Below, piece by piece: positions 1 through 64,000 of a DNA stretch of 64,000 nt. The notes under the pieces were generated by a model. That model was not told the origin of the DNA. It saw nothing but the letters and a program-made list of their open reading frames with translations, and did no database searches. A program made the translations under genes and the position numbers. How positions within the stretch are numbered: position 1 is the first letter of the stretch; the number at the start of each line of letters is the position of its first letter. Source of the DNA: Methanomicrobiales archaeon (GTDB lineage Archaea; Halobacteriota; Methanomicrobia; Methanomicrobiales; Methanospirillaceae); the NCBI GenBank assembly GCA_025350045.1, contig JANXYM010000030.1:1-64000 (forward strand), in the 5' to 3' direction.

Positions 1-161
1 CTGCTGCATTCTGCCGGATTCGGGGATATCTCTCAACGGTTAAGAAAAATGACCGGCCGGTTCTCATATCGCTTGTCGGCGCATTTCAGGGAAATCCATT
101 CACACCTACTTGCGCTCACAGGACCGGCTGAATAGTTACAAAAGGATTATGAAAGAAAAAA

Positions 162-767
162 TCAGCCTTTCTGGCTCTCAATCAGCCGGATTGTAAAAAC
201 GAGATCTTTTCCTGCAAGTTCGTGATTCTCATCCCAGGTGATTGTTGTCGGGGTGACATTGATTACTTTTACCCGGGCGAGAGCCCCATCGGCTTTCCTC
301 GAGATTGTATACACTCCCCCAATCTCGGGTTTCATATCTAAGGGCAATGTCGAACGGTTTACTATATGGACGAGAGCATTATTATACGGGCCATAGGCCT
401 TGTCTACCGGAATATTCAACGTTTTTGTCTGACCCGGTGTCATACCGGTCACGCCTTCTTCAAAACCCTTTATAACCCTGCCCTGCCCGATAATAAACGT
501 AAGCGGGGTTCCGTTCACATTTGTATCAAAGACCGATCCATCAGAAAGACTCCCGGTATACTCGACCGTCACCATATCGCTGTTCTGCGCTCCGGAGGGA
601 TTGAGCAGGATATACCCTATGATGATGAGAATCAGTATCCCTGCTGCTGCAACCATAGCGAGCTTGGGATAGATTTTTTTTCGGGCTGCTACAGCTTCCA
701 TTCCCTTGACCTTCTCAGACTTCTTCATGGTTTTCTCCAGTACAATAATCCGGTCATCCATATACAT
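162..767 (-). CDS. FKBP-type peptidyl-prolyl cis-trans isomerase, membrane anchored
   Basis: ORF with N-terminal TM segment and FKBP core (VTVEYTGSLSDGSVFDTN...PLTFIIGQGRVIKGFEEGVTGMTPGQTKTLNIP). Confidence 0.9.
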   Translation of the reverse strand: MYMDDRIIVLEKTMKKSEKVKGMEAVAARKKIYPKLAMVAAAGILILIIIGYILLNPSGAQNSDMVTVEYTGSLSDGSVFDTNVNGTPLTFIIGQGRVIKGFEEGVTGMTPGQTKTLNIPVDKAYGPYNNALVHIVNRSTLPLDMKPEIGGVYTISRKADGALARVKVINVTPTTITWDENHELAGKDLVFTIRLIESQKG

Positions 768-906
768 TTACCCGGAGGATATTGTCAGAAGTAGAGAACC
801 AAAAAATAACCGGTATCGATAACAAATGAGATATTACACCACCTGTCTTGCACATGGCTATCACAATTGCACGGTATTTATACCAACAGAACGAACTTAA
901 GAAGCG

Positions 907-1803
907 TTGACTATGGCCGATCAAGTGAAAGTCGCAGACGTTGCAGGGAAAAAAGTCCAGTGGGATGCGGCGCAGATGCGAAAGATCCAGGAACATCCCT
1001 GTTTTTCCGAAAAAGCATGCCACAACTTTGGCAGGTGCCACATACCGGTTGCTCCCAAATGCAACATCCAGTGCAATTACTGCATCCGGGACTTTGACTG
1101 CGTGAACGAGAGCCGCCCCGGTGTCACCACACGGGTACTGAATCCCGATGAGTCCATGGATATGGTCAAAAAAGTCGTGGAGAAGTACAATTACATCAAG
1201 GTAGTCGGCATCGCCGGGCCAGGTGAACCGCTGGCAAACGATGAAACACTTGAGACACTCCGTCGCCTGCATGAAGAGTACCCCAACGTCATCAAATGCA
1301 TCAGCACCAATGGTCTCCTCCTGCCCGACAAGATTGACCTGCTCGAGAAATATGATGTGGGGAACATCACCGTAACCTTAAACGCAATCGATCCGGAGAT
1401 TGGTGCCAAAATTTACCAGTTCGTCGATTACAAAGGCAAGCGGTACACGGGTCTTGAAGCCGCCAAACTCCTGCTGTCCCAGCAGATGAAGGGTATCGAA
1501 GAGGCAGTGAAACGGCACATGATCGTCAAGATAAACACGGTCTATATTCCCGGTATCAATGAGGATCACATCCCGGCAATAGCAAAGAAAGTCGGCGAGA
1601 TGGGCGTATACACATTTAACGTCATCCCGCTCATAGCCCAGTACAAATTTGCAGATATCATTCCTCCGACCCAGGAAATGAAACGAAAGATGCAGGATGA
1701 ATGTGGGAAATATGTCAAACAGATGCGCCACTGCCAGCGCTGCCGGGCTGATGCGATCGGCAAACTCGGTCACGACGTCCAGTCATGCATGTATGAAAAA
1801 TAA
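907..1803 (+). CDS. nifB: NifB-type radical SAM FeMo-cofactor biosynthesis protein (stand-alone, methanogen type)
   Basis: HPCFSEKACHNFGRCHIPVAPKCNIQCNYCIRDFDCVNESRPGVT and IAGPGEPLAN motifs. Confidence 0.88.
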   Translation: MTMADQVKVADVAGKKVQWDAAQMRKIQEHPCFSEKACHNFGRCHIPVAPKCNIQCNYCIRDFDCVNESRPGVTTRVLNPDESMDMVKKVVEKYNYIKVVGIAGPGEPLANDETLETLRRLHEEYPNVIKCISTNGLLLPDKIDLLEKYDVGNITVTLNAIDPEIGAKIYQFVDYKGKRYTGLEAAKLLLSQQMKGIEEAVKRHMIVKINTVYIPGINEDHIPAIAKKVGEMGVYTFNVIPLIAQYKFADIIPPTQEMKRKMQDECGKYVKQMRHCQRCRADAIGKLGHDVQSCMYEK

Positions 1804-1846
1804 TTAACTCCAGTTTTTATTTTTTTTTACAATGATTAAAAAATTA

Positions 1847-2299
1847 TTATAAAGGCGGATTTGTAAACAGACTACCAGTCCGTTCTCCGATATCAGCCGT
1901 ATTTATGATCCGATTCATCTCATCAATAACCAGTTGCAATGAGGGAGGGATTGCCGAATCTTCAGCAATTACCGACTTCCCATTAAAGTTGATAGTATAC
2001 CGGAAATAATCTGCAGTCCCACGCCGGGCGGTATAATTACCTTGCAACTGAGAGAACCGCGCCTCATTGAAGATTCCGGAGATCCGCTCAAGATCAGTCT
2101 GGTTTAATGTGATCTCTTTGCTGGTGGCTTTTTGCGATATTACAGCAACTCCATTGTCAAAAATTACAATCCGATCATCTAAACCTGCGATACCCCCGGT
2201 ACGGTGATAATCTGCAAAAATTGCAGGAGGTGTCGGGTGCGAAACCGATGGCGTCTTGACACCAAGACAACCGGATATCGCTACCGCTGCTAAAAACAC
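1847..2299 (-). CDS. hypothetical lipoprotein
   Basis: Hydrophobic N-terminus with AISGC lipobox; start codon uncertain (GTG at 2299 or further upstream). Confidence 0.6.
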   Translation of the reverse strand: MFLAAVAISGCLGVKTPSVSHPTPPAIFADYHRTGGIAGLDDRIVIFDNGVAVISQKATSKEITLNQTDLERISGIFNEARFSQLQGNYTARRGTADYFRYTINFNGKSVIAEDSAIPPSLQLVIDEMNRIINTADIGERTGSLFTNPPL

Positions 2300-2375
2300 G
2301 ACAATAAGAGCCGCTATCCATTTCCTGATAAATATCCCTCCGTTACCAGCGTTTTACCCCTTTTGAGAGCCAGGT

Positions 2376-2702
2376 TTACAGCTGCACTACATCTGCCTTT
2401 GCGGGTTTTCCCGCAGTTTTGCGTCCGGTGACATCCTCCAAGACGTTCATGAGATTGTCAAGTTTTTCGTTCTTGAACGCTTCCCGGAAAGCATGCAGCT
2501 CTGCGGCATTCATGATCATGATCCCTTTTTTCTTCATGGGGAGCCCATTTTCACCAATTGGGTTGATATCAATGGCGAGCGAGGCAGCCCGGTTCTTGTA
2601 TTGGGGAAGCCGGATGATGGAGACACCTTTTACGGAGGTATTCTTACGTTCCCAGTCCTGTCCTTCTTCAACAAATTCCTTAAGGCTTTCAGCAAGTTCC
2701 AT
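2376..2702 (-). CDS. hypothetical protein, 108 aa
   Basis: Complete ORF, no overlapping alternative. Confidence 0.65.
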   Translation of the reverse strand: MELAESLKEFVEEGQDWERKNTSVKGVSIIRLPQYKNRAASLAIDINPIGENGLPMKKKGIMIMNAAELHAFREAFKNEKLDNLMNVLEDVTGRKTAGKPAKADVVQL

Positions 2703-2877
2703 AAGATCAACTTTTGATTTATATATTAAAATGCTATCCGTTCTGATCCTGACTCATTTTTGCCAGGGCATGCCATTTCAAATAATTATCAGGAGAAAAC
2801 CCCGGGTTTTTATGGATGACCGGGCACAGGGTATACCATATATGGATTGAAGAACAGACGTACCGGAAGAGTTCCCC

Positions 2878-3726
2878 ATGCCAAAAATCACTCTTTCTGA
2901 TCACCAGCCTTTCTCTCTCGACCAGACACTCGGTTGTGGCCAGGTCTTTCGCTGGGATCGGGCAGAAGACGGATGGTGGTACGGTATTGTCAAAGACAAG
3001 GCGATAAAGATCCGCCAGGATGGCTCAATTCTGGTGTTCAAGGGTGCCACCACTACATTCATCCGTAACTATTTTTCCCTGGATCTCGATTTGAAAGAGG
3101 TAATAAAAAGTATTGACCAGGACCCGTTCATCCATGCAGCCATCGGCAGCTGCACCGGACTTCGTCTTGTCAGGCAACCCCCCTGGGAGTGCCTGATCTC
3201 CTACATCTGTTCAACAAATTCAAATATCCCGACTATCCGTCGCAGGATTGCCTCCCTTGCAGAACAGTTCGGCAAAGCGATCGAATTCGAGGGAAGGACA
3301 TATTACACGTTTCCCAATCCAACCTCCATCGCCTGCGAGGGAAATGAGGGGCTGACGTTATGCAAACTGGGATACCGCCAGCCGTATGTATTTGGCACAT
3401 CCTGCTCAGTAACCGATGAGAGACAATGGGAAGAGAGGATCCGCAGGCTCCCGTATGATGATGCCCGTAAAGAACTGATGACACTGCACGGCGTGGGACC
3501 AAAGGCAGCAGACTGCATCCTGCTCTTTGCATTCCAGAAATATGAGGCATTCCCCGTCGATGTCTGGATACGCCGCATCATGCAGCGGAATTATATCAGA
3601 AATCTTGATCTTGATGCCGGGCTTACTAATCGGGATTACAATAGAATCAGGGGATTTGCCCGGGAACATTTCGGGGATTACTGTGGGTATGCCCAGGAAT
3701 ATTTGTATGCAGCGAGGAATGGATGA
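2878..3726 (+). CDS. ogg: 8-oxoguanine DNA glycosylase (OGG1-type, HhH-GPD)
   Basis: PWECLISYICSTNSNIPTIRRRI and HhH motif LHGVGPKAADCILLF followed by VDVWIRR. Confidence 0.9.
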   Translation: MPKITLSDHQPFSLDQTLGCGQVFRWDRAEDGWWYGIVKDKAIKIRQDGSILVFKGATTTFIRNYFSLDLDLKEVIKSIDQDPFIHAAIGSCTGLRLVRQPPWECLISYICSTNSNIPTIRRRIASLAEQFGKAIEFEGRTYYTFPNPTSIACEGNEGLTLCKLGYRQPYVFGTSCSVTDERQWEERIRRLPYDDARKELMTLHGVGPKAADCILLFAFQKYEAFPVDVWIRRIMQRNYIRNLDLDAGLTNRDYNRIRGFAREHFGDYCGYAQEYLYAARNG

Positions 3727-3989
3727 GAGTTACTGATAATTCTTAAACCGCCTTTACCTTTTTTTAAGTTGTGAAGTATTGAGGATGTTTCCGCTGCTCC
3801 AAAAAGAGGCTTCTGTGCGGCTGATCAGAAATTCAATATTTTTTCTCGACACTAAATGAAACTGACCCACTCGATGTGGGGCTGCTTGCCTATCCTCACG
3901 AGCCCGTTATCGAAACGTGAGATTCGTACGGAAAAAAATCAATAAATAAACCTGAACTAGTAAAAAAGAATCAAAAAAATTGAGAATCT

Positions 3990-5216
3990 TTACGTCCCGA
4001 TATCCCAGCTGCACTGGTATTTCTTCTGCTCTTTTGACTGCGCATCGATAGAGAGCCCGAGCGAAGAAAGCTTGAGGTTTGCGACCTGCTCATCTATCTC
4101 CCCCGGAACTTCATACACGCCACCCTTGAGTTTTTTGCCGTTTTTGGCGATGTACTGGGTGCAGAGCGCCTGGAGAGCGAAACTTAAGTCCATGACCTCA
4201 ATCGGGTGGCCCATGCCCTTGGGGGTTGCCAGGTTGACAAGCCTGCCCTCAGCGAGCACATGGACTGCCTTGCCTTTGAGCATGAACGTCTCGATACCTT
4301 CCCGCTGGATAACCTTGTCCGCGTTCTTGTGGAGCCATTCAATATCGATCTCGACATTGAAGTGACCGGCGTTGGAGAGGATTGCACCTTCTTTGAGGTT
4401 TTTGAAGTGCTTCTGGTTGATGACGGCCACGTTCCCCGTAGTGGTGATGAAGATGTCCCCGAGGGCCGCAGCCTCGTCCATGGTCATGACCATGTACCCA
4501 TCCATGTGTGCCTCAAGTGCACGACGGGAATCTATCTCGGTGACAACGACCTTGGCCCCGAGCCCGTGTGCCTTCTTTGCGAGACCCCGTCCGCAGTACC
4601 CGTAACCGGCAACGACGACGTACTTACCGGCGATCAGGGTGTTGGTCGTGATCATGATGGACGTGAGTGCACTCTCTCCGGTCCCGTGTACATTGTCAAA
4701 GAACCGCTTCATGGGTGTATCGTTCACTGCGATGACCGGGAACTCGAGTTTGCCCTCGGCTGCCATAGCCCGGAGACGGTGGATACCGGTGGTGGTCTCC
4801 TCGCACCCTCCAATAACCTTCTTGATAAGGTCACGGCGCTTGGTGTGGATGTAGTGGATCAGGTCCATGCCATCGTCGATGGTAATGACCGGGTTTGCAT
4901 CAAGCACCTGGTCGATGGCCGCATAGTATTCCTCAACCGTACAGGCACGCTTTGCATAGCAGTGCACATTCTTCACATGGTTGAGCGCTTCGGCGACATC
5001 ATCCTGCGTAGAGAGCGGGTTGCATCCCGTTATATACACCTCAGCTCCACCGGCTGCGAGGGTCGAAACGAGGTTGGCAGTCTTGGCCTCAACATGGAGC
5101 GCCATACCAATCGTCATTCCGGCAAACGGTTTTTCCTTGACAAACTGTTTCTTTATAGCAGCGAGCACCGGCATGTACTGCGCAGCCCATTCTATCTTCA
5201 GTTTTCCTGAACTCAT
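3990..5216 (-). CDS. ahcY: adenosylhomocysteinase
   Basis: SAHase signature VVAGYGYCGRGLAKKAHGLGAKVVVTEID and C-terminal KYQCSWDIGT-like end; start MSSGKLKIEW chosen inside the longer ORF 3990..5438. Confidence 0.92.
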   Translation of the reverse strand: MSSGKLKIEWAAQYMPVLAAIKKQFVKEKPFAGMTIGMALHVEAKTANLVSTLAAGGAEVYITGCNPLSTQDDVAEALNHVKNVHCYAKRACTVEEYYAAIDQVLDANPVITIDDGMDLIHYIHTKRRDLIKKVIGGCEETTTGIHRLRAMAAEGKLEFPVIAVNDTPMKRFFDNVHGTGESALTSIMITTNTLIAGKYVVVAGYGYCGRGLAKKAHGLGAKVVVTEIDSRRALEAHMDGYMVMTMDEAAALGDIFITTTGNVAVINQKHFKNLKEGAILSNAGHFNVEIDIEWLHKNADKVIQREGIETFMLKGKAVHVLAEGRLVNLATPKGMGHPIEVMDLSFALQALCTQYIAKNGKKLKGGVYEVPGEIDEQVANLKLSSLGLSIDAQSKEQKKYQCSWDIGT

Positions 5217-5379
5217 AAAAATCACCCGGGGACTTGTGCTCTTTACAGCACCTTCCCGTATCCTGTCGTACCCTATGAATAGGCACGCCAAGTTACATAA
5301 AAACTCCGTGATTCGACAAATAATGCAGATTATTGCGGATGAGAAACGTAGATAGGGATTGCACGCCCAGTTTTTACCC

Positions 5380-6186
5380 ATGGTGCTCACACGACGGATC
5401 ATCCCCTGCCTCGATCTCAAGGACGGAAGGGTGGTCAAGGGGACGAATTTTCTCGGCCTGCGGGATGCCGGTGACCCGGTGGAGCTGGCCGAACGCTATA
5501 ATGAACAGGGCGCTGATGAAGTAGTTTTCCTCGATATCACGGCATCGAAAGAAAAACGGGGCATCATCATCGAGCTGATCAAACGGGCAGCAGACCAGCT
5601 CTTCCTCCCGCTGACAGTCGGCGGGGGCATCCGTTCTTTAGAGGATATCCAGCAGATCCTCCGGGCCGGAGCAGATAAGGTGAGTATGAATACCAGCGCA
5701 GTGCACGACCCCACCCTGATCACCCGGGGGGCGGAATCCTTCGGCACCCAGTGCATTGTTGTAGCCATGGACGTGCGCCGGAATTTTACCCCGAACGAAA
5801 AAGCAATACCCGTCTTTCTCAGAGACGGAACAAAGTGCTGGTACGAAGTGGTCATCTACGGGGGCAGCAAACCAACCGGCATCGATGCAGTTGCGTGGGC
5901 AAAAGAAGCTGAGAAGCGGGGGGCGGGAGAGATTTTGCTCACCAGCATGGAGACGGATGGCACGAAGAACGGGTTTGATCTCGCGGTTACCGCTGCAATC
6001 TCAGATGCTGCCGGCATTCCGGTTATCGCCAGCGGCGGTGTGGGTAATTTTTCGCATTTCTACGACGGATTTACCAAAGGGAAGGCCGATGCCTGCCTTG
6101 CCGCAAGTGTCTTTCACTTTGGCGAGTTCACCGTAAAAGAGGTAAAAGAGTATCTCAGAGAACGGGATATCCCGGTACGGCTCTGA
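5380..6186 (+). CDS. hisF: imidazole glycerol phosphate synthase subunit HisF
   Basis: [24 protein letters not shown]...[29 protein letters not shown]. Confidence 0.95.
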
Positions 6187-7783
6187 GGTCAAACTCGAAC
6201 GCTGCAACCGAGTGCTCGAGTTCAAACGCATTCAACACGGCGGGATGGATCTCGCCAAAGACACCAATCTTTTTTCCGGCCACAATGATATCGCCCCGGC
6301 GTCCATCGATAAACGCCATGTCTGCGGATTCTTTCACGGTATAATCTATTGAGAGCTCATGCAGCATGGCATCAGCCGATGCATAGGCTTCCGAGAAGTC
6401 TGCATCCGGATGCGTGCTGACCCCGGCTGCCTGCTGGTAGGTGAGGCAGCATTCCACAACATCGCCGACCGTGAAAAGACGCTGCGGGAGTTCCCGGTGC
6501 CGGTTCAGGGTTAAAAATTCGAGGAGCAGGGGGAGGAGCTCGGTCCTGACCACCGTGTTCTCGATGCTGATCGGGTGCATGACATGGAGGACACCCTTCT
6601 CTTCATCGCGCTGCATCTTCCGGTAGAGGACATCCTCGTTGGTTAGCGTGAACGGCATCACTTCAAGGTAGCCGAGACCACAGAAGGCTTCACGGGCTAA
6701 GGCTGCATTAACCTGCACAGGGTGAGGTTTTCCCACGGTGAAGGTTTCCGGAGGCAGGTCCTGGATCTTGTCGTACCCATACGCGATTGCCACGTCCTCA
6801 AACAGGTCCCAGTCGTGCATGATATCGGCCCGGTAACAGGGCACCTGAACTTTCACCTTATCAGTGCCCACCGGTTCGGCCCCGAACCGCATCTTCCGGA
6901 GGAGCTCTGCCATTGTAACTGCCGTCAGATCGATCCCAAGGAGCCGGGAACATTCCTGCACGCTTACCGTTCTCTCAACAGGAGCAAGCGTCGGCGTCTG
7001 TATCCCGCCAATATCAACGCTCTCAATGGTTGCCCCGGCCTCTGCCATGGCGGTGCAGATGATGTTGACCGCAACAGCGACGGCCCGTTTATCGGTGCCG
7101 GTCGTATCGAGAAGGATGTTCTTCGTATCGAGGGTCACCCGTGTCCGCTCACCATTGATGATCGGGGGGAACGAGAGGACATGATCGTCCTTGTCGACAA
7201 TCAATGGGAAGAGCGGGAAATCTTTTACAATCTTCGCGTAGTCCCTGCCCTTTGGATGCTTCTCGAGGATCTCGTCCATGGTCATCGACTCGGTATAATC
7301 GAGGGGAACGAACTTCCGGCTCCGTGGTGAGGCGATATAGTGGAACGGGGGGTTGACGGTATCGAGATCATGGATGCCGATTGCGACCTTGCTCCTGCCC
7401 CTGCCGACTGCCCAGTGAAGTGACTCCTGCAGGGACATGATGCTCTGGATCGACTCATCATCGAACGAGACACCACGGATGACCGCTGCCCCGAGCACGG
7501 GACGGATGGTTGCAAGCGCTGGATCGACCGTGAATTTTATACCTGACGATTTGACCGGGTAGGACGAGAGACCGGGCTCGATCCCGAGATAGCCCCGCAT
7601 GGCCCGGGCAACGCCTTCCGGAGAGAAGAGGTCGGGGCGGTCGGGGAAGAACTCCACATCCGCATGGTCCTCTTCGATCCGCTCCACGTCCGAACCGATG
7701 AGGGCGACCTTGTCGAGGATCGTCTTCCGGTCGGTGCGGGTGAGCCGCTCAAGATATTTGTAGGGGAGTGTAATAACGGCCAT
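6155..7783 (-). CDS. pheT: phenylalanyl-tRNA synthetase beta subunit (archaeal type)
   Basis: Archaeal PheT sequence; adjacent to PheS. Confidence 0.95.
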
Positions 7784-7784
7784 T

Positions 7785-9227
7785 TCAGATCCCTCCCTTC
7801 ATGTGGCGCAGAGAAGGGGTTTCGCGGAGGAACGCCACGTCGCTCTTGTGCAGGTAACGGAGGTCCTTGAGACCAAGGCGGAGCATCGCAATCCGACTCA
7901 CGCCAAGACCCCATGCGAGCACCGGGTAATTGATCCCGAGCGGGGCAGTGACTTCCTCGCGGAAAACACCCGCACCACCCATCTCGATCCAGCCAATGCC
8001 CTCAACATACACTTCGGCATCAAGACTCGGCTCGGTGTAGGGATAGTACGAGGGCTTAAACCGCACACCTTCAAAGCCCATGCGGTGGTAGAATTCACGG
8101 AGGATCCCGAGCAGGTTACCGAATGTGACATTCTCGTCCATAACAATCCCTTCGAGCTGCTCAAACTCGGCAAGGTGGGTGGTGTCGATCGTCTCTCTCC
8201 GGTAGACCCTCCCAATGCAGAAGGCCTTGACAGGAGGATTCGGGTTATTGGCAAGGTACTGGATCGAGACGCTCGTGGTGTGGGTCCGGAGCACGCACTG
8301 CTCGGCCTTCTCCTCTTTCCAGACTCCGCCCCAGCCGGTCGAGGAGGTCTCGCCGCCGCACTCGTGCATGGCCTTCACTTTCTCGTATCCTTTCGGGAGA
8401 GGAAGGGTTTCACGGAGATAGAACGTGTCCTGCATCTCGCGGGCCGGGTGGTCCTGCGGCTGGAAGAGGGCGTCGAAATTCCAGTACGACTGCTGGACGA
8501 TCCCGCCGTAGAGTTCCGTAAAACCCATCTCGAGCAGGATCTCCCGCATTTCGCCGATAATCCGCTGGTAGGGGTGGATCTTGCCAGGCCAGGCCTTCTT
8601 CGGGAGCTTGCTCACGTCATACTTGCGGAGATTGAGATTTTTCCATTCGCCCGAAATGATCTGGTCGCGAGTGAGGGTTCCGGTCTCCCCGCGGAGGTCG
8701 AGCCCTTGTTTGACCAGAGCAAGGCCGGCGGGAGTGATGGTGATAGCATACCGGACGGTTTCTGATTCCTGCAAAATGCCGCGCTTGATGAGCTCTTTTG
8801 TTTTGGGATCGGCATCGGACGGATTTTTGAGGGCGACTTCGTCGGCTTCGGTAGAGGCACCGGGGGTCCGGGAAACAGAAGTACCCTCGACTTTTACCAG
8901 TCCTTTCTTTCTCAGCTGGCCAAATCCGATCTTAAACACCTCATGCTTCTGGAGATCGGCAAGGGTAGTTCCCGGCAGGATAAACCGGAGGAGCTGGGTC
9001 TCGGGAAGCCCATTCTGTGCGTAGGCCTTTCCCTCTTCCGTGTATACATACACCTTTACCACTATCCGCTCTACCGTGGCAAGCCCCTTGTCCCCGGCAA
9101 GGTGCGCCCACTGCACCACTGCTTCGGGAGTTGCATCAAGCATGCCCGCAAGATGCGGGGCATCCGCCTTCTTCTCCTTTTCAAGGATTGCAAGCAACCG
9201 TTTCTCGTTCTGGGTCAGTTCTGCCAT
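7785..9227 (-). CDS. pheS: phenylalanyl-tRNA synthetase alpha subunit
   Basis: [15 protein letters not shown] start inside ORF 7785..9341; class II motifs ([31 protein letters not shown]). Confidence 0.95.
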
Positions 9228-9228
9228 C

Positions 9229-10485
9229 TCACACCTCGATCCTGTCCATAGCCGCGTCCATCTTCTCCTTAAAGTCGTGCAGGAACGCAACAACGCGTTC
9301 CGCCGTCTCTTTCTTGCACTGCCCGCAGGTGATTTCTCCACCCGTGCATTTCCGCCGGATCTCTGATAGTTCCGTATCGTCAGTCACCATGTGGAAGAGA
9401 TTGAGCAGGTAGAGTGAACACTTGTCCGGCTCGCCGCCGAGCCGCTTCTGCTCTTCCAGAGTCACCCTTCCACCCGTGATCCCGCTCATCACTTTTTTTC
9501 TTACGACCGCCTCAGTCTCATAGAACGAGATGATGCTCTCCGGGACACTGCTCGACATCTTGCCGCCCGTGAGCCCCGGCATGAATATGTGGTAGGTTGA
9601 CGAGGGCGTGTAAAATGCATACCCGCCATGCGCCCGCTCGATCTGCCGAACCTTCGCGCTTACGTCAACACACTGCGCATCCTTGACATCCACGTGGCCT
9701 TCGTATTTCTTTGCGTGCGGGAACGCCTTTTTCACCGCATCGAGCGCTGCTTCCGGCGCATTCTTGGACCGGACGCTGATATACCCGTCCCGCTCCTCCA
9801 CGGTAAACATCCGCATCTTGTGGGCAACACCGCGGGTGAGCCGGATGTGCGGGTCCTGGTCGGCACCGACCGGCACCAAAGTCGGAGCAGGTTCCCGGTC
9901 AATCTGGGGATAGAGGATATCGGCTACCTGGGTAATCACGCTGTCCGCATGCGCAATATCTGTCTCCGGTGAGAATCCGTAGATCGCGGAGAGGTCAGAG
10001 AAGTTCACCTTCATTGCCGCTTCGAACGCGAGATCCTTGAGCCGTTCATTTTTGCTCTGGAAATACGTAGTGCCTTCAAACCCGAGCGCATAGAGGCAGG
10101 CGAGATACTCCTTGCCATATTCCCGGCACTTCTCCCATGAAAGGTCCCGGACCGCATGTGCCTCCCGGTCAGCGATGGTCACATACCCGTTGCCACCCTG
10201 CTGGACATGCCAGACCACTTCCTTCATCACCATCAGGTGACCGAGATGCGGATGGCCGCTCGGCATAAACCCGGTGAGGACATGGAAGGGCGTGCAGTTG
10301 CGGATCGCTGTTGCTATCGGGCGGTAGTCCCGGTGGCCGACAACAATGTTCCGCCGCATAAAATAGGGAACGGATGGTAGTTCGGCAAGTACCGGGCCTA
10401 TCGGATCGATACCAAAATCGGCAAATGTTTTTTCAATGTCGAGCGACGGTGTGCTGGACCAGGGATTGTTCTGCGGTTCTTGCAT
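9229..10485 (-). CDS. trpS: tryptophanyl-tRNA synthetase
   Basis: Class I aaRS signatures (FMPSGHPHLGHLM, GGKMSSS). Confidence 0.94.
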   Translation of the reverse strand: MQEPQNNPWSSTPSLDIEKTFADFGIDPIGPVLAELPSVPYFMRRNIVVGHRDYRPIATAIRNCTPFHVLTGFMPSGHPHLGHLMVMKEVVWHVQQGGNGYVTIADREAHAVRDLSWEKCREYGKEYLACLYALGFEGTTYFQSKNERLKDLAFEAAMKVNFSDLSAIYGFSPETDIAHADSVITQVADILYPQIDREPAPTLVPVGADQDPHIRLTRGVAHKMRMFTVEERDGYISVRSKNAPEAALDAVKKAFPHAKKYEGHVDVKDAQCVDVSAKVRQIERAHGGYAFYTPSSTYHIFMPGLTGGKMSSSVPESIISFYETEAVVRKKVMSGITGGRVTLEEQKRLGGEPDKCSLYLLNLFHMVTDDTELSEIRRKCTGGEITCGQCKKETAERVVAFLHDFKEKMDAAMDRIEV

Positions 10486-10494
10486 GAAAGGTGC

Positions 10495-11505
10495 TCACAG
10501 TTTGATTCGTGCAAATTCCACGAATTGGATTCCTTTAGAATGTACAGCGCCAAACAACATCTTCTTTTTGACACTGTGCGCCATCCGGACCGAGCGCGAG
10601 ATTGCGCTCATGGGGAGAGCGGTATCATTCTCCACCGCATGTACCAGCAGGTCGGAATGCACGTTCTTGCCGCAGTACACCCGGAAGTGGTGGCCGAATT
10701 TGTAGCCGGTTCTTGGGGTATAATCATGCGACCGGAGTTCCGTGTACACCTTGTCCTTCTCTGCCAGTTCCGAATCATTCTCCCGGACCAGATCAAAAAA
10801 CTCCGGGGTGCTGACCTGGACATCTCCTCTCTTAAGCTCGACAATGCCTTTTCCCATGAGATAGAGCAGTTCAACCGAAGAGAGCATGAGCCGTTCATCA
10901 TCCAGGCGTTTACCAAAACCCGCGGTCTCAAGATCGGACGGGGGACTGATCCTGACCATGCCGGATTTTCCGATCAGTACAGCTTCATGTTTCGTCAAGG
11001 GGGTCAGCGGCGTACAGGCATCTGCCAGCACCTGCAGCTTGATCTCGTAGTAGGTGAGTTCCTCTTCGTCATCGACAACCGCAAGAACATACTGTTTGCG
11101 CATATTGCGGGACGCGACCACTTCTTCGATCAATTTGGTAAACCGGATGGGATCGCGTTCCGAGAGCACGCGGACCAAATAGAGGGATTCGCCGGTGCCG
11201 GGTTTCTCACCGCGCCGGAAGACCCGGAAATCGTGCGGGCCGGTCTGCACCACATACCCCCGCTCGCGGAGATCACGGTATACCATAAAACTCCTCAGGA
11301 AATTGGGTTCATTTGCGAACTCTGAAAACAGGGAATCGAACGTATAGCCGTCTAAGGCGATCTTCTGGCGGTGGATGAGATAGAGCGCTTCCTGGGGTGC
11401 AAGTTTCACGCCATCCTTTTCCAGGCGCCCGTACCCGCTCTGCTCATAGAGCACGCGCCCGTCCTTTCCCACCCGCACCGAAGTGCCGTCTAATATCGCC
11501 TTCAC
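10495..11505 (-). CDS. endA: tRNA-splicing endonuclease
   Basis: Two-repeat EndA architecture; catalytic region RTGYKFGHHFRVYCGKNVHSDLLVHAV. Confidence 0.92.
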   Translation of the reverse strand: MKAILDGTSVRVGKDGRVLYEQSGYGRLEKDGVKLAPQEALYLIHRQKIALDGYTFDSLFSEFANEPNFLRSFMVYRDLRERGYVVQTGPHDFRVFRRGEKPGTGESLYLVRVLSERDPIRFTKLIEEVVASRNMRKQYVLAVVDDEEELTYYEIKLQVLADACTPLTPLTKHEAVLIGKSGMVRISPPSDLETAGFGKRLDDERLMLSSVELLYLMGKGIVELKRGDVQVSTPEFFDLVRENDSELAEKDKVYTELRSHDYTPRTGYKFGHHFRVYCGKNVHSDLLVHAVENDTALPMSAISRSVRMAHSVKKKMLFGAVHSKGIQFVEFARIKL

Positions 11506-11793
11506 TACCGGATATATTGTGTGTACGTGATAATAAGGGCACGCCGAACGCCCCGCAGGTTTCTGCGCGGTTGGTAAACTGCTGAGCGAAATCCTTATGA
11601 ATTACATAAATTTGTTTCAATGGCTATAAAAGGGGTAAATTCCAATATGTATAGTCAGATCGTATCTCATAAGTACGCTTATTTGCACGTCCCCGCGGGT
11701 GAATCTCATTCCGGGAAATTATGGGTAATACTATAAGATTGATCGATCATCCACACCGGAATCATTTAACAGCCATTAAAACGCGGCGGAAAA

Positions 11794-12435
11794 ATGAAGG
11801 TGCATATAACCAACGACCCTGGATGCCGACGAAAGAGCATGATCAAGCTTGCAGGTTTTCTGGCACGCTCATCAGCAAACGGACCCGGCATCCGGTCCGT
11901 CGTATGGGTGCAGGGATGCCCCATCCATTGCGAGGGCTGTTTCAACCCGCAGTTTTTGCCATTCTCTTCCTCACAGCAGGTTACCCCTTCCGCACTGGCC
12001 GACAGGATTTGTGCACTCGAACCTGTCGATGGAGTTACATTTTCGGGAGGCGAGCCGTTTGCACAGGCAGATGCCTTGGGCGAACTCGGTGAACGGTTAC
12101 AGAACCGGGGCCTCTCGATTGTCACGTTCACCGGATTTTCTCGCGAACGCGTCCTCAGGTCAACCCGTCCCGCATGGCAGCGCCTCCTCGCGGTCACCGA
12201 TCTCCTGATTGCCGGCCCCTATATCCCATCCCTGAAATGCGATACCCCATGGATCGGTTCATCGAACCAGCGGATCATCCCGCTCACGGATATTATTACC
12301 CTGCCCGATTCCCGTTCCCCGGATTCCGGGCATGTTACCGAGTTCACGATACATACCGATGGTACGCTCACTGCCACCGGGTTTCCCGATGGGCAGTTTG
12401 TCAAAGCGCTTGCAGACCGCTGCAGGGAGGGATGA
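11794..12435 (+). CDS. 4Fe-4S single-cluster radical SAM protein (NrdG/activase-like)
   Basis: RSVVWVQGCPIHCEGCFNPQ (CxxxCxxC) and GVTFSGGEPFAQ; probable start Met at 11839. Confidence 0.85.
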   Translation: MKVHITNDPGCRRKSMIKLAGFLARSSANGPGIRSVVWVQGCPIHCEGCFNPQFLPFSSSQQVTPSALADRICALEPVDGVTFSGGEPFAQADALGELGERLQNRGLSIVTFTGFSRERVLRSTRPAWQRLLAVTDLLIAGPYIPSLKCDTPWIGSSNQRIIPLTDIITLPDSRSPDSGHVTEFTIHTDGTLTATGFPDGQFVKALADRCREG

Positions 12436-12442
12436 CCGCATC

Positions 12443-12841
12443 ATGTCGCACTTCAGCCGCATCCGCACCCGGTTCCGTCACCGTGAAGCCCTGATCCAGT
12501 GTCTTGAGGAGTTGGGCCACACGGTCGAAACGGATACTACGATTAAGGGGTATAACGGGCAGCATACCGTTGATATTGCCGCAAAACAATCCGATGGCTA
12601 CGGGGTGGGCTTTGTGAAGAACAGCGATGGCACCTACGATATGGTTGCCGACTGGTGGGGAGTGACCGGCACCGGCCAGAAAAAGATCGCAAACGAACTG
12701 AAGCAGCAGGCAGAGACGATCCAGAAAGAGTACGCGAGGAAGATGGTGCTGGAACAGGCAGCAAAGGACGGTTTTGAGGTAGTGTCGCAAACGAATGAGG
12801 CGGACGGGACAATGCGGATTATCGTGCGGAGGTGGACTTAA
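12443..12841 (+). CDS. DUF1257 (Ycf35-like) protein
   Basis: MSHFSRIRTRFRHREALIQCLEELGHTVE...DIAAKQSDGYGVGFVKNSDGTYDMVADWWGV. Confidence 0.85.
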   Translation: MSHFSRIRTRFRHREALIQCLEELGHTVETDTTIKGYNGQHTVDIAAKQSDGYGVGFVKNSDGTYDMVADWWGVTGTGQKKIANELKQQAETIQKEYARKMVLEQAAKDGFEVVSQTNEADGTMRIIVRRWT

Positions 12842-12845
12842 GACC

Positions 12846-14405
12846 ATGAAACACAAGGAACCGGATTTTGCCCGAAAACTGAATGTCTCCCTCCGGGCCC
12901 GGGTTACCCTTATTGTCGTCATGACCCCGGAAGAAGAGCGGGTAGTGGCACAGGTAAAAGGGGTCTGTGAGAAATGGGAACCACCGCGCCAGTGCATAGC
13001 CTGGGACAGTGTGGACGGATTTTCCGTAGTCTGCGGAAACTCCGGTTTTCTTGCCCAGTCGCGCGATCCGCTCACTGCCCTTGACGATATGGCCAAGACC
13101 GACGACAATGCGGTGATCCTGCTCAAGGACTTCCACGAGTTCTGGAATAACCCGCAGGTGAAACGCAAGATCCGCAACTTCTCCCAGAAGTTCAAATACA
13201 GCCGGAGGACGATGGTGATCATTACCCCGGTACAGCGCGTGCCGGAGGAGATCCGTGACGAAGCAGTTCTCATCCACTTCCCGCCTCCCGGAACACCCGA
13301 ACTCTCAAAAGAACTCGACACTCTCCTTGCAACGAGCGGGATTACCAGTTCACTCTCTGAAGCCGGCAGGGAAAAACTGATCCAGGCCGCACTCGGCATG
13401 ACCCTTAACCAGGCCCGTCGCTCGTTCTCCCGGGCAATTGTAACTCATGGCACGCTCGATGATCGGGATATAGATGCCATCATTGCCGACAAGAAAGATG
13501 TGCTGAGCCAGTCGGATGCACTCGAATTCTACAGCCTTACGGAAAATCCCGACAATGTCGGCGGTCTTGCCCAGTTAAAGGACTGGCTCCGGCTCCGGGA
13601 GCGGGCATTTACGCAGGAAGCCCGGGACTACGGCCTCCCGGCCCCAAAAGGCATTGCCCTTATCGGTATTCCCGGTACGGGAAAGAGCCTGACGGCAAAG
13701 ATGATAGCCGATCTCTGGCACCTGCCCCTGCTCAGGCTCGATGTGGGTGCCCTGTTCGGGAGCCTCGTCGGAGAGTCCGAAGAGCGGACACGACGGGCCC
13801 TTTCCCTTGCCGAAACGATTGCGCCATGCATCCTCTGGATTGACGAGATAGAAAAAGCATTTGCATTCGGGAGCGGCGATGCCGGTACCAGCCAGCGGGT
13901 ATTTGCCCACCTGCTCACCTGGATGCAGGACAAGACCGCTCCCTGTTTTGTGGTGGCAACAGCCAACAACATTGCCGCACTCCCACCCGAACTCCTGCGC
14001 AAGGGACGGTTTGATGAGATATTCTTCCTCGATCTGCCTAATATTGAAGAGCGCCGGGAGATCTTTTCTGTACACTTAAAGAAGCGCAAGTGCCTGCCTG
14101 TCGAATATTCCTTAGATTTGCTCGCAAAGGAGAGCGAAGGATACGTGGGTGCCGAGATAGAACAGACAGTGATCGATGCGATGTACCTTGCGTTCAATGA
14201 AAATATGCGCAGGGTCACAACTGATGACATCCTTGGCTGCATGAAAACGCAGGTGCCGCTTGCAATCTCCCAGCGCGAGACGGTTGCCGCACTGCGGGCC
14301 TGGCTTGCCGAAGGGAGGGCGATCTCCGCATCGCGGGTTGCACCGGAACGGGTTCCTGCCGGGCGGACAATCGCACTGGAAACTTTTGACAGTATTCCCA
14401 CGTGA
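12846..14405 (+). CDS. Ycf46-like AAA+ ATPase
   Basis: Walker A GIPGTGKSLTAK, Walker B CILWIDEIEKAF, GRFDEIFFLDLPNIEERREIF; N-terminal Ycf46-like region. Confidence 0.87.
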   Translation: MKHKEPDFARKLNVSLRARVTLIVVMTPEEERVVAQVKGVCEKWEPPRQCIAWDSVDGFSVVCGNSGFLAQSRDPLTALDDMAKTDDNAVILLKDFHEFWNNPQVKRKIRNFSQKFKYSRRTMVIITPVQRVPEEIRDEAVLIHFPPPGTPELSKELDTLLATSGITSSLSEAGREKLIQAALGMTLNQARRSFSRAIVTHGTLDDRDIDAIIADKKDVLSQSDALEFYSLTENPDNVGGLAQLKDWLRLRERAFTQEARDYGLPAPKGIALIGIPGTGKSLTAKMIADLWHLPLLRLDVGALFGSLVGESEERTRRALSLAETIAPCILWIDEIEKAFAFGSGDAGTSQRVFAHLLTWMQDKTAPCFVVATANNIAALPPELLRKGRFDEIFFLDLPNIEERREIFSVHLKKRKCLPVEYSLDLLAKESEGYVGAEIEQTVIDAMYLAFNENMRRVTTDDILGCMKTQVPLAISQRETVAALRAWLAEGRAISASRVAPERVPAGRTIALETFDSIPT

Positions 14406-17212
14406 GCGGTATGAAGTATTCCGTTTCTGCCCCCCTCATAGGCCCCTGGCTGTACCGGTGTTCGGTTAAGGAACTCGGAGCCCGGGTACAACAGGGTGAT
14501 GCAGCGGCTGTCCGGAATCTTGCCGGTATTTTTTGTACATCCCGTGATGAGGCTGCGCGGGATATTGCCCGTAAAACACTCTGCTCCCTCGTCGCACCTC
14601 CTGCCATAGAAACTCTCTGCAGAGAAGCGCTGGAGCGGGACGATGCAACATTACACAGTATCGCAACCGAAAGGAATTACCAGATCTCTGATCCCGGAAT
14701 GCAGGCGCTATTCCTCTTCGTTACGCGGCAACAGGAACGATATGCCCAACTGGACTATTTGGTGCATCGTCCGCTGCTTGCTTCTGGCTACAATCAGGCA
14801 ACTAACCGGGTCAGGTTTCACGCCCGCAATGCGGCAAAAAAGAGCGGTCAGTACCCGGTTCTTGCAGCGGCACTCATGGAAAACGATCGGAACGGAAATC
14901 CAGCCCTTTGGTCTGAAGAGGAATGGGAGATTGTAGTAACCGGTCTGGTTCAGGAACGGCAATGGGAAGCTTTGTGGCGGCTCGTCGTTCATGCACCCCT
15001 GCATCTCGTGGTAACTGCCATATCTGCAATGGACGCAGGAGGGTGGAAACCGCCCGGTGATGAACGGGTATACTGGGAAGAACTCATCCTTGCTATGCCC
15101 GGGAGATGGACCTGCCCGGTACCGGAGGATATTATATCAGCTCCATCGTGGAATCCGGACAGCCAGCCTCTGCGTCTTGCTTTTTCAGGAGATGGCGCTA
15201 TGCTTGCTGCCGCGTGTGCAGACGGGACCCTGTGTCTCTGGAATACCCGTACTGGAACCCTTGTCTTCCGGCTCCCTTCAGGTCAGAGCACTATTCGCGG
15301 ACTTGCCCTGTCACCCGACAGTACCCGCATGCTCAGTACAGGAACGGACGGAACACTCCAGTGCCGGGACACCCTGACGGGTGCCCTGCTCTGGTCAGTT
15401 GCAGCGGATGAGGGAACTCCGGTGCAGTTTGCCTGTTCCCGGAACGGGCATGCAGTAGTCCCCCGGAGTTCGGGGGGGCGTCTCCACATCGTGAACATGG
15501 CAAATGGAGAGAAACAAACATTTTCCGGGGGGAATGAAGCAGCAGTAACCTGTTGTGCACTCTCTCACGATGACCGGATATGTGCCGTGGGATATGCTGA
15601 CGGGGCGGTGGGATGCTGGGATTTGCAGAAAACACATTACCTGCGGACGCTGGATGGTCTCGGGGATCCGGTCCGTGTGCTCTCTTTTTGCGAAAACAAT
15701 GATGAGTGCGTTGTGATTTATGACCGGAACCGGCCTACCAGATGGCGAATTACGTCCGGGGAGCGCACCAGAACATATACCGGTAATAAAAGTCTGTTGC
15801 GGTGTTGTTCCATAACTCCGGACGCAAGCTCGTTTGCAATCGCGGGAGATGAACGTATACTCAGGTTCTGGCTGGCAGGGAGAGCTGCTCCCATTTCAGA
15901 GATCCCTCTCTATAATCGCCCGCTTACGGCTTGTGCAGTATCTGATGACAGCAGGTCTTTTGTTGCCGGGTGTTCTGAGGGGACCCTCCGCATATATGCC
16001 ATGAACGAGGGGACAATGCTCCACGAAAAAAAAGCGCACAAACAAGCAGTGACAGCGATTGTCGTATCCTCATCAGCCGGCATATTCGCAAGCGCTGGCG
16101 GTGAAGGGGGGGTAAAACTCTGGAATGCAACTTCAGGTGAACTGCTCCGCACGCTTCTGCGCCCTGCGGGAGGAGTGACCGGGTTAACGGTTACACCTGA
16201 TGGTTCTTCGATCTATGCCGGGTATGCAGACGGTACGGTCAGGCAGATTCCAAGGGGTATGGGAGCATTCAACCGGACGCTCGATATGTACACGAGCACC
16301 GTCCGGGCGATTGCCATTTCCCACGATGGAACCCTGCTGGCCTGCGCCGGAGGCGATACTACCCTGCGGATATGGAATAGTGAAACCGGGGAGCTTGTCA
16401 CCGGCATTGAAGGATCCACTACCACCCAGCGCTGCCTCGCATTTTCACCAAACGGAAAGACACTTGTCTCCGGGGGCTGGGACGGGAAGGTGCGTGTCTG
16501 GAATGTTCCGGATGGCAGCCTTAAAAGAACTCTCACCGGCCACACCAGTATAATTACCGTTCTGGCGATCACACCGGATGGCACCCTGCTCGCAACCGGC
16601 AGCAATGACCGGAGCGTCCGGCTCTGGACTCTTTCCGATGGCCAATGCCTATCAGTACGGGAAGATTCCCGCAGCGAAGTGAGCGCACTGGCACTGTCGT
16701 CAGATGGAACGCTGCTCGCTTTTGCGGGTGCGGATGAGATTATCCACCTCTGCCACCTGCCGGATGACACACAGGCCCCGGCAATTCCCGCACTTCCGGG
16801 AAAGATCACAGCACTTGCCTTTGCAGGTGACGGACGGGTACTGGTGGCCGGATTCGACACGGGAACTGTTGCAGTCTTTTCCTGTGCAGGACGACACCTG
16901 CTGCGGACGGTGACAGCCCATACAGCAGGGGTAACCGGGATTGCAACTCTTGCCGGAGAGGATTCGGTACTGACCGGGGGGCTCGACGGGCTGGTGCGGC
17001 ATACGAACCTGCCCTGGACCCGGCCACTCTCCGGAACAACTCTCAACGATATCCCGTTCGTCGCCCGGTACGCAGGCACCTGCTCCCGTCCGGATGCACA
17101 GGCCCAGTGGACATTTCTCCATCGTATGCTCACCGCACGGTTTAGAAACGATATCGAACTTTGTACTGACATCAATGACGAAAGCATGTATGATATCCAG
17201 ATTGTCGGGTGA
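14402..17212 (+). CDS. WD40-repeat protein with alpha-helical N-terminal region, 936 aa
   Basis: Many WD40 blades (e.g. GHTSIITVLAITPDGTLLATGSNDRSVRLWTL); GTG start overlaps the upstream TGA, alternative ATG at 14411. Confidence 0.9.
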   Translation: MSGMKYSVSAPLIGPWLYRCSVKELGARVQQGDAAAVRNLAGIFCTSRDEAARDIARKTLCSLVAPPAIETLCREALERDDATLHSIATERNYQISDPGMQALFLFVTRQQERYAQLDYLVHRPLLASGYNQATNRVRFHARNAAKKSGQYPVLAAALMENDRNGNPALWSEEEWEIVVTGLVQERQWEALWRLVVHAPLHLVVTAISAMDAGGWKPPGDERVYWEELILAMPGRWTCPVPEDIISAPSWNPDSQPLRLAFSGDGAMLAAACADGTLCLWNTRTGTLVFRLPSGQSTIRGLALSPDSTRMLSTGTDGTLQCRDTLTGALLWSVAADEGTPVQFACSRNGHAVVPRSSGGRLHIVNMANGEKQTFSGGNEAAVTCCALSHDDRICAVGYADGAVGCWDLQKTHYLRTLDGLGDPVRVLSFCENNDECVVIYDRNRPTRWRITSGERTRTYTGNKSLLRCCSITPDASSFAIAGDERILRFWLAGRAAPISEIPLYNRPLTACAVSDDSRSFVAGCSEGTLRIYAMNEGTMLHEKKAHKQAVTAIVVSSSAGIFASAGGEGGVKLWNATSGELLRTLLRPAGGVTGLTVTPDGSSIYAGYADGTVRQIPRGMGAFNRTLDMYTSTVRAIAISHDGTLLACAGGDTTLRIWNSETGELVTGIEGSTTTQRCLAFSPNGKTLVSGGWDGKVRVWNVPDGSLKRTLTGHTSIITVLAITPDGTLLATGSNDRSVRLWTLSDGQCLSVREDSRSEVSALALSSDGTLLAFAGADEIIHLCHLPDDTQAPAIPALPGKITALAFAGDGRVLVAGFDTGTVAVFSCAGRHLLRTVTAHTAGVTGIATLAGEDSVLTGGLDGLVRHTNLPWTRPLSGTTLNDIPFVARYAGTCSRPDAQAQWTFLHRMLTARFRNDIELCTDINDESMYDIQIVG

Positions 17213-18831
17213 CCATGACGCAGAACGACCATCCCGCAGGAACCGGCAGGCAGCGTCTGGGCGTGGATTTTTGTACAGGAAACACCGTTGTAGCCATGCG
17301 GGATGAGAGTGGTGTGATCCATCTTCAGGATTTCCCCGGCTGGTCCCGCCCCTTTCCCTCGGGTGTACGGGAACGTCCAGTCCCCCGAGTCCCGTCACAA
17401 ATCCTGTACAGCGATACTGGCACCCGTTCCATCGGGGCTGCCGAACTACCGGATGGCACGAAGCCTGCCGGGGTGGCACGAGGGCTGCGCTACTACATCC
17501 TTGAGAACAGCACGGTGCAGGTACCAGCGGGTGGTGGGTGTATGAAAGGGTACAGGAACGCAGGATCCGATTTCCTTACCGCACTGCTTACCCATGCACC
17601 CTGCAATAGCACGGGCACCGCTGAAGTGGTGTTCTCCGTTCCGGTTGATGCTCCCTGTCAGTATTCCGCATGGCTTCGTGCCGTGGCAATGGTAGCAGGG
17701 TTCCGTGTCCCGTTCGTGATCGATGAACCCTGTGCCGCTGTTGCAGGATATGGCCTGTACCTTTCCCCCGGGGCGCTGTTCCTGTTGATCGATTTCCATG
17801 CCGATGGCCTCGATATTTCTCTCATCACCCAGGAAGAATTCTCTGATGATACCAGAGGCATCTGTTCACACATACTCGGCAATATGCATGATAACACCGG
17901 GGGATTGGGGATAGACGGGTGGATTGTCCAGGATGTACTGAACCGTAACCGGCTGGATGAAACCGATTCCCGGGTAGCCCCGATACTCCCTCTTATCAGA
18001 TTCGAAGCAGGGAGGGTCCGGGAAGCGCTGGTTCTGGACAGGGAAGTTATGGTTCAGGTTGCCGACCCGGTTTCAGGATTTTCTTTAAGGGCACTGGTCA
18101 GCAGATCCGATCTCTGCCGGATCCTTGAGGAGAGGGGACTGTTTGTTGCCATTAACCGCGCATTTGACCGGGTGCTGTCTGCTGGAGGCATACGGGGCGA
18201 GGGGGAAGAGCGTATCGAGGCTGTGCTTATGATTGGTGAGTGCAGTGCGATTCCCTGCATCCAGGATGCAGTCAAACAGCGGTGGGGGCCAAAGGTTCAT
18301 TGCAATCATCCGGTGGATGCGATTGCCCGTGGCACTGCCATGGCAAATCCAAAAAACCCGGAATCCAACCGTATCAGGAACGATTACGCCATCCGTCACT
18401 GGGATCCTGGTGCCCGGGAATACCGGTACCGGTTTATTGTAAGAAACGGTGCCCGCTATCCGAGTGCCGGGCAGGTTGCACGGTTTATCATCAGCGGCGC
18501 CTATGACGGACAAGCATACCTGGGTATCCCGCTCTGTGAGATCAGCACCGCAGGTCACGACCCGCATGGTCACATAGAACTGGTCTCAAATGACAGGGGG
18601 GGAGTGCAGATTGCCGGGCCCGCACCCGATCCAATACCAGCAATGCGTCCGGTAGTAGTAAACGAGTCAGAGCCTACATTACTTCACGCATCACCCCCGG
18701 CACAGAAAGGCGAACCGCGGTTTGAACTTACGTTTTTTCTTGACCGTCAGGGATACCTTTGCCTCACGGCACGGGACCTGCTGACCGGTCTGCTCGTAAA
18801 ACAGGATACACAGGTATTCAGGCTGAATTAA
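17209..18831 (+). CDS. divergent Hsp70/DnaK-like actin-fold ATPase
   Basis: GVDFCTGNTVVAM phosphate-1-like motif, VPSQILY, FVIDEPCAAVAGYG, C-terminal SBD-like beta region ending LTARDLLTG; start GTG 17209 overlapping upstream stop or ATG 17215. Confidence 0.82.
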   Translation: MTMTQNDHPAGTGRQRLGVDFCTGNTVVAMRDESGVIHLQDFPGWSRPFPSGVRERPVPRVPSQILYSDTGTRSIGAAELPDGTKPAGVARGLRYYILENSTVQVPAGGGCMKGYRNAGSDFLTALLTHAPCNSTGTAEVVFSVPVDAPCQYSAWLRAVAMVAGFRVPFVIDEPCAAVAGYGLYLSPGALFLLIDFHADGLDISLITQEEFSDDTRGICSHILGNMHDNTGGLGIDGWIVQDVLNRNRLDETDSRVAPILPLIRFEAGRVREALVLDREVMVQVADPVSGFSLRALVSRSDLCRILEERGLFVAINRAFDRVLSAGGIRGEGEERIEAVLMIGECSAIPCIQDAVKQRWGPKVHCNHPVDAIARGTAMANPKNPESNRIRNDYAIRHWDPGAREYRYRFIVRNGARYPSAGQVARFIISGAYDGQAYLGIPLCEISTAGHDPHGHIELVSNDRGGVQIAGPAPDPIPAMRPVVVNESEPTLLHASPPAQKGEPRFELTFFLDRQGYLCLTARDLLTGLLVKQDTQVFRLN

Positions 18832-18848
18832 AAGGAGGAGAGAGAAAA

Positions 18849-19052
18849 ATGACTATGCAGGAAGTGGAAATTACGATCGACAACGAAGGCCGGGTACGGG
18901 TTCATGTCAACGGGGTTAAGGGAGAGGAATGCCTCGCACTGACAAAAAATCTTGAGAACGCAGTAGGAGAAGTACAGGAACGGTCCTTATCTGCAGAATA
19001 CTACGAGCAGCCGGTTGAGGTTTCCCAATACCAGAAAGCCGGTCTGCGGTAA
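18849..19052 (+). CDS. DUF2997 small protein
   Basis: MTMQEVEITIDNEGRVRVHVNGVKGEECLALTKNLENAVGEVQERSLSAEYYEQ; strong RBS AAGGAGG upstream. Confidence 0.82.
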   Translation: MTMQEVEITIDNEGRVRVHVNGVKGEECLALTKNLENAVGEVQERSLSAEYYEQPVEVSQYQKAGLR

Positions 19053-19111
19053 GGACTCCGGTTAAATTCTCTTTTTTAAAAAAAAACGGGATCGACATCC
19101 ATTCCCGCGCA

Positions 19112-20158
19112 TTAGCAGAAATTCTCGGTTATGTATATTTTGTTATCCGAAGAGAATGAAACACCTATTCCTTCCAACTGGTACCGCGTAGTGAGGATAT
19201 TCTGGCGGTGGCCGGGGCTGTTCATCCACCCGGTGACAGCCCGCTCGGCAATATCATCAACCGAACTCCAGTTATATGAGGTGATGATTCCCCCGGCATT
19301 GGAATAGTACGAGTCATAGCGGTTTCCCTGGTAGAGGTTTTCCGAGATGCCATTATACGAACCTCCTTTGACTACCCGGATACAGGGATAACCCGCAGCA
19401 AGACCACGGTCCCTCGCCAGCAGACCGTCAGGGTTTATATGCTCAAAGAAGTTCCGGGTCACCATATCCCAGCTGTGCCCCCGCGCAATATCGGCGAGGA
19501 ACGGATCGTAGGAGAGGGAAGAAAGTCCGTTCTGCCCCCGCTGGACATTGATGAGTTCGTGGACGCGCCCCTCCAGAGCAGCAGGATCGATATAGGGCGC
19601 TCCCGGGGTGCTGCTGGTTAAGGAACTGGAAGGGGGCTGCGGGGGGACCTGCGTTACTGCAAGAGTGATGACCGAAGTTGGTTCTGCGGTAGGTTCCGCA
19701 GTTGACACGGCTGTAGTCGGGGTTGGGGGGGGCATTCGTGTAGTTGTCGGCACCGGGGTTGAAGGAGTCGTTGACGGAAGGGAAGTTGGGGCAGGAGTCG
19801 TTGCGGAAGGTACGTTTTCCGTAGCCACGGCAGTGACTGCGGTACCGATCGTGGAGATAGGGGTCACACCCGGTAGTGGCGTGCCGGTCTGGGATTGCGG
19901 GAGAGAAGTACGGTCTCCTGCACCAGTCACCTGCGCGAAGTACGGGAGCAGGAGAATGGCTGCAACACCAAGGATAAGAATACCGGCGAGGACAAAACCC
20001 CAGACCGGAATACCGGTGCCGGTGGCAGGACCGGAGGTCGGATTCCCCGGCGCTACTGCAGGGGCCGTATCCGGAATTGGTGCACCACAACCGGTGCAGA
20101 ACTTCTGGACTGAGAATTCCAGCGCTGCACCGCACTTGGAACAGAATCTCCGGGCCAT
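19112..20158 (-). CDS. zinc-ribbon, TM, Thr/Pro-linker, CAP/SCP-domain protein
   Basis: RFCSKCGAALEF...FCTGCGAPI; CAP core HELINVQRGQNGLSSLSYDP...GWMNSPGHRQNIL. Confidence 0.87.
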   Translation of the reverse strand: MARRFCSKCGAALEFSVQKFCTGCGAPIPDTAPAVAPGNPTSGPATGTGIPVWGFVLAGILILGVAAILLLPYFAQVTGAGDRTSLPQSQTGTPLPGVTPISTIGTAVTAVATENVPSATTPAPTSLPSTTPSTPVPTTTRMPPPTPTTAVSTAEPTAEPTSVITLAVTQVPPQPPSSSLTSSTPGAPYIDPAALEGRVHELINVQRGQNGLSSLSYDPFLADIARGHSWDMVTRNFFEHINPDGLLARDRGLAAGYPCIRVVKGGSYNGISENLYQGNRYDSYYSNAGGIITSYNWSSVDDIAERAVTGWMNSPGHRQNILTTRYQLEGIGVSFSSDNKIYITENFC

Positions 20159-20203
20159 GATTGTATGAACATGGTTACCCGAGGGGAAAAAAGGTATCGG
20201 GAT

Positions 20204-21043
20204 TTACCCGGCCAGTTCCCGCACTTTGGCAATATTCCCGCGATCATCCCGCCGGTCATCAACCGGGGTCTCGCAGACCTGTGGCAGATCCTTAAATGCC
20301 GGATGATGCAGGATGCGCCGGAAGCCCTCCTCACCAATGAAACCCATGCCGATATGCTCGTGCCGGTCAAGCCCGCTTCCCTTATCGCCTTTCGTATCGT
20401 TCAGGTGCACGACTTTAAGATTCCTGATCCCCACCTGTTCATCGAACTGTGCAAGCGTATCTGCGATACCCTCATCAGACCTCAGTTCGTAGCCAGCAGC
20501 GAACGCATGGCAGGTATCGAAGCAGATGCCAATCCGCTCCGGTACATCAAGTCCGTCCATGATCCCCCGGATGTGCTCAAAACTGCTTCCAACGCTGTTC
20601 TTTTCACCCGCAGTGTTTTCAAGGAGCAGCATAACAGAATTATCTGATCCGTCAATGGCAGTGTTAATCGCCTCAATTACCCGCGCCCGCCCTCCGGCAA
20701 TGCCATCGCCGAGATGGTGGCCGAGATGCGTGACCAGATAGGGAATTCCCAGTTTTCCGCAACGGTCAAGTTCTTCTGCAAGGGCTGGAACGGATTTTTC
20801 ATAAATCTCCGGTTTGGGCGAGGCCAGGTTCGGCAGGTAGGGCATGTGATCAACGGGAATGATGCCGGTTGCCCTGATCTTTGCCCGGTAGACAGCACAA
20901 TCCTCATCGGACAGCAGTTTGTATCCCCAGCCCCGCGGATTCCGGGAGAACTGCTGGAAGACATCGCAGCCTGCATCCTTTGCCCTATCCACCGCGAGAT
21001 CGAGAGAGCCTGCGATTGAAACATGAACACCGACTGTTACCAT
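20204..21043 (-). CDS. nfo: endonuclease IV (AP endonuclease)
   Basis: VGVHVSIAGSLDLAVDRAKDAGCDVFQQFSRNPRGW, RIGICFDTCHAFAAGY; start chosen inside ORF 20204..21223. Confidence 0.92.
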   Translation of the reverse strand: MVTVGVHVSIAGSLDLAVDRAKDAGCDVFQQFSRNPRGWGYKLLSDEDCAVYRAKIRATGIIPVDHMPYLPNLASPKPEIYEKSVPALAEELDRCGKLGIPYLVTHLGHHLGDGIAGGRARVIEAINTAIDGSDNSVMLLLENTAGEKNSVGSSFEHIRGIMDGLDVPERIGICFDTCHAFAAGYELRSDEGIADTLAQFDEQVGIRNLKVVHLNDTKGDKGSGLDRHEHIGMGFIGEEGFRRILHHPAFKDLPQVCETPVDDRRDDRGNIAKVRELAG

Positions 21044-21081
21044 GGCACACCGTTTTGTATGCATTCTGGTTCGAAGGGGAT

Positions 21082-21576
21082 CTATGATAAGGTTGTGATC
21101 GAACCGATGGACAGAGAGAACATGAAAGAAAAAATCACTACGGGAGATCCAGATCTTCTTTTTTGATGAGTTACCGCCGCACGCTGCATGAGGATACCGG
21201 AGCGGGAACCAAACTGGCTGCATTGTGCATCTGCCCGAATCTCCCCACTGCTGCCTTTCAACTGAGGAAGATTATACCGGTAGGTGAACGATGACCGGTC
21301 CGGCTGGCTGGTGTAGGTCTTGTCAATGAGCACGGTATCACCCTGCTTTACCGTTACCTGTTTTACATAATGCGTTGTAGGATCGTCTACCTGGTGGGTG
21401 ATAGTGACAATGAGATCTCCGGTGTCCGGATCATACGTCACTGCTGCATCTGACGGAGGATGCGCAAGAGCACCGCCGCTCAGCACAACAAGGCTGACCA
21501 GTGCCAGAACGAGTGCCCGTACCAGAAATGACAGGTGCTGTAACTGCACTCGGGAAGGAAGTGAATTATTCTGCAT
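21082..21576 (-). CDS. hypothetical exported protein
   Basis: Signal peptide followed by Ig/SoxZ-like beta-rich segment. Confidence 0.6.
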   Translation of the reverse strand: MQNNSLPSRVQLQHLSFLVRALVLALVSLVVLSGGALAHPPSDAAVTYDPDTGDLIVTITHQVDDPTTHYVKQVTVKQGDTVLIDKTYTSQPDRSSFTYRYNLPQLKGSSGEIRADAQCSQFGSRSGILMQRAAVTHQKRRSGSPVVIFSFMFSLSIGSITTLS

Positions 21577-21693
21577 GGGTATATGCCTCCACAGTCACGG
21601 CAATATTTCGGGACCTTGCAGCCATTGATGATACTTTTGCAGGCTCACTCATAATATTTCTTATAGTGCCAGATACCTGAAGAGCAAAAAAAG

Positions 21694-22584
21694 TTATTCC
21701 TTTCTCATCACAAGAACGAGCCCGGCAAGGCCGACTGCTCCGATTACCGTGAGTGGCGGCATACCGGATTTCGTAGTAGGAACCGGTGTGGAAGCGGTCG
21801 AAGCAGTCGGGGGCAGTGTTTTGAGCGCCTCATCCGACCGGGTTGTGGTTGCCGTCCGGATATTGGTCTGGCTAGCGCTAATGGGGGGCACAACCTTGAC
21901 CACATACACGGAGATTGCCTGGGGCCCGGTCATGCCAGCCTTACCCGGGCAGGAGGAGGACAATGCCTGTCCCTTAACAAACGTGACTGCTACACTCGAA
22001 CCATCGTTCCGGCCATTGTACGCGAACGATTCACCGGGCTTGATTATCCTTGCCGAGACTTCCTTTCCCTCGCTCATCACCCTGACATTAGCGGACGTGG
22101 CTGTGCAGGTAGTTCCCGTGCAGGCCGAGCAGTCCGGAACGGTGGTAGCATCCAGAGCGTAATTGCCGATGAGGGGGGTCGGGATCGTTCCGATATCACC
22201 AACAATGTCGGTCACGGACTCCTCATTAGGTCGGGAGCCGAGCAGCTTTGCAAGGGTGATCCAGGTCTCCCCTGCGCCACCAAGACTGGTCGCGACAACG
22301 GTATCGCCGTTTTTAAAGACCGAAAATGCGGCCACATCCGGTACTGTTCCGGTAAGAGCCTCAACGCTCATCGGGGTGTATGTGCAGACGGGGGCACCGT
22401 TTGCAGGATAGTCACACCCGTACTGCTGGGGGTGTCCGATAGTGGCGGTGTTCGTCTGCGGGATGAGCGTGGCAATCGTGCCTTTGAGGGTCACTTCCTG
22501 GATAACGGCACCGACCGGTACACATATGCAGCACAGGAACAGGGCTGCAACAATAACAACAAGACAGGTCTGCTTCATGGACAT
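21694..22584 (-). CDS. hypothetical surface protein with C-terminal TM/basic tail
   Basis: Signal peptide MSMKQTCLVVIVAALFLC; C-terminal GMPPLTVIGAVGLAGLVLVMRKE; start chosen inside ORF 21694..22851. Confidence 0.7.
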   Translation of the reverse strand: MSMKQTCLVVIVAALFLCCICVPVGAVIQEVTLKGTIATLIPQTNTATIGHPQQYGCDYPANGAPVCTYTPMSVEALTGTVPDVAAFSVFKNGDTVVATSLGGAGETWITLAKLLGSRPNEESVTDIVGDIGTIPTPLIGNYALDATTVPDCSACTGTTCTATSANVRVMSEGKEVSARIIKPGESFAYNGRNDGSSVAVTFVKGQALSSSCPGKAGMTGPQAISVYVVKVVPPISASQTNIRTATTTRSDEALKTLPPTASTASTPVPTTKSGMPPLTVIGAVGLAGLVLVMRKE

Positions 22585-22684
22585 TGATTCTCCACTTTTT
22601 GTATATCGACCAACGATGCAGGGACATAAAAAAAGGATCCTGTGTACCTGAACTCTTTTTCTGTTGAACGTCCAACATACACGT

Positions 22685-23428
22685 ATGCAGGTCACCTTCC
22701 TCGGTACCAACGGCTGGTTTGATACCGCAGCCGGCAATACATGCTCGGCGCTTGTCCAGTCAGAAGAGTATGATATTATCTTTGACGCGGGGAATGGTAT
22801 TGCAAAAGCAGACCGGTACATCACCCAGAAAAAACCCGTGTTTCTGTTCATCAGTCACCTTCATATCGACCACATCGCAGGGCTGCACACACTTGTCAAG
22901 TTCAGGTTAAAAAGAGGTCTGCACATCTGTACCCAGGAAGGGAGTGTCGCGGACCTCAATGCGTTTGTCCGGGAACCCTTCACGGTGCCGTTCTCCGGCC
23001 TTCCCTATGAAGCTGATATCATCGAACTGGCAGAAGGAAGACATACGTTGCCCTTCTCCATAGAGTGCCGCCCGCTCGTTCATCCGGCCCCCTGTTTCGG
23101 GTACCGGCTGGAGATCGATGGCAAGGTGATCGCCTACTGCACCGATACGGGTGTCTGCGACAATGCGGTCAAACTCGGACGGGACGCAGACCTCCTCATC
23201 ACCGAATGCGGGCTCAAACCCGGCATGAAAAGCCCGGACTGGCCGCACCTCAACCCGGAGGATGCAATCCATATTGCCCGGAAGGCGCACGCAAAGCGAC
23301 TGGCTCTCATGCATTTCGGGGCGGAGGTGTACAAGACGGCTGACGAGCGGCTCTCCCTCAAGCAGCGGTACGAGAAAGAATGGCCGGACCTGATTGTTGC
23401 TACTGATGACCTGACAATTCAGGTGTAA
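22685..23428 (+). CDS. metallo-beta-lactamase fold hydrolase (RNase Z-like)
   Basis: MQVTFLGTNGWFDT, FISHLHIDHIAGLH. Confidence 0.87.
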   Translation: MQVTFLGTNGWFDTAAGNTCSALVQSEEYDIIFDAGNGIAKADRYITQKKPVFLFISHLHIDHIAGLHTLVKFRLKRGLHICTQEGSVADLNAFVREPFTVPFSGLPYEADIIELAEGRHTLPFSIECRPLVHPAPCFGYRLEIDGKVIAYCTDTGVCDNAVKLGRDADLLITECGLKPGMKSPDWPHLNPEDAIHIARKAHAKRLALMHFGAEVYKTADERLSLKQRYEKEWPDLIVATDDLTIQV

Positions 23429-23443
23429 CAAAAAGAGATGAAA

Positions 23444-24016
23444 TTATTCCAGTTTTTTCATCAGCCATGCCATGTTGATGCCCAGCGTCCGCATGGTCGT
23501 TATTCCCTCGTCGTCACCGTTCACATCACCGGGTGCAAGACCGATGCCGATGTTCCAGTAGGACGAGCCCGGAACCACCATCTGGTTGATGAAGAAGAAG
23601 TGGTTGAGCGTGTCAAACGCATGAATCGCCCCTTCCCTGCGCACGGCAATCACTCCCGCACCCACCTTCCGCCGGAACATATCCTGGTTGGCTTTGGCCA
23701 CGAACCCCGCCCGGTCAATCAGGGCTTTCATCTCTGAGGATACATCAGAGAAATACGTAGGAGATGCGAGGATGATCCCGTCTGCCTCCAGCATCTTCTC
23801 AATGCAGTCATTGAGCACATCCCCTTTCACCGCGCACCGCTGGTCCTGGTTCTCAAAACACTTCATGCAGGCCGTGCAGCCCCGAATCTTCTTTCCTGCA
23901 AGCTGAACCAGTTCCGTTTCAATACCCGCGCTTTTCAGTTCATCAAAGACGGTATCAACAAGGATTGCCGTGTTCCCGTCTTTTCGCGCACTGCCGCTGA
24001 ATGCAACTACTTTCAT
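23444..24016 (-). CDS. iron-sulfur flavoprotein / NADPH-dependent FMN reductase family
   Basis: [50 protein letters not shown]. Confidence 0.88.
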
Positions 24017-24139
24017 CGATTTCACCTTATTATGATCCCATTTTTCGTCCGGACAGATAAAATTTCGCGGCGGACTGGATAAAAAGGAGGGTTTTGAGTA
24101 CGCCATCTTATGAGCTCACACGCCAAATAGAGCAGCGAT

Positions 24140-25741
24140 ATGAATACTCGTATACAGTTCTCCGATTTCCACCTCTCAAAGGAACTCGGAAAAGCCATTG
24201 AAGATATGGGCTTCGAAGAGCCCTCGCCTATCCAGGCACTCGCCATTCCTCTCATACAGGCCGGGCGTGACGTAACCGCCCAGGCACAGACCGGTACCGG
24301 CAAAACCGCCGCATTCGGCATTCCTGTCATCGGAAAGATTGATCCTGCAAAACGCGTGGTCCAAGCCATCGTGCTCTGCCCCACCCGTGAACTTTGCATC
24401 CAGATAGCAGAAGAGTTCTCACATCTCCTCGCGCATCTCCCTAAAGTCTTCGTTCTTCCGGTCTATGGCGGTCAGCCCATCGACCGGCAGCTGCGGGCAC
24501 TCCATTCAGGGGTCCACATTGTCATCGGCACTCCCGGGCGCGTGATGGACCACCTTGACCGCAGGACGCTCAGCCTCCATGATGTCCATACCGTAGTACT
24601 CGATGAAGCCGACCAGATGCTCGACATGGGATTCAGGGATGACATCGAACTTATCCTCAAGAAAGTCCCGCAGGATCGCCAGACCCTGCTCTTCTCGGCA
24701 ACGCTTCCCCAGCCGATCATTGATATCTCAAAGCGGTTCATGAACAAACCCGAGTTTGTCAAGGTCCAGTACGCTGAACTGACCGTCCCGAAGATCGAGC
24801 AAAGTTATATCGAAGTCAAGGAACGCGAAAAGATCGATATCCTCTGCAGGTTAATCGATATCGCCGACCCCCACCTGACAATCATCTTCTGCAACACCAA
24901 GCGCAGGGCAGAAGAACTCGCCGGCAAGATCAAGGCCCGGGGTTACCGTGCTGAGGAATTGCACGGTGATATGAAACAGTCCCAGCGTGACCGCGTAATG
25001 GGAGGGTTCAGGAAAGGGTCCATCGAGATCCTGATTGCAACCGATGTAGCCGCGCGCGGTATCGATGTCGATGATGTAGACATGGTGATCAACTTCGACA
25101 TCCCGCAGGATGTGGAGTACTATGTCCACCGTATCGGCAGGACCGGGCGCGCAGGTAAGAGCGGCAAGGCCATCACCTTTGTCTCACCCAAGGACTTCAA
25201 CAAGCTCCGCGAGATCCAGCACTATGCAAAGGTCCAGATTCCCCGCATGCCCGTTCCCTCACAGAGCGATGTGGCAGAGACCCGGACAAAGGCAGTGCTC
25301 GAAGCAGTGCGCGAGACCATCCAGGCAGGAGGTCTTGAGACCTTCATTCGCGTCATCGAAAAGGAGACAGAAGGAGATCTCAACACGGTCGACATCGCCG
25401 CAGCACTCTTAAAGATGCAGATGGAAGAGCGCCTCGAGGCCCCGGCCGAGAAGCGCGAAGAGGTAGACTTTGCCGACACCGGTGCCGAAGCCGGCATGGT
25501 CAGGTTCTTCCTGGCAGTCGGCAGGCAGCACAAGGTCGCCCCAAAAGACATCGTCGGCGCGATTGCCGGTGAAACCGGTATTCCCGGAAAAGCGATCGGC
25601 GCGATACGAATCCTCGACTCCTACTCCTTTGTCGAGATACCCAAGGAAAACGCCAACGAAGTCTATACCATCATGAAAGAGCGGACCATCCGCAACCAGC
25701 CCACCGGGATTGAACCGGCTGCGGGCAAGCGGGCATATTAA
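24140..25741 (+). CDS. DEAD-box ATP-dependent RNA helicase with DbpA-like RNA-binding C-terminus
   Basis: AQTGTGKTAAF, VLDEADQMLDMGF, SATLP, HRIGRTGRAG. Confidence 0.94.
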   Translation: MNTRIQFSDFHLSKELGKAIEDMGFEEPSPIQALAIPLIQAGRDVTAQAQTGTGKTAAFGIPVIGKIDPAKRVVQAIVLCPTRELCIQIAEEFSHLLAHLPKVFVLPVYGGQPIDRQLRALHSGVHIVIGTPGRVMDHLDRRTLSLHDVHTVVLDEADQMLDMGFRDDIELILKKVPQDRQTLLFSATLPQPIIDISKRFMNKPEFVKVQYAELTVPKIEQSYIEVKEREKIDILCRLIDIADPHLTIIFCNTKRRAEELAGKIKARGYRAEELHGDMKQSQRDRVMGGFRKGSIEILIATDVAARGIDVDDVDMVINFDIPQDVEYYVHRIGRTGRAGKSGKAITFVSPKDFNKLREIQHYAKVQIPRMPVPSQSDVAETRTKAVLEAVRETIQAGGLETFIRVIEKETEGDLNTVDIAAALLKMQMEERLEAPAEKREEVDFADTGAEAGMVRFFLAVGRQHKVAPKDIVGAIAGETGIPGKAIGAIRILDSYSFVEIPKENANEVYTIMKERTIRNQPTGIEPAAGKRAY

Positions 25742-25792
25742 CGCCCCCCTTTTTTCCGACCCATAACACTCAAATATTTCTCAAAGAGATGT

Positions 25793-26296
25793 GTGTGTAT
25801 GAACACCAGATGGGTTTTTTCCCTCTTCGTTGTCCTTGTCCTCCTGCTCGTAGCAGCAGGCTGCACACAGCCGGCAACACCGGTTGCAACACCGGTACCA
25901 ACCGCTGTTGAAACCATTGCAACCGCCACGCCAGCTCCCGTAACCACGACCCTTGCATCGTCAACACCCGGGCCTACACAGACCCTTCCGGGTCCCTGGG
26001 GTATCGATGTTCAGGTAGAGGGCAATGGATTCAGCCCCGACCCGCAGATCATCACCACCGTCCGGGGCGGCAGAGGGTACAGTGTTATCCCCCTGATCGA
26101 TGTCACCGTAACCCGGGCAGATGGGAAGGTGGAGACCGGAGTCATAAGAAAACCACTTAAAATCGGAGATTCGGTATCTCTCCCCGTCACCAATGCAATG
26201 GGAAATGTTAACCGGGTTGAGGTCTGGGCAACAAGTCCCCAGGGCGACAAAGTTAAGATCTTCGATGATTACGTGCCGTTCCGGACATACAACTAA
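25793..26296 (+). CDS. hypothetical lipoprotein, Thr/Pro rich linker
   Basis: LLVAAGC lipobox; TPVATPVPT linker; ATG alternative start 25799. Confidence 0.75.
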   Translation: MCMNTRWVFSLFVVLVLLLVAAGCTQPATPVATPVPTAVETIATATPAPVTTTLASSTPGPTQTLPGPWGIDVQVEGNGFSPDPQIITTVRGGRGYSVIPLIDVTVTRADGKVETGVIRKPLKIGDSVSLPVTNAMGNVNRVEVWATSPQGDKVKIFDDYVPFRTYN

Positions 26297-26307
26297 TTTT
26301 TTTTAGG

Positions 26308-26337
26308 GTGTGCCGGTTCTTGCCGGCAAAAAAATGC
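26308..26337. terminator. possible terminator hairpin between convergent genes
   Basis: GCCGG-TTCTTG-CCGGC followed by A7 (T-run for the minus-strand gene). Confidence 0.35.
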
Positions 26338-26345
26338 ACTCCCGG

Positions 26346-26531
26346 TTAATCGTACCGGTGTTCGCTCATCTTTGCCACCGAAAGGGTGATGATCGGGATG
26401 AATATTCCCACGGCAATAATTGCGTACCCGATGGGCTCATCCCCATATGGCGGCATATATGCTACCCAGATGCCGTTTACTATCACAAACAGTCCGACAA
26501 AAAAGCAGATTACTTTTATAATGGTCTCCAT
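26346..26531 (-). CDS. small membrane protein, 61 aa
   Basis: Two TM segments, complete ORF. Confidence 0.6.
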   Translation of the reverse strand: METIIKVICFFVGLFVIVNGIWVAYMPPYGDEPIGYAIIAVGIFIPIITLSVAKMSEHRYD

Positions 26532-26777
26532 AATCCCTACTCCTTATGATAGGATGTGAAGTGCTAGTAAAAAAGGACTTCTCTGACACCAGGAGGATCT
26601 GTTCCATTTACCCGGGAATGCTGATTTTTCCTGAACCGGGTGTATCAGAAGCATTGTTCTGCATTGAGGAATCGATCGCAACCATCAGGCAAAAACGCTA
26701 AACCAGAAGCACAACCCCCCGAAAATCCCTCGAAAGAGCAATAAACACTGGCATCACATCTCCCATAAATCTGTGAG

Positions 26778-27491
26778 GTGATCCCCGTTTCCTTAACCCC
26801 TATTCCTTTTCGTATTGCGGCCCTGACGCAGGAACGCAACAGTCTCTTTGCATTCCCCCTTGAACGTCTCGCTGAAATAATCCGGGAGATCGGATTCCGC
26901 TGCACGTCGTGCGCAAAGTGCTGCACCCGGGAGTTCAACGGGCATGTATTCCTGCTCGACCGGGATGTGACGGCAGTAAAAGCCATTGATCCCGCTGCAC
27001 TGGAACCGGCCCCGTCACCTGAATTCTGCGACCAGAACGGGACGTTCTATGTCTCCGGTTATGCCCTGAAGACACGGGATGATGCTACCGGGTCCTGCTG
27101 GTTCCTGGATGAGGGCAGATGCCGGATCTATGATAACCGGTTTGCCATCTGCCGGGTCTACCCGTACATGCTCCACCGGGAACCTGATGAACATGGTACT
27201 GTTGACTGGCGGCAGTTCTCCGGGCTTGACCAGCACGGGGAATACGATATCCCTATCCCCGATGAGGAGAGCCACAATCTCGCAATCCAGACAAAGGAAT
27301 ATGAGAATGCATTTCTCACGCAGGAGATCCAGTTCCTGGAATTCATGCAGCACTATTTCAGCCGCCATAAACTTCGCCATGTGCAGAAAGTGTATGATGA
27401 TCGACTCCGGGGATATTTGAAAGGAGACGAGATCACTGTCAAAGTATTCTACGACGGGGGACTCGAAGAGCACAGAATCCGGAACGAATAA
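26778..27491 (+). CDS. YkgJ-family zinc/iron-chelating cysteine cluster protein
   Basis: CTSCAKCCTREFNGHVFLLDRDV; CWFLDEGRCRIYDNRFAICRVYP. Confidence 0.87.
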   Translation: MIPVSLTPIPFRIAALTQERNSLFAFPLERLAEIIREIGFRCTSCAKCCTREFNGHVFLLDRDVTAVKAIDPAALEPAPSPEFCDQNGTFYVSGYALKTRDDATGSCWFLDEGRCRIYDNRFAICRVYPYMLHREPDEHGTVDWRQFSGLDQHGEYDIPIPDEESHNLAIQTKEYENAFLTQEIQFLEFMQHYFSRHKLRHVQKVYDDRLRGYLKGDEITVKVFYDGGLEEHRIRNE

Positions 27492-27658
27492 AACTCTTTT
27501 TTTCACGGGCTCCTGTTCATCCACAATTCCACCCCCTGTTTGCCAGGAACCCGGCAGGAATTCCCGTTTTCAAATGCTCAGGATTCGGGAAAGGTTTCCT
27601 GCCCCTGATGCAGTAAAAAGCAGGTCTCTTGGATTTTCGAAATGAGGGGAAGAGATCT

Positions 27659-28294
27659 TTATGACTCTTCTGCCTGTCTGGCAGGGCAGAAGTTACAGAT
27701 GGAATAGATGAGATCCTTTTCCTTGTCCCGGATCAGGCAATAATACTCACTGCCCCGTTGCTCAACTTTGAACCCCCCGGGAAACGGCATACCCACCGGA
27801 TGACCCGGCTCATTGAGCACAAACATGGAAAACGCTGCGATCAGGTAATAGAAGAGCCGGTTCTTCGGGTTCCGGAAGTACGGGTTGCGCTCGCTGGCAT
27901 CATTCCATGCAAAACATCCTTCCGGCAGCATATCGCAAAATTTCTGAAAGGTTTCCGGATCGGCAAGGGGAGTATCCATCCGCCCAAACGCTCCGCGCCG
28001 GTCCAGAGAGAGGAGCTCGTGATGCTTTCCGAAGAGCTGCTTCTGGAAATATGGGCGGATTGCCTCGCGGTACGGGGACGGGAGTTTTTCTATCTCATTG
28101 TACAGGCGTCCCCCGATGATCTGGAGATCGAAGAGGGAGTACTGGCGCACTTCATGGACAAGGATGAGCCCAAGTTCCCCACGGGTCCGGGCTTTGCGGA
28201 TGCGCAGGGCGGTGTCCCGGATCATACCGGACTCCTCTGCGTACTCATCTGAAATGGCGGACGCTCCCATTGCGGATTCCATGCAGTCGTGCAC
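27659..28294 (-). CDS. UPF0305/DUF2115 family protein
   Basis: Sequence pattern typical of methanogen DUF2115; C-terminal CNFCPARQ. Confidence 0.75.
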   Translation of the reverse strand: MHDCMESAMGASAISDEYAEESGMIRDTALRIRKARTRGELGLILVHEVRQYSLFDLQIIGGRLYNEIEKLPSPYREAIRPYFQKQLFGKHHELLSLDRRGAFGRMDTPLADPETFQKFCDMLPEGCFAWNDASERNPYFRNPKNRLFYYLIAAFSMFVLNEPGHPVGMPFPGGFKVEQRGSEYYCLIRDKEKDLIYSICNFCPARQAEES

Positions 28295-28420
28295 CTTGTA
28301 CTACTCTTTCTCAAAAAGAAACGGGAAAAAGGTATGCGTGGGGGAAGAATGTTTTGTGGAGAATCAGAAGTTGATGAATTGTTACAAGGCCCCGTCCTTA
28401 AACCGTAGCGGGGGAGTCCT

Positions 28421-28485
28421 GCGGGGGCGGCGGCATCTGTCCTTGTTGGGGGTATGAGGGCGCCAGCCCCCGGCAATTCTGAAGA
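28421..28485. repeat. dispersed intergenic repeat, copy A
   Basis: GGGGGCGGCGGCATCTGTCCTTGTTGGGGGTATGAGGGCGCCAGCCCCCGGCAATTCTGAAGA; related to copies B and C. Confidence 0.55.
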
Positions 28486-28521
28486 GAGACCCCCAATCTG
28501 AACGCTGACGGGAGGTTTCCC

Positions 28522-29865
28522 TTACTTCTTTCCCAAAACCATCCGCTTGATCTTTCCCACAATATTCTGGAGCCTGAGCGCCCCGCCCATCACGCCTTTC
28601 ATCATAAACCGCCGGGCACCCATTCCCCTGCCCTCAAACGTTTCCGAGACTTCCTTGAGGCGCTGCTGGATCGGGATGTGCTGGGGGCAGATCCGTTCGC
28701 ATTTCCCGCAATGGCAGCAGAGCCCGGCATAGGACGGGACATCCCCGATAATCCCGCCGAGCCGGATGATGTAGAGCATCCGGTTCTCCCGGTTGTGAGG
28801 GAAGAATGCGGTATTGTTGTAGAACGCAAAACACTCCGGGATATTGACTCCCGACGGGCAGGGCATACAGTAGCGGCAGCCGGTGCAGTCCACTTTCATC
28901 AAGCGCCGGTAGGTCTGGCGTGCCTGTTCGAGAACGAAAAGATCGGATTTTGTCAGGGAATCCGGCAACGCGGTTTCTGCCACCCGCAGGTTCTCTTCGA
29001 TATGCGCCTCCTCGTTCATGCCCGAGAGGACAACCGTGACACCGGGATGGTTCCACACCCAGCGCAATCCCCACTCCGCAGCACTTCGCCTGATCGGTGC
29101 TGCATCAAAGCACTTCTGCACATCGTCCGGCACATGGCCTGCAAGGTTCCCGCCCCGCAGCGGTTCCATCACTATGACGGCAATCTGTTTTGAGGCAGCG
29201 TACTCCAGCCCTGCAATTCCCGCCTGGTTGTGCTCATCGAGATAATTGAACTGGATCTGGCAGAAATCCCAATTATACGCATCGATGATCTCCTTAAACG
29301 TGTCCGTGTTGCTGTGGAACGAGAATCCGGCATTCTTAATCCTGCCATCTTTTTTTGCGGTATCCAAAAACTCAAGCACGCCGAGGCGCACGAGTTTATC
29401 CCAGGACTCCTTGCCGAGACTGTGAAGCAGGTAATAATCGATATGATCGGTGTTGAGGGTCGCAAGCTGTTCTGCAAGAATCCGGTCCATGTCCGCACGG
29501 GAAAAGACAGACCATGGCGGGAGTTTGGTGGCGAGCCGCACTTTTTCCCGGTAGCCGTCATCCAGTGCCCGCCCGAGAATCAGTTCACTCTTCCCGAAAT
29601 GGTAGATAGGGGCAGTATCGACATAATTGACACCATGATCGATGGCGTACCGGAGCTGGCTGATTGCACGCTCTTCATCAATGCCACCGCCTTCTTTCTT
29701 CGGCAGCCGCATGTAGCCAAAGCCTAATATAGAGAGTTTATCGCCGGTTTTTTTGACGGTGCGGTAGAGCATACAGGGTTCCGTTCCGGAGATTGGCGCG
29801 GGAAGCGGATAAGGATAATGGCGGGGGGTTTGTAACCCTGCCACTACTGCAAGATTATTAATCAT
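28522..29865 (-). CDS. aldo/keto reductase with C-terminal 4Fe-4S domain
   Basis: AKR motifs VDTAPIYHFGKSE; CTGCRYCMPCPSGVNIPECF, CCHCGKCERICPQHIPI; start probably the internal Met at MLYRTVKKTGDKLSILGFG. Confidence 0.9.
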   Translation of the reverse strand: MINNLAVVAGLQTPRHYPYPLPAPISGTEPCMLYRTVKKTGDKLSILGFGYMRLPKKEGGGIDEERAISQLRYAIDHGVNYVDTAPIYHFGKSELILGRALDDGYREKVRLATKLPPWSVFSRADMDRILAEQLATLNTDHIDYYLLHSLGKESWDKLVRLGVLEFLDTAKKDGRIKNAGFSFHSNTDTFKEIIDAYNWDFCQIQFNYLDEHNQAGIAGLEYAASKQIAVIVMEPLRGGNLAGHVPDDVQKCFDAAPIRRSAAEWGLRWVWNHPGVTVVLSGMNEEAHIEENLRVAETALPDSLTKSDLFVLEQARQTYRRLMKVDCTGCRYCMPCPSGVNIPECFAFYNNTAFFPHNRENRMLYIIRLGGIIGDVPSYAGLCCHCGKCERICPQHIPIQQRLKEVSETFEGRGMGARRFMMKGVMGGALRLQNIVGKIKRMVLGKK

Positions 29866-29897
29866 CCTCTCCTTTGATTGTTAATGGAGTTTTTAAT

Positions 29898-31190
29898 ATG
29901 GCAATTGACTGGTACAAGGAATTTGTAAACCTCGGGTACACTCCCGCAAAGGATGAACTTGTCTGCCTCTTTTATTTCGAACCGGCGGCAGGCATCAGCC
30001 ACGAAGAAGCAGCCGGGCGGATCGCTTCTGAGAGTTCGACTGGAACCTGGACAACGCTCTTTACCCTGCCCCCGCGGATGAAGAAACTGCAGGCAACCGT
30101 CTTTGAGATCGACGGGAACTACACAAAGATCGCGTACCCGCTCGCACTCTGGGAAGAGGGCAATGCGGTCCAGCTGCTCAGCGGGATTGCGGGCAATATC
30201 TTTGGTATGAAGGCGCTCAAAAACCTCCGGCTGATTGATGTCGCGTTCCCGGCTGCCTACATCAAAAATTTCAAGGGACCGCACTTCGGTAACGACGGCA
30301 TCCGTAAGATGATGAAGGTGTACAACCGCCCGCTCACCGGCGCGGTACCAAAACCCAAGATCGGGTTCTCGGCACAGGAGCACGCCGATATCGCGTACGA
30401 GACCTGGATGGGAGGGTTCGATTTCGTCAAGGACGACGAGAACCTGACCTCGACATCGTTCAACCGCTTCGAAGACCGCGTGAAGTTCATGACAAAACTG
30501 CGGGACAAAGCGATACAGGAGACCGGCGAGCAGAAGTCCGCGTACCTCAACATCACCGCCGATGTCGAGACCATGAAAAGGCGGGCGCAGTTACTCGCAG
30601 ACAATGGCTGGAACTTTGCAATGATCGATGTGGTGGTTGCCGGCACGGCAAGTGTCATGACCATGCGGGAATACTGTTCCGATCTCGGCCTTGCCATCCA
30701 TGCGCACCGGGCCATGCACGCGACCTTTGACCGGAACAAAAAGCACGGGCTCACGATGCTATTCCTGGCAAAACTCATGCGGCTTGTCGGCGTCAGCCAG
30801 ATCCACACCGGTACCGCGGTGGGAAAACTCGTTGGCACAAAAAAGGAAGCCATGCTGCTTGCCGATGTGCTGCGGGAGAGAAAAACTAAGGGTATCGGGA
30901 ATATGGCGCTGGACCAGGACTGGGGTCCTATCAAAAACGCATTCCCGGTCTCATCGGGAGGCCTGCACCCCGGCCTCGTTCCCGAAGTGCTGGATATCTA
31001 TGGCTGCGAACTGGTACTGCTCGTGAGCGGCGGCATCCACGGTCACCCGAAAGGCACCCGTGCCGGCGCGACTGCGACCATGCAGGCAATAGAAGCATGG
31101 CAGGAAGGTGTCACGCTCGACGAGAAGGCTAAAAAGGCACAGGAACTCCGTGGGGCACTCGACAAGTGGGGATATTACAAACCCAAGTGA
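29898..31190 (+). CDS. rbcL: ribulose-bisphosphate carboxylase large chain, form III
   Basis: GGFDFVKDDENLTS active site, HAHRAMHATFDR, MRLVGVSQIHTGT, SGGLHPGLVPEV. Confidence 0.93.
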   Translation: MAIDWYKEFVNLGYTPAKDELVCLFYFEPAAGISHEEAAGRIASESSTGTWTTLFTLPPRMKKLQATVFEIDGNYTKIAYPLALWEEGNAVQLLSGIAGNIFGMKALKNLRLIDVAFPAAYIKNFKGPHFGNDGIRKMMKVYNRPLTGAVPKPKIGFSAQEHADIAYETWMGGFDFVKDDENLTSTSFNRFEDRVKFMTKLRDKAIQETGEQKSAYLNITADVETMKRRAQLLADNGWNFAMIDVVVAGTASVMTMREYCSDLGLAIHAHRAMHATFDRNKKHGLTMLFLAKLMRLVGVSQIHTGTAVGKLVGTKKEAMLLADVLRERKTKGIGNMALDQDWGPIKNAFPVSSGGLHPGLVPEVLDIYGCELVLLVSGGIHGHPKGTRAGATATMQAIEAWQEGVTLDEKAKKAQELRGALDKWGYYKPK

Positions 31191-31346
31191 GCAACAGAAA
31201 CGTGAAACCTTTTTATCCCATCCATTTTTCGTGAACTGAACCAGCAACGATACTTAAAAAAACCGGTGATTCTCCAGCATCCCGTATTCACCGCAGGACC
31301 CCGCTGTTGCGGTCCTGTTGGCAGACATCATAGTTCATGGATCAAA

Positions 31347-31622
31347 TTATTTCAGGTTGTTATTTTCCCCGGTTGGATCATCCCGCAAAACTTCCCGTAA
31401 GGTTTTACGAAATTCATCGTCATGACGAGCGAGATTGAAGAATACATTGCGCATTGTTTCAGGAAACCGTTCACTGTTCATATCATAGAACTGGCAATAA
31501 TACGCACATGCATCAATGATAATATCATTCCGTTTCAGGTACTTCTGTCTGGCAATAGTGTCGAGAGTTTCTACCAACTCTGTGGGCATATCCAGCGAGA
31601 TTGCCGTTTCGTTACGGGTCAT
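31347..31622 (-). CDS. ribbon-helix-helix (CopG-like) DNA-binding protein
   Basis: MTRNETAISLDMPTELVETLDTIARQKYLKRNDIIIDACAYY. Confidence 0.72.
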   Translation of the reverse strand: MTRNETAISLDMPTELVETLDTIARQKYLKRNDIIIDACAYYCQFYDMNSERFPETMRNVFFNLARHDDEFRKTLREVLRDDPTGENNNLK

Positions 31623-31694
31623 ATGTTCGAATTAATTTTTGAGATATTTAATGAAACTGTTGCATAAAAGTCCTGCATTCCTGCAGGAGGATTG

Positions 31695-31858
31695 GGCATT
31701 CCGATAACCGGTGTTTCGGTCAATCCCGCCCGCAGCCTGGGACCGGCCCTGCTGGTTGGCAGCAATTCCCTGGGTCAGGTCTGGCTCCCATCACCGGGGG
31801 GCTGATCGCCGCAGTCATCTGGAAATGCGGGCTTGAAGAATCCGTGGCAGGCAGGTGA
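31695..31858 (+). pseudogene. C-terminal remnant of MIP-family aquaporin, frameshifted
   Basis: Frame 1 GIPITGVSVNPARSLGPALLVGSNSLGQVWLP (NPAR motif), then shifted frame ITGGLIAAVIWKCGLEESVAGR*. Confidence 0.75.
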
Positions 31859-31978
31859 CGGGTATCCCGTAAACCCTCATTTTTTTACCCGCTCATTCCG
31901 CATTACCCTGCGATTGCGTCCTGTGGTTTTTATGGGGGGGTCAGAAAATTTCATCATCTCCCGGTGCTATCGAAGAGT

Positions 31979-32173
31979 ATGCAAGACATAGTGACCAGTA
32001 AAAAGATGGAGAACGGGATTGTTGTATTCTGGAACGAGAAGGGTGAGAAGAAGAATGAGTCCTTCAACTTTTCAGAACTTGTCGACATGAAGATAAACGC
32101 GCTCGACCTCCTTGAACGCCCGAAATCCTACAAGGTTGATACAGCAGCGCACAGAATTACCGTACAAAAATAA
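31979..32173 (+). CDS. small conserved hypothetical protein
   Basis: MQDIVTSKKMENGIVVFWNEKGEKKNESFNFSELVDMKINAL; short complete ORF. Confidence 0.55.
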   Translation: MQDIVTSKKMENGIVVFWNEKGEKKNESFNFSELVDMKINALDLLERPKSYKVDTAAHRITVQK

Positions 32174-32245
32174 GCAATACGATTCACCCGGATTCCGGGA
32201 GGCTGACTTCCCCTGTTTCCCGTGTGCATGCATTGATAAGCCCGT

Positions 32246-32764
32246 ATGCCAATCAGACTTCTGACAGGTATGGCACCGAAAACCGACTCCTTCACAGGAA
32301 AGAACGCACCAGCATTCTGCCTGCCGGATGCACAAGGCACGCAGGTATGCCTCGAACAGTTCCGGAACAGATGGATTGTTCTCTATTTTTACCCCCGCGA
32401 CAACACACCGGGCTGCACGCTCGAGGCAATGCAGTTCAATGCTGCGCTTGAGAAGTTTGCTGAACTCGACACACAGGTAGTGGGGGTAAGCACCGATTCG
32501 CAGGAGAGCCACCAGAAGTTTGCTGAAAAACGGAATCTGAACATACTGCTGCTGAGCGACACGAAGCACACCGTATTGTCTGCCTATGACTCGTGGAAGC
32601 CAAAGACGATGTTTGGCAAGGAGTTCTTTGGTACGCAGCGGGATACGTTCCTCATCGATCCTGCGGGAATCATACTAGCTGTCTGGCGTAAAGTCTCGGT
32701 GAAAGGGCATGCAGAAGAGGTAAAGGCGGTGCTGCTCGAGAAGCAGAAGGCTGAGGGTAAATAA
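32246..32764 (+). CDS. peroxiredoxin (BCP/AhpC-TSA family)
   Basis: FYPRDNTPGCTLEAMQFN; start possibly internal Met at 32270. Confidence 0.93.
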   Translation: MPIRLLTGMAPKTDSFTGKNAPAFCLPDAQGTQVCLEQFRNRWIVLYFYPRDNTPGCTLEAMQFNAALEKFAELDTQVVGVSTDSQESHQKFAEKRNLNILLLSDTKHTVLSAYDSWKPKTMFGKEFFGTQRDTFLIDPAGIILAVWRKVSVKGHAEEVKAVLLEKQKAEGK

Positions 32765-32940
32765 CGGTCATGAGCGTTTCTCCTTTCATCCGTTTTTCCC
32801 TTTAAAAAAACGATACATGAAAAAAAACACCGGTATTTGCCTTTGAACAAAAAGTGAGCTCTCGTGTAAAAACATATTTCCGGAATCAGGTACACAGGAC
32901 TTTCCACTACTTTTTTCTCCTCGCATACCAACAATCGTCC

Positions 32941-33501
32941 ATGACTGTAGAATCGGATGCCGTAAAATCCGTAGCCGGGCTCATGGCCATCGCGGCACGG
33001 ACTGCACCAAAGGCGGTAGGGCTGGACTCAATCCATATTGAGGTACTGACCGGCAAGGAGCAGGAGAAACTCGCAAACCAGATGATCAAGCAGGGAAAAG
33101 AGATAAAAATGGACTTTTTCTGGATCAATGGCGAGCAGGTAAAAGTGAGCGATGCCACCCTCCTGATCGGAGTTGAAGGCCAGAAAGTGCTGGGTATCAA
33201 TTGCGGCGGGTGCGGGCATGCAACCTGTGCAGAGATGGCAAAAGCGGCAAAGGCAGGAAAGAACAAAACTTCTCTTTACCCGGGCCCGAACTGTGTCATG
33301 AAGATTTCGGATCTCGGCATCGCAGTCGGTTCAGCAGTAAAAACTGCCAGCATCCACAACGTGGATAACAGGGTCATGTTCAGTGCAGGTGTTGTTGCCC
33401 TGAAAATGGGTTTTCTCAAAGGATGCAGCGTTGCCTACGGCATCCCGCTCAAAGCATCCGGCAAGAACATCTTCTGGGACATGAAATTTGCCGGGCACTA
33501 A
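32941..33501 (+). CDS. DUF2148 ferredoxin-domain protein
   Basis: NCGGCGHATCAEM...GPNCVMKISDLGIAVGSAVKTA. Confidence 0.85.
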   Translation: MTVESDAVKSVAGLMAIAARTAPKAVGLDSIHIEVLTGKEQEKLANQMIKQGKEIKMDFFWINGEQVKVSDATLLIGVEGQKVLGINCGGCGHATCAEMAKAAKAGKNKTSLYPGPNCVMKISDLGIAVGSAVKTASIHNVDNRVMFSAGVVALKMGFLKGCSVAYGIPLKASGKNIFWDMKFAGH

Positions 33502-33559
33502 ATTGCATCTTTTTTTTGCCGGCAGATGTGCGAACTGCTGGCCGGACATATCAGCAAGG

Positions 33560-34576
33560 TTACTCCTCACCACTATTGGCAGTTTTCTTCAGCGCCTTCT
33601 CTATCGCCCAGCGCCCGCGCCCGAGGGCATCTCCCAGAGCGGCAACAATCACCTTTTTTGTCTCGCCTCTGGCCCGCCGCTTCCTGAACTCACGCGTGAG
33701 ATAGCGTATGTCCGCGTCGGTCCAGGCTTTCCGCTGGTTTTTCCGGGTCTGGATAGAAGGCTCCCGTACGGTGGGTAAGAGAGAACCCGGTTCAATTACC
33801 CCCATATCCCGTATCCGTGTATCAAACATCGCTTTCGAACATTCGAATCCGGTTGCCCGGCGGTTGAGCCCGATAGCAACCCTGGCAGTGGAAAAGCCCC
33901 CAAGGAAGAAGTCACAGACGAGATCGCCTTCATTGCTGCTGTACTGGATCATCTTTTTGAGCAGTTCGGGGGGGAGTTCGTTCTTGTTCTTCACCCTGCC
34001 GGGCTTATATTCACGGTTGATCTGCCAGACATCCTCGCGATCCGTATTGTTGAGCGAGCGCCCATCCCCGTGCTTCTCGCCAAGCCCGTACCGGGATTCA
34101 AGGTTGAACGTCCGTTTTCCCCCGGGTTTTTCATAGAGGAGGATATGGTAATGACTCGACACAAATTTCCTCCGGGTAAAGACACCAAAGGAGTATTTCC
34201 AGATGATATGGTTGACCTCGGCAAGGGTGGTCATCCGCAGGGCATCGAGAATGTGATAGAGGTTGGTGTAGCCCGAGATGATATAGATCGAGCCGCCGGG
34301 TTTCAAGACCCTCTCTGCCTCACGAATCCACTGAACGGAGAACTCCCCATATTCTTCCCGGGGGATCTCAACATAGCCGTCCACAACGAACTTCTCATCC
34401 CGGTTATAGTGCTTATGGAGGGTATCACCGTTGATGCCATACGGCGGATCGGTGATGATGAGATCTACCGAACCATCAGGGATGTAACAGGCTGCTCCGC
34501 TGATACAGTCCCCGTGGTAAAACGTGCCGGTAGGGAATCTAACACACCGTTTTCCAGACCCGCTCTCTTTTTTCAT
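33560..34576 (-). CDS. DNA methyltransferase (N4/N6, DPPY class) with C-terminal HTH-like extension
   Basis: DLIITDPPYGINGD; LVCDFFLGGFSTARVAIGLNRRATGFE; C-terminal AWTDADIRYLTREFRKRR...GRGRWAIEKALKK. Confidence 0.88.
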   Translation of the reverse strand: MKKESGSGKRCVRFPTGTFYHGDCISGAACYIPDGSVDLIITDPPYGINGDTLHKHYNRDEKFVVDGYVEIPREEYGEFSVQWIREAERVLKPGGSIYIISGYTNLYHILDALRMTTLAEVNHIIWKYSFGVFTRRKFVSSHYHILLYEKPGGKRTFNLESRYGLGEKHGDGRSLNNTDREDVWQINREYKPGRVKNKNELPPELLKKMIQYSSNEGDLVCDFFLGGFSTARVAIGLNRRATGFECSKAMFDTRIRDMGVIEPGSLLPTVREPSIQTRKNQRKAWTDADIRYLTREFRKRRARGETKKVIVAALGDALGRGRWAIEKALKKTANSGEE

Positions 34577-34688
34577 TGCACTTCCATGAACTGGTATGTG
34601 GCGAGGCTACATAATAAATGGCAAAAAGACTGATGCTTTAAAAAGGCAAACGTTCTCTTAAAGAGAGCACAAGAGATGAGATGATCCT

Positions 34689-35786
34689 ATGGGAATTCCG
34701 TACCTGAACAACGATGAATCCATACTTCTGTCAACGCACAACATCCTTGTCGATGCTGCGGTTTCAGAAGCGATACTGACCAACAGGCGCCTCCTCATTC
34801 TGGACGGCAACAGCCCCGAATCCCGGCACAAGGAGATACCCTTTGCTGCGATGGAGACGGTAACCATCACGGAGAGTGGATCCGGTGACCCGGCACTGTC
34901 ACTTGCTGTTCTCAACACGACGGGCGGAACAACTCCTGTTCACCTGGTCTTTTCCCAGCAACCCCGTGTGCCGAGAGCAGGTGAAAGGGATGGATGGGCG
35001 CAGAAGATAAAAGAGCAGATCGCCCGCATGCCCTCCGGCACCATGCCGGAATATATCGATTTTACAGGAGAGGATGGCGAAGATCTCAAAAAACTGATCG
35101 GGTATTCAGAAGGAGGCGCACCTGCAGGAGCAGAGGACAGGAATCCTCCTGCTGCATCCGGCCCGAAAAGCAAGACCTCCCTCTCCTCCCGTTTCCATCC
35201 CCCTGCTCCCGCAGACTCAGGGAAGAAACTGCTCATTGCAACCACGGCGATCGTTGTGGTCGTACTCCTGATTGCCTGTGCAGCATTCGTGTACCCGGGG
35301 TTCATGTCGCCAAAGACCAGTGTGCCTCTGCCCCCGGCAACACCGGTACCTGCTACGGTCACTACTCTAGTGCCGGTAACCACCGCTACACCCACTCCGG
35401 AACCAACACCTGTACCTGCAGTCACACCGGAACAGACAACCACAGTCACCACATCGCAGATCCAGACCGATGTTCCCGGTGATGGGGTATGGGTCCGGAT
35501 CGTGTACGAAGGGGACTATTCCGGAACCATCGGTTCGGGCGGCAGGCTGCGCGAATTGAGCGGTACGGGGGGACGTATCTACCGGGTACCGGCAACCAGC
35601 ACCGATATCATCGAAGTGGCGATCAAGAAACTTGACACGGCCGGTCTGCCAATGACCATTGAAATCTTCAATAACGGAGAGATGATCAAACGAAAGACGA
35701 TCATTACTCCCATGGGTACGCTGGTAATGACCGTTGATCTCAAAACAGCCCTGACACCGGTGGTCACTCCGGCAGTGACACAGTAA
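34689..35786 (+). CDS. PH-like N-terminal domain, TM and Thr/Pro linker membrane protein
   Basis: TNRRLLILDGN...; TM VVVVLLIACAAFVYPG; TPVPATVTTLVPVTTATPTPEPTPVP. Confidence 0.72.
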   Translation: MGIPYLNNDESILLSTHNILVDAAVSEAILTNRRLLILDGNSPESRHKEIPFAAMETVTITESGSGDPALSLAVLNTTGGTTPVHLVFSQQPRVPRAGERDGWAQKIKEQIARMPSGTMPEYIDFTGEDGEDLKKLIGYSEGGAPAGAEDRNPPAASGPKSKTSLSSRFHPPAPADSGKKLLIATTAIVVVVLLIACAAFVYPGFMSPKTSVPLPPATPVPATVTTLVPVTTATPTPEPTPVPAVTPEQTTTVTTSQIQTDVPGDGVWVRIVYEGDYSGTIGSGGRLRELSGTGGRIYRVPATSTDIIEVAIKKLDTAGLPMTIEIFNNGEMIKRKTIITPMGTLVMTVDLKTALTPVVTPAVTQ

Positions 35787-36022
35787 CTCCGTGGGACACA
35801 GGAAAAAAACCGGATGATACCCGGGAAAAAAAGCATCTCTCCTTTTTTTTACTCCCGGTACGCGTTATTTGTCACGATACAGAAACCGGCTTCATCGGCA
35901 GTTCATTGAATACATCAGTGAAAAAAACCGATGCCCAAAAAAAACGGGGCCCGGCTATGGTGAAAAAGAGATGGTATGTTTATCCTCAGGGGTTTTTTCG
36001 TACACAACGATGACGAGTGAGT

Positions 36023-37645
36023 TTACGCTGACGGGACCATCCGTGCCATGTCCGCTTCCACGGTAGTATTCGGCTTGAGATCGAAATTCTTCACCAGTAC
36101 ATCGAGCACGGTGGGGGAGACGAACGCCGGCAGTTTGGGGCCGAGCGTGATATCCTTTACCCCAAGGGAGAGGAGCGAGAGCAGGACGAGCACTGCCTTC
36201 TGCTCGTACCAGGCGATGTTGTAGGATACCGGCAGTTCGTTGATACCAACACCGAATGCTTTTGCAAGCGCCTGTGCGATCACGACGAGCGAGTAGCAGT
36301 CATTGCACTGCCCTGCATCGAGTACCCGGGGAATGCCCCCGATGGTGCCAAGGTCCAGGTGATTGTAGCGGTACTTGGCGCAGCCCGCGGTGAGGATGAC
36401 TGTATCTTTGGGCAGTGCCTGGGCAAACTGCGTGTAATATTCCCGCTCTTTCTGCCGGCCATCGCATCCGGCCATGACGATGAAGCGTTTGATATCCCCC
36501 CCCTTGACTGCGGCGATTACCTTGTCTGCAAGACCGAGCACTGCTCCGTGGGCACAGCCGGTGATGAGATCAGTGCTGCCGGCTTTCAGTTCCTGTGGGG
36601 GCTGGCTGGTTTTTGCAAGCGCGATGACCGCAGAGAAATCTTTCTTACCGTCAGCCGATGCGGCGATATGCTTAACGCCGGGAAACCCGGCAAGACCCGT
36701 GGTAAAGACCCGCCCGGCATAGGTGTCCTTCGGCAGCACAATACAGTTAGTGGTGACCAGAACCGGGCCGTTGAACTTCTCGAACTCATCGCGCTGGGTG
36801 TACCACGAACCGCCATAGTTACCGTAGAGGTGTGAGTATTTCCTGAACGCGGGATAGGCATGCGAGGGGAGCATCTCGCCGTGCGTGTACACATCCACGC
36901 CGGCATTCTTCGACTGCTCGAGCAACTGCGCCATGTCCTTCAAGTCATGGCCGGTGATCAGGATACCCGGGCGGGTCCCGACCGTGGTTTTGACGCTCGT
37001 GATCTGCGGGTTGCCATACGAGGAGGTGTTTGCCCCGTCCAGCAGCGCAAGGGTGGTGACACCGACACTCCCGCATTCCAGAACGAGCGAGACCATCTCG
37101 GGAACCGTGAGGTCCTGCAATGTTGAGGCGAGTCCCTTCTGGAGGAATTTCTCAACGCCGGCATCGGTCTTTCCCAGCACTTCAGCATGCGTGTAGTAGG
37201 CTGCAACACCCTTAAGCCCGTAGATAAGGGTCATGCGGAGAGAGCGCACATCTTCATGTGCGGTTGCAAGAGTCCCGACGGTTTTTGCCTTCTCCAGGAT
37301 ATCGCTGTCGCCTTTCGGCTTCCAGGTGCAGGCATCGGGTTCGGCACTGCCCGCTGCGGGAAGCGCATCGCGGATTGCTACGGCCTTTTTGATCTGGTCA
37401 GCGAACCGCTGCTTATCGAAATTCACATTGGTCAGCGTGGAGAAGAGCGATTCTGCGATGAACATCCCCACCACCGGATTGCCTTTTCCCTTCTCCATTG
37501 CCACAAGATTCCTGACCGAGATACCTTTGCAGAGATAGACAAGCACATCCTGGTAGGCTGCGATCTCATCTTCCTTGCCGCAGACGCCCTTTACAGTACA
37601 ACCCGTTCCCTTTGCTGTTTCTTCACACTGGTTACAGAACATCAT
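36023..37645 (-). CDS. hcp: hybrid cluster protein (hydroxylamine reductase)
   Basis: [72 protein letters not shown]. Confidence 0.95.
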
Positions 37646-37665
37646 TCAACTCCTTTGCTATACTT

Positions 37666-37682
37666 TTGATATAAGATATCAA
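37666..37682. promoter_or_regulatory. candidate operator between hcp and HxlR regulator
   Basis: Perfect inverted repeat TTGATAT-AAG-ATATCAA in the divergent intergenic region. Confidence 0.55.
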
Positions 37683-37693
37683 TTACATACCAG

Positions 37694-37702
37694 ATTATAA
37701 AT
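37694..37702 (+). promoter_or_regulatory. TATA-like element upstream of HxlR gene
   Basis: TTATAAATA about 26-33 nt before ATG 37728, compatible with a leaderless archaeal transcript. Confidence 0.45.
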
Positions 37703-37727
37703 AGTCAGGAGTTTCTAAAAACATACC

Positions 37728-38087
37728 ATGGATGATGCGTGCACGGTCAACCAGACCGTACGATACTTAACCCGGAAATGGATGCTGCTGATCATCCTGG
37801 AACTCTACAAGGGCAGCGCTCATACCCGCCGGTTCTCCGATCTCAGGGATTCCTTAGATGGCATTACCCCCAAGGTTCTCTCCGAGCGGCTCAAGGAACT
37901 CGAAGACGAGGGAATTCTCACGCGGAACGTGGATGCAACCGCATTTCCGGTCAAGGCTGAATATACGCTTACCGAGAGTGGGCTTGAGATCGTGGATGTG
38001 ATCCGGGGCATCAAGCGCTGGGCCCTGAAATGGAAGATCGACAACATCCCCTGCAGTGAACAGGACTGCAAAGTATGTGTGCTGTAA
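37728..38087 (+). CDS. HxlR-family transcriptional regulator
   Basis: RYLTRKWMLLIILELYKGSAHTRRFSDLRDSLDGITPKVLSERLKELEDEGIL. Confidence 0.92.
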   Translation: MDDACTVNQTVRYLTRKWMLLIILELYKGSAHTRRFSDLRDSLDGITPKVLSERLKELEDEGILTRNVDATAFPVKAEYTLTESGLEIVDVIRGIKRWALKWKIDNIPCSEQDCKVCVL

Positions 38088-38123
38088 AAGGAATTGCTGA
38101 AAAGATCGAAGTTGAGGAAAATC

Positions 38124-38246
38124 ATGAAAACAACTGAAATTGCCAGGATGCCGTCATGGGCGGAACCCCACCCGGGGGATGCACGGAAGAGTTTCGCTTC
38201 TGTACGCACAATCACCGTTATGACCATCCGGTATGCGGGAGCATGA
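38124..38246 (+). pseudogene. truncated cupin N-terminal fragment / 40-aa mini-ORF
   Basis: MKTTEIARMPSWAEPHPGDARKSFASVRTITVMTIRYAGA* resembles N-terminus of the cupin at 39919 (MKITDVAKVPSGPNPHHVDARK...); stop overlaps ATG 38243 of next gene. Confidence 0.6.
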
Positions 38247-39178
38247 GTATGAAACGAAAGATCATCAGTATCGACGAGAAAAAATGTACGGGATGCGGGC
38301 AGTGCATCCCGGACTGTCCTGAGGGAGCCCTCCAGCTCATTGACGGAAAAGCCCGGCTGGTGAGCGATCTCTTCTGCGACGGCCTCGGGGCCTGCATCGG
38401 CACCTGTCCCGAGGGAGCGATCTCTGTCATCGAGCGGGAAGCCGCAGCATATGATGAGAGAACGGTGATGGCAACCATTGTCCCGCAGGGGAAAGCGGTG
38501 ATCAAGGCCCATCTCGAACACCTGATCGGCCACGGGCAGAAGGCACTCTACGACACTGCCATCGAATACCTCATCGAGAACACAATCCCCATACCCGATC
38601 ACGACAATGCAGCGTACCCGGTAAAGGCAGCACGAACGGTACCACCGGCACAAAAGCAGCCCGGACAGGGCCATCCTGCCGGTACCTGCCCTTCCGGACC
38701 GGATGCACATCACCCCTTTGCCACCTGCCCGGGAGCTGCTGCACGGAGCATCTCACGCGGTGGCGACCCCGGAGGAAAGCCGCGCCAGCCAGTGGGGGGG
38801 TCAACTTCATCCGAACTCCGGCAGTGGCCGGTCCAGCTTAAACTTCTCAACCCGGCAGCCCCGTATTTCGACCACGCTGACCTGCTGGTTTCTGCGGACT
38901 GTGCCCCGTTTGCGTACGCCGGGTTTCATGCAGAGTTCCTCAGGGGCCGGATCGTGATCATCTTCTGCCCGAAACTGGATGCTGACATTGACGGGTATGT
39001 CACGAAACTCGCAGAGATCTTCACCCGCCACCCGATCAGATCGATCACCGTTGTCCATATGGAGGTCCCATGCTGCAGCGGTGTACGGTACGTTGTAGAC
39101 AAGGCACTGGAACAGTCAGGAAAGAAGATCCCGGTAACGGATAAAACGATCCTGATAGATGGCGGTGTTGCCCCATAG
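38243..39178 (+). CDS. 4Fe-4S ferredoxin-domain iron-sulfur protein
   Basis: KCTGCGQCIPDCPEGAL and CDGLGACIGTCPEGAI within ORF 38156..39178. Confidence 0.87.
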   Translation: MSMKRKIISIDEKKCTGCGQCIPDCPEGALQLIDGKARLVSDLFCDGLGACIGTCPEGAISVIEREAAAYDERTVMATIVPQGKAVIKAHLEHLIGHGQKALYDTAIEYLIENTIPIPDHDNAAYPVKAARTVPPAQKQPGQGHPAGTCPSGPDAHHPFATCPGAAARSISRGGDPGGKPRQPVGGSTSSELRQWPVQLKLLNPAAPYFDHADLLVSADCAPFAYAGFHAEFLRGRIVIIFCPKLDADIDGYVTKLAEIFTRHPIRSITVVHMEVPCCSGVRYVVDKALEQSGKKIPVTDKTILIDGGVAP

Positions 39179-39226
39179 CGGCACGTTGAATGAACCTCGA
39201 CACCGGAGCACAAGGAGGCAGAGACA

Positions 39227-39922
39227 ATGACAAATCCTTCAGAAGGAGCAATTCTCCAGCGGGACTCAAAGACCTGGGCAGTCACAACCCGGATACCAGC
39301 CGGTATTGTGACCCCCGGACAACTTGAGACCATTGCCCGGGCAGGAAAGAAGTACCATGTGCCGGTGCTGAAGATCACTTCAGGCCAGCGGATCCTGTTT
39401 GCCGGTCTTGAACCAGAGGACGTGCCCCGCATCATTGCTGATCTCGGCCCGCTGGTAAAACCCGAAACATTGCCGTGCGTGAAATTCGTCCAGGCCTGCC
39501 TTGGCACCGAAATGTGCAGGTACGGCAAACAGGACTCGATCGGGCTTGCCCGCATCATCGATGAACAGTTCAGAGACCAGACATTCCCGGCAAAGATCAA
39601 GATCGGGGTCTCGGGTTGCCCCCGCTGTTGCAGCGAGAGCCATACCCGGGACATCAGGATGATCGCCACCCCGAACGGGTGGACGGTCTTCTTCGGGGGC
39701 AATGCGGGTACCCGTCCACGGTTCGGGGATCTCATTGCCCGGGACCTCACTGCTGACGAGGCGGTGGATTGTGCACAGCGCCTGTCAGAGTACTACCGGC
39801 GCCATGCACACCCCCGCGAACGCACAGCCCGGTTTATGGAGCGCACAGGTATAGAATCGCTGAAATCGGAATTACTTTCATTAATTCCGTATATTCCCGT
39901 TGAAACGGAGAGATTACCATGA
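39227..39922 (+). CDS. small siroheme/4Fe-4S nitrite/sulfite reductase-like protein
   Basis: CLGTEMCRYG...GVSGCPRCCSES siroheme-FeS motif. Confidence 0.85.
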   Translation: MTNPSEGAILQRDSKTWAVTTRIPAGIVTPGQLETIARAGKKYHVPVLKITSGQRILFAGLEPEDVPRIIADLGPLVKPETLPCVKFVQACLGTEMCRYGKQDSIGLARIIDEQFRDQTFPAKIKIGVSGCPRCCSESHTRDIRMIATPNGWTVFFGGNAGTRPRFGDLIARDLTADEAVDCAQRLSEYYRRHAHPRERTARFMERTGIESLKSELLSLIPYIPVETERLP

Positions 39923-40257
39923 AGATTACTGATGTAGCAAAGGTCCCGTCAGGACCAAACCCCCACCATGTGGATGCACGGAAAATTTACGATACCCCAA
40001 ATGCGATCGCCGTAGTGATCACTCTCCAGCCCGGGGAATCATTAAAAAAGCACATGACACCGGTCGATGTCTTCTTCTATGTGCTGGAAGGCACCGGTAT
40101 TGTTGAGATCGGTACCGGGCGGGAGACCGTGACAAAAGATCAGCTGGTCGAGAGCCCGGCCCGGATCCCGCACCGCTGGACAAACGAGAGCACAGCGGTG
40201 TTCCGGGTGCTGGTCGTCAAAGTCCCAAGGCCCACGGAAGAGACGAAGTTGTTGTGA
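39919..40257 (+). CDS. cupin-domain protein
   Basis: ITLQPGESLKKHMTPVDVFFYVLEGTGIVEIG. Confidence 0.85.
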   Translation: MKITDVAKVPSGPNPHHVDARKIYDTPNAIAVVITLQPGESLKKHMTPVDVFFYVLEGTGIVEIGTGRETVTKDQLVESPARIPHRWTNESTAVFRVLVVKVPRPTEETKLL

Positions 40258-40336
40258 AGGCTTGGATATCGCTCTCCTGTAGGGGCGGTTCCCGGGTGAA
40301 CAACCCTCTATGCCTGAATAAGAAACACTCCGCCGA

Positions 40337-40370
40337 TCCCGATTGGGGATCTTCCGCCGCGGGTTTTTTA
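40337..40370 (+). terminator. possible terminator after cupin operon
   Basis: GATCCC-GATT-GGGGATC hairpin followed shortly by GGGTTTTTTAG. Confidence 0.35.
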
Positions 40371-40570
40371 GTGACTGAACGGGTAAAACGTGTATAAACC
40401 AAACCGGTTCACTCCACAATTATGAAAATCAGTACCATGATCTATAGTTCACGATGATCCCCCGCCTCAGGGCCTTTCTTCAGGCACGGCGGGGCAATAC
40501 GGTTTTGTTCAACTCGATTTTCTTTCACCGTCTCTTTTTTCAACCCCCTGATCTGCCGCGGGGGCTCCCC

Positions 40571-40639
40571 GTAGGGGGCGGCAGCGTTCATCCCTAACGA
40601 GGTATGGGGGTATCAACCCCCATCATACGGTCTGAAGAA
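40571..40639. repeat. dispersed intergenic repeat, copy B
   Basis: AGGGGGCGGCAGCGTTCATCCCTAACGAGGTATGGGGGTATCAACCCCCATCATACGGTCTGAAGA. Confidence 0.55.
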
Positions 40640-40715
40640 CCGATTTGTATAGGAAAATGAAAGAATTGCACGAAAATGGTTATTATTGAAGTTGAAACGG
40701 CAAAGGACCTGCTTT

Positions 40716-41546
40716 TCACCCGGCCGATACAACAACCTGCGGTTTTGGCGGGTAGATTTTCTGCGTGCGGAACTCTGCCCACGCACGCCGGGTAATTTCA
40801 GTTTTCATCTCAAATTCATAGCTGATATCATTGACATACACCCGAATCCGGACCCTCCGGTAAAACGGAAAATCATCCAGGCGTACCGTGCAGGGATATT
40901 TTTTTGATACGACAGCGTATTTTGAGGTGACTGCCACATCCCGGGCAATGCGGAGCGCTTTTTCTTCGTCACACCTCGAATCAATGTAGAGATCCGTTAT
41001 TACCATCATCACAAGGTGTCCCGAGTTGCTGCTCGTGACCGGCTCGTTGAAGATCATCAGGTTCGGGATAGAAACCACCGATTGCTCCGGGGTAACCAGC
41101 CGGGTTGAGCGCAGGTTGATATCGGTGACTTCCCCATAGTGCTCTCCGAACGTAACCATATCCCCGATCTGGAACGGTTTTTCGAGTATGATGACGGTAC
41201 TGCCGACAATATTTGAGAAGAGATCCTTAATGCCAAAAGCAAGGATCACCCCGAACAGCAGGATGAACGCGAGGAGTTCATTGATATTGGCATACGGGCT
41301 CGAGATCACGATTGCGATACCATACAGAGCCGCAATGGAGACGATAATTTTTACAAACGGTATCAGCGTCTTGATCAGTATCCGGTGATACGGCTGTCTT
41401 TCTGCAAGGTACCAGAGAAAAAAGGTCAAGATGCGTACCACGAGAAACCCAACAACAACTACCACGAGGATCTGCACGAGAATATCCGAGGTGATGAGGG
41501 AGAGATCCACCGGTGTCCCTACAAGATCTGTAATCAGGTTTGCCAT
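40716..41546 (-). CDS. MscS-family mechanosensitive ion channel
   Basis: FGIKDLFSNIVGSTVIILEKPFQIGDMVTFGEHYGEVTDINLRSTRLVT. Confidence 0.93.
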   Translation of the reverse strand: MANLITDLVGTPVDLSLITSDILVQILVVVVVGFLVVRILTFFLWYLAERQPYHRILIKTLIPFVKIIVSIAALYGIAIVISSPYANINELLAFILLFGVILAFGIKDLFSNIVGSTVIILEKPFQIGDMVTFGEHYGEVTDINLRSTRLVTPEQSVVSIPNLMIFNEPVTSSNSGHLVMMVITDLYIDSRCDEEKALRIARDVAVTSKYAVVSKKYPCTVRLDDFPFYRRVRIRVYVNDISYEFEMKTEITRRAWAEFRTQKIYPPKPQVVVSAG

Positions 41547-41547
41547 A

Positions 41548-42573
41548 TCAGGTCACCATCCTCATGCGCAGGAGATAGGTAAGCACGCTGTTTACCAGGA
41601 TAAGCCGGATCCGGACACGGCCTTCCACGTCTTCAATGATTCCTCGTGACCGGAGCAGGTAGAGCACCTGCCGGGCTTCATTTCCCAGAATACCAAAAAG
41701 ATCTTCGGGGGCCACTGATTCCAGCATCAGGATGATGGCCAAGGCATGCCGTTCATCGACCGATAGTCCTTCTATTACCGGGGGATCACGGATCCCGCTG
41801 ATCCGTATCTCCGGGTACTGCAGGCTTGCATTCCAGAGCGCAGCTGCAACCCCGCTGTTCCCCCCGGCAATCCGGGTAAGATGCAGGAAGATCGCATTCT
41901 CGGGAGTCGCATTAGTGTCCTGCCGTTTCACCACCGATGCAAGGATATTGAGGTCAAGGATGAGCCAGGGAATGGCAATTGCACGCCGGGTAAACGGAAT
42001 AGCCAGCTTGTGCGTGATGGCGGGGTTAATGAAAGCACTCCGGAGGGATGCGTCATTGACATAGCGGATGGTTTTGCCATACCGATCATGAATCGCGGCT
42101 TTCAACCGGCCGGCACTAAACGGGGGGATTTCCACTACCCGGTGCTGGTAGGCATCTATGCCGGTGACCGCTGCATAGTAATGCCATGCGGACGTGTTCC
42201 AGCCGGAAATAACGGAGGTCTTTGTTCCGGCCAGGTATGCCTGGAACGATTCGAGCGTATCAAACCCCCCAATCCTCGGGGTAGCAAGGAAATGGGCATT
42301 CCTTAAAAAGAGGAGAGGAACCCCCTCAAAGGCTCCAAGCTCGGATGCCACATCAGTGACCGGTGAGGTTAAGGTGTGCATTGCAGCATCCGGGTAGTCT
42401 TTGGAAAGCGAGCTGACCAGAAGATCTCTCCCTGAAGAGGTGTGCCCGATCACGGCGAGGTGGGTGCCGGGGCGTTCCGCAGCTGCATCAACGTGGTTCT
42501 TTAACCGGGCGTGAACTTCCCGGTAGAGGTGGGGGACAATGTCACCGGGTTGCAGCGGGGGGAGACCTTCCAT
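41548..42573 (-). CDS. AAA/clamp-loader-like NTPase fold protein with degenerate Walker A
   Basis: LAVIGHTSSGRDLLVSSL; VPLLFLRNAHFL; C-terminal winged-helix-like end; start chosen inside ORF 41548..42681. Confidence 0.6.
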   Translation of the reverse strand: MEGLPPLQPGDIVPHLYREVHARLKNHVDAAAERPGTHLAVIGHTSSGRDLLVSSLSKDYPDAAMHTLTSPVTDVASELGAFEGVPLLFLRNAHFLATPRIGGFDTLESFQAYLAGTKTSVISGWNTSAWHYYAAVTGIDAYQHRVVEIPPFSAGRLKAAIHDRYGKTIRYVNDASLRSAFINPAITHKLAIPFTRRAIAIPWLILDLNILASVVKRQDTNATPENAIFLHLTRIAGGNSGVAAALWNASLQYPEIRISGIRDPPVIEGLSVDERHALAIILMLESVAPEDLFGILGNEARQVLYLLRSRGIIEDVEGRVRIRLILVNSVLTYLLRMRMVT

Positions 42574-42695
42574 GAATCTAGGAGTAGTTTCCCATGATAA
42601 AAACGTATCGCTGGTTCGTTCTGTCGTATCCCTGAGGCACAGGCCATTGATGGATGTTATTCTGCACACACACCAAGGCAAAATGCAACAGGCGT

Positions 42696-42965
42696 TTACG
42701 ACCGCGGACCCCGGGTGACCTTTCCTCCTGCTGCCCGGATCGCATCTTCAATTTTTACGAGCAGTTCCTCATCATTGAGAGCAAAGGCCAGGTGTTCGTA
42801 CCGGTTCACGAGTGCTATGGGTTTTAAGATGACCAGCGGCTTTTTTCCCGCAGTCTCACCGCAATACTCTACCGGCACTACGGTTATGGTATCGTTCTCC
42901 CAGATGGCGAGATTCCCATACCCTGCCTCATCCCAGAGTTTTCTGACAATATCCTGTGTGATCAT
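42696..42965 (-). CDS. hypothetical protein, 89 aa
   Basis: Complete ORF, acidic/hydrophobic composition consistent with coding. Confidence 0.6.
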   Translation of the reverse strand: MITQDIVRKLWDEAGYGNLAIWENDTITVVPVEYCGETAGKKPLVILKPIALVNRYEHLAFALNDEELLVKIEDAIRAAGGKVTRGPRS

Positions 42966-43123
42966 GGTTCCTGGATCCTGCTGATAGAAAGACCGGTGTT
43001 ATTCGTTATATACCCGTGTTTTTTTGGGGATATTGGTGATATCCCGCGTTTTCGTACGCAGAGTGCGGGAGCCGGCCGGGGATCTTATTTCCGGATCCCT
43101 GAAGAACAGTCCCGCCTCCTGTT

Positions 43124-44218
43124 TTATTTTCTGATCCTCCGTATCGCCACAAGCCCCCCGAGCGACAGCAGGGCCGCGACGAGACCGAACCCGGGGGTTT
43201 TTTGGGCGGGTGACAGCCCGGTAATAAATTCAGAATTCGATCCGGCTTCTATGGGAATGGTCGTTTTCAGGTCGCTGTACCCGTTCATAACCAGGGTAAC
43301 AGAATGTTTGCCTGCCGGAAGCCCGGGTATCGTTGCCGGTGTGACACCTTTCATCTCCCCGTCGATATATACGAGCGCTCCCGGGGGCGATGAGGTCACG
43401 GACAGGGAACCGGACCCCGGTACCGGAACAGCAACCGTCTGTCCGGGTTGCACGGGAACAACCGTTACCCCCGCAGTCGTTGCTGCAGTAGGGTTCCGGG
43501 ATGCCGTGGAGATGAGCAGGGCACTGACCGGCTGCAGGTCTCCCATCACCGCAACCGTGCGGGAAACCTCCTGGTAGCCATCAAGCCGGAGGAGGATCAC
43601 GCGATTGCCATTCGGAACTGCATCAAGAGTGAGCGGGGTGAATCCCCGGTAGGCATTATCGAGATAGACATTGGCCCCGGGAGGGTTTGAGGTGACGGCG
43701 ATGCCGCCAAACGCAGGGGTTGGCGGGGGTGTGGGTTGCCCGATAAGGTGATCGATGGTAACGATAGTAGCGGGGATGGCATAACCCCGGGCATCCAGTT
43801 CCTGGATCTTCACCAGGGGTTTTGTCGTACCCGGGGCTGACGAAAGGGGAATTTTGCCCCGTAACAATGCCTTTACGACCACTTCATCCTGGTTCCGGTA
43901 TCCCAGTTCAAACCCGGCGATGGTTAATGTGCGCCCACCCACAACGGGACGGACATTTTCTACGCCATTGACGATGATGGAATACGACCATGCGGGATCC
44001 GCGAGATCGGTTGCAAACTGGAGATCATCATACGAGGGAAATGCAACCCCTGATGCGGCATAGACCGTCCAGGAGACGTTCACGGTATCACCGGGATTCA
44101 CCAGATCAGAAGGATCGACTGCCTGTTTTGCTACGGAAAATGCCGAGACTCCCGAAATTACAAAGAACAGCAGACAACACCAGAGAACCGGGTGTGCAAA
44201 GCTCATCATCCGTACCAT
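43124..44218 (-). CDS. PEGA-domain surface protein with PGF-type C-terminal sorting signal
   Basis: Signal peptide; two PEGA repeats (GGIAVTSNPPGANVYLDNAYRGFTPLTLDAVPNG and LSVTSSPPGALVYIDGEMKGVTPATIPGLPAG); TPGFGLVAALLSLGGLVAIRRIRK. Confidence 0.85.
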   Translation of the reverse strand: MVRMMSFAHPVLWCCLLFFVISGVSAFSVAKQAVDPSDLVNPGDTVNVSWTVYAASGVAFPSYDDLQFATDLADPAWSYSIIVNGVENVRPVVGGRTLTIAGFELGYRNQDEVVVKALLRGKIPLSSAPGTTKPLVKIQELDARGYAIPATIVTIDHLIGQPTPPPTPAFGGIAVTSNPPGANVYLDNAYRGFTPLTLDAVPNGNRVILLRLDGYQEVSRTVAVMGDLQPVSALLISTASRNPTAATTAGVTVVPVQPGQTVAVPVPGSGSLSVTSSPPGALVYIDGEMKGVTPATIPGLPAGKHSVTLVMNGYSDLKTTIPIEAGSNSEFITGLSPAQKTPGFGLVAALLSLGGLVAIRRIRK

Positions 44219-44527
44219 GGTACTCCAATGTATGCTTCCGGATTATTATTACTATAGGATTTTTAAAAGGGAGTGAAGTATTCGTGAGATAAAAAAACAT
44301 ACATGACTTTGATTTCCTGCAGGGTTGTGTTGTCTCACTCCCGGATTGATAGCATTTTCCCGGTGAGTGCAGGATACGTTCTTTTTCTGAGCCCAGGCAT
44401 AACCATGTGCATGGATCGATAGGAGAGAGGATCCAAAAATCCTGATGCAAAGAAGAGATATTCGGGAAAAATGTGATCAGAGCATGGGGATGCCACACTG
44501 CTATTGATGAATGTATGATGGTTTCAT

Positions 44528-44595
44528 TGTGCGGAACCGGTGGGATAAGCAGCGATCGTGTGAGATCACACGAGCTGACCCACCGGTTCCACACA
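44528..44595. repeat. 68-bp nested palindrome
   Basis: Outer arms TGTGCGGAACCGGTGGG / CCCACCGGTTCCACACA (16 of 17 pairs), inner TCGTGTGA-GA-TCACACGA. Confidence 0.75.
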
Positions 44596-44620
44596 GGGTT
44601 TTAAGAGAATGCTGAAAATA

Positions 44621-44875
44621 TCACGAATCCATAGACCACCTCATCGCGGGTTTGGCATTCCCGGCCCGACAGAACAAGTCATCAGGGACAAAGGAGCAGT
44701 CGCGTGCGTACTCCAGTACGCTGCACCCGCACCCCATGCATGCGAGCAGTTTCCCGCCTTCTCCAGGAGTCCTGGTGTTCTCTTTTGTTCTTCCCTGCAG
44801 AGAGTGTACCGGGTTCTGTGATGAATCAACGGAAAGGAGGTACCTGGCGATTACCGGTCGTTTCGTTGTTCTCAT
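44621..44875 (-). CDS. small Cys-rich protein, 84 aa
   Basis: MRTTKRPVIARYLLSVDSS...LACMGCGCSVLEYARDCSFVPDDLFC; AGGAG RBS just upstream. Confidence 0.45.
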   Translation of the reverse strand: MRTTKRPVIARYLLSVDSSQNPVHSLQGRTKENTRTPGEGGKLLACMGCGCSVLEYARDCSFVPDDLFCRAGNAKPAMRWSMDS

Positions 44876-45171
44876 GATTTCTCCTGACATTTCTACGGTT
44901 TTTTGCTCATACCGCACAAAAACCTCCACCGCTTGAGCAGGAACGTTTTCCGGGCAGGCTAAAGGACACATCCGGCGGAGAGCCCCGCTCCCGTCATCCA
45001 TGTCATGAGAATAAAAAGGATAGGGATTAATAAACAGATTATCGCACGATCGTCTACATGAGTGGTGTCGGGTCCTGTTCACAGTTTCATATAGAAGGTC
45101 TTCCAGAGTGTTAAAAGGGGAATTTCAGCTGAAGGACTGTCAGCAAACCGAAAGACACACAAAGATAGTAT

Positions 45172-46029
45172 TTAAAAAATCACCGAGCCTTTGAGGGGAA
45201 CTACCCCCCAGAGATTCCCTTTCACCCTGCCTTCTATACAGGAGGTGATGAGAAGCGGGGACTTTTTGGGAGCCTGAATAATAAAGGAAAAAACCGCCTG
45301 CATCTCTTTTCCCGTAGGTTCAAAATCCTGGCCGGGCATAGGGGGAAATATTTCCCAGAACATTGCATGCTCGTTTTTGAGCAGTCCCTGGTATTCCAGC
45401 AGAACACCGGCCGGTATATTGAATGAGTATCCGCTTTTCCTGTGGTAGGTGCCGGTAATTTTTTCCCCGGGGCCAACCGGGATCGCAAACCGGTTTTCCC
45501 CCGGGTCCGGAGGATTTGTTGTACCCCGGTTTTCATAGCTCATACGATCCAGGCCCGGGGAAAGGGTGAACGCATCTCCGCCGTGTTCAATAAGAGAAGA
45601 AATTATTCCCTTCTCTTTTGGGGAATAGGTGAGAATTTTCATCCCCTGGGGAAAAGCAAGATCTATAGTTCCGTTGATGAAACGGGTGGTCGACGGATCA
45701 CCCAGCCGCATACTTACGGAGAGTACAACGGTATAAAAATCAGACGTGCCTGTATTTGCTGTGCGGCCAGGATGTTTATTTAATAGTTTTTCAATCACTT
45801 CAGGAGGTGTCGGGTGTGATAGTTTTGTCAGATAGACCAGGGCATTTGGCCCGGGGGATCCATCTTCCTGCGGGGGGGCCCCGTATTGTGATGGGGGAGC
45901 ACGCCCTCCATCCATCGTTTCTTCGGCATGGGGCAGGTATGCATCCTTCATTTGCAGGGCAGATGACATCTCAATCTCAGACAATAATGCCAGCTCAACA
46001 GATTTAACGGAAATGTCATTGTCCCCCAT
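45172..46029 (-). CDS. hypothetical protein, 285 aa
   Basis: Long uninterrupted ORF, ATG start, no known signature recognised. Confidence 0.7.
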   Translation of the reverse strand: MGDNDISVKSVELALLSEIEMSSALQMKDAYLPHAEETMDGGRAPPSQYGAPPQEDGSPGPNALVYLTKLSHPTPPEVIEKLLNKHPGRTANTGTSDFYTVVLSVSMRLGDPSTTRFINGTIDLAFPQGMKILTYSPKEKGIISSLIEHGGDAFTLSPGLDRMSYENRGTTNPPDPGENRFAIPVGPGEKITGTYHRKSGYSFNIPAGVLLEYQGLLKNEHAMFWEIFPPMPGQDFEPTGKEMQAVFSFIIQAPKKSPLLITSCIEGRVKGNLWGVVPLKGSVIF

Positions 46030-46283
46030 AACCGGTCCTCAGTATCACTTAAAATAGGGGATTTATAAAGAATTGGATTATTATCTGCTGTAAAAAGGCC
46101 CGGGTACTTTTTTTCTCCGGTTTGACCGGAGTCGGAGCCTGGGGGCGTCTGCACCCTACGGGTTTTTGTGGTGTGCAGGATCGTGGGAACTGGACAGGGC
46201 GATAGTTAGGATGAAGTACCAGGGCTCCGAATCGAGCCCGGCGGGCACAATATTTATTGCCTGCGGGTTAGCAGTATCGTTCA

Positions 46284-46670
46284 ATGGATATCACGGCTGA
46301 ACGCCAGAAGGAACTCCGGACCTGGATCTTTTTTCTCCTGATTGTGCTCGTTGCACTCTTGTGGGCAACGTTCCTCCTGACCCGGGGGGATATGCTCTAC
46401 ACCAGTGTTGCACTTGCCATCATCGCTACGTTTATGTCATCGTTTGCGTTTACGTTTACCACGAAATTTAAAAATTATATCTACCTGAACCTGATCATCT
46501 TTGCTGCAGTACTCTGGGCATCCTTTCTCCTCATGCAGGGCGTTATGATCATGGTGAGCCTGTTTATGTACGCAGTTGCCGGCGGGATCAACATCTTTGC
46601 GTTCCTCTGGGTTGAGCAGAACCCTGACGATGAGCAATTTCCGGTATTGCTGACGAAAAAAGAGACCTGA
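46284..46670 (+). CDS. four-TM hypothetical membrane protein
   Basis: Four hydrophobic helices. Confidence 0.72.
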   Translation: MDITAERQKELRTWIFFLLIVLVALLWATFLLTRGDMLYTSVALAIIATFMSSFAFTFTTKFKNYIYLNLIIFAAVLWASFLLMQGVMIMVSLFMYAVAGGINIFAFLWVEQNPDDEQFPVLLTKKET

Positions 46671-46826
46671 TGCAGGAATCGTTCATGCGGGAGATTACAT
46701 CCTTCCCGTAACGTTCCCTGACGAATAGCACACCTGCAGCCCTGAAAAAACTTTTTTTGCGGTAATTCGCCTGGCAGGATCCTGCCCTGCACGATCCAAA
46801 AATAGGGGGGGGGACTTTTTTTTTAG

Positions 46827-47552
46827 TTAGTTCGGGAGCCGGGTATATGTAACGCCAACGGTTTCAAAGAGATCCTGGTCGTCTGCTTTTAACGGTATGT
46901 AATAGGTCAGGAGGATCTTCTTATCAATAGTCAGGGTCTGAGTGGTCATGAATCGGGCAATGACCTCGCCTTTCGACCGGACATTTACCGAGAGGGTGTA
47001 ATTGGCGGGCCGGACATTTGTCGGGTTGAGGATCACCCGTGTCTCTACAAAGTTCCAGCGGGGATCCCCGTCTGCTCCCTGGCACTGGTTAAGCGTCTTT
47101 ACCGGGGTATTTTCGGCTTTTCCTTCGGTATATTTCCAGAGAAATGTCTCATATTCATCTTCAGAGAGTGCAGTGAGTTTTGGTACCTGGTGCTGTATGC
47201 CGTAACGGGAATCGTTCACAATCGCCGGGAATGCAACCCCCATGGGACAGTTGGGGATGCTGTAATCAAAGGTTTTCTTCCTGACATTGAGGTATTCAAG
47301 GTACGGATTATCGGTTGCCACCCGGGTGGGGGTTGCTGATACCATGACAGATTCCGGGGGTACGGGCGGCTGGTAGGTAACAAGGGGAGTGGGAACCGGG
47401 GTAATTTCCGAAGTGGTCGGGATGGGGGTTGCAAGCGGAGTCTGGACCACGGTGACCGGCGGGCTCACTGCCGCGGGTTCAGACCGGGTGCATCCGGTCG
47501 CCACCACCATCGCGATCAAAAAAAGGATCAGGAATAGGGGATATTTTTTCAT
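46827..47552 (-). CDS. hypothetical lipoprotein
   Basis: LIAMVVATGC lipobox, Thr/Pro linker. Confidence 0.75.
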   Translation of the reverse strand: MKKYPLFLILFLIAMVVATGCTRSEPAAVSPPVTVVQTPLATPIPTTSEITPVPTPLVTYQPPVPPESVMVSATPTRVATDNPYLEYLNVRKKTFDYSIPNCPMGVAFPAIVNDSRYGIQHQVPKLTALSEDEYETFLWKYTEGKAENTPVKTLNQCQGADGDPRWNFVETRVILNPTNVRPANYTLSVNVRSKGEVIARFMTTQTLTIDKKILLTYYIPLKADDQDLFETVGVTYTRLPN

Positions 47553-47721
47553 AAGTACTGATTCAAAATTGCATGTCTATAAACTCTTGCGTATCTCCAG
47601 AGATCCGGGAAATGACCGGTATATTCGGAATTTCAAGGGGTCTACCGGGGATGAGCGGCCGCGTTTCATACGACTCCCCTGCTGAGCGCCGGAGGAGAGA
47701 AGCAGGGCGAAGCATCCGTGA

Positions 47722-48192
47722 CTATCGCCCGGGTTCCTGCACCCGCTTAAACGAGTCCACCGCGATGCTGAAGGGTGTGGCATCGTGCACGTACGTCAGC
47801 TCGATCTCATCATTGGACAGGATTGTGCCAAAACAGTACCCTGCACCCCTCTCGACCATCGTCAGGGTCCGCCCGTCACGGCCGATAACGCCGGCAATAT
47901 CCACAGACCCTTCCTCACCGCTCGTATACGTAAAGACGAGATTTCCGGAAAAGATACGGTCGCGCTGCTCCGTCACCGTGAGATTGATCGTCATATTGGA
48001 ATAATCGGTAAATCCTGTGCCTTCGTCGTAGCCTTTCATGGGACCGGTCCAGTTGCCGGTGAGGTCAGGTATGACCGTAACGGTGGTTGTTCCCGTAGTG
48101 GCAGGAGTGGCCGGTACAGCCGGGGCGGTTGCCATGCACCCGCAGGCAAGGACAGCAAGGGTGACCAGAAGGAGAGTGAACGCGATCTTCAT
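47722..48192 (-). CDS. hypothetical lipoprotein
   Basis: MKIAFTLLLVTLAVLACGC lipobox; GNWTGPMKGYDEGTGF; start inside ORF 47722..48348. Confidence 0.72.
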   Translation of the reverse strand: MKIAFTLLLVTLAVLACGCMATAPAVPATPATTGTTTVTVIPDLTGNWTGPMKGYDEGTGFTDYSNMTINLTVTEQRDRIFSGNLVFTYTSGEEGSVDIAGVIGRDGRTLTMVERGAGYCFGTILSNDEIELTYVHDATPFSIAVDSFKRVQEPGR

Positions 48193-48392
48193 CTGTGAAT
48201 CGTTCAGCGGAGAACCAGATAAACCAGATCGGTTCTGTTTCTCATCTTCCTGACCTCTGCAGAGATCGCACCGTTGATTCCCGGCAGGGTTGCAGGGTTG
48301 CAGGGCCGGCATGTGAAAAGATGCAGGGGCAGGGGGGATGAATCGCACATGCCAAGACCGGTATTTCCTAAAAAAAAGAAAAACGGTCCCCC

Positions 48393-49391
48393 TTATCTTC
48401 TTCTCTCAGCAGGCTTTCTCGTGGAGGTATTTTCCGTTGGCGCATGTTTGCGGAACTGGCCGGGAGGTGCTGATGATCGCGGAGCAGCGGATTTTGTCTT
48501 TCCTGGTGATCTCTTCGAATCTCCGGCATCTGCCTTACCGAGTTGCGCCGAACCTTTGCGGGACGTTCCGGGTTCTGCCTTGAGGAGCTTGGCCGGACTT
48601 TTCCGGGGTGCAGGTGTCCTGCGTTCTGCCGGATTTTTTGCCGCCTGCAGGGTTGCTGCCAGGGATTTTTGATGGGACGGAGGTGCCTGTTCCGAACGGG
48701 AAGGAGTCCAGCTGTCTGCGGGTTTTCGTGTCGCGCGCATTACCGGTGCCGGGGATTTTTGATGAGAAGGTATTTCCCGTTCCGTCCGGGCGGGGGGAGT
48801 TGCCGGTTCAGATTTATGGGAAGCGGCACCTTCTTTTTTGGTGATGCCCAGCCGGGTCTTGTACTTGCTCAGGTACTGCAGCAGTTTGAGCACTGCTTCA
48901 GTCTCTTCCCGGACAAAGTGCTCGATCTTTTTGAACTCCTGGTTCTCGTACCATTTCCTCAGGTGACTGCCATCATATTTTTTCGAGGAGAACAAATCGA
49001 GACGGGCCCCGGCAAACCGCCCGTCATTTAACAGAACCACGATGGACCGGAGGTCAAACCGGGGTCGCTGGAAATAAAGCTGGTGACTGGTGATCGCGGG
49101 GAGATTGTATTTTTTGCATTTCGTCAGGATCATCTCGTATTCGTAATCGAGACTCATCCCCACGGGAATAAAATGCGTGACCGGCATGTCCGGCCGGAAG
49201 AACTGGTTGAAAAATGTGGTGATAATCGCCTGTTCGGAGCTCTCCCACTCTTTGAGAATAGTCAACTCACCCAGCGGTTCACCGGTGGTCAGATCGATCT
49301 TCTGGTATTGGATGGTGATCAGTTTATCAACAGCGGGATCGGGTTTTTCCCCGGTGTGATATCCTTCCATTGCGAAATAGTAGGCCGGCAT
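48393..49391 (-). CDS. RNase H-fold/exonuclease-like domain with long basic Lys/Pro/Ser-rich tail
   Basis: N-terminal HFIPVGMSLDYEYEMILTKCKKYNLP; repetitive tail SHQKSPAPVMRATRKPADS...SHQKSLAATLQAAKNPAERR. Confidence 0.65.
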   Translation of the reverse strand: MPAYYFAMEGYHTGEKPDPAVDKLITIQYQKIDLTTGEPLGELTILKEWESSEQAIITTFFNQFFRPDMPVTHFIPVGMSLDYEYEMILTKCKKYNLPAITSHQLYFQRPRFDLRSIVVLLNDGRFAGARLDLFSSKKYDGSHLRKWYENQEFKKIEHFVREETEAVLKLLQYLSKYKTRLGITKKEGAASHKSEPATPPARTEREIPSHQKSPAPVMRATRKPADSWTPSRSEQAPPSHQKSLAATLQAAKNPAERRTPAPRKSPAKLLKAEPGTSRKGSAQLGKADAGDSKRSPGKTKSAAPRSSAPPGQFRKHAPTENTSTRKPAERRR

Positions 49392-49591
49392 AAACTGATC
49401 TTATAACATGAGACATGAGATAAAATCTTTTCGTGTGGTTTTTATAAAATCCGGTTATTTTTAAAAAAAACCCTGCATCCAAACGGGGCTTACCAGATGA
49501 GATCTTCCTGTTGATAGTGAAATGTCTGCGGGAATTGTTTCCCGGACGGAAAAACAGGCCAAAACCTGGGCACCTCATGAAAAAAAGGAGT

Positions 49592-49871
49592 TCAGAGCGT
49601 GATTCCCACCAGGCCCAGAACAATCAGGAGAATTGCCCCGGGGGAACCCGGCAAGAGCACAGATGATGAGGGTGATCCAGTCAACTCCGATATCGGGTTT
49701 TCCGGCCAGCTGCATAAGATGGAAAATATGTACTATGAACGGGGTAATAAGACCGATAATTGCATTTATTGCCAGTTGGGTGAAATTTTTAACAACAAAA
49801 AATGCAACCGCTAAAAAAATGATAACAACCAGAACGAGAATCGCAATACCCAAGAGTGCCATATACTCCAT
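49592..49871 (-). pseudogene. BofA-like membrane protein with single-base frameshift
   Basis: Frame 1 ...NAIIGLITPFIVHIFHLMQLAGKPDIGVDWITLIICALAGFP; deleting one base from the 5-nt run at 49640-49644 continues GAILLIVLGLVGITL*. Confidence 0.72.
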
Positions 49872-49921
49872 ACTCTCATTACGGGATATTTAAAATCGCT
49901 CATCAGGAGTTAAAAAAACGG

Positions 49922-51283
49922 TTATTGCCGGTTCTTTTTCACCAGCCCGGATAGTATCGCTACCGCAACGAATGCAATGAACAGCGGGGAGGGGGATTTT
50001 CGGGTCGGTGCGGTTCCCGCAGCCTGCGTTGGGGAGGAAGCCCCGGCTTTTACCGTATCCCATACCGCGGTCTCTTTTACCGTATCGAATTTTTCCGGAG
50101 TGCCCAGCCCTTTCTGATCGGCACTCACCATCGAGCCACCGTCAACCATCACGCTTTTGCCATCGGCTTTGGCGGTGAACGCAACCGTGCCTTCGATCAC
50201 TTTGAGCGTTGAGGTCCCGTCCTTTCTGACCTCCCCGGTAAACGTGGTCCCCTTTATGCCGCAGACCGCCTGGTTCATCTCCATTTCAAAACTTCCATCT
50301 TTCACCATCTTTTTTACATTGACCCAGATGTTCCCCGCAACCAGCTTCAGCTTGCTTTCCGGTCCGGAGGGGGAATCGATGACAACCTCAGATTCCGGTT
50401 TTAACACAAACGGGCCCACATCACCAAAGGAGATGATTGCAGAACTGTCTTCCATGGTTTTGATATGTGTGCCAGCGAGCAACGCCATACCGGGCTTTGC
50501 AAGTTTCCACTCTTTATCCCCGGGAAGAAGTACTTCAACCTGACCGGTAAACGCAGAAAAACGGGCACCAACATCGATTCCATCCCCCTCTACCAGATCC
50601 CACCCCCGCCATACCGCTTCCGGATCCTGGATGATGAGTTCTCCGCAATCGAGTCCGGGACCATGGATTACAGACTTCTTGTCGGCAGAAACCACTAACG
50701 TGATTCTGCCGCCGGTCTTTGCATTCGTTGCTTCAAAGGAGCCATCCGGTCCCCCGGAAAAGACCAGGTTATCCGAGATTGTCTCGGGCTGGAACACCGG
50801 CCGGGAACCGGGATTGGGTTTATAGGCCAGTTCACCTTCCGGCCCTACCGGCTTAGGTACAATGACCTTGGGATTTGTTGCCAGGTATTTCTGGTACGCT
50901 TCATCGAGCTCCTGCTGCCGGGTGATGATCAGCTCTCCCGGACCCTGTGCCACCCACCGCCGGGTTAATACTGCCGTCTGGTATTTTGTCCCCAAAAGAG
51001 CCCCCACATTGTAAAAGGTCAGGGTATATTCATAGTCAGCGTCAATGGCAATATCTCCCAGTTTAACCGGTCTGCCATCCTGTAAACGGGTTGTTGATCC
51101 ATAGTACCCTATGCCATCACGCCAGACAACATGGGTTCCAATCGGTACGTGTGAAATTGCCTTAACCTCCTGGGTTGTCACACCGCTGGGTATATCTCCT
51201 GCAGATACTCCGCAAACCAGTACCAGTTGAGAGATTATAACCACTGATAATACTGCCATCACAAAACGTCTGTATTGCACCAT
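49922..51283 (-). CDS. FecR-domain surface protein with C-terminal TM/basic tail
   Basis: FSAFTGQVEVLLPGDKEWKLAKPGMALLAGTHIKTMEDSSAIISFGDVGPFVLKPESEVVI; SPSPLFIAFVAVAILSGLVKKNRQ; start inside ORF 49922..51475. Confidence 0.82.
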   Translation of the reverse strand: MVQYRRFVMAVLSVVIISQLVLVCGVSAGDIPSGVTTQEVKAISHVPIGTHVVWRDGIGYYGSTTRLQDGRPVKLGDIAIDADYEYTLTFYNVGALLGTKYQTAVLTRRWVAQGPGELIITRQQELDEAYQKYLATNPKVIVPKPVGPEGELAYKPNPGSRPVFQPETISDNLVFSGGPDGSFEATNAKTGGRITLVVSADKKSVIHGPGLDCGELIIQDPEAVWRGWDLVEGDGIDVGARFSAFTGQVEVLLPGDKEWKLAKPGMALLAGTHIKTMEDSSAIISFGDVGPFVLKPESEVVIDSPSGPESKLKLVAGNIWVNVKKMVKDGSFEMEMNQAVCGIKGTTFTGEVRKDGTSTLKVIEGTVAFTAKADGKSVMVDGGSMVSADQKGLGTPEKFDTVKETAVWDTVKAGASSPTQAAGTAPTRKSPSPLFIAFVAVAILSGLVKKNRQ

Positions 51284-51490
51284 ATTGACCTCCTGTACGA
51301 AAAAACTTAAAAAAAACCATGTCTTTGCATGATTTTTGTTATCCCCTTGTGGTTTTTCTTTGGATATAAACCAGGCTATTTCTGTTGGAGAGCCTGCAGG
51401 CGCTGGGGGATACCGGTTACCCTCCAATCGCTGATATGCGGGACGGGACGGGGCGAAACGCTTTTTGTCCGGCACCGGTAACTACTCCCG

Positions 51491-52378
51491 ATGGCAGGCA
51501 GTACGGAAGGCACAGGAGATACCGCAATTCGCGATCTCACGAGGGTCCGCCTTACCCGGCTCGACAAGGTGCTGTACCCGGCTGCACAGATCACCAAGGG
51601 AGACGTGATCACCTACTATATCCGCATGGCCCCGTTCCTGCTCCCGTTTCTTCATGACCGGCCCCTGACCCTGCATCGCTTCCCGGAAGGGGTAAGCGGG
51701 GAGGGGTTTTTCGAGAAGGATGCTCCGCGGGGCACGCCGGATTACGTGGATATTTTTACCCGCTGGTCGGCAACTGCCCGGCGGGACGTGCATTTTGTCC
51801 TGTGCAACAACCTCGATTCGCTCATCTGGATTGCCAACCTGGCATCCCTTGAGATCCACACAACCCTTTCGACAACCGGCTCGTACGAGTCCCCCGATCT
51901 CCTGCTCTTCGATATCGATCCCGAACCGCCGCTCGGATTCGACGAGGTGATCGATGTTGCTGTCGTTGTGCGGGACGAGCTGGAACAGGCCGGGATGCAG
52001 CCGTATGTCAAGACCTCCGGGAAAAAAGGGGTCCACATCGTAGTCCCGCTCGTGCCCGGTTACCGCTTTTCTGAGGTCCGGGAGTTTGCGCACAGCACAG
52101 GAAAGGCCATTGCCCGGAATACCCCCCGTGTGGTTTCGGAGTTCACCCGGTCCCGGGATGCAGGCACCATCTTTATCGATTACCTCCAGAACGCCCACGG
52201 CAAGACGATGGCTGCCCCGTACAGCCTCCGGGCCACTTCGGAGGCCACGGTCTCTGCACCGCTCCGGTGGGAGGAACTCCGGGCCGGGATGCGTCCCGAA
52301 GATTTTAATATAAAGACGATGCTTTCGAGACATGAGGAACCATGGAGGGGCATCTTTGACACCAGGCAAAAAATCTGA
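51491..52378 (+). CDS. NHEJ polymerase (LigD PolDom, stand-alone)
   Basis: LTRLDKVLYPAAQITKGDVITYYIRMAPFLLPFLHDRPLTLHRFPEG; LLLFDIDPE; KTSGKKGVHIVVPL. Confidence 0.93.
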   Translation: MAGSTEGTGDTAIRDLTRVRLTRLDKVLYPAAQITKGDVITYYIRMAPFLLPFLHDRPLTLHRFPEGVSGEGFFEKDAPRGTPDYVDIFTRWSATARRDVHFVLCNNLDSLIWIANLASLEIHTTLSTTGSYESPDLLLFDIDPEPPLGFDEVIDVAVVVRDELEQAGMQPYVKTSGKKGVHIVVPLVPGYRFSEVREFAHSTGKAIARNTPRVVSEFTRSRDAGTIFIDYLQNAHGKTMAAPYSLRATSEATVSAPLRWEELRAGMRPEDFNIKTMLSRHEEPWRGIFDTRQKI

Positions 52379-53282
52379 AACATCACCCGCCCGGGCACCG
52401 GAACGAGCCGCTGGCACAGGGAAAAAACCGGTCCCGGGGAAAAAAGAATCCGCAAAAAAGGAGAACGGAACACCGCCCCTTCCTCCCGATGACCATGAGC
52501 ACCACGAAAAGGCCGGCAGGGCGTTCTGGAGTGGGAGCATCACGATTGGCCTTGTCAATGTACCGGTCCGGCTCCACACGATGATGCGGGACCACTCCTT
52601 TTCGTTCCGGCTGCTCCACAGGTCAGACGGCCAGCCCCTGAAATATGACCGCGTCTGTTCCCGGGACGGCATTGTAGTCCCGTGGACAGAGACCGTAAAA
52701 GGATTCGAGATACGGAAAGGAGAATTCCTGGTGTTTGAGCCCGATGAACTCAGGGCCGTGATGCCCGAGTCCGACCGGAAGATCAGGATTGACAAGTTCG
52801 TGTATTACCTCTCCCTCGACCCGATCTACTTCGAGAGCTCGTACATCCTGGTCCCCGACCGGAGCGAAGAGGCCTACAGCCTGCTGGTTACCGCCCTGCA
52901 GGAGCTGGGCCGGGCTGCAGCGGGGACGATCACGCTCCGCACCAAGGAGTACCCGGTCGTGGTGCATGTGTACGACGGTGCGCTTGTCCTGACCACGCTG
53001 CGGCATGCAGATGAGATCACCACACCCCGCGCATTTGCGATCCTGCCCACCCTCCCCGTTCCCAAAGAAGCCGAGCTGGCGCTGGCAAAACGGATCATCA
53101 CGGACCTGTCCGGGGACTATTCCGTGCATGATTATCCCGACCGCTACCGGGAAGCGATCCTTGCCCTGATAGACAAGAAGCTGGCCGGCGAGAAGATCGT
53201 ATACGAATCACCGCATCCCGAACAGGCGAAAGAGCTGATGCAGGCCCTGCAGGAGACCATTGCCACGCTTGCCCGGAAGTGA
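52332..53282 (+). CDS. ku: Ku protein (bacterial/archaeal NHEJ) with basic N-terminal extension
   Basis: RAFWSGSITIGLVNVPVRLHTMMRDHSFSFRLLHRSDGQPLKYDRVC; start ATG 52332 or more likely TTG 52356 after GGAGGGG. Confidence 0.94.
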   Translation: MRNHGGASLTPGKKSETSPARAPERAAGTGKKPVPGKKESAKKENGTPPLPPDDHEHHEKAGRAFWSGSITIGLVNVPVRLHTMMRDHSFSFRLLHRSDGQPLKYDRVCSRDGIVVPWTETVKGFEIRKGEFLVFEPDELRAVMPESDRKIRIDKFVYYLSLDPIYFESSYILVPDRSEEAYSLLVTALQELGRAAAGTITLRTKEYPVVVHVYDGALVLTTLRHADEITTPRAFAILPTLPVPKEAELALAKRIITDLSGDYSVHDYPDRYREAILALIDKKLAGEKIVYESPHPEQAKELMQALQETIATLARK

Positions 53283-54712
53283 CCTTAATGACCCGTTATC
53301 TCCCGATGCTTGCCGCAACCGCTCCTGCCCCATTCAGCAGCGATGACTGGCTGTTCGAGATCAAGTGGGATGGCGTGCGGGCATTAGCAACGGTGGACAA
53401 AACGCTCTCCCTCCGGAGCCGTAACGATGGGGAACTGGCCGGGCAGTTTCCGGAACTCTCAGAACTCTTGACCCGGGCTCCCGGTACGGTGCTCGACGGG
53501 GAGATCGTAATGATGAGCGGGGGAAAGCCCGATATGCAGGCCCTTCTTTCCCGGCTGCAGGGAGCCCCGCCCCGGACCGGCTCGGCACCAGTCACCTACA
53601 TTGTCTTTGATATCCTTGAGCAGGGAGGCACAAACCTGACCGGCCTCCCGCTTTCCGAGCGGCGGAAGCACTTGCGGGAGGCAGTGCGGGAAGGTCCCCA
53701 CGTTGTTATCTCTGAACCCGTGGAGGGCCGGGGGGAGGATTATTACCGGGCCGCGGTTGCGCAGGGGCTCGAAGGAGTGATGGCAAAACGCAAGGACAGC
53801 CGGTACGAGCCCGGAATCCGTAGCGGGGCGTGGCTGAAGATCAAGCCACAGAAAAGCTGCGATTGTGTGATTGCCGGGTACACGCCGGGTCAGGGAGGAC
53901 GCGGGGCGGCTTTTGGTGCCCTCCTGCTGGGGCTGTACGACACCGGTACGCTGGTTACGGCCGGCAAGGTCGGGACCGGGTTTTCCGACCGGCTGCTCCG
54001 GGAACTGATGGGAGCCTTTGCGCCACTGGTCACCGGCGTCCCCCAGCTGGCTGGTATCCCCGGAAAGGTGACCTGGCTCGACCCGGTTCTTGTCTGCGAA
54101 GTGGCGTACCAGGAAGTGACCCGTGACCGGAAACTGCGGATCCCCCGCTTTCTCCGCCTCCGCACGGATAAAACAGCAGTTAGCTGCACTGTTGACCAGC
54201 TCGAGGACGGGCAGACGCATGCTGCGGGGGATGCAGTAGCACAGGGCACACAACCGGAGAGGGCACAACCCGGTCTGAGGAAGTACCATGAGAAGCGGAA
54301 TTTTTCTGTTACCAGCGAACCGGAGGGGCATCCGGCTATGACGGCGAATAGTTTTGTTATCCAGGAGCACCATTCCCACAAACTGCACTACGATCTGCGG
54401 CTGGAGCGCGACGGCGTACTGAAGAGCTGGGCGGTACCAAAGGGTGTCCCGGAGGCGGCGGGTGAGAAACACCTCGCCGTAGCCGTGGAAGATCACCCGC
54501 TTGAGTACGGGACATTTGAAGGTGAGATCCCCCCGGGCCAGTACGGGGCCGGCACGGTCACGATCTGGGACAGCGGGACGTACGACACGAAACACTGGGA
54601 TGCGGAGAAGATAGAGGTGATGCTCCACGGCAAACGGCTGAACGGGGCGTACGTTCTCGTGAAGTTCAAGCGGGCAGGAAAAAACAACTGGCTGGTATTC
54701 CGGACGGGGTAG
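53279..54712 (+). CDS. ATP-dependent DNA ligase fused to C-terminal 3'-phosphoesterase domain
   Basis: Ligase EIKWDGVRAL...VLDGEIV...KIKPQKSCDCVIAGYTPG; PE domain FVIQEHHSHKLHYDLRLERDGVLKSWAVPKG...EYGTFEGEIPPGQYGAGTV. Confidence 0.94.
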   Translation: MTLMTRYLPMLAATAPAPFSSDDWLFEIKWDGVRALATVDKTLSLRSRNDGELAGQFPELSELLTRAPGTVLDGEIVMMSGGKPDMQALLSRLQGAPPRTGSAPVTYIVFDILEQGGTNLTGLPLSERRKHLREAVREGPHVVISEPVEGRGEDYYRAAVAQGLEGVMAKRKDSRYEPGIRSGAWLKIKPQKSCDCVIAGYTPGQGGRGAAFGALLLGLYDTGTLVTAGKVGTGFSDRLLRELMGAFAPLVTGVPQLAGIPGKVTWLDPVLVCEVAYQEVTRDRKLRIPRFLRLRTDKTAVSCTVDQLEDGQTHAAGDAVAQGTQPERAQPGLRKYHEKRNFSVTSEPEGHPAMTANSFVIQEHHSHKLHYDLRLERDGVLKSWAVPKGVPEAAGEKHLAVAVEDHPLEYGTFEGEIPPGQYGAGTVTIWDSGTYDTKHWDAEKIEVMLHGKRLNGAYVLVKFKRAGKNNWLVFRTG

Positions 54713-54774
54713 GGAGAAGCTCCTCATGCAACGATCCGCAATACCTATCATCCGGCAGCAGAAACACAAGGGGT

Positions 54775-55041
54775 ATGCATGATACGGACTGTCCGCCATT
54801 TTCAGAGGTCGTGCTCTACCTTTCTGGATTCATCATCTCGGTAGCAATGCTCGGGTACATTCTGCCGGGGGTGACTCTCCGCACCTGGGATCACGTTTCG
54901 CTCCCTGCGATCTTTTTCCTTATCGTGTTCTTCGCCGTCACCGGGTATTGCTGCGCAAAGCTGATCCTGTTGTTATTACCTGAGCGTAAAAAAGTCTGCC
55001 CCGCCTGCCGCCTGCTCGCCAAGGTCCTGGAGATCGACTGA
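54775..55041 (+). CDS. small two-TM membrane protein
   Basis: Hydrophobic helices plus CPACRLL. Confidence 0.5.
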   Translation: MHDTDCPPFSEVVLYLSGFIISVAMLGYILPGVTLRTWDHVSLPAIFFLIVFFAVTGYCCAKLILLLLPERKKVCPACRLLAKVLEID

Positions 55042-55076
55042 TTGCAGATTTCTGAGGTAAGAATGCCCTCTCGCCC

Positions 55077-55298
55077 ATGAGGCAGCTCGAACTCCTGCGG
55101 TTGCTGCGGGAGTTCCCCCGGAGGGGCTATGTGCAGTTCATCATCGCCACCCATTCCCCGATACTCCTTGCATTTGCTGCAACCATCTGCAGCTTCGATG
55201 CCGGCCCGATCAGTAAGGTTGCATACGAGGATACCGGTTATTACCGGGTCTACCGGGATTCCCTGAACAACCCGGCGAAATACCTTGAGGGAATGTGA
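55077..55298 (+). pseudogene. C-terminal remnant of an ABC/SMC-type AAA ATPase
   Basis: QFIIATHSPILLAFAATICSFDAGPISKVAYEDTGYYRVYRDSLNNPAKYLEGM; upstream in-frame TGA followed by residual NALSP. Confidence 0.7.
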
Positions 55299-55413
55299 AG
55301 GACGGGGAATGCGGATTTAAAAAAAAAAGATGAGGATGGCTTCTTATCCGCCTCAGTTCTTGTGGACAACCGGGCATGTCGCAGCCTGCCATCCATGAGG
55401 ATCGGGCCGGTAC

Positions 55414-55653
55414 TCACAGTTCGGGTGCCGTAGCCGTCCTCTGCACCCGGAATTCCCGTATAACAAGGTAGAGCACGTCTGCAAAAAACCCGAACATGGG
55501 CAGGATTGCAAGAATCGCCCAGACGGGTGCGAGCATTTTTTGTTCTTTTGCATCACGGTAGATAAGAAATGCGATGAGCAGCTGTACTATCCATACAACG
55601 ATCATCAGCAACAGCCCCCCAAAGGGGCTTGCATGATACATATACGGTGACAT
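55414..55653 (-). CDS. small membrane protein (PLDc_N-like), 79 aa
   Basis: Two TM segments with IYRDAKEQKM and VIREFR. Confidence 0.6.
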   Translation of the reverse strand: MSPYMYHASPFGGLLLMIVVWIVQLLIAFLIYRDAKEQKMLAPVWAILAILPMFGFFADVLYLVIREFRVQRTATAPEL

Positions 55654-55699
55654 TGTACGTTATAAGTTACATCACCTGATAACCTTTCACCTGGTGACA

Positions 55700-55964
55700 A
55701 TGATGGCGCAGATGGAGGGAACATTTCTGAAAACCATTATTTTCAACGGGCGGGGCGGCCTTACCGGGATTGCCGGGTTCCTGCTTGTAGGGGGGGGTGG
55801 TTTTTTTCCTCGCCTTTATGACTGCTTTTGGCAACAACACACCGGAAGCGCGGATTATCCTGCAGGGAGTTTTGAGTATTTTTTCCCTAGCAAATCCGCT
55901 CCGGGGAATTCCGCTGGCGTATTGTGCCGGTGCGGTGCTGGTGCAAAAAAGACCCGATACGTGA
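55700..55964 (+). pseudogene. small membrane protein frameshifted at G8 tract
   Basis: Frame 1 MMAQMEGTFLKTIIFNGRGGLTGIAGFLLVGG; one fewer G gives VVFFLAFMTAFGNNTPEARIILQGVLSIFSLANPLRGIPLAYCAGAVLVQKRPDT*. Confidence 0.65.
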
Positions 55965-56206
55965 AGCGCGGTCGGTTTGCTATTCGACCGTGCGGATGCT
56001 TTTGATCAGGAAGTTTCTGCGGCGAACCGGAGGTGCGGGCGTCTGATGCCGGCTGTGTTGAGGAAAGGCATTCAGGGTCCGGCACAAAACTTCACCGGAA
56101 CAACCCAGATTATTTCGTGCCGGAGTTGCATACAGATGCTGGTGCAGTTACTCTGGAAGATTCTCCTATTTACGCTGAGCGAGGCTTGTGTACAAACGGG
56201 TGAAAG

Positions 56207-56836
56207 ATGACGCACTACCTGATCGATATCCGCCTGATGGGTTCGGTAAAGAACCAGATTCGCACGTTAAGCAATCACCTGGCGGAGAAATTCAGTCTTG
56301 GGGAGAACCTGGTCACCCCGCATATCACGCTGGCCGGGCCCTTTTCAACCACCGATGAACAAAAACTGGTTGAAGATTTCACCGTAATCTGCACAAACCA
56401 GAAAGTGATGCCGAAATATGAAGTCGGGAGTTACGGGTTTTTTGACGATACGAGGGTTGTCTTTGTCACCATTACTCCGGACGAGACCTTAAAACAATTC
56501 CGCTACCAGCTCTCACGGGCCATCTCCCCGTACTGCTCGTTACGGAGATATGACCAGGATAATGCCAACGACTTTAAGTTCCACGCAACGCTCGCCATGA
56601 AACTGGACTGGCTCACCTTCCAGAGAATTAAATGGTATTTCCGGGGGCAGGAGAGCGTCATCTACCGGCACCACCCGATCCGGGCAACCCTGCTCCGGAA
56701 TTCAAAAATTATCTGCGAATATGATTTTGTCCAGGAGAGGATGCTGACCCGGGCACAGGCACTGAGCAAGGCGACACGGAAGCGGGATTTTGATATTCTC
56801 AAGGTGTGGGCGGATGGGAGTTGGGAAGGGGAGTGA
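56207..56836 (+). CDS. 2'-5' RNA ligase/phosphoesterase family protein
   Basis: VTPHITLAGPF and FKFHATLAM (HxT-x motifs). Confidence 0.87.
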   Translation: MTHYLIDIRLMGSVKNQIRTLSNHLAEKFSLGENLVTPHITLAGPFSTTDEQKLVEDFTVICTNQKVMPKYEVGSYGFFDDTRVVFVTITPDETLKQFRYQLSRAISPYCSLRRYDQDNANDFKFHATLAMKLDWLTFQRIKWYFRGQESVIYRHHPIRATLLRNSKIICEYDFVQERMLTRAQALSKATRKRDFDILKVWADGSWEGE

Positions 56837-56912
56837 GAACGCCCGGGATTTCACCGGGAACCAATAACGTTCTCGAGGTTCCCCGGTCGTGAGAAGAGTC
56901 ACGACCCTTCCC

Positions 56913-57371
56913 TTACTCCTCTCCGTCTCCAAGGCTCCGCTGCAGCATTGCCCGCAGCTGCCGGGCCCGGAACCGCACGTGGGGATCAGCCCGGACGAGA
57001 GCCGGGTCGATCGTATCGGTGACCCGCCCGGTGAGCCTGTCACCGGCCCCGATGTGGGCAGATACGGTCACGCGGTACCAGCACCGGTTCTTTACGCCGT
57101 CCTTCTTTACCTCCCGGTAAAACCGCCCGAGACTCTGGGGATTGGGAAAATTCGTCACCGTTGCCCGGCACATCTCCTCGATTGCCTGGTTGAATGCCGC
57201 TATTCCTTCCGGAATTTCCCGGTCACGGATGGTGGGCTCGCAGATGAATTCAACCCCCGGTCTCCCGCCCTCCTCCACGATCAGGGCATGGAGCTCGATG
57301 CCGCCGGCAAGGTATTCATCGCCTTCTTTGTGGAATGCTTCCTGATCAACACCCGGTTCTGGTTCGGTCAT
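56913..57371 (-). CDS. hypothetical protein, 152 aa
   Basis: Complete ORF with good composition; no recognised family. Confidence 0.65.
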   Translation of the reverse strand: MTEPEPGVDQEAFHKEGDEYLAGGIELHALIVEEGGRPGVEFICEPTIRDREIPEGIAAFNQAIEEMCRATVTNFPNPQSLGRFYREVKKDGVKNRCWYRVTVSAHIGAGDRLTGRVTDTIDPALVRADPHVRFRARQLRAMLQRSLGDGEE

Positions 57372-57451
57372 GGTCGTAATCCCCGGTTAGGTGTCCGGCT
57401 TTGTATGCATTCCCCTTTTCTCCCGGGATTTCTCGTACCTGTAGGGGAATG

Positions 57452-57790
57452 ATGGAGAAACCTGATGTCCATGAAGGGGAAATACCTGAATATATGACCG
57501 AACAGAAAGGGTATTTTGAACAGGGACGGTGGGTACTTGAGAGCGAACCTCTGGCCACCCGGGTGGATGAAAACGTTATTGACAAGAGGTTTTCGGAGGC
57601 AACCCGGTCCGTCATATCATCGATAGATGATGTGATGAAAGTCACCCGTGACCTTGTTGCAACCGAAGAGGGAAAGCAGTATATTGAAAAATCCATCAAG
57701 GATACCCAGATGCAGATCCAGAGATCCTTTGATGAGATCATCCGCCATGTAAAAAACGAACTGGATAAGAAGGTAAAAAACCTGAAATAA
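57452..57790 (+). CDS. hypothetical alpha-helical protein
   Basis: Within ORF 57401..57790; MEKPDVHEGEIPEYMTEQ start. Confidence 0.62.
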   Translation: MEKPDVHEGEIPEYMTEQKGYFEQGRWVLESEPLATRVDENVIDKRFSEATRSVISSIDDVMKVTRDLVATEEGKQYIEKSIKDTQMQIQRSFDEIIRHVKNELDKKVKNLK

Positions 57791-57876
57791 TTTTTTTGGC
57801 CCGGGGGAAAACCCATAAACGGGAGTTCGTACCCGAATCCTGAAGATCGGATGCTCTTTTCTTAGAGAATTCAGGT

Positions 57877-57990
57877 GTCTGCCCACCCCCTTTAGGGGTC
57901 GCCCGGCCGTCTCATCGGGGCCTCACGGGGCAGACTAACGTGGTGGCAGACCCCGTAACCGCCGCTGAGGTGCCCCGCCGGGAGCGGCGG
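57877..57990. other. GC-rich intergenic region with multiple potential hairpins
   Basis: GTCTGCCC...GGGCAGAC, ACCCC-CTTTA-GGGGT, CCGCCGCT...AGCGGCGG. Confidence 0.5.
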
Positions 57991-58036
57991 CACAATCCTG
58001 TCGGGGTTTGGAACAAAAGCCCCATGAACTCAATGG
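57980..58036. repeat. dispersed intergenic repeat, copy C (diverged)
   Basis: GGGAGCGGCGGCACAATCCTGTCGGGGTTTGGAACAAAAGCCCCATGAACTC aligned to copies A and B. Confidence 0.4.
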
Positions 58037-58120
58037 ATCGAAAAATCTGATTACCAGGGGAAATCCCCTGTCCACTTTGCATACACAACTCGCGTGGCCA
58101 ATAACGGTGCATCGCACCCA

Positions 58121-59149
58121 TCAGCGCTCGGGTTTACGGACTTCTGCTGTCGTCCTGAAATGCATCTTTGCTACGAGGGGTAAACCGTCGAGCCCGTTTT
58201 TTGCAATGAACTGTTTTCCGGCCCTGATGACGGCCGCCGAGGCCCCTAGGGGAAAGGTCATCGCATACTTCTTTGACAGTGCGGCAATCTTTTCCACGAA
58301 CCGTGCCCGTGCCAGTATCGATGCAGCAGCGACAGCGATGTTCTGCTCCGCCTTATGCATCTGGATTACCTCGATCATCCTGCCCTTTGCCTGGAGTTTC
58401 CCGAGGATGAAGCGTTTGTCCGCGAACTGGTCGGCGATCGCAATCGTACAATCCACTTTTTTCAGTAACTCTTCAATGGCCCTGGCATGCCCCCAGGCAA
58501 GCATCGTATTGAGGTTTTTTCCTTCCGATTTCATCTGTTCATAGAGCCGGTTGTATTTCTCCGGCGAAATTTCAATGATCTCGAATCTGCCGGCGCAGAG
58601 TTCTTTGATCTTTTCTGCGAGTTCCTGTATTTCAGGATCCGTGCAGGTCTTGCTGTCCCGTACGCCGATCGTTCGCAATGCATCCGCTGTCGGTTCGTCG
58701 ACACAGACTGCGGCACACACGAGAGGACCGAAATAATCCCCTTTACCCGATTCATCCGTACCGATCACCGGGTATCCTGCGTCACAGGCAGTCCCGGGTG
58801 GACGGGAGGCTCCTTTAGGAATACTGGCTGCCGGGGGTTTCTTGTCCAGCAGTTGCTGAACGCTGTGCAGGAGTTCCGGATCTTTTAACAGGGAATAATC
58901 AAGGGTAAACGTCCCGTTTTTGCGCTGGTACATCCGGATGAGCCCGCTTTTTCCCTTACGGGACAGGCTGAACTGTATGCCAAAAGCAATGTCTTTGAAC
59001 ACCTCTATGGTGAAATGATTCGCAAGTAAGATGCCCTGTATCGCATGGTAGTACTCTGTCAGTTTTTCATCGGTCACGGGTGAGCACCTGGAGTTTTTGC
59101 CCGAGTAAGGAAGTTTCCGTATGGGTAAAAAGAGTGAACGGTTAGCCAA
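58121..59149 (-). CDS. rnhC: ribonuclease HIII
   Basis: N-terminal TBP-like substrate domain, VIGTDESGKGDYFGPLVCAAVCVDE; start probably the internal Met of MTDEKLTEYYHAI. Confidence 0.85.
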   Translation of the reverse strand: MANRSLFLPIRKLPYSGKNSRCSPVTDEKLTEYYHAIQGILLANHFTIEVFKDIAFGIQFSLSRKGKSGLIRMYQRKNGTFTLDYSLLKDPELLHSVQQLLDKKPPAASIPKGASRPPGTACDAGYPVIGTDESGKGDYFGPLVCAAVCVDEPTADALRTIGVRDSKTCTDPEIQELAEKIKELCAGRFEIIEISPEKYNRLYEQMKSEGKNLNTMLAWGHARAIEELLKKVDCTIAIADQFADKRFILGKLQAKGRMIEVIQMHKAEQNIAVAAASILARARFVEKIAALSKKYAMTFPLGASAAVIRAGKQFIAKNGLDGLPLVAKMHFRTTAEVRKPER

Positions 59150-59521
59150 ATCATAAATCCTCTTCTAAAAACCCTACAGGGTATGCCTGGAGATTGAAAC
59201 TATCGCAAAATTATTCCCGGGATTTTTTTGCTCCTGGGGGAAATTATCCTTGTGTACCTGAACAACGACTGGGGAAACGACGGGATCCTGCTGGTGAGTG
59301 GCGGTTGCATTGTTGCGGGGATATTTGTAATAATCAATGCACAGATGCATACAGGGGAAGTGATTAAACCCGGGTTACGGTTCAAAGGAAATGGGACTCA
59401 CCGGAAAAAAGGATGCCGGAGGTGCCTTGTATGACGGGGGTGCCGGAATGCTTTATACCCGGTTCATGCTCCATTCCTTTGCCACAAAAAAGATATCTGA
59501 AGATTATACAGTATCACTACT

Positions 59522-59953
59522 ATGACTCTCACAGAAGAGCAGATGGCTGATGTCAGAAAAACCCTTGGCAGGTATTGTGCGGCATACCAGAGAAAGGATC
59601 CAAAGGCACTGCTGGCGTTATTCTCCCCGGATATAAGCGGATACGGTGCCGGGCCGGATGAGTATTTTAAGAACCGGAAAGAATATGCACCGTTACTGAA
59701 GCGTGATCTGGTCCAGGCGACATCGATCTCTCTTGAATTTACGGATTTGAACATTGCTGGCGACGGACGGAGCGCATGGGTAATGAGCGGCTGCAATTGT
59801 ACGTTTGCTGCTGAGGGAAAAGAGAAGCAGACGATGCGGGTACGGATGACCCTGGGACTGAGAAATACCGGGAGTCGCTGGCTCATTGAGCAGCTTCACC
59901 TCTCTGTGCCCAATGCCGGACAGGCTCCGGGGCAATCGTTCTCCGGCGAATAA
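59522..59953 (+). CDS. SnoaL/NTF2-like protein
   Basis: YCAAYQRKDPKALLALFSPDISGYGAGPDEYFKNRKEY. Confidence 0.75.
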   Translation: MTLTEEQMADVRKTLGRYCAAYQRKDPKALLALFSPDISGYGAGPDEYFKNRKEYAPLLKRDLVQATSISLEFTDLNIAGDGRSAWVMSGCNCTFAAEGKEKQTMRVRMTLGLRNTGSRWLIEQLHLSVPNAGQAPGQSFSGE

Positions 59954-60038
59954 CTACCCGGCTGATGGCAGGGGGAAAGCAGCTTTCTCCGGCCTGTCTG
60001 TTTTTTAAAAAAAATGAGCGAAACCGCTTCCCAGCGGC

Positions 60039-60176
60039 TCACTTGAGCTTTTTCTCGAGCTTCTTGAGCTTCTTCTTGGCCTCTTGGCTACCCGAAGCCG
60101 CCTGCTTTGAGAGTTCTTCTGCCTTGGCCTTCTTTACTTGGTTCAGCTTCACCAGTTGTTTCTTACTCGTTGGCAT
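60039..60176 (-). CDS. 45-aa Lys-rich microprotein
   Basis: MPTSKKQLVKLNQVKKAKAEELSKQAASGSQEAKKKLKKLEKKLK*; GAGGTGA RBS upstream; absent from the supplied ORF track. Confidence 0.7.
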   Translation of the reverse strand: MPTSKKQLVKLNQVKKAKAEELSKQAASGSQEAKKKLKKLEKKLK

Positions 60177-60373
60177 ATAGTCACCTCGTTTACGTCTTTG
60201 GCTGATTCTAATTAGCTTTTTTCCTTCTTAAAATATCCCTGTATCACAGAGCAGCTGCATGTTTCTCTTGAGGGGTGGAAACAGAGCCTGTTTTTGAATT
60301 ACCAGCAATCAATTGCGGGTTATTAAAAAAAATCCCGGCAGGGGAATCTTCCCCCGCCCGTGTTCCCATCACA

Positions 60374-60508
60374 TCACTTCGGGCTGGTGCCCCGGTCTTC
60401 CATGTGGTCGAGGACCCGGTCCCAGATCACCAGGAGCCCGGGAATGATCACGTACGCGAGCAGTCCTGCGCCGAGGAACGCTCCCGTGAGGATGAGTTCG
60501 TTGTCCAT
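60374..60508 (-). CDS. 44-aa single-TM microprotein
   Basis: MDNELILTGAFLGAGLLAYVIIPGLLVIWDRVLDHMEDRGTSPK*; GGAGGGGAGG RBS; absent from the supplied ORF track. Confidence 0.7.
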   Translation of the reverse strand: MDNELILTGAFLGAGLLAYVIIPGLLVIWDRVLDHMEDRGTSPK

Positions 60509-60523
60509 TGTCCTCCCCTCCTT

Positions 60524-61027
60524 TTAAGCGAGTGCCGGTACCGTGTCGGCCCAGGTCTCGACCTTTGTCCGGATGGCGTCGTCCGAGTAGGACGTGAGGC
60601 TCACGCTCTCCCGGCTGAAGTTGACCATGTAGAGCTCCCCATTGGGATCATGGCACTTCAGGGTCGCAGAGAAGGTTTCGTTCTCGGTGTCCCGGGCGGG
60701 GGTGCCCGCGTGGGCGGCTGCGAGAGCTGCACTCGCGAGCAGGGCTGCCGCACCGGCATTGAACCCCGCGATGGTGCTGAAGCGGGCCGAGTCATTGCCC
60801 ACGATTTTGGCATTGCTGTCCTGGTAGAGGATCTTTGCCACGTAGGTTTCCTTGGTCTTCTCGACGCCGGGGTGGCTGGTGCCGGAGGTCATATAGGCTA
60901 CACAGGCAAACGGGTTGCCGGTCAGGACCGACTGGACGATCGTGTTGAACGCCGCCACGTCTGCTACCGGGGTTGCGAGTACGCGAACCGCGGTCTTTAC
61001 GGTTGTTTTCTGTACGAAATCTGCCAT
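60524..61027 (-). CDS. hypothetical 167-aa protein, co-transcribed with 44-aa TM protein
   Basis: MADFVQKTTVKTAVRVLATPVADVAAFNTIV...; AAGGAA RBS. Confidence 0.75.
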   Translation of the reverse strand: MADFVQKTTVKTAVRVLATPVADVAAFNTIVQSVLTGNPFACVAYMTSGTSHPGVEKTKETYVAKILYQDSNAKIVGNDSARFSTIAGFNAGAAALLASAALAAAHAGTPARDTENETFSATLKCHDPNGELYMVNFSRESVSLTSYSDDAIRTKVETWADTVPALA

Positions 61028-61288
61028 GTTTTGGTTCCTTCTTTTCTGCTTGTCTCCGGGGCCCCTTTGACATGCTATTATACGTCGTGAAGGGACTTAG
61101 GCGTGGCTGAATCTTTTTTGGATTTGGGAAACTGGCGGTTTTGCTTTGCCGGATTGGGGAAAATAGCGGGGATTGGGTGGGGATGATGTGGGAAAAAATG
61201 GGGTACAGTTATAAAAAAAGCAAACCGCAACAAATAACGTTACAGCCTTTATAAATCTCATGCATTACCGATTAAAGTACAGGAAGTT

Positions 61289-63970
61289 ATGACAGGAGAA
61301 AGCGAGCACGTTACGCGAAAGAAGCGGATCGATCCCCTACTGGAAGTGGCGGGCTGGTCTGTCGCACCCTTTGAGACCGGCATGGATCTCGGTCGGTTCA
61401 ATAAGTTCGCTCTCGAAGAATACCCCACAGCAAACGGACCGGCAGATTATGCACTCTGCCTTGACGGGAAGATCATTGCCGTGGTCGAGGCAAAGAAAGT
61501 CACGCTCGGCCCGCAGAATGTGCTGACCCAGGCAGAACGGTATGCATCCGGGATTGCCGGCAGCCCGTTCAATTACTCTGGCTTCCGGGTTCCGTTCATT
61601 TACTCAACCAACGGCGAGATCATCTGGTATCACGATCTCCGGAATACCCTGAACCGCTCCCGGGCGGTTGCAAAATTCCATACGCCGCTCGCACTTTCCG
61701 AACGGTTAAAGGAAAAATTCGAGACATCCTGCCAGTATCTTGCGGAATGGGACAATGCCCACCCGATGATACGCCCCTACCAGGCAGAAGCAAACACAGC
61801 GGTCGAACAGGGTATCCGGGACCGGAAGCGCCAGATGCTGGTTGCTATGGCGACCGGAACCGGCAAAACCTATACGATGGTCAATCAGATTTACCGGCTC
61901 ATGAAATCCGGGGTGGCAAAACGGATCCTCTTCCTTGTCGATCGCCGGGCTCTTGCTGCTCAGGCGGTCAAGGCGTTTGCCTCCTTTGAAGCTCAGCCGG
62001 GGCTGAAGTTTGACCGGGCGTATGAGGTGTACAGCCAGCGGTTTTTCCGGGAGGATTTTGAGGAGGATGAAAAGTTTGATCCCAAGGTGCTTCCCTCCTC
62101 GTACCTTCTGGAGCCAAAACCCGGCGATGCATTTGTGTACATCTGCACGATCCAGCGCATGACCATCAACCTCTTCGGGCGCAACGCGGTGTTTGGTGGG
62201 GATGATGAGCCGATCGATGAGGATGCAGAACAGATGGAAATTCCGATCCATGCGTTCGATCTGATCATTGCCGACGAATGCCACCGGGGATATACCGCTG
62301 CGGAACAGTCGGTCTGGCGAAAGACGCTGGAGCATTTCGATGCGATCAAGATCGGGCTGACGGCTACTCCGGCTGCTCACACGATGGCCTATTTCCGGGA
62401 GATCGTGTACCGGTACGAGTATGCCCGGGCTGTCCGGGAGGGATTCCTGGTCGATTATGATGCTGTTGCGCTGGACTCCGGTGTGCGGATGAACGGGATC
62501 TTCTTACAGGCCGGCGAGCAGGTCGGGGTGATCGATGCTTCCACCGGTACCCAGTCCTTTGACAACATGGAGGATGAACGGCAGTTCGATACGGAGGATG
62601 TTGAACGGAAGATTACCTCCCCGGATTCCAACCGGCGGATCCTCATGGAGATCCGGAAGTATGCGGAAGAGCATGAGCAGAAATTTGGCCGGTTTCCCAA
62701 GACCCTGATCTTTGCGGTGAATGACCTCTCTCATATCTCCCATGCGGACCGGCTGGTTGATCTTGCCCGCGATGTGTTTGGGAAGGGCGATTCCTTTGTC
62801 CAGAAGATCACCGGGAAAGTTGACCGTCCTCTCCAGCGTATCCGCGAGTTCCGGAACCGTCCGCAGCCATCGGTTGTGGTGACGGTGGATATGCTCTCGA
62901 CCGGTGTGGATATCCCGGATCTTGAATTTATTGTTTTTTTACGGCCGGTGAAGTCCCGTATTCTCTTTGAACAGATGCTGGGCCGGGGCACCCGGAAGGG
63001 CGAGCGATGCCCGGACAAATCCCACTTTGTTGTATTCGACGGTTTCAATGGTACGCTGCTCAATTACTTCCGGCAGGTAACCAGTATCACTGCTGAACCG
63101 CCCGAGAAAGAGACCCGGCCGATCACGCAGGTGATCACGGATATCTGGGACAACCGGGACCGGAATTACAATGCCAAAATCCTCGTGAAGAGGCTGCACC
63201 GGATCGATAAGGAGATGAGCGGCGAAGGCCGGGACCTGTTCGCCGCATTCGTTCCTTCCGGCGACATGAAGCGCTATGCTGCCACCTTGCAGCATGCACT
63301 CCAGCAGGATTTTACCGGTATTATGACGCTGCTCCGGAACCCTGAGTTCCAGAACCTGCTTGTCCATTATCCCCGGCCACCGCGCTCGATTCTTGTTGCG
63401 TACGAGAATGTGGATACCGTCAGTTCGCGGTATATCTTCCGGGACTCGGCAGGAAACGAGTATAAGCCTGAGGATTATCTTGTTGCCTTCTCAGCGTTTG
63501 TCAAAGAGAACCCGGAGCATATCGACGCAATCCGGATCCTGCTGGAACGGCCGAAAGACTGGGGAACGGATGCCCTGTCCGAGTTAAAGAAGAAACTGGC
63601 AGCAACCCGGTACCGCTTTACGGTTGATAATCTCCAGCAGGCTCACAAGATGCGGTACGATAAGGCGCTCGTGGATATCATCTCGATGGTGAAGCATGCA
63701 GCCCGCGAGGAAGAACCGCTCTGTACCGCAGAGCAGCGGATTCACCGGGTCTTTGACACGATGGCCTATTCTGTGTCGCTGACTTCGGACCAGCAGCGGT
63801 GGCTCGACAAAATCCGTGAACATTTAATTGCGAATCTCTCGATCAGCAAGGACGACTTCGATATCATCCCCCTCTTTGCCAACGAAGGTGGATGGGGGAA
63901 AGCGAACCGGGTTTTCAACGGGGAATTGCCGGGGCTTATCCGGCAGTGGAACGAGGCGATTGCAGCCTGA
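61289..63970 (+). CDS. hsdR: type I restriction endonuclease R subunit
   Basis: Nuclease EAKK motif (IIAVVEAKK), MATGTGKTYTMV, ADECHRGYT, GLTATPAAHT, QMLGRGTRKGE. Confidence 0.92.
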   Translation: MTGESEHVTRKKRIDPLLEVAGWSVAPFETGMDLGRFNKFALEEYPTANGPADYALCLDGKIIAVVEAKKVTLGPQNVLTQAERYASGIAGSPFNYSGFRVPFIYSTNGEIIWYHDLRNTLNRSRAVAKFHTPLALSERLKEKFETSCQYLAEWDNAHPMIRPYQAEANTAVEQGIRDRKRQMLVAMATGTGKTYTMVNQIYRLMKSGVAKRILFLVDRRALAAQAVKAFASFEAQPGLKFDRAYEVYSQRFFREDFEEDEKFDPKVLPSSYLLEPKPGDAFVYICTIQRMTINLFGRNAVFGGDDEPIDEDAEQMEIPIHAFDLIIADECHRGYTAAEQSVWRKTLEHFDAIKIGLTATPAAHTMAYFREIVYRYEYARAVREGFLVDYDAVALDSGVRMNGIFLQAGEQVGVIDASTGTQSFDNMEDERQFDTEDVERKITSPDSNRRILMEIRKYAEEHEQKFGRFPKTLIFAVNDLSHISHADRLVDLARDVFGKGDSFVQKITGKVDRPLQRIREFRNRPQPSVVVTVDMLSTGVDIPDLEFIVFLRPVKSRILFEQMLGRGTRKGERCPDKSHFVVFDGFNGTLLNYFRQVTSITAEPPEKETRPITQVITDIWDNRDRNYNAKILVKRLHRIDKEMSGEGRDLFAAFVPSGDMKRYAATLQHALQQDFTGIMTLLRNPEFQNLLVHYPRPPRSILVAYENVDTVSSRYIFRDSAGNEYKPEDYLVAFSAFVKENPEHIDAIRILLERPKDWGTDALSELKKKLAATRYRFTVDNLQQAHKMRYDKALVDIISMVKHAAREEEPLCTAEQRIHRVFDTMAYSVSLTSDQQRWLDKIREHLIANLSISKDDFDIIPLFANEGGWGKANRVFNGELPGLIRQWNEAIAA

Positions 63971-64000
63971 CCTTGTGGCGCTTGGCTAGATATTCCGGTA

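Follow-up and report, generated by a model that had tools for sequence, protein, structure and literature searches.

The window analysed here (the whole 64,000-nt stretch, positions 1 to 64,000 of contig JANXYM010000030.1 from a Methanomicrobiales archaeon) contains a cassette of six co-directional, tightly packed genes, listed with neighboring features in Table 1. From the first gene to the sixth, the intergenic distances are 7, 4, -4, -4 and 17 nt. The two 4-nt overlaps (AAA/WD40 and WD40/Hsp70) hinge on GTG starts; with the in-frame ATGs given in the table they become gaps of a few nucleotides. The first-pass annotation, made from the sequence alone, had named all six products and noted an AAGGAGG ahead of the DUF2997 gene. 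Coordinates, strand and Pfam matches all agree with it, each protein being assigned to its claimed family rather than an unrelated one, and the AAGGAGG was located. A putative promoter precedes the cassette, and the gene on its far side is divergent. No RNA was found in an Rfam scan of the cassette region.

Table 1. Coordinates of the cassette genes, their motifs and flanking features in the window.
Feature	Position	Strand	Evidence and remarks
endA (tRNA splicing endonuclease-like, by sequence reading)	10495-11505	-	left boundary of insertion site; synteny, empty sites
candidate archaeal TATA-type promoter GGCTATAAAAGGGG	11620-11640	+	by eye; putative
radical SAM protein (NrdG/PFL-activase type, Fer4_12)	11794-12435	+	Pfam Fer4_12 1.1e-30; alternative start ATG 11839
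radical SAM, CX3CX2C	11917-11940	+	
radical SAM, SGGEP	12043-12057	+	
DUF1257 (Ycf35 family), conserved N-terminal M-S-H	12443-12841	+	Pfam 1.1e-23; alignment n=29
Ycf46-type AAA ATPase	12846-14405	+	Pfam AAA 2.5e-31 plus AAA_lid_3; alignment
AAA C-terminal domain, Walker A	13665-13688	+	
AAA C-terminal domain, Walker B	13830-13847	+	
AAA C-terminal domain, arginine-finger region	13998-14015	+	
large WD40 beta-propeller protein	14402-17212	+	many WD40/beta-propeller Pfam models; possible start ATG 14411
Hsp70-like protein, SBD-beta-like C-terminus	17209-18831	+	Pfam HSP70 4.9e-9; possible start ATG 17215
Hsp70-like, degraded motif DFCTGNT	within 17260-17289	+	
Hsp70-like, degraded motif IDFHADGLDI	within 17785-17817	+	
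Hsp70-like, degraded motif GECSAIP	within 18226-18261	+	
AAGGAGG ahead of DUF2997	18832-18838	+	
DUF2997, 67 aa	18849-19052	+	Pfam 2.9e-17; alignment n=23
DUF2997, invariant Gly and Cys (GEECLALT)	18921-18944	+	
CAP-domain-like gene (by sequence reading)	19112-20158		between cassette and nfo; relatives only in some Methanoregula loci
nfo (endonuclease IV-like, by sequence reading)	20204-21223	-	right boundary of insertion site

Both small proteins score well above the Pfam gathering cut-offs: 83.9 bits against 22.2 for DUF1257 (PF06868), and 62.7 bits against 24.1 for DUF2997 (PF11211). The AlphaFold model of DUF1257 has a pLDDT of 80 and no PDB match at E<=0.001; a START/Bet v 1-like fold was considered and dismissed, the matches being weak (E 0.27-1.5). 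The predicted model of DUF2997 is poor (pLDDT 64), and nothing useful was found when the profiles of the two families were compared with the sequences of solved structures. In the WD40 protein, the N-terminal ~230 aa have no Pfam match and look HEAT-like by eye, as in the Pseudanabaena homologue.

Ycf35 and Ycf46 are long-standing 'hypothetical chloroplast' families. The cassette AAA protein is 45-48% identical, over nearly its full length, to chromosomal cyanobacterial proteins of the type of Ycf46 (slr0374), the comparison being with those proteins and not with a named Ycf46 sequence or profile; in the AAA tree, however, they form a clade of their own, separate from the cassette AAA, and they stand without the other components. 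Its nearest solved structures are CDC48/p97, and its N-terminal domain has no Pfam match. The key residues of the motifs GIPGTGKS, ILWIDE and RKGRFD are invariant across 11 aligned sequences, and with these motifs intact the window protein is predicted to be catalytically competent.

The radical SAM protein has the cluster motif CPIHCEGC, and its CX3CX2C and GGE motifs are conserved throughout the archaeal set. It scores slightly below the cut-off for Pfam Radical_SAM (25.6 against 29.5 bits), and its best NCBIfam match, NrdG (TIGR02491), also lies below threshold (91.9 against 126.1 bits). A plain NrdG serving the genome's ribonucleotide reductase was ruled out on that score, and because the genome encodes a second, separate NrdG2-like radical SAM protein (L103, by sequence reading). 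The class III ribonucleotide reductase itself seems split in this genome (G000, L100, L101; C31:9902-11617 and C51:18590-18730): a 728-aa NrdD frame has no glycyl-radical motif at its end, and RVTGYLQDVSGWNAGKQQELKDRTRYSVA stands at the end of a separate zinc-ribbon protein of 126 aa.

The archaeal survey covered the window's phylum alone; DUF1257 occurs in 8 of its 197 genomes, all 8 within the window's family. The order radical SAM-DUF1257-AAA-WD40-Hsp70-DUF2997 is identical in the 7 other DUF1257-bearing family members, one locus (L012) being cut by a contig end; the named loci from the genome collection belong to Methanoregula and Methanolinea. In nearly all archaeal loci the cassette lies between nfo and endA-trpS-pheS (all four named by reading their sequences); the flanks differ in L010, and only one side is visible in L012. 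Three family members without DUF1257 (L185, L186 and L187) have empty sites, with nfo and endA adjacent and 93-250 nt apart. Since the same six genes stand in the same order in other genera of the family, the cassette is not a chance cluster, an explanation that the rearranged bacterial loci described below also rule out.

Within the cassette, the components diverge at very different rates. Compared with three Methanoregula relatives (L009, L013 and L020), identity is 79-84% for the AAA protein, 65-69% for DUF1257, 49-55% for the radical SAM protein, 38-40% for the WD40 protein and 39-42% for the Hsp70-like protein. Housekeeping proteins of the same genomes give 84-86% (PheS), 86-88% (TrpS) and 74-77% (EndA), and the AAA protein is close to these. 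By these identities, the presumptive motor is under constraint and the putative binding parts are diverging. In a quick AAA tree with some long rows, the 11 archaeal proteins form one clade (support 100) that joins four Sporomusaceae-type proteins (99); when the tree is rooted on the chromosomal cyanobacterial proteins, this combined clade is nested in otherwise bacterial diversity. The simple reading of this nesting is a single transfer: the cassette appears to have entered the archaeal family on one occasion, and its nearest relatives are in Sporomusaceae.

A scan with the AAA alignment returned at least 80 loci, which were annotated by home-made profiles iterated once. At least 21 non-archaeal loci (two of them plasmid loci found via DUF1257, L016 and L018) hold at least four of the six families, in an order that varies by lineage; they come from Bacillota, Chloroflexota, Planctomycetota, Verrucomicrobiota, Actinomycetota and other phyla. 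AAA, DUF1257 and DUF2997 are each present in all 21, radical SAM in 20, WD40 in 19, Hsp70 in 17 and a GrpE-like gene in 7. Of the 20 bacterial loci with a radical SAM gene, 17 have it directly beside DUF2997, and the two genes often overlap by 4 nt. On a Pseudanabaena plasmid the order is grpE-Hsp70-DUF1257-(two other genes)-DUF2997-AAA-WD40. The first-pass annotation had presented the combination as one found in a methanogen; with the same components spread across many bacterial phyla, it is not special to methanogens.

Among 26 non-cyanobacterial genomes selected for this AAA clade, 25 also have DUF1257, and in several it lies away from the AAA gene. Unselected samples contain it in 5 of 199 genomes of Levilinea's class and 20 of 246 of the planctomycete phylum, nearly all of these matches having DUF2997 adjacent; AAA is also present at most or nearly all of those in Planctomycetota. 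AAA, DUF1257 and DUF2997 thus make up a smaller core, which recurs in Planctomycetota, and the remaining genes are its extension. In three loci of the Planctomycetota survey (L170, L172 and L173), the core triad is accompanied by a different radical SAM-like protein (k1), and by a membrane protein, a TPR protein and a PilT-like ATPase (by sequence reading). A rumen Anaerolineaceae genome has genes for EcoRI endonuclease and EcoRI methylase between AAA and DUF1257 (L042:11591-13450); in the related L043, DUF1257 follows AAA directly.

The retention of the same set in bacterial loci despite rearranged order indicates that the components work together. With family-level synteny in archaea and shuffled order in many bacterial phyla, the six genes almost certainly constitute one functional unit, and the first-pass proposal of a single machine, which a lack of conserved synteny in other genomes would have contradicted, is strongly supported.

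The first-pass annotation also raised a conflict system. In such an immune or conflict system, propeller and Hsp70 would sense invaders and the AAA protein would drive an effector. Patchy distribution, transfer between phyla, fast divergence of WD40 and Hsp70, a plasmid copy, the EcoRI restriction-modification pair within one locus and thematically similar MoxR-vWA and GTPase/HSP70/GrpE systems (PMC7159879) would all suit it. We nevertheless consider it very improbable: no conserved nuclease, protease or toxin component is present, the cassette keeps one chromosomal site across archaeal genera, and cyanobacteria and plastids retain its core families. PADLOC gave no system match, only IetA and HEAT-ARM matches that are due to shared AAA and WD40 domains. 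Defense as the main function has little in its favor. A mobile defense island was ruled out, the flanking genes being housekeeping and the site mostly fixed.

The match of the Hsp70-like protein to Pfam HSP70 (35.4 bits, cut-off 20.6) is confined to residues 160-378, and the phosphate-1, phosphate-2 and adenosine motifs are not intact (DFCTGNT, DFHADGLD and GECSAIP). Because these motifs are degraded, the window protein is probably not an ATPase, contrary to its initial description. That description also had it acting without DnaJ or GrpE. GrpE is indeed lacking in this lineage, and no J-domain gene was recognized in any of the cassettes, but the absence of GrpE is a lineage trait, since a GrpE-like gene (33.1 bits to Pfam GrpE where tested) directly adjoins Hsp70 in all 7 bacterial loci having both.

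All seven of these GrpE-bearing loci have intact Hsp70 nucleotide motifs. Degraded motifs occur only in GrpE-less loci, namely in Sporomusa and in several methanogens, the window among them; the motifs are intact in L010, L014, L022 and most non-Sporomusa bacteria. The association between GrpE presence and intact motifs (Fisher p = 0.02) is to be taken as a pattern, since the rows share ancestry and three state changes suffice on the AAA tree. Three archaeal loci without GrpE retain intact motifs, which suggests that GrpE was absent first and that motif decay came later.

Two genomic contexts bear on what the unit might do. In Sporomusales, DUF1257 occurs in 10 of 28 genomes, and the cassette directly follows cydAB in all 10; an Rrf2 gene precedes cydA in 8 of the 10, and CydDC-like ABC genes follow in some. 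This adjacency belongs to one lineage and possibly one event, and neither the archaeal loci nor most of the other bacterial ones were seen to have oxygen or Fe-S genes at their flanks. The other context is cyanobacterial: two loci (L177 and L178) have the order DUF2997-DUF1257-ferredoxin, which corresponds to DUF2997-ycf35-fed7, cluster g in PMC4284462. According to that paper, Fed7 binds both FTR and a DnaJ-like protein and is required under oxidative stress, metal stress and iron starvation. Two further papers describe plastid CDJ3/4, ferredoxin-domain DnaJ proteins that bind 4Fe-4S and HSP70B (PMC6006212), and slr0374/Ycf46, whose operon is induced by a range of stresses and whose loss affects the carbonic anhydrase EcaB (PMC7496141). 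No link of the cassette parts into one machine appears in the available parts of PMC4284462, PMC6006212 and PMC7496141. The redox- or Fe-S-linked chaperoning proposed initially is a possible role that fits the cydAB and Fed7 contexts.

The cydAB context could also point to a dedicated maturation factor. Like MoxR-type helpers, the cassette would then serve to activate or assemble a single enzyme, such as a radical, metal or terminal-oxidase complex, instead of acting in stress generally. The activase (NrdG/PFL-AE) type of the radical SAM protein and its pairing with DUF2997 would agree with such a role. We find it unlikely, however, because no shared enzyme gene accompanies the cassette across phyla, cydAB adjoins it in Sporomusales only and the window genome has its separate NrdG2-like protein.

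We infer instead that the six genes encode one ATP-driven, chaperone-type protein-remodeling machine. The Ycf46-type AAA ATPase would be its motor, with DUF1257 and DUF2997 as obligate small partners. The WD40 and Hsp70-like proteins (with GrpE in some bacteria) would form a client-binding and scaffold layer, in which the window Hsp70, probably no longer binding ATP, would serve as a binding subunit. The radical SAM protein would be an iron-sulfur arm, replaced in cyanobacteria by the ferredoxin Fed7; these are different proteins that may share a slot in the cassette. This arm would either sense redox state or modify DUF2997 at its invariant Gly/Cys segment, and the clients protected or restored under oxygen or redox stress would most likely be oxygen-sensitive or Fe-S proteins. 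We give an AAA-driven remodeling machine with a link to oxygen or Fe-S stress an even chance. The fuller version, a widely transferred, redox-regulated AAA/Hsp70-type machine with a Ycf46/Ycf35 core, switched on when the radical SAM protein modifies DUF2997, is unlikely to hold as a whole.

Modification of DUF2997 could alternatively be the purpose of the system, the radical SAM protein turning it into an active peptide or tag that AAA, Hsp70 and WD40 deliver or remove. The Gly and Cys invariant in 23 DUF2997 proteins, the adjacency and frequent overlap of the two genes and the radical SAM motifs preserved in the archaeal set are as this would predict; but DUF2997 is retained in core-triad loci without radical SAM, a ferredoxin takes that place in cyanobacteria and no precursor-like leader or export gene is present, which makes this reading quite unlikely.

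Several known systems resemble the cassette in part. Cluster g (PMC4284462) likewise has adjacent DUF2997 and DUF1257 with an Fe-S protein beside them and a chaperone link through Fed7-DnaJ, but it has ferredoxin for radical SAM and no adjacent Hsp70, WD40 or AAA in the two loci examined, the chromosomal Ycf46-type AAA being located elsewhere. The DnaK-GrpE system shares the Hsp70 family, an SBD-beta-like end and, in some bacteria, a GrpE-family neighbor, whereas the cassette has a weak HSP70 score, no recognized J protein and, in the window, lost ATPase motifs; the window genome also carries two ordinary DnaK loci. MoxR-vWA ternary and GAP1-N2 GTPase/HSP70/GrpE systems similarly combine, depending on the operon, a chaperone ATPase with a propeller, Hsp70/GrpE or radical SAM (PMC7159879), but the cassette AAA belongs to the classic CDC48/FtsH-like group with AAA_lid_3 rather than to MoxR. 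Pfam finds no vWA, MoxR or TRAFAC GTPase domain among the six proteins, and an effector gene is absent too.

Among the papers searched, none unites Ycf46, AAA, Hsp70 and WD40, and none combines Methanoregula with WD40. No description of the cassette turned up, and each known system compared with it differs in some defining feature; on these grounds we regard the cassette as new as a system. Its individual parts nonetheless come from known families, and the cyanobacterial subset is already documented as a gene cluster; with cluster g as the reference type, the cassette would count as a large new variant of it. The cassette points to likely partners of Ycf35 and Ycf46, namely each other, DUF2997, Hsp70/GrpE, a WD40 scaffold and an Fe-S protein. 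The complete gene set appears to have travelled together between bacteria and a methanogen family, and the GrpE-less clades offer a natural series in which the ATPase motifs of an Hsp70 decay.

DUF1257 also occurs in other settings. A scan of viral contigs with a single DUF1257 sequence gave no match. The cyanophages P-SSM2, P-SSM5 and P-SSM7 and uncultured marine viruses encode relatives that share 25-33% identity with the window protein. A plasmid of Treponema succinifaciens carries a DUF1257 protein (L017:8001-8408) inside a contractile-tail-like gene cluster.
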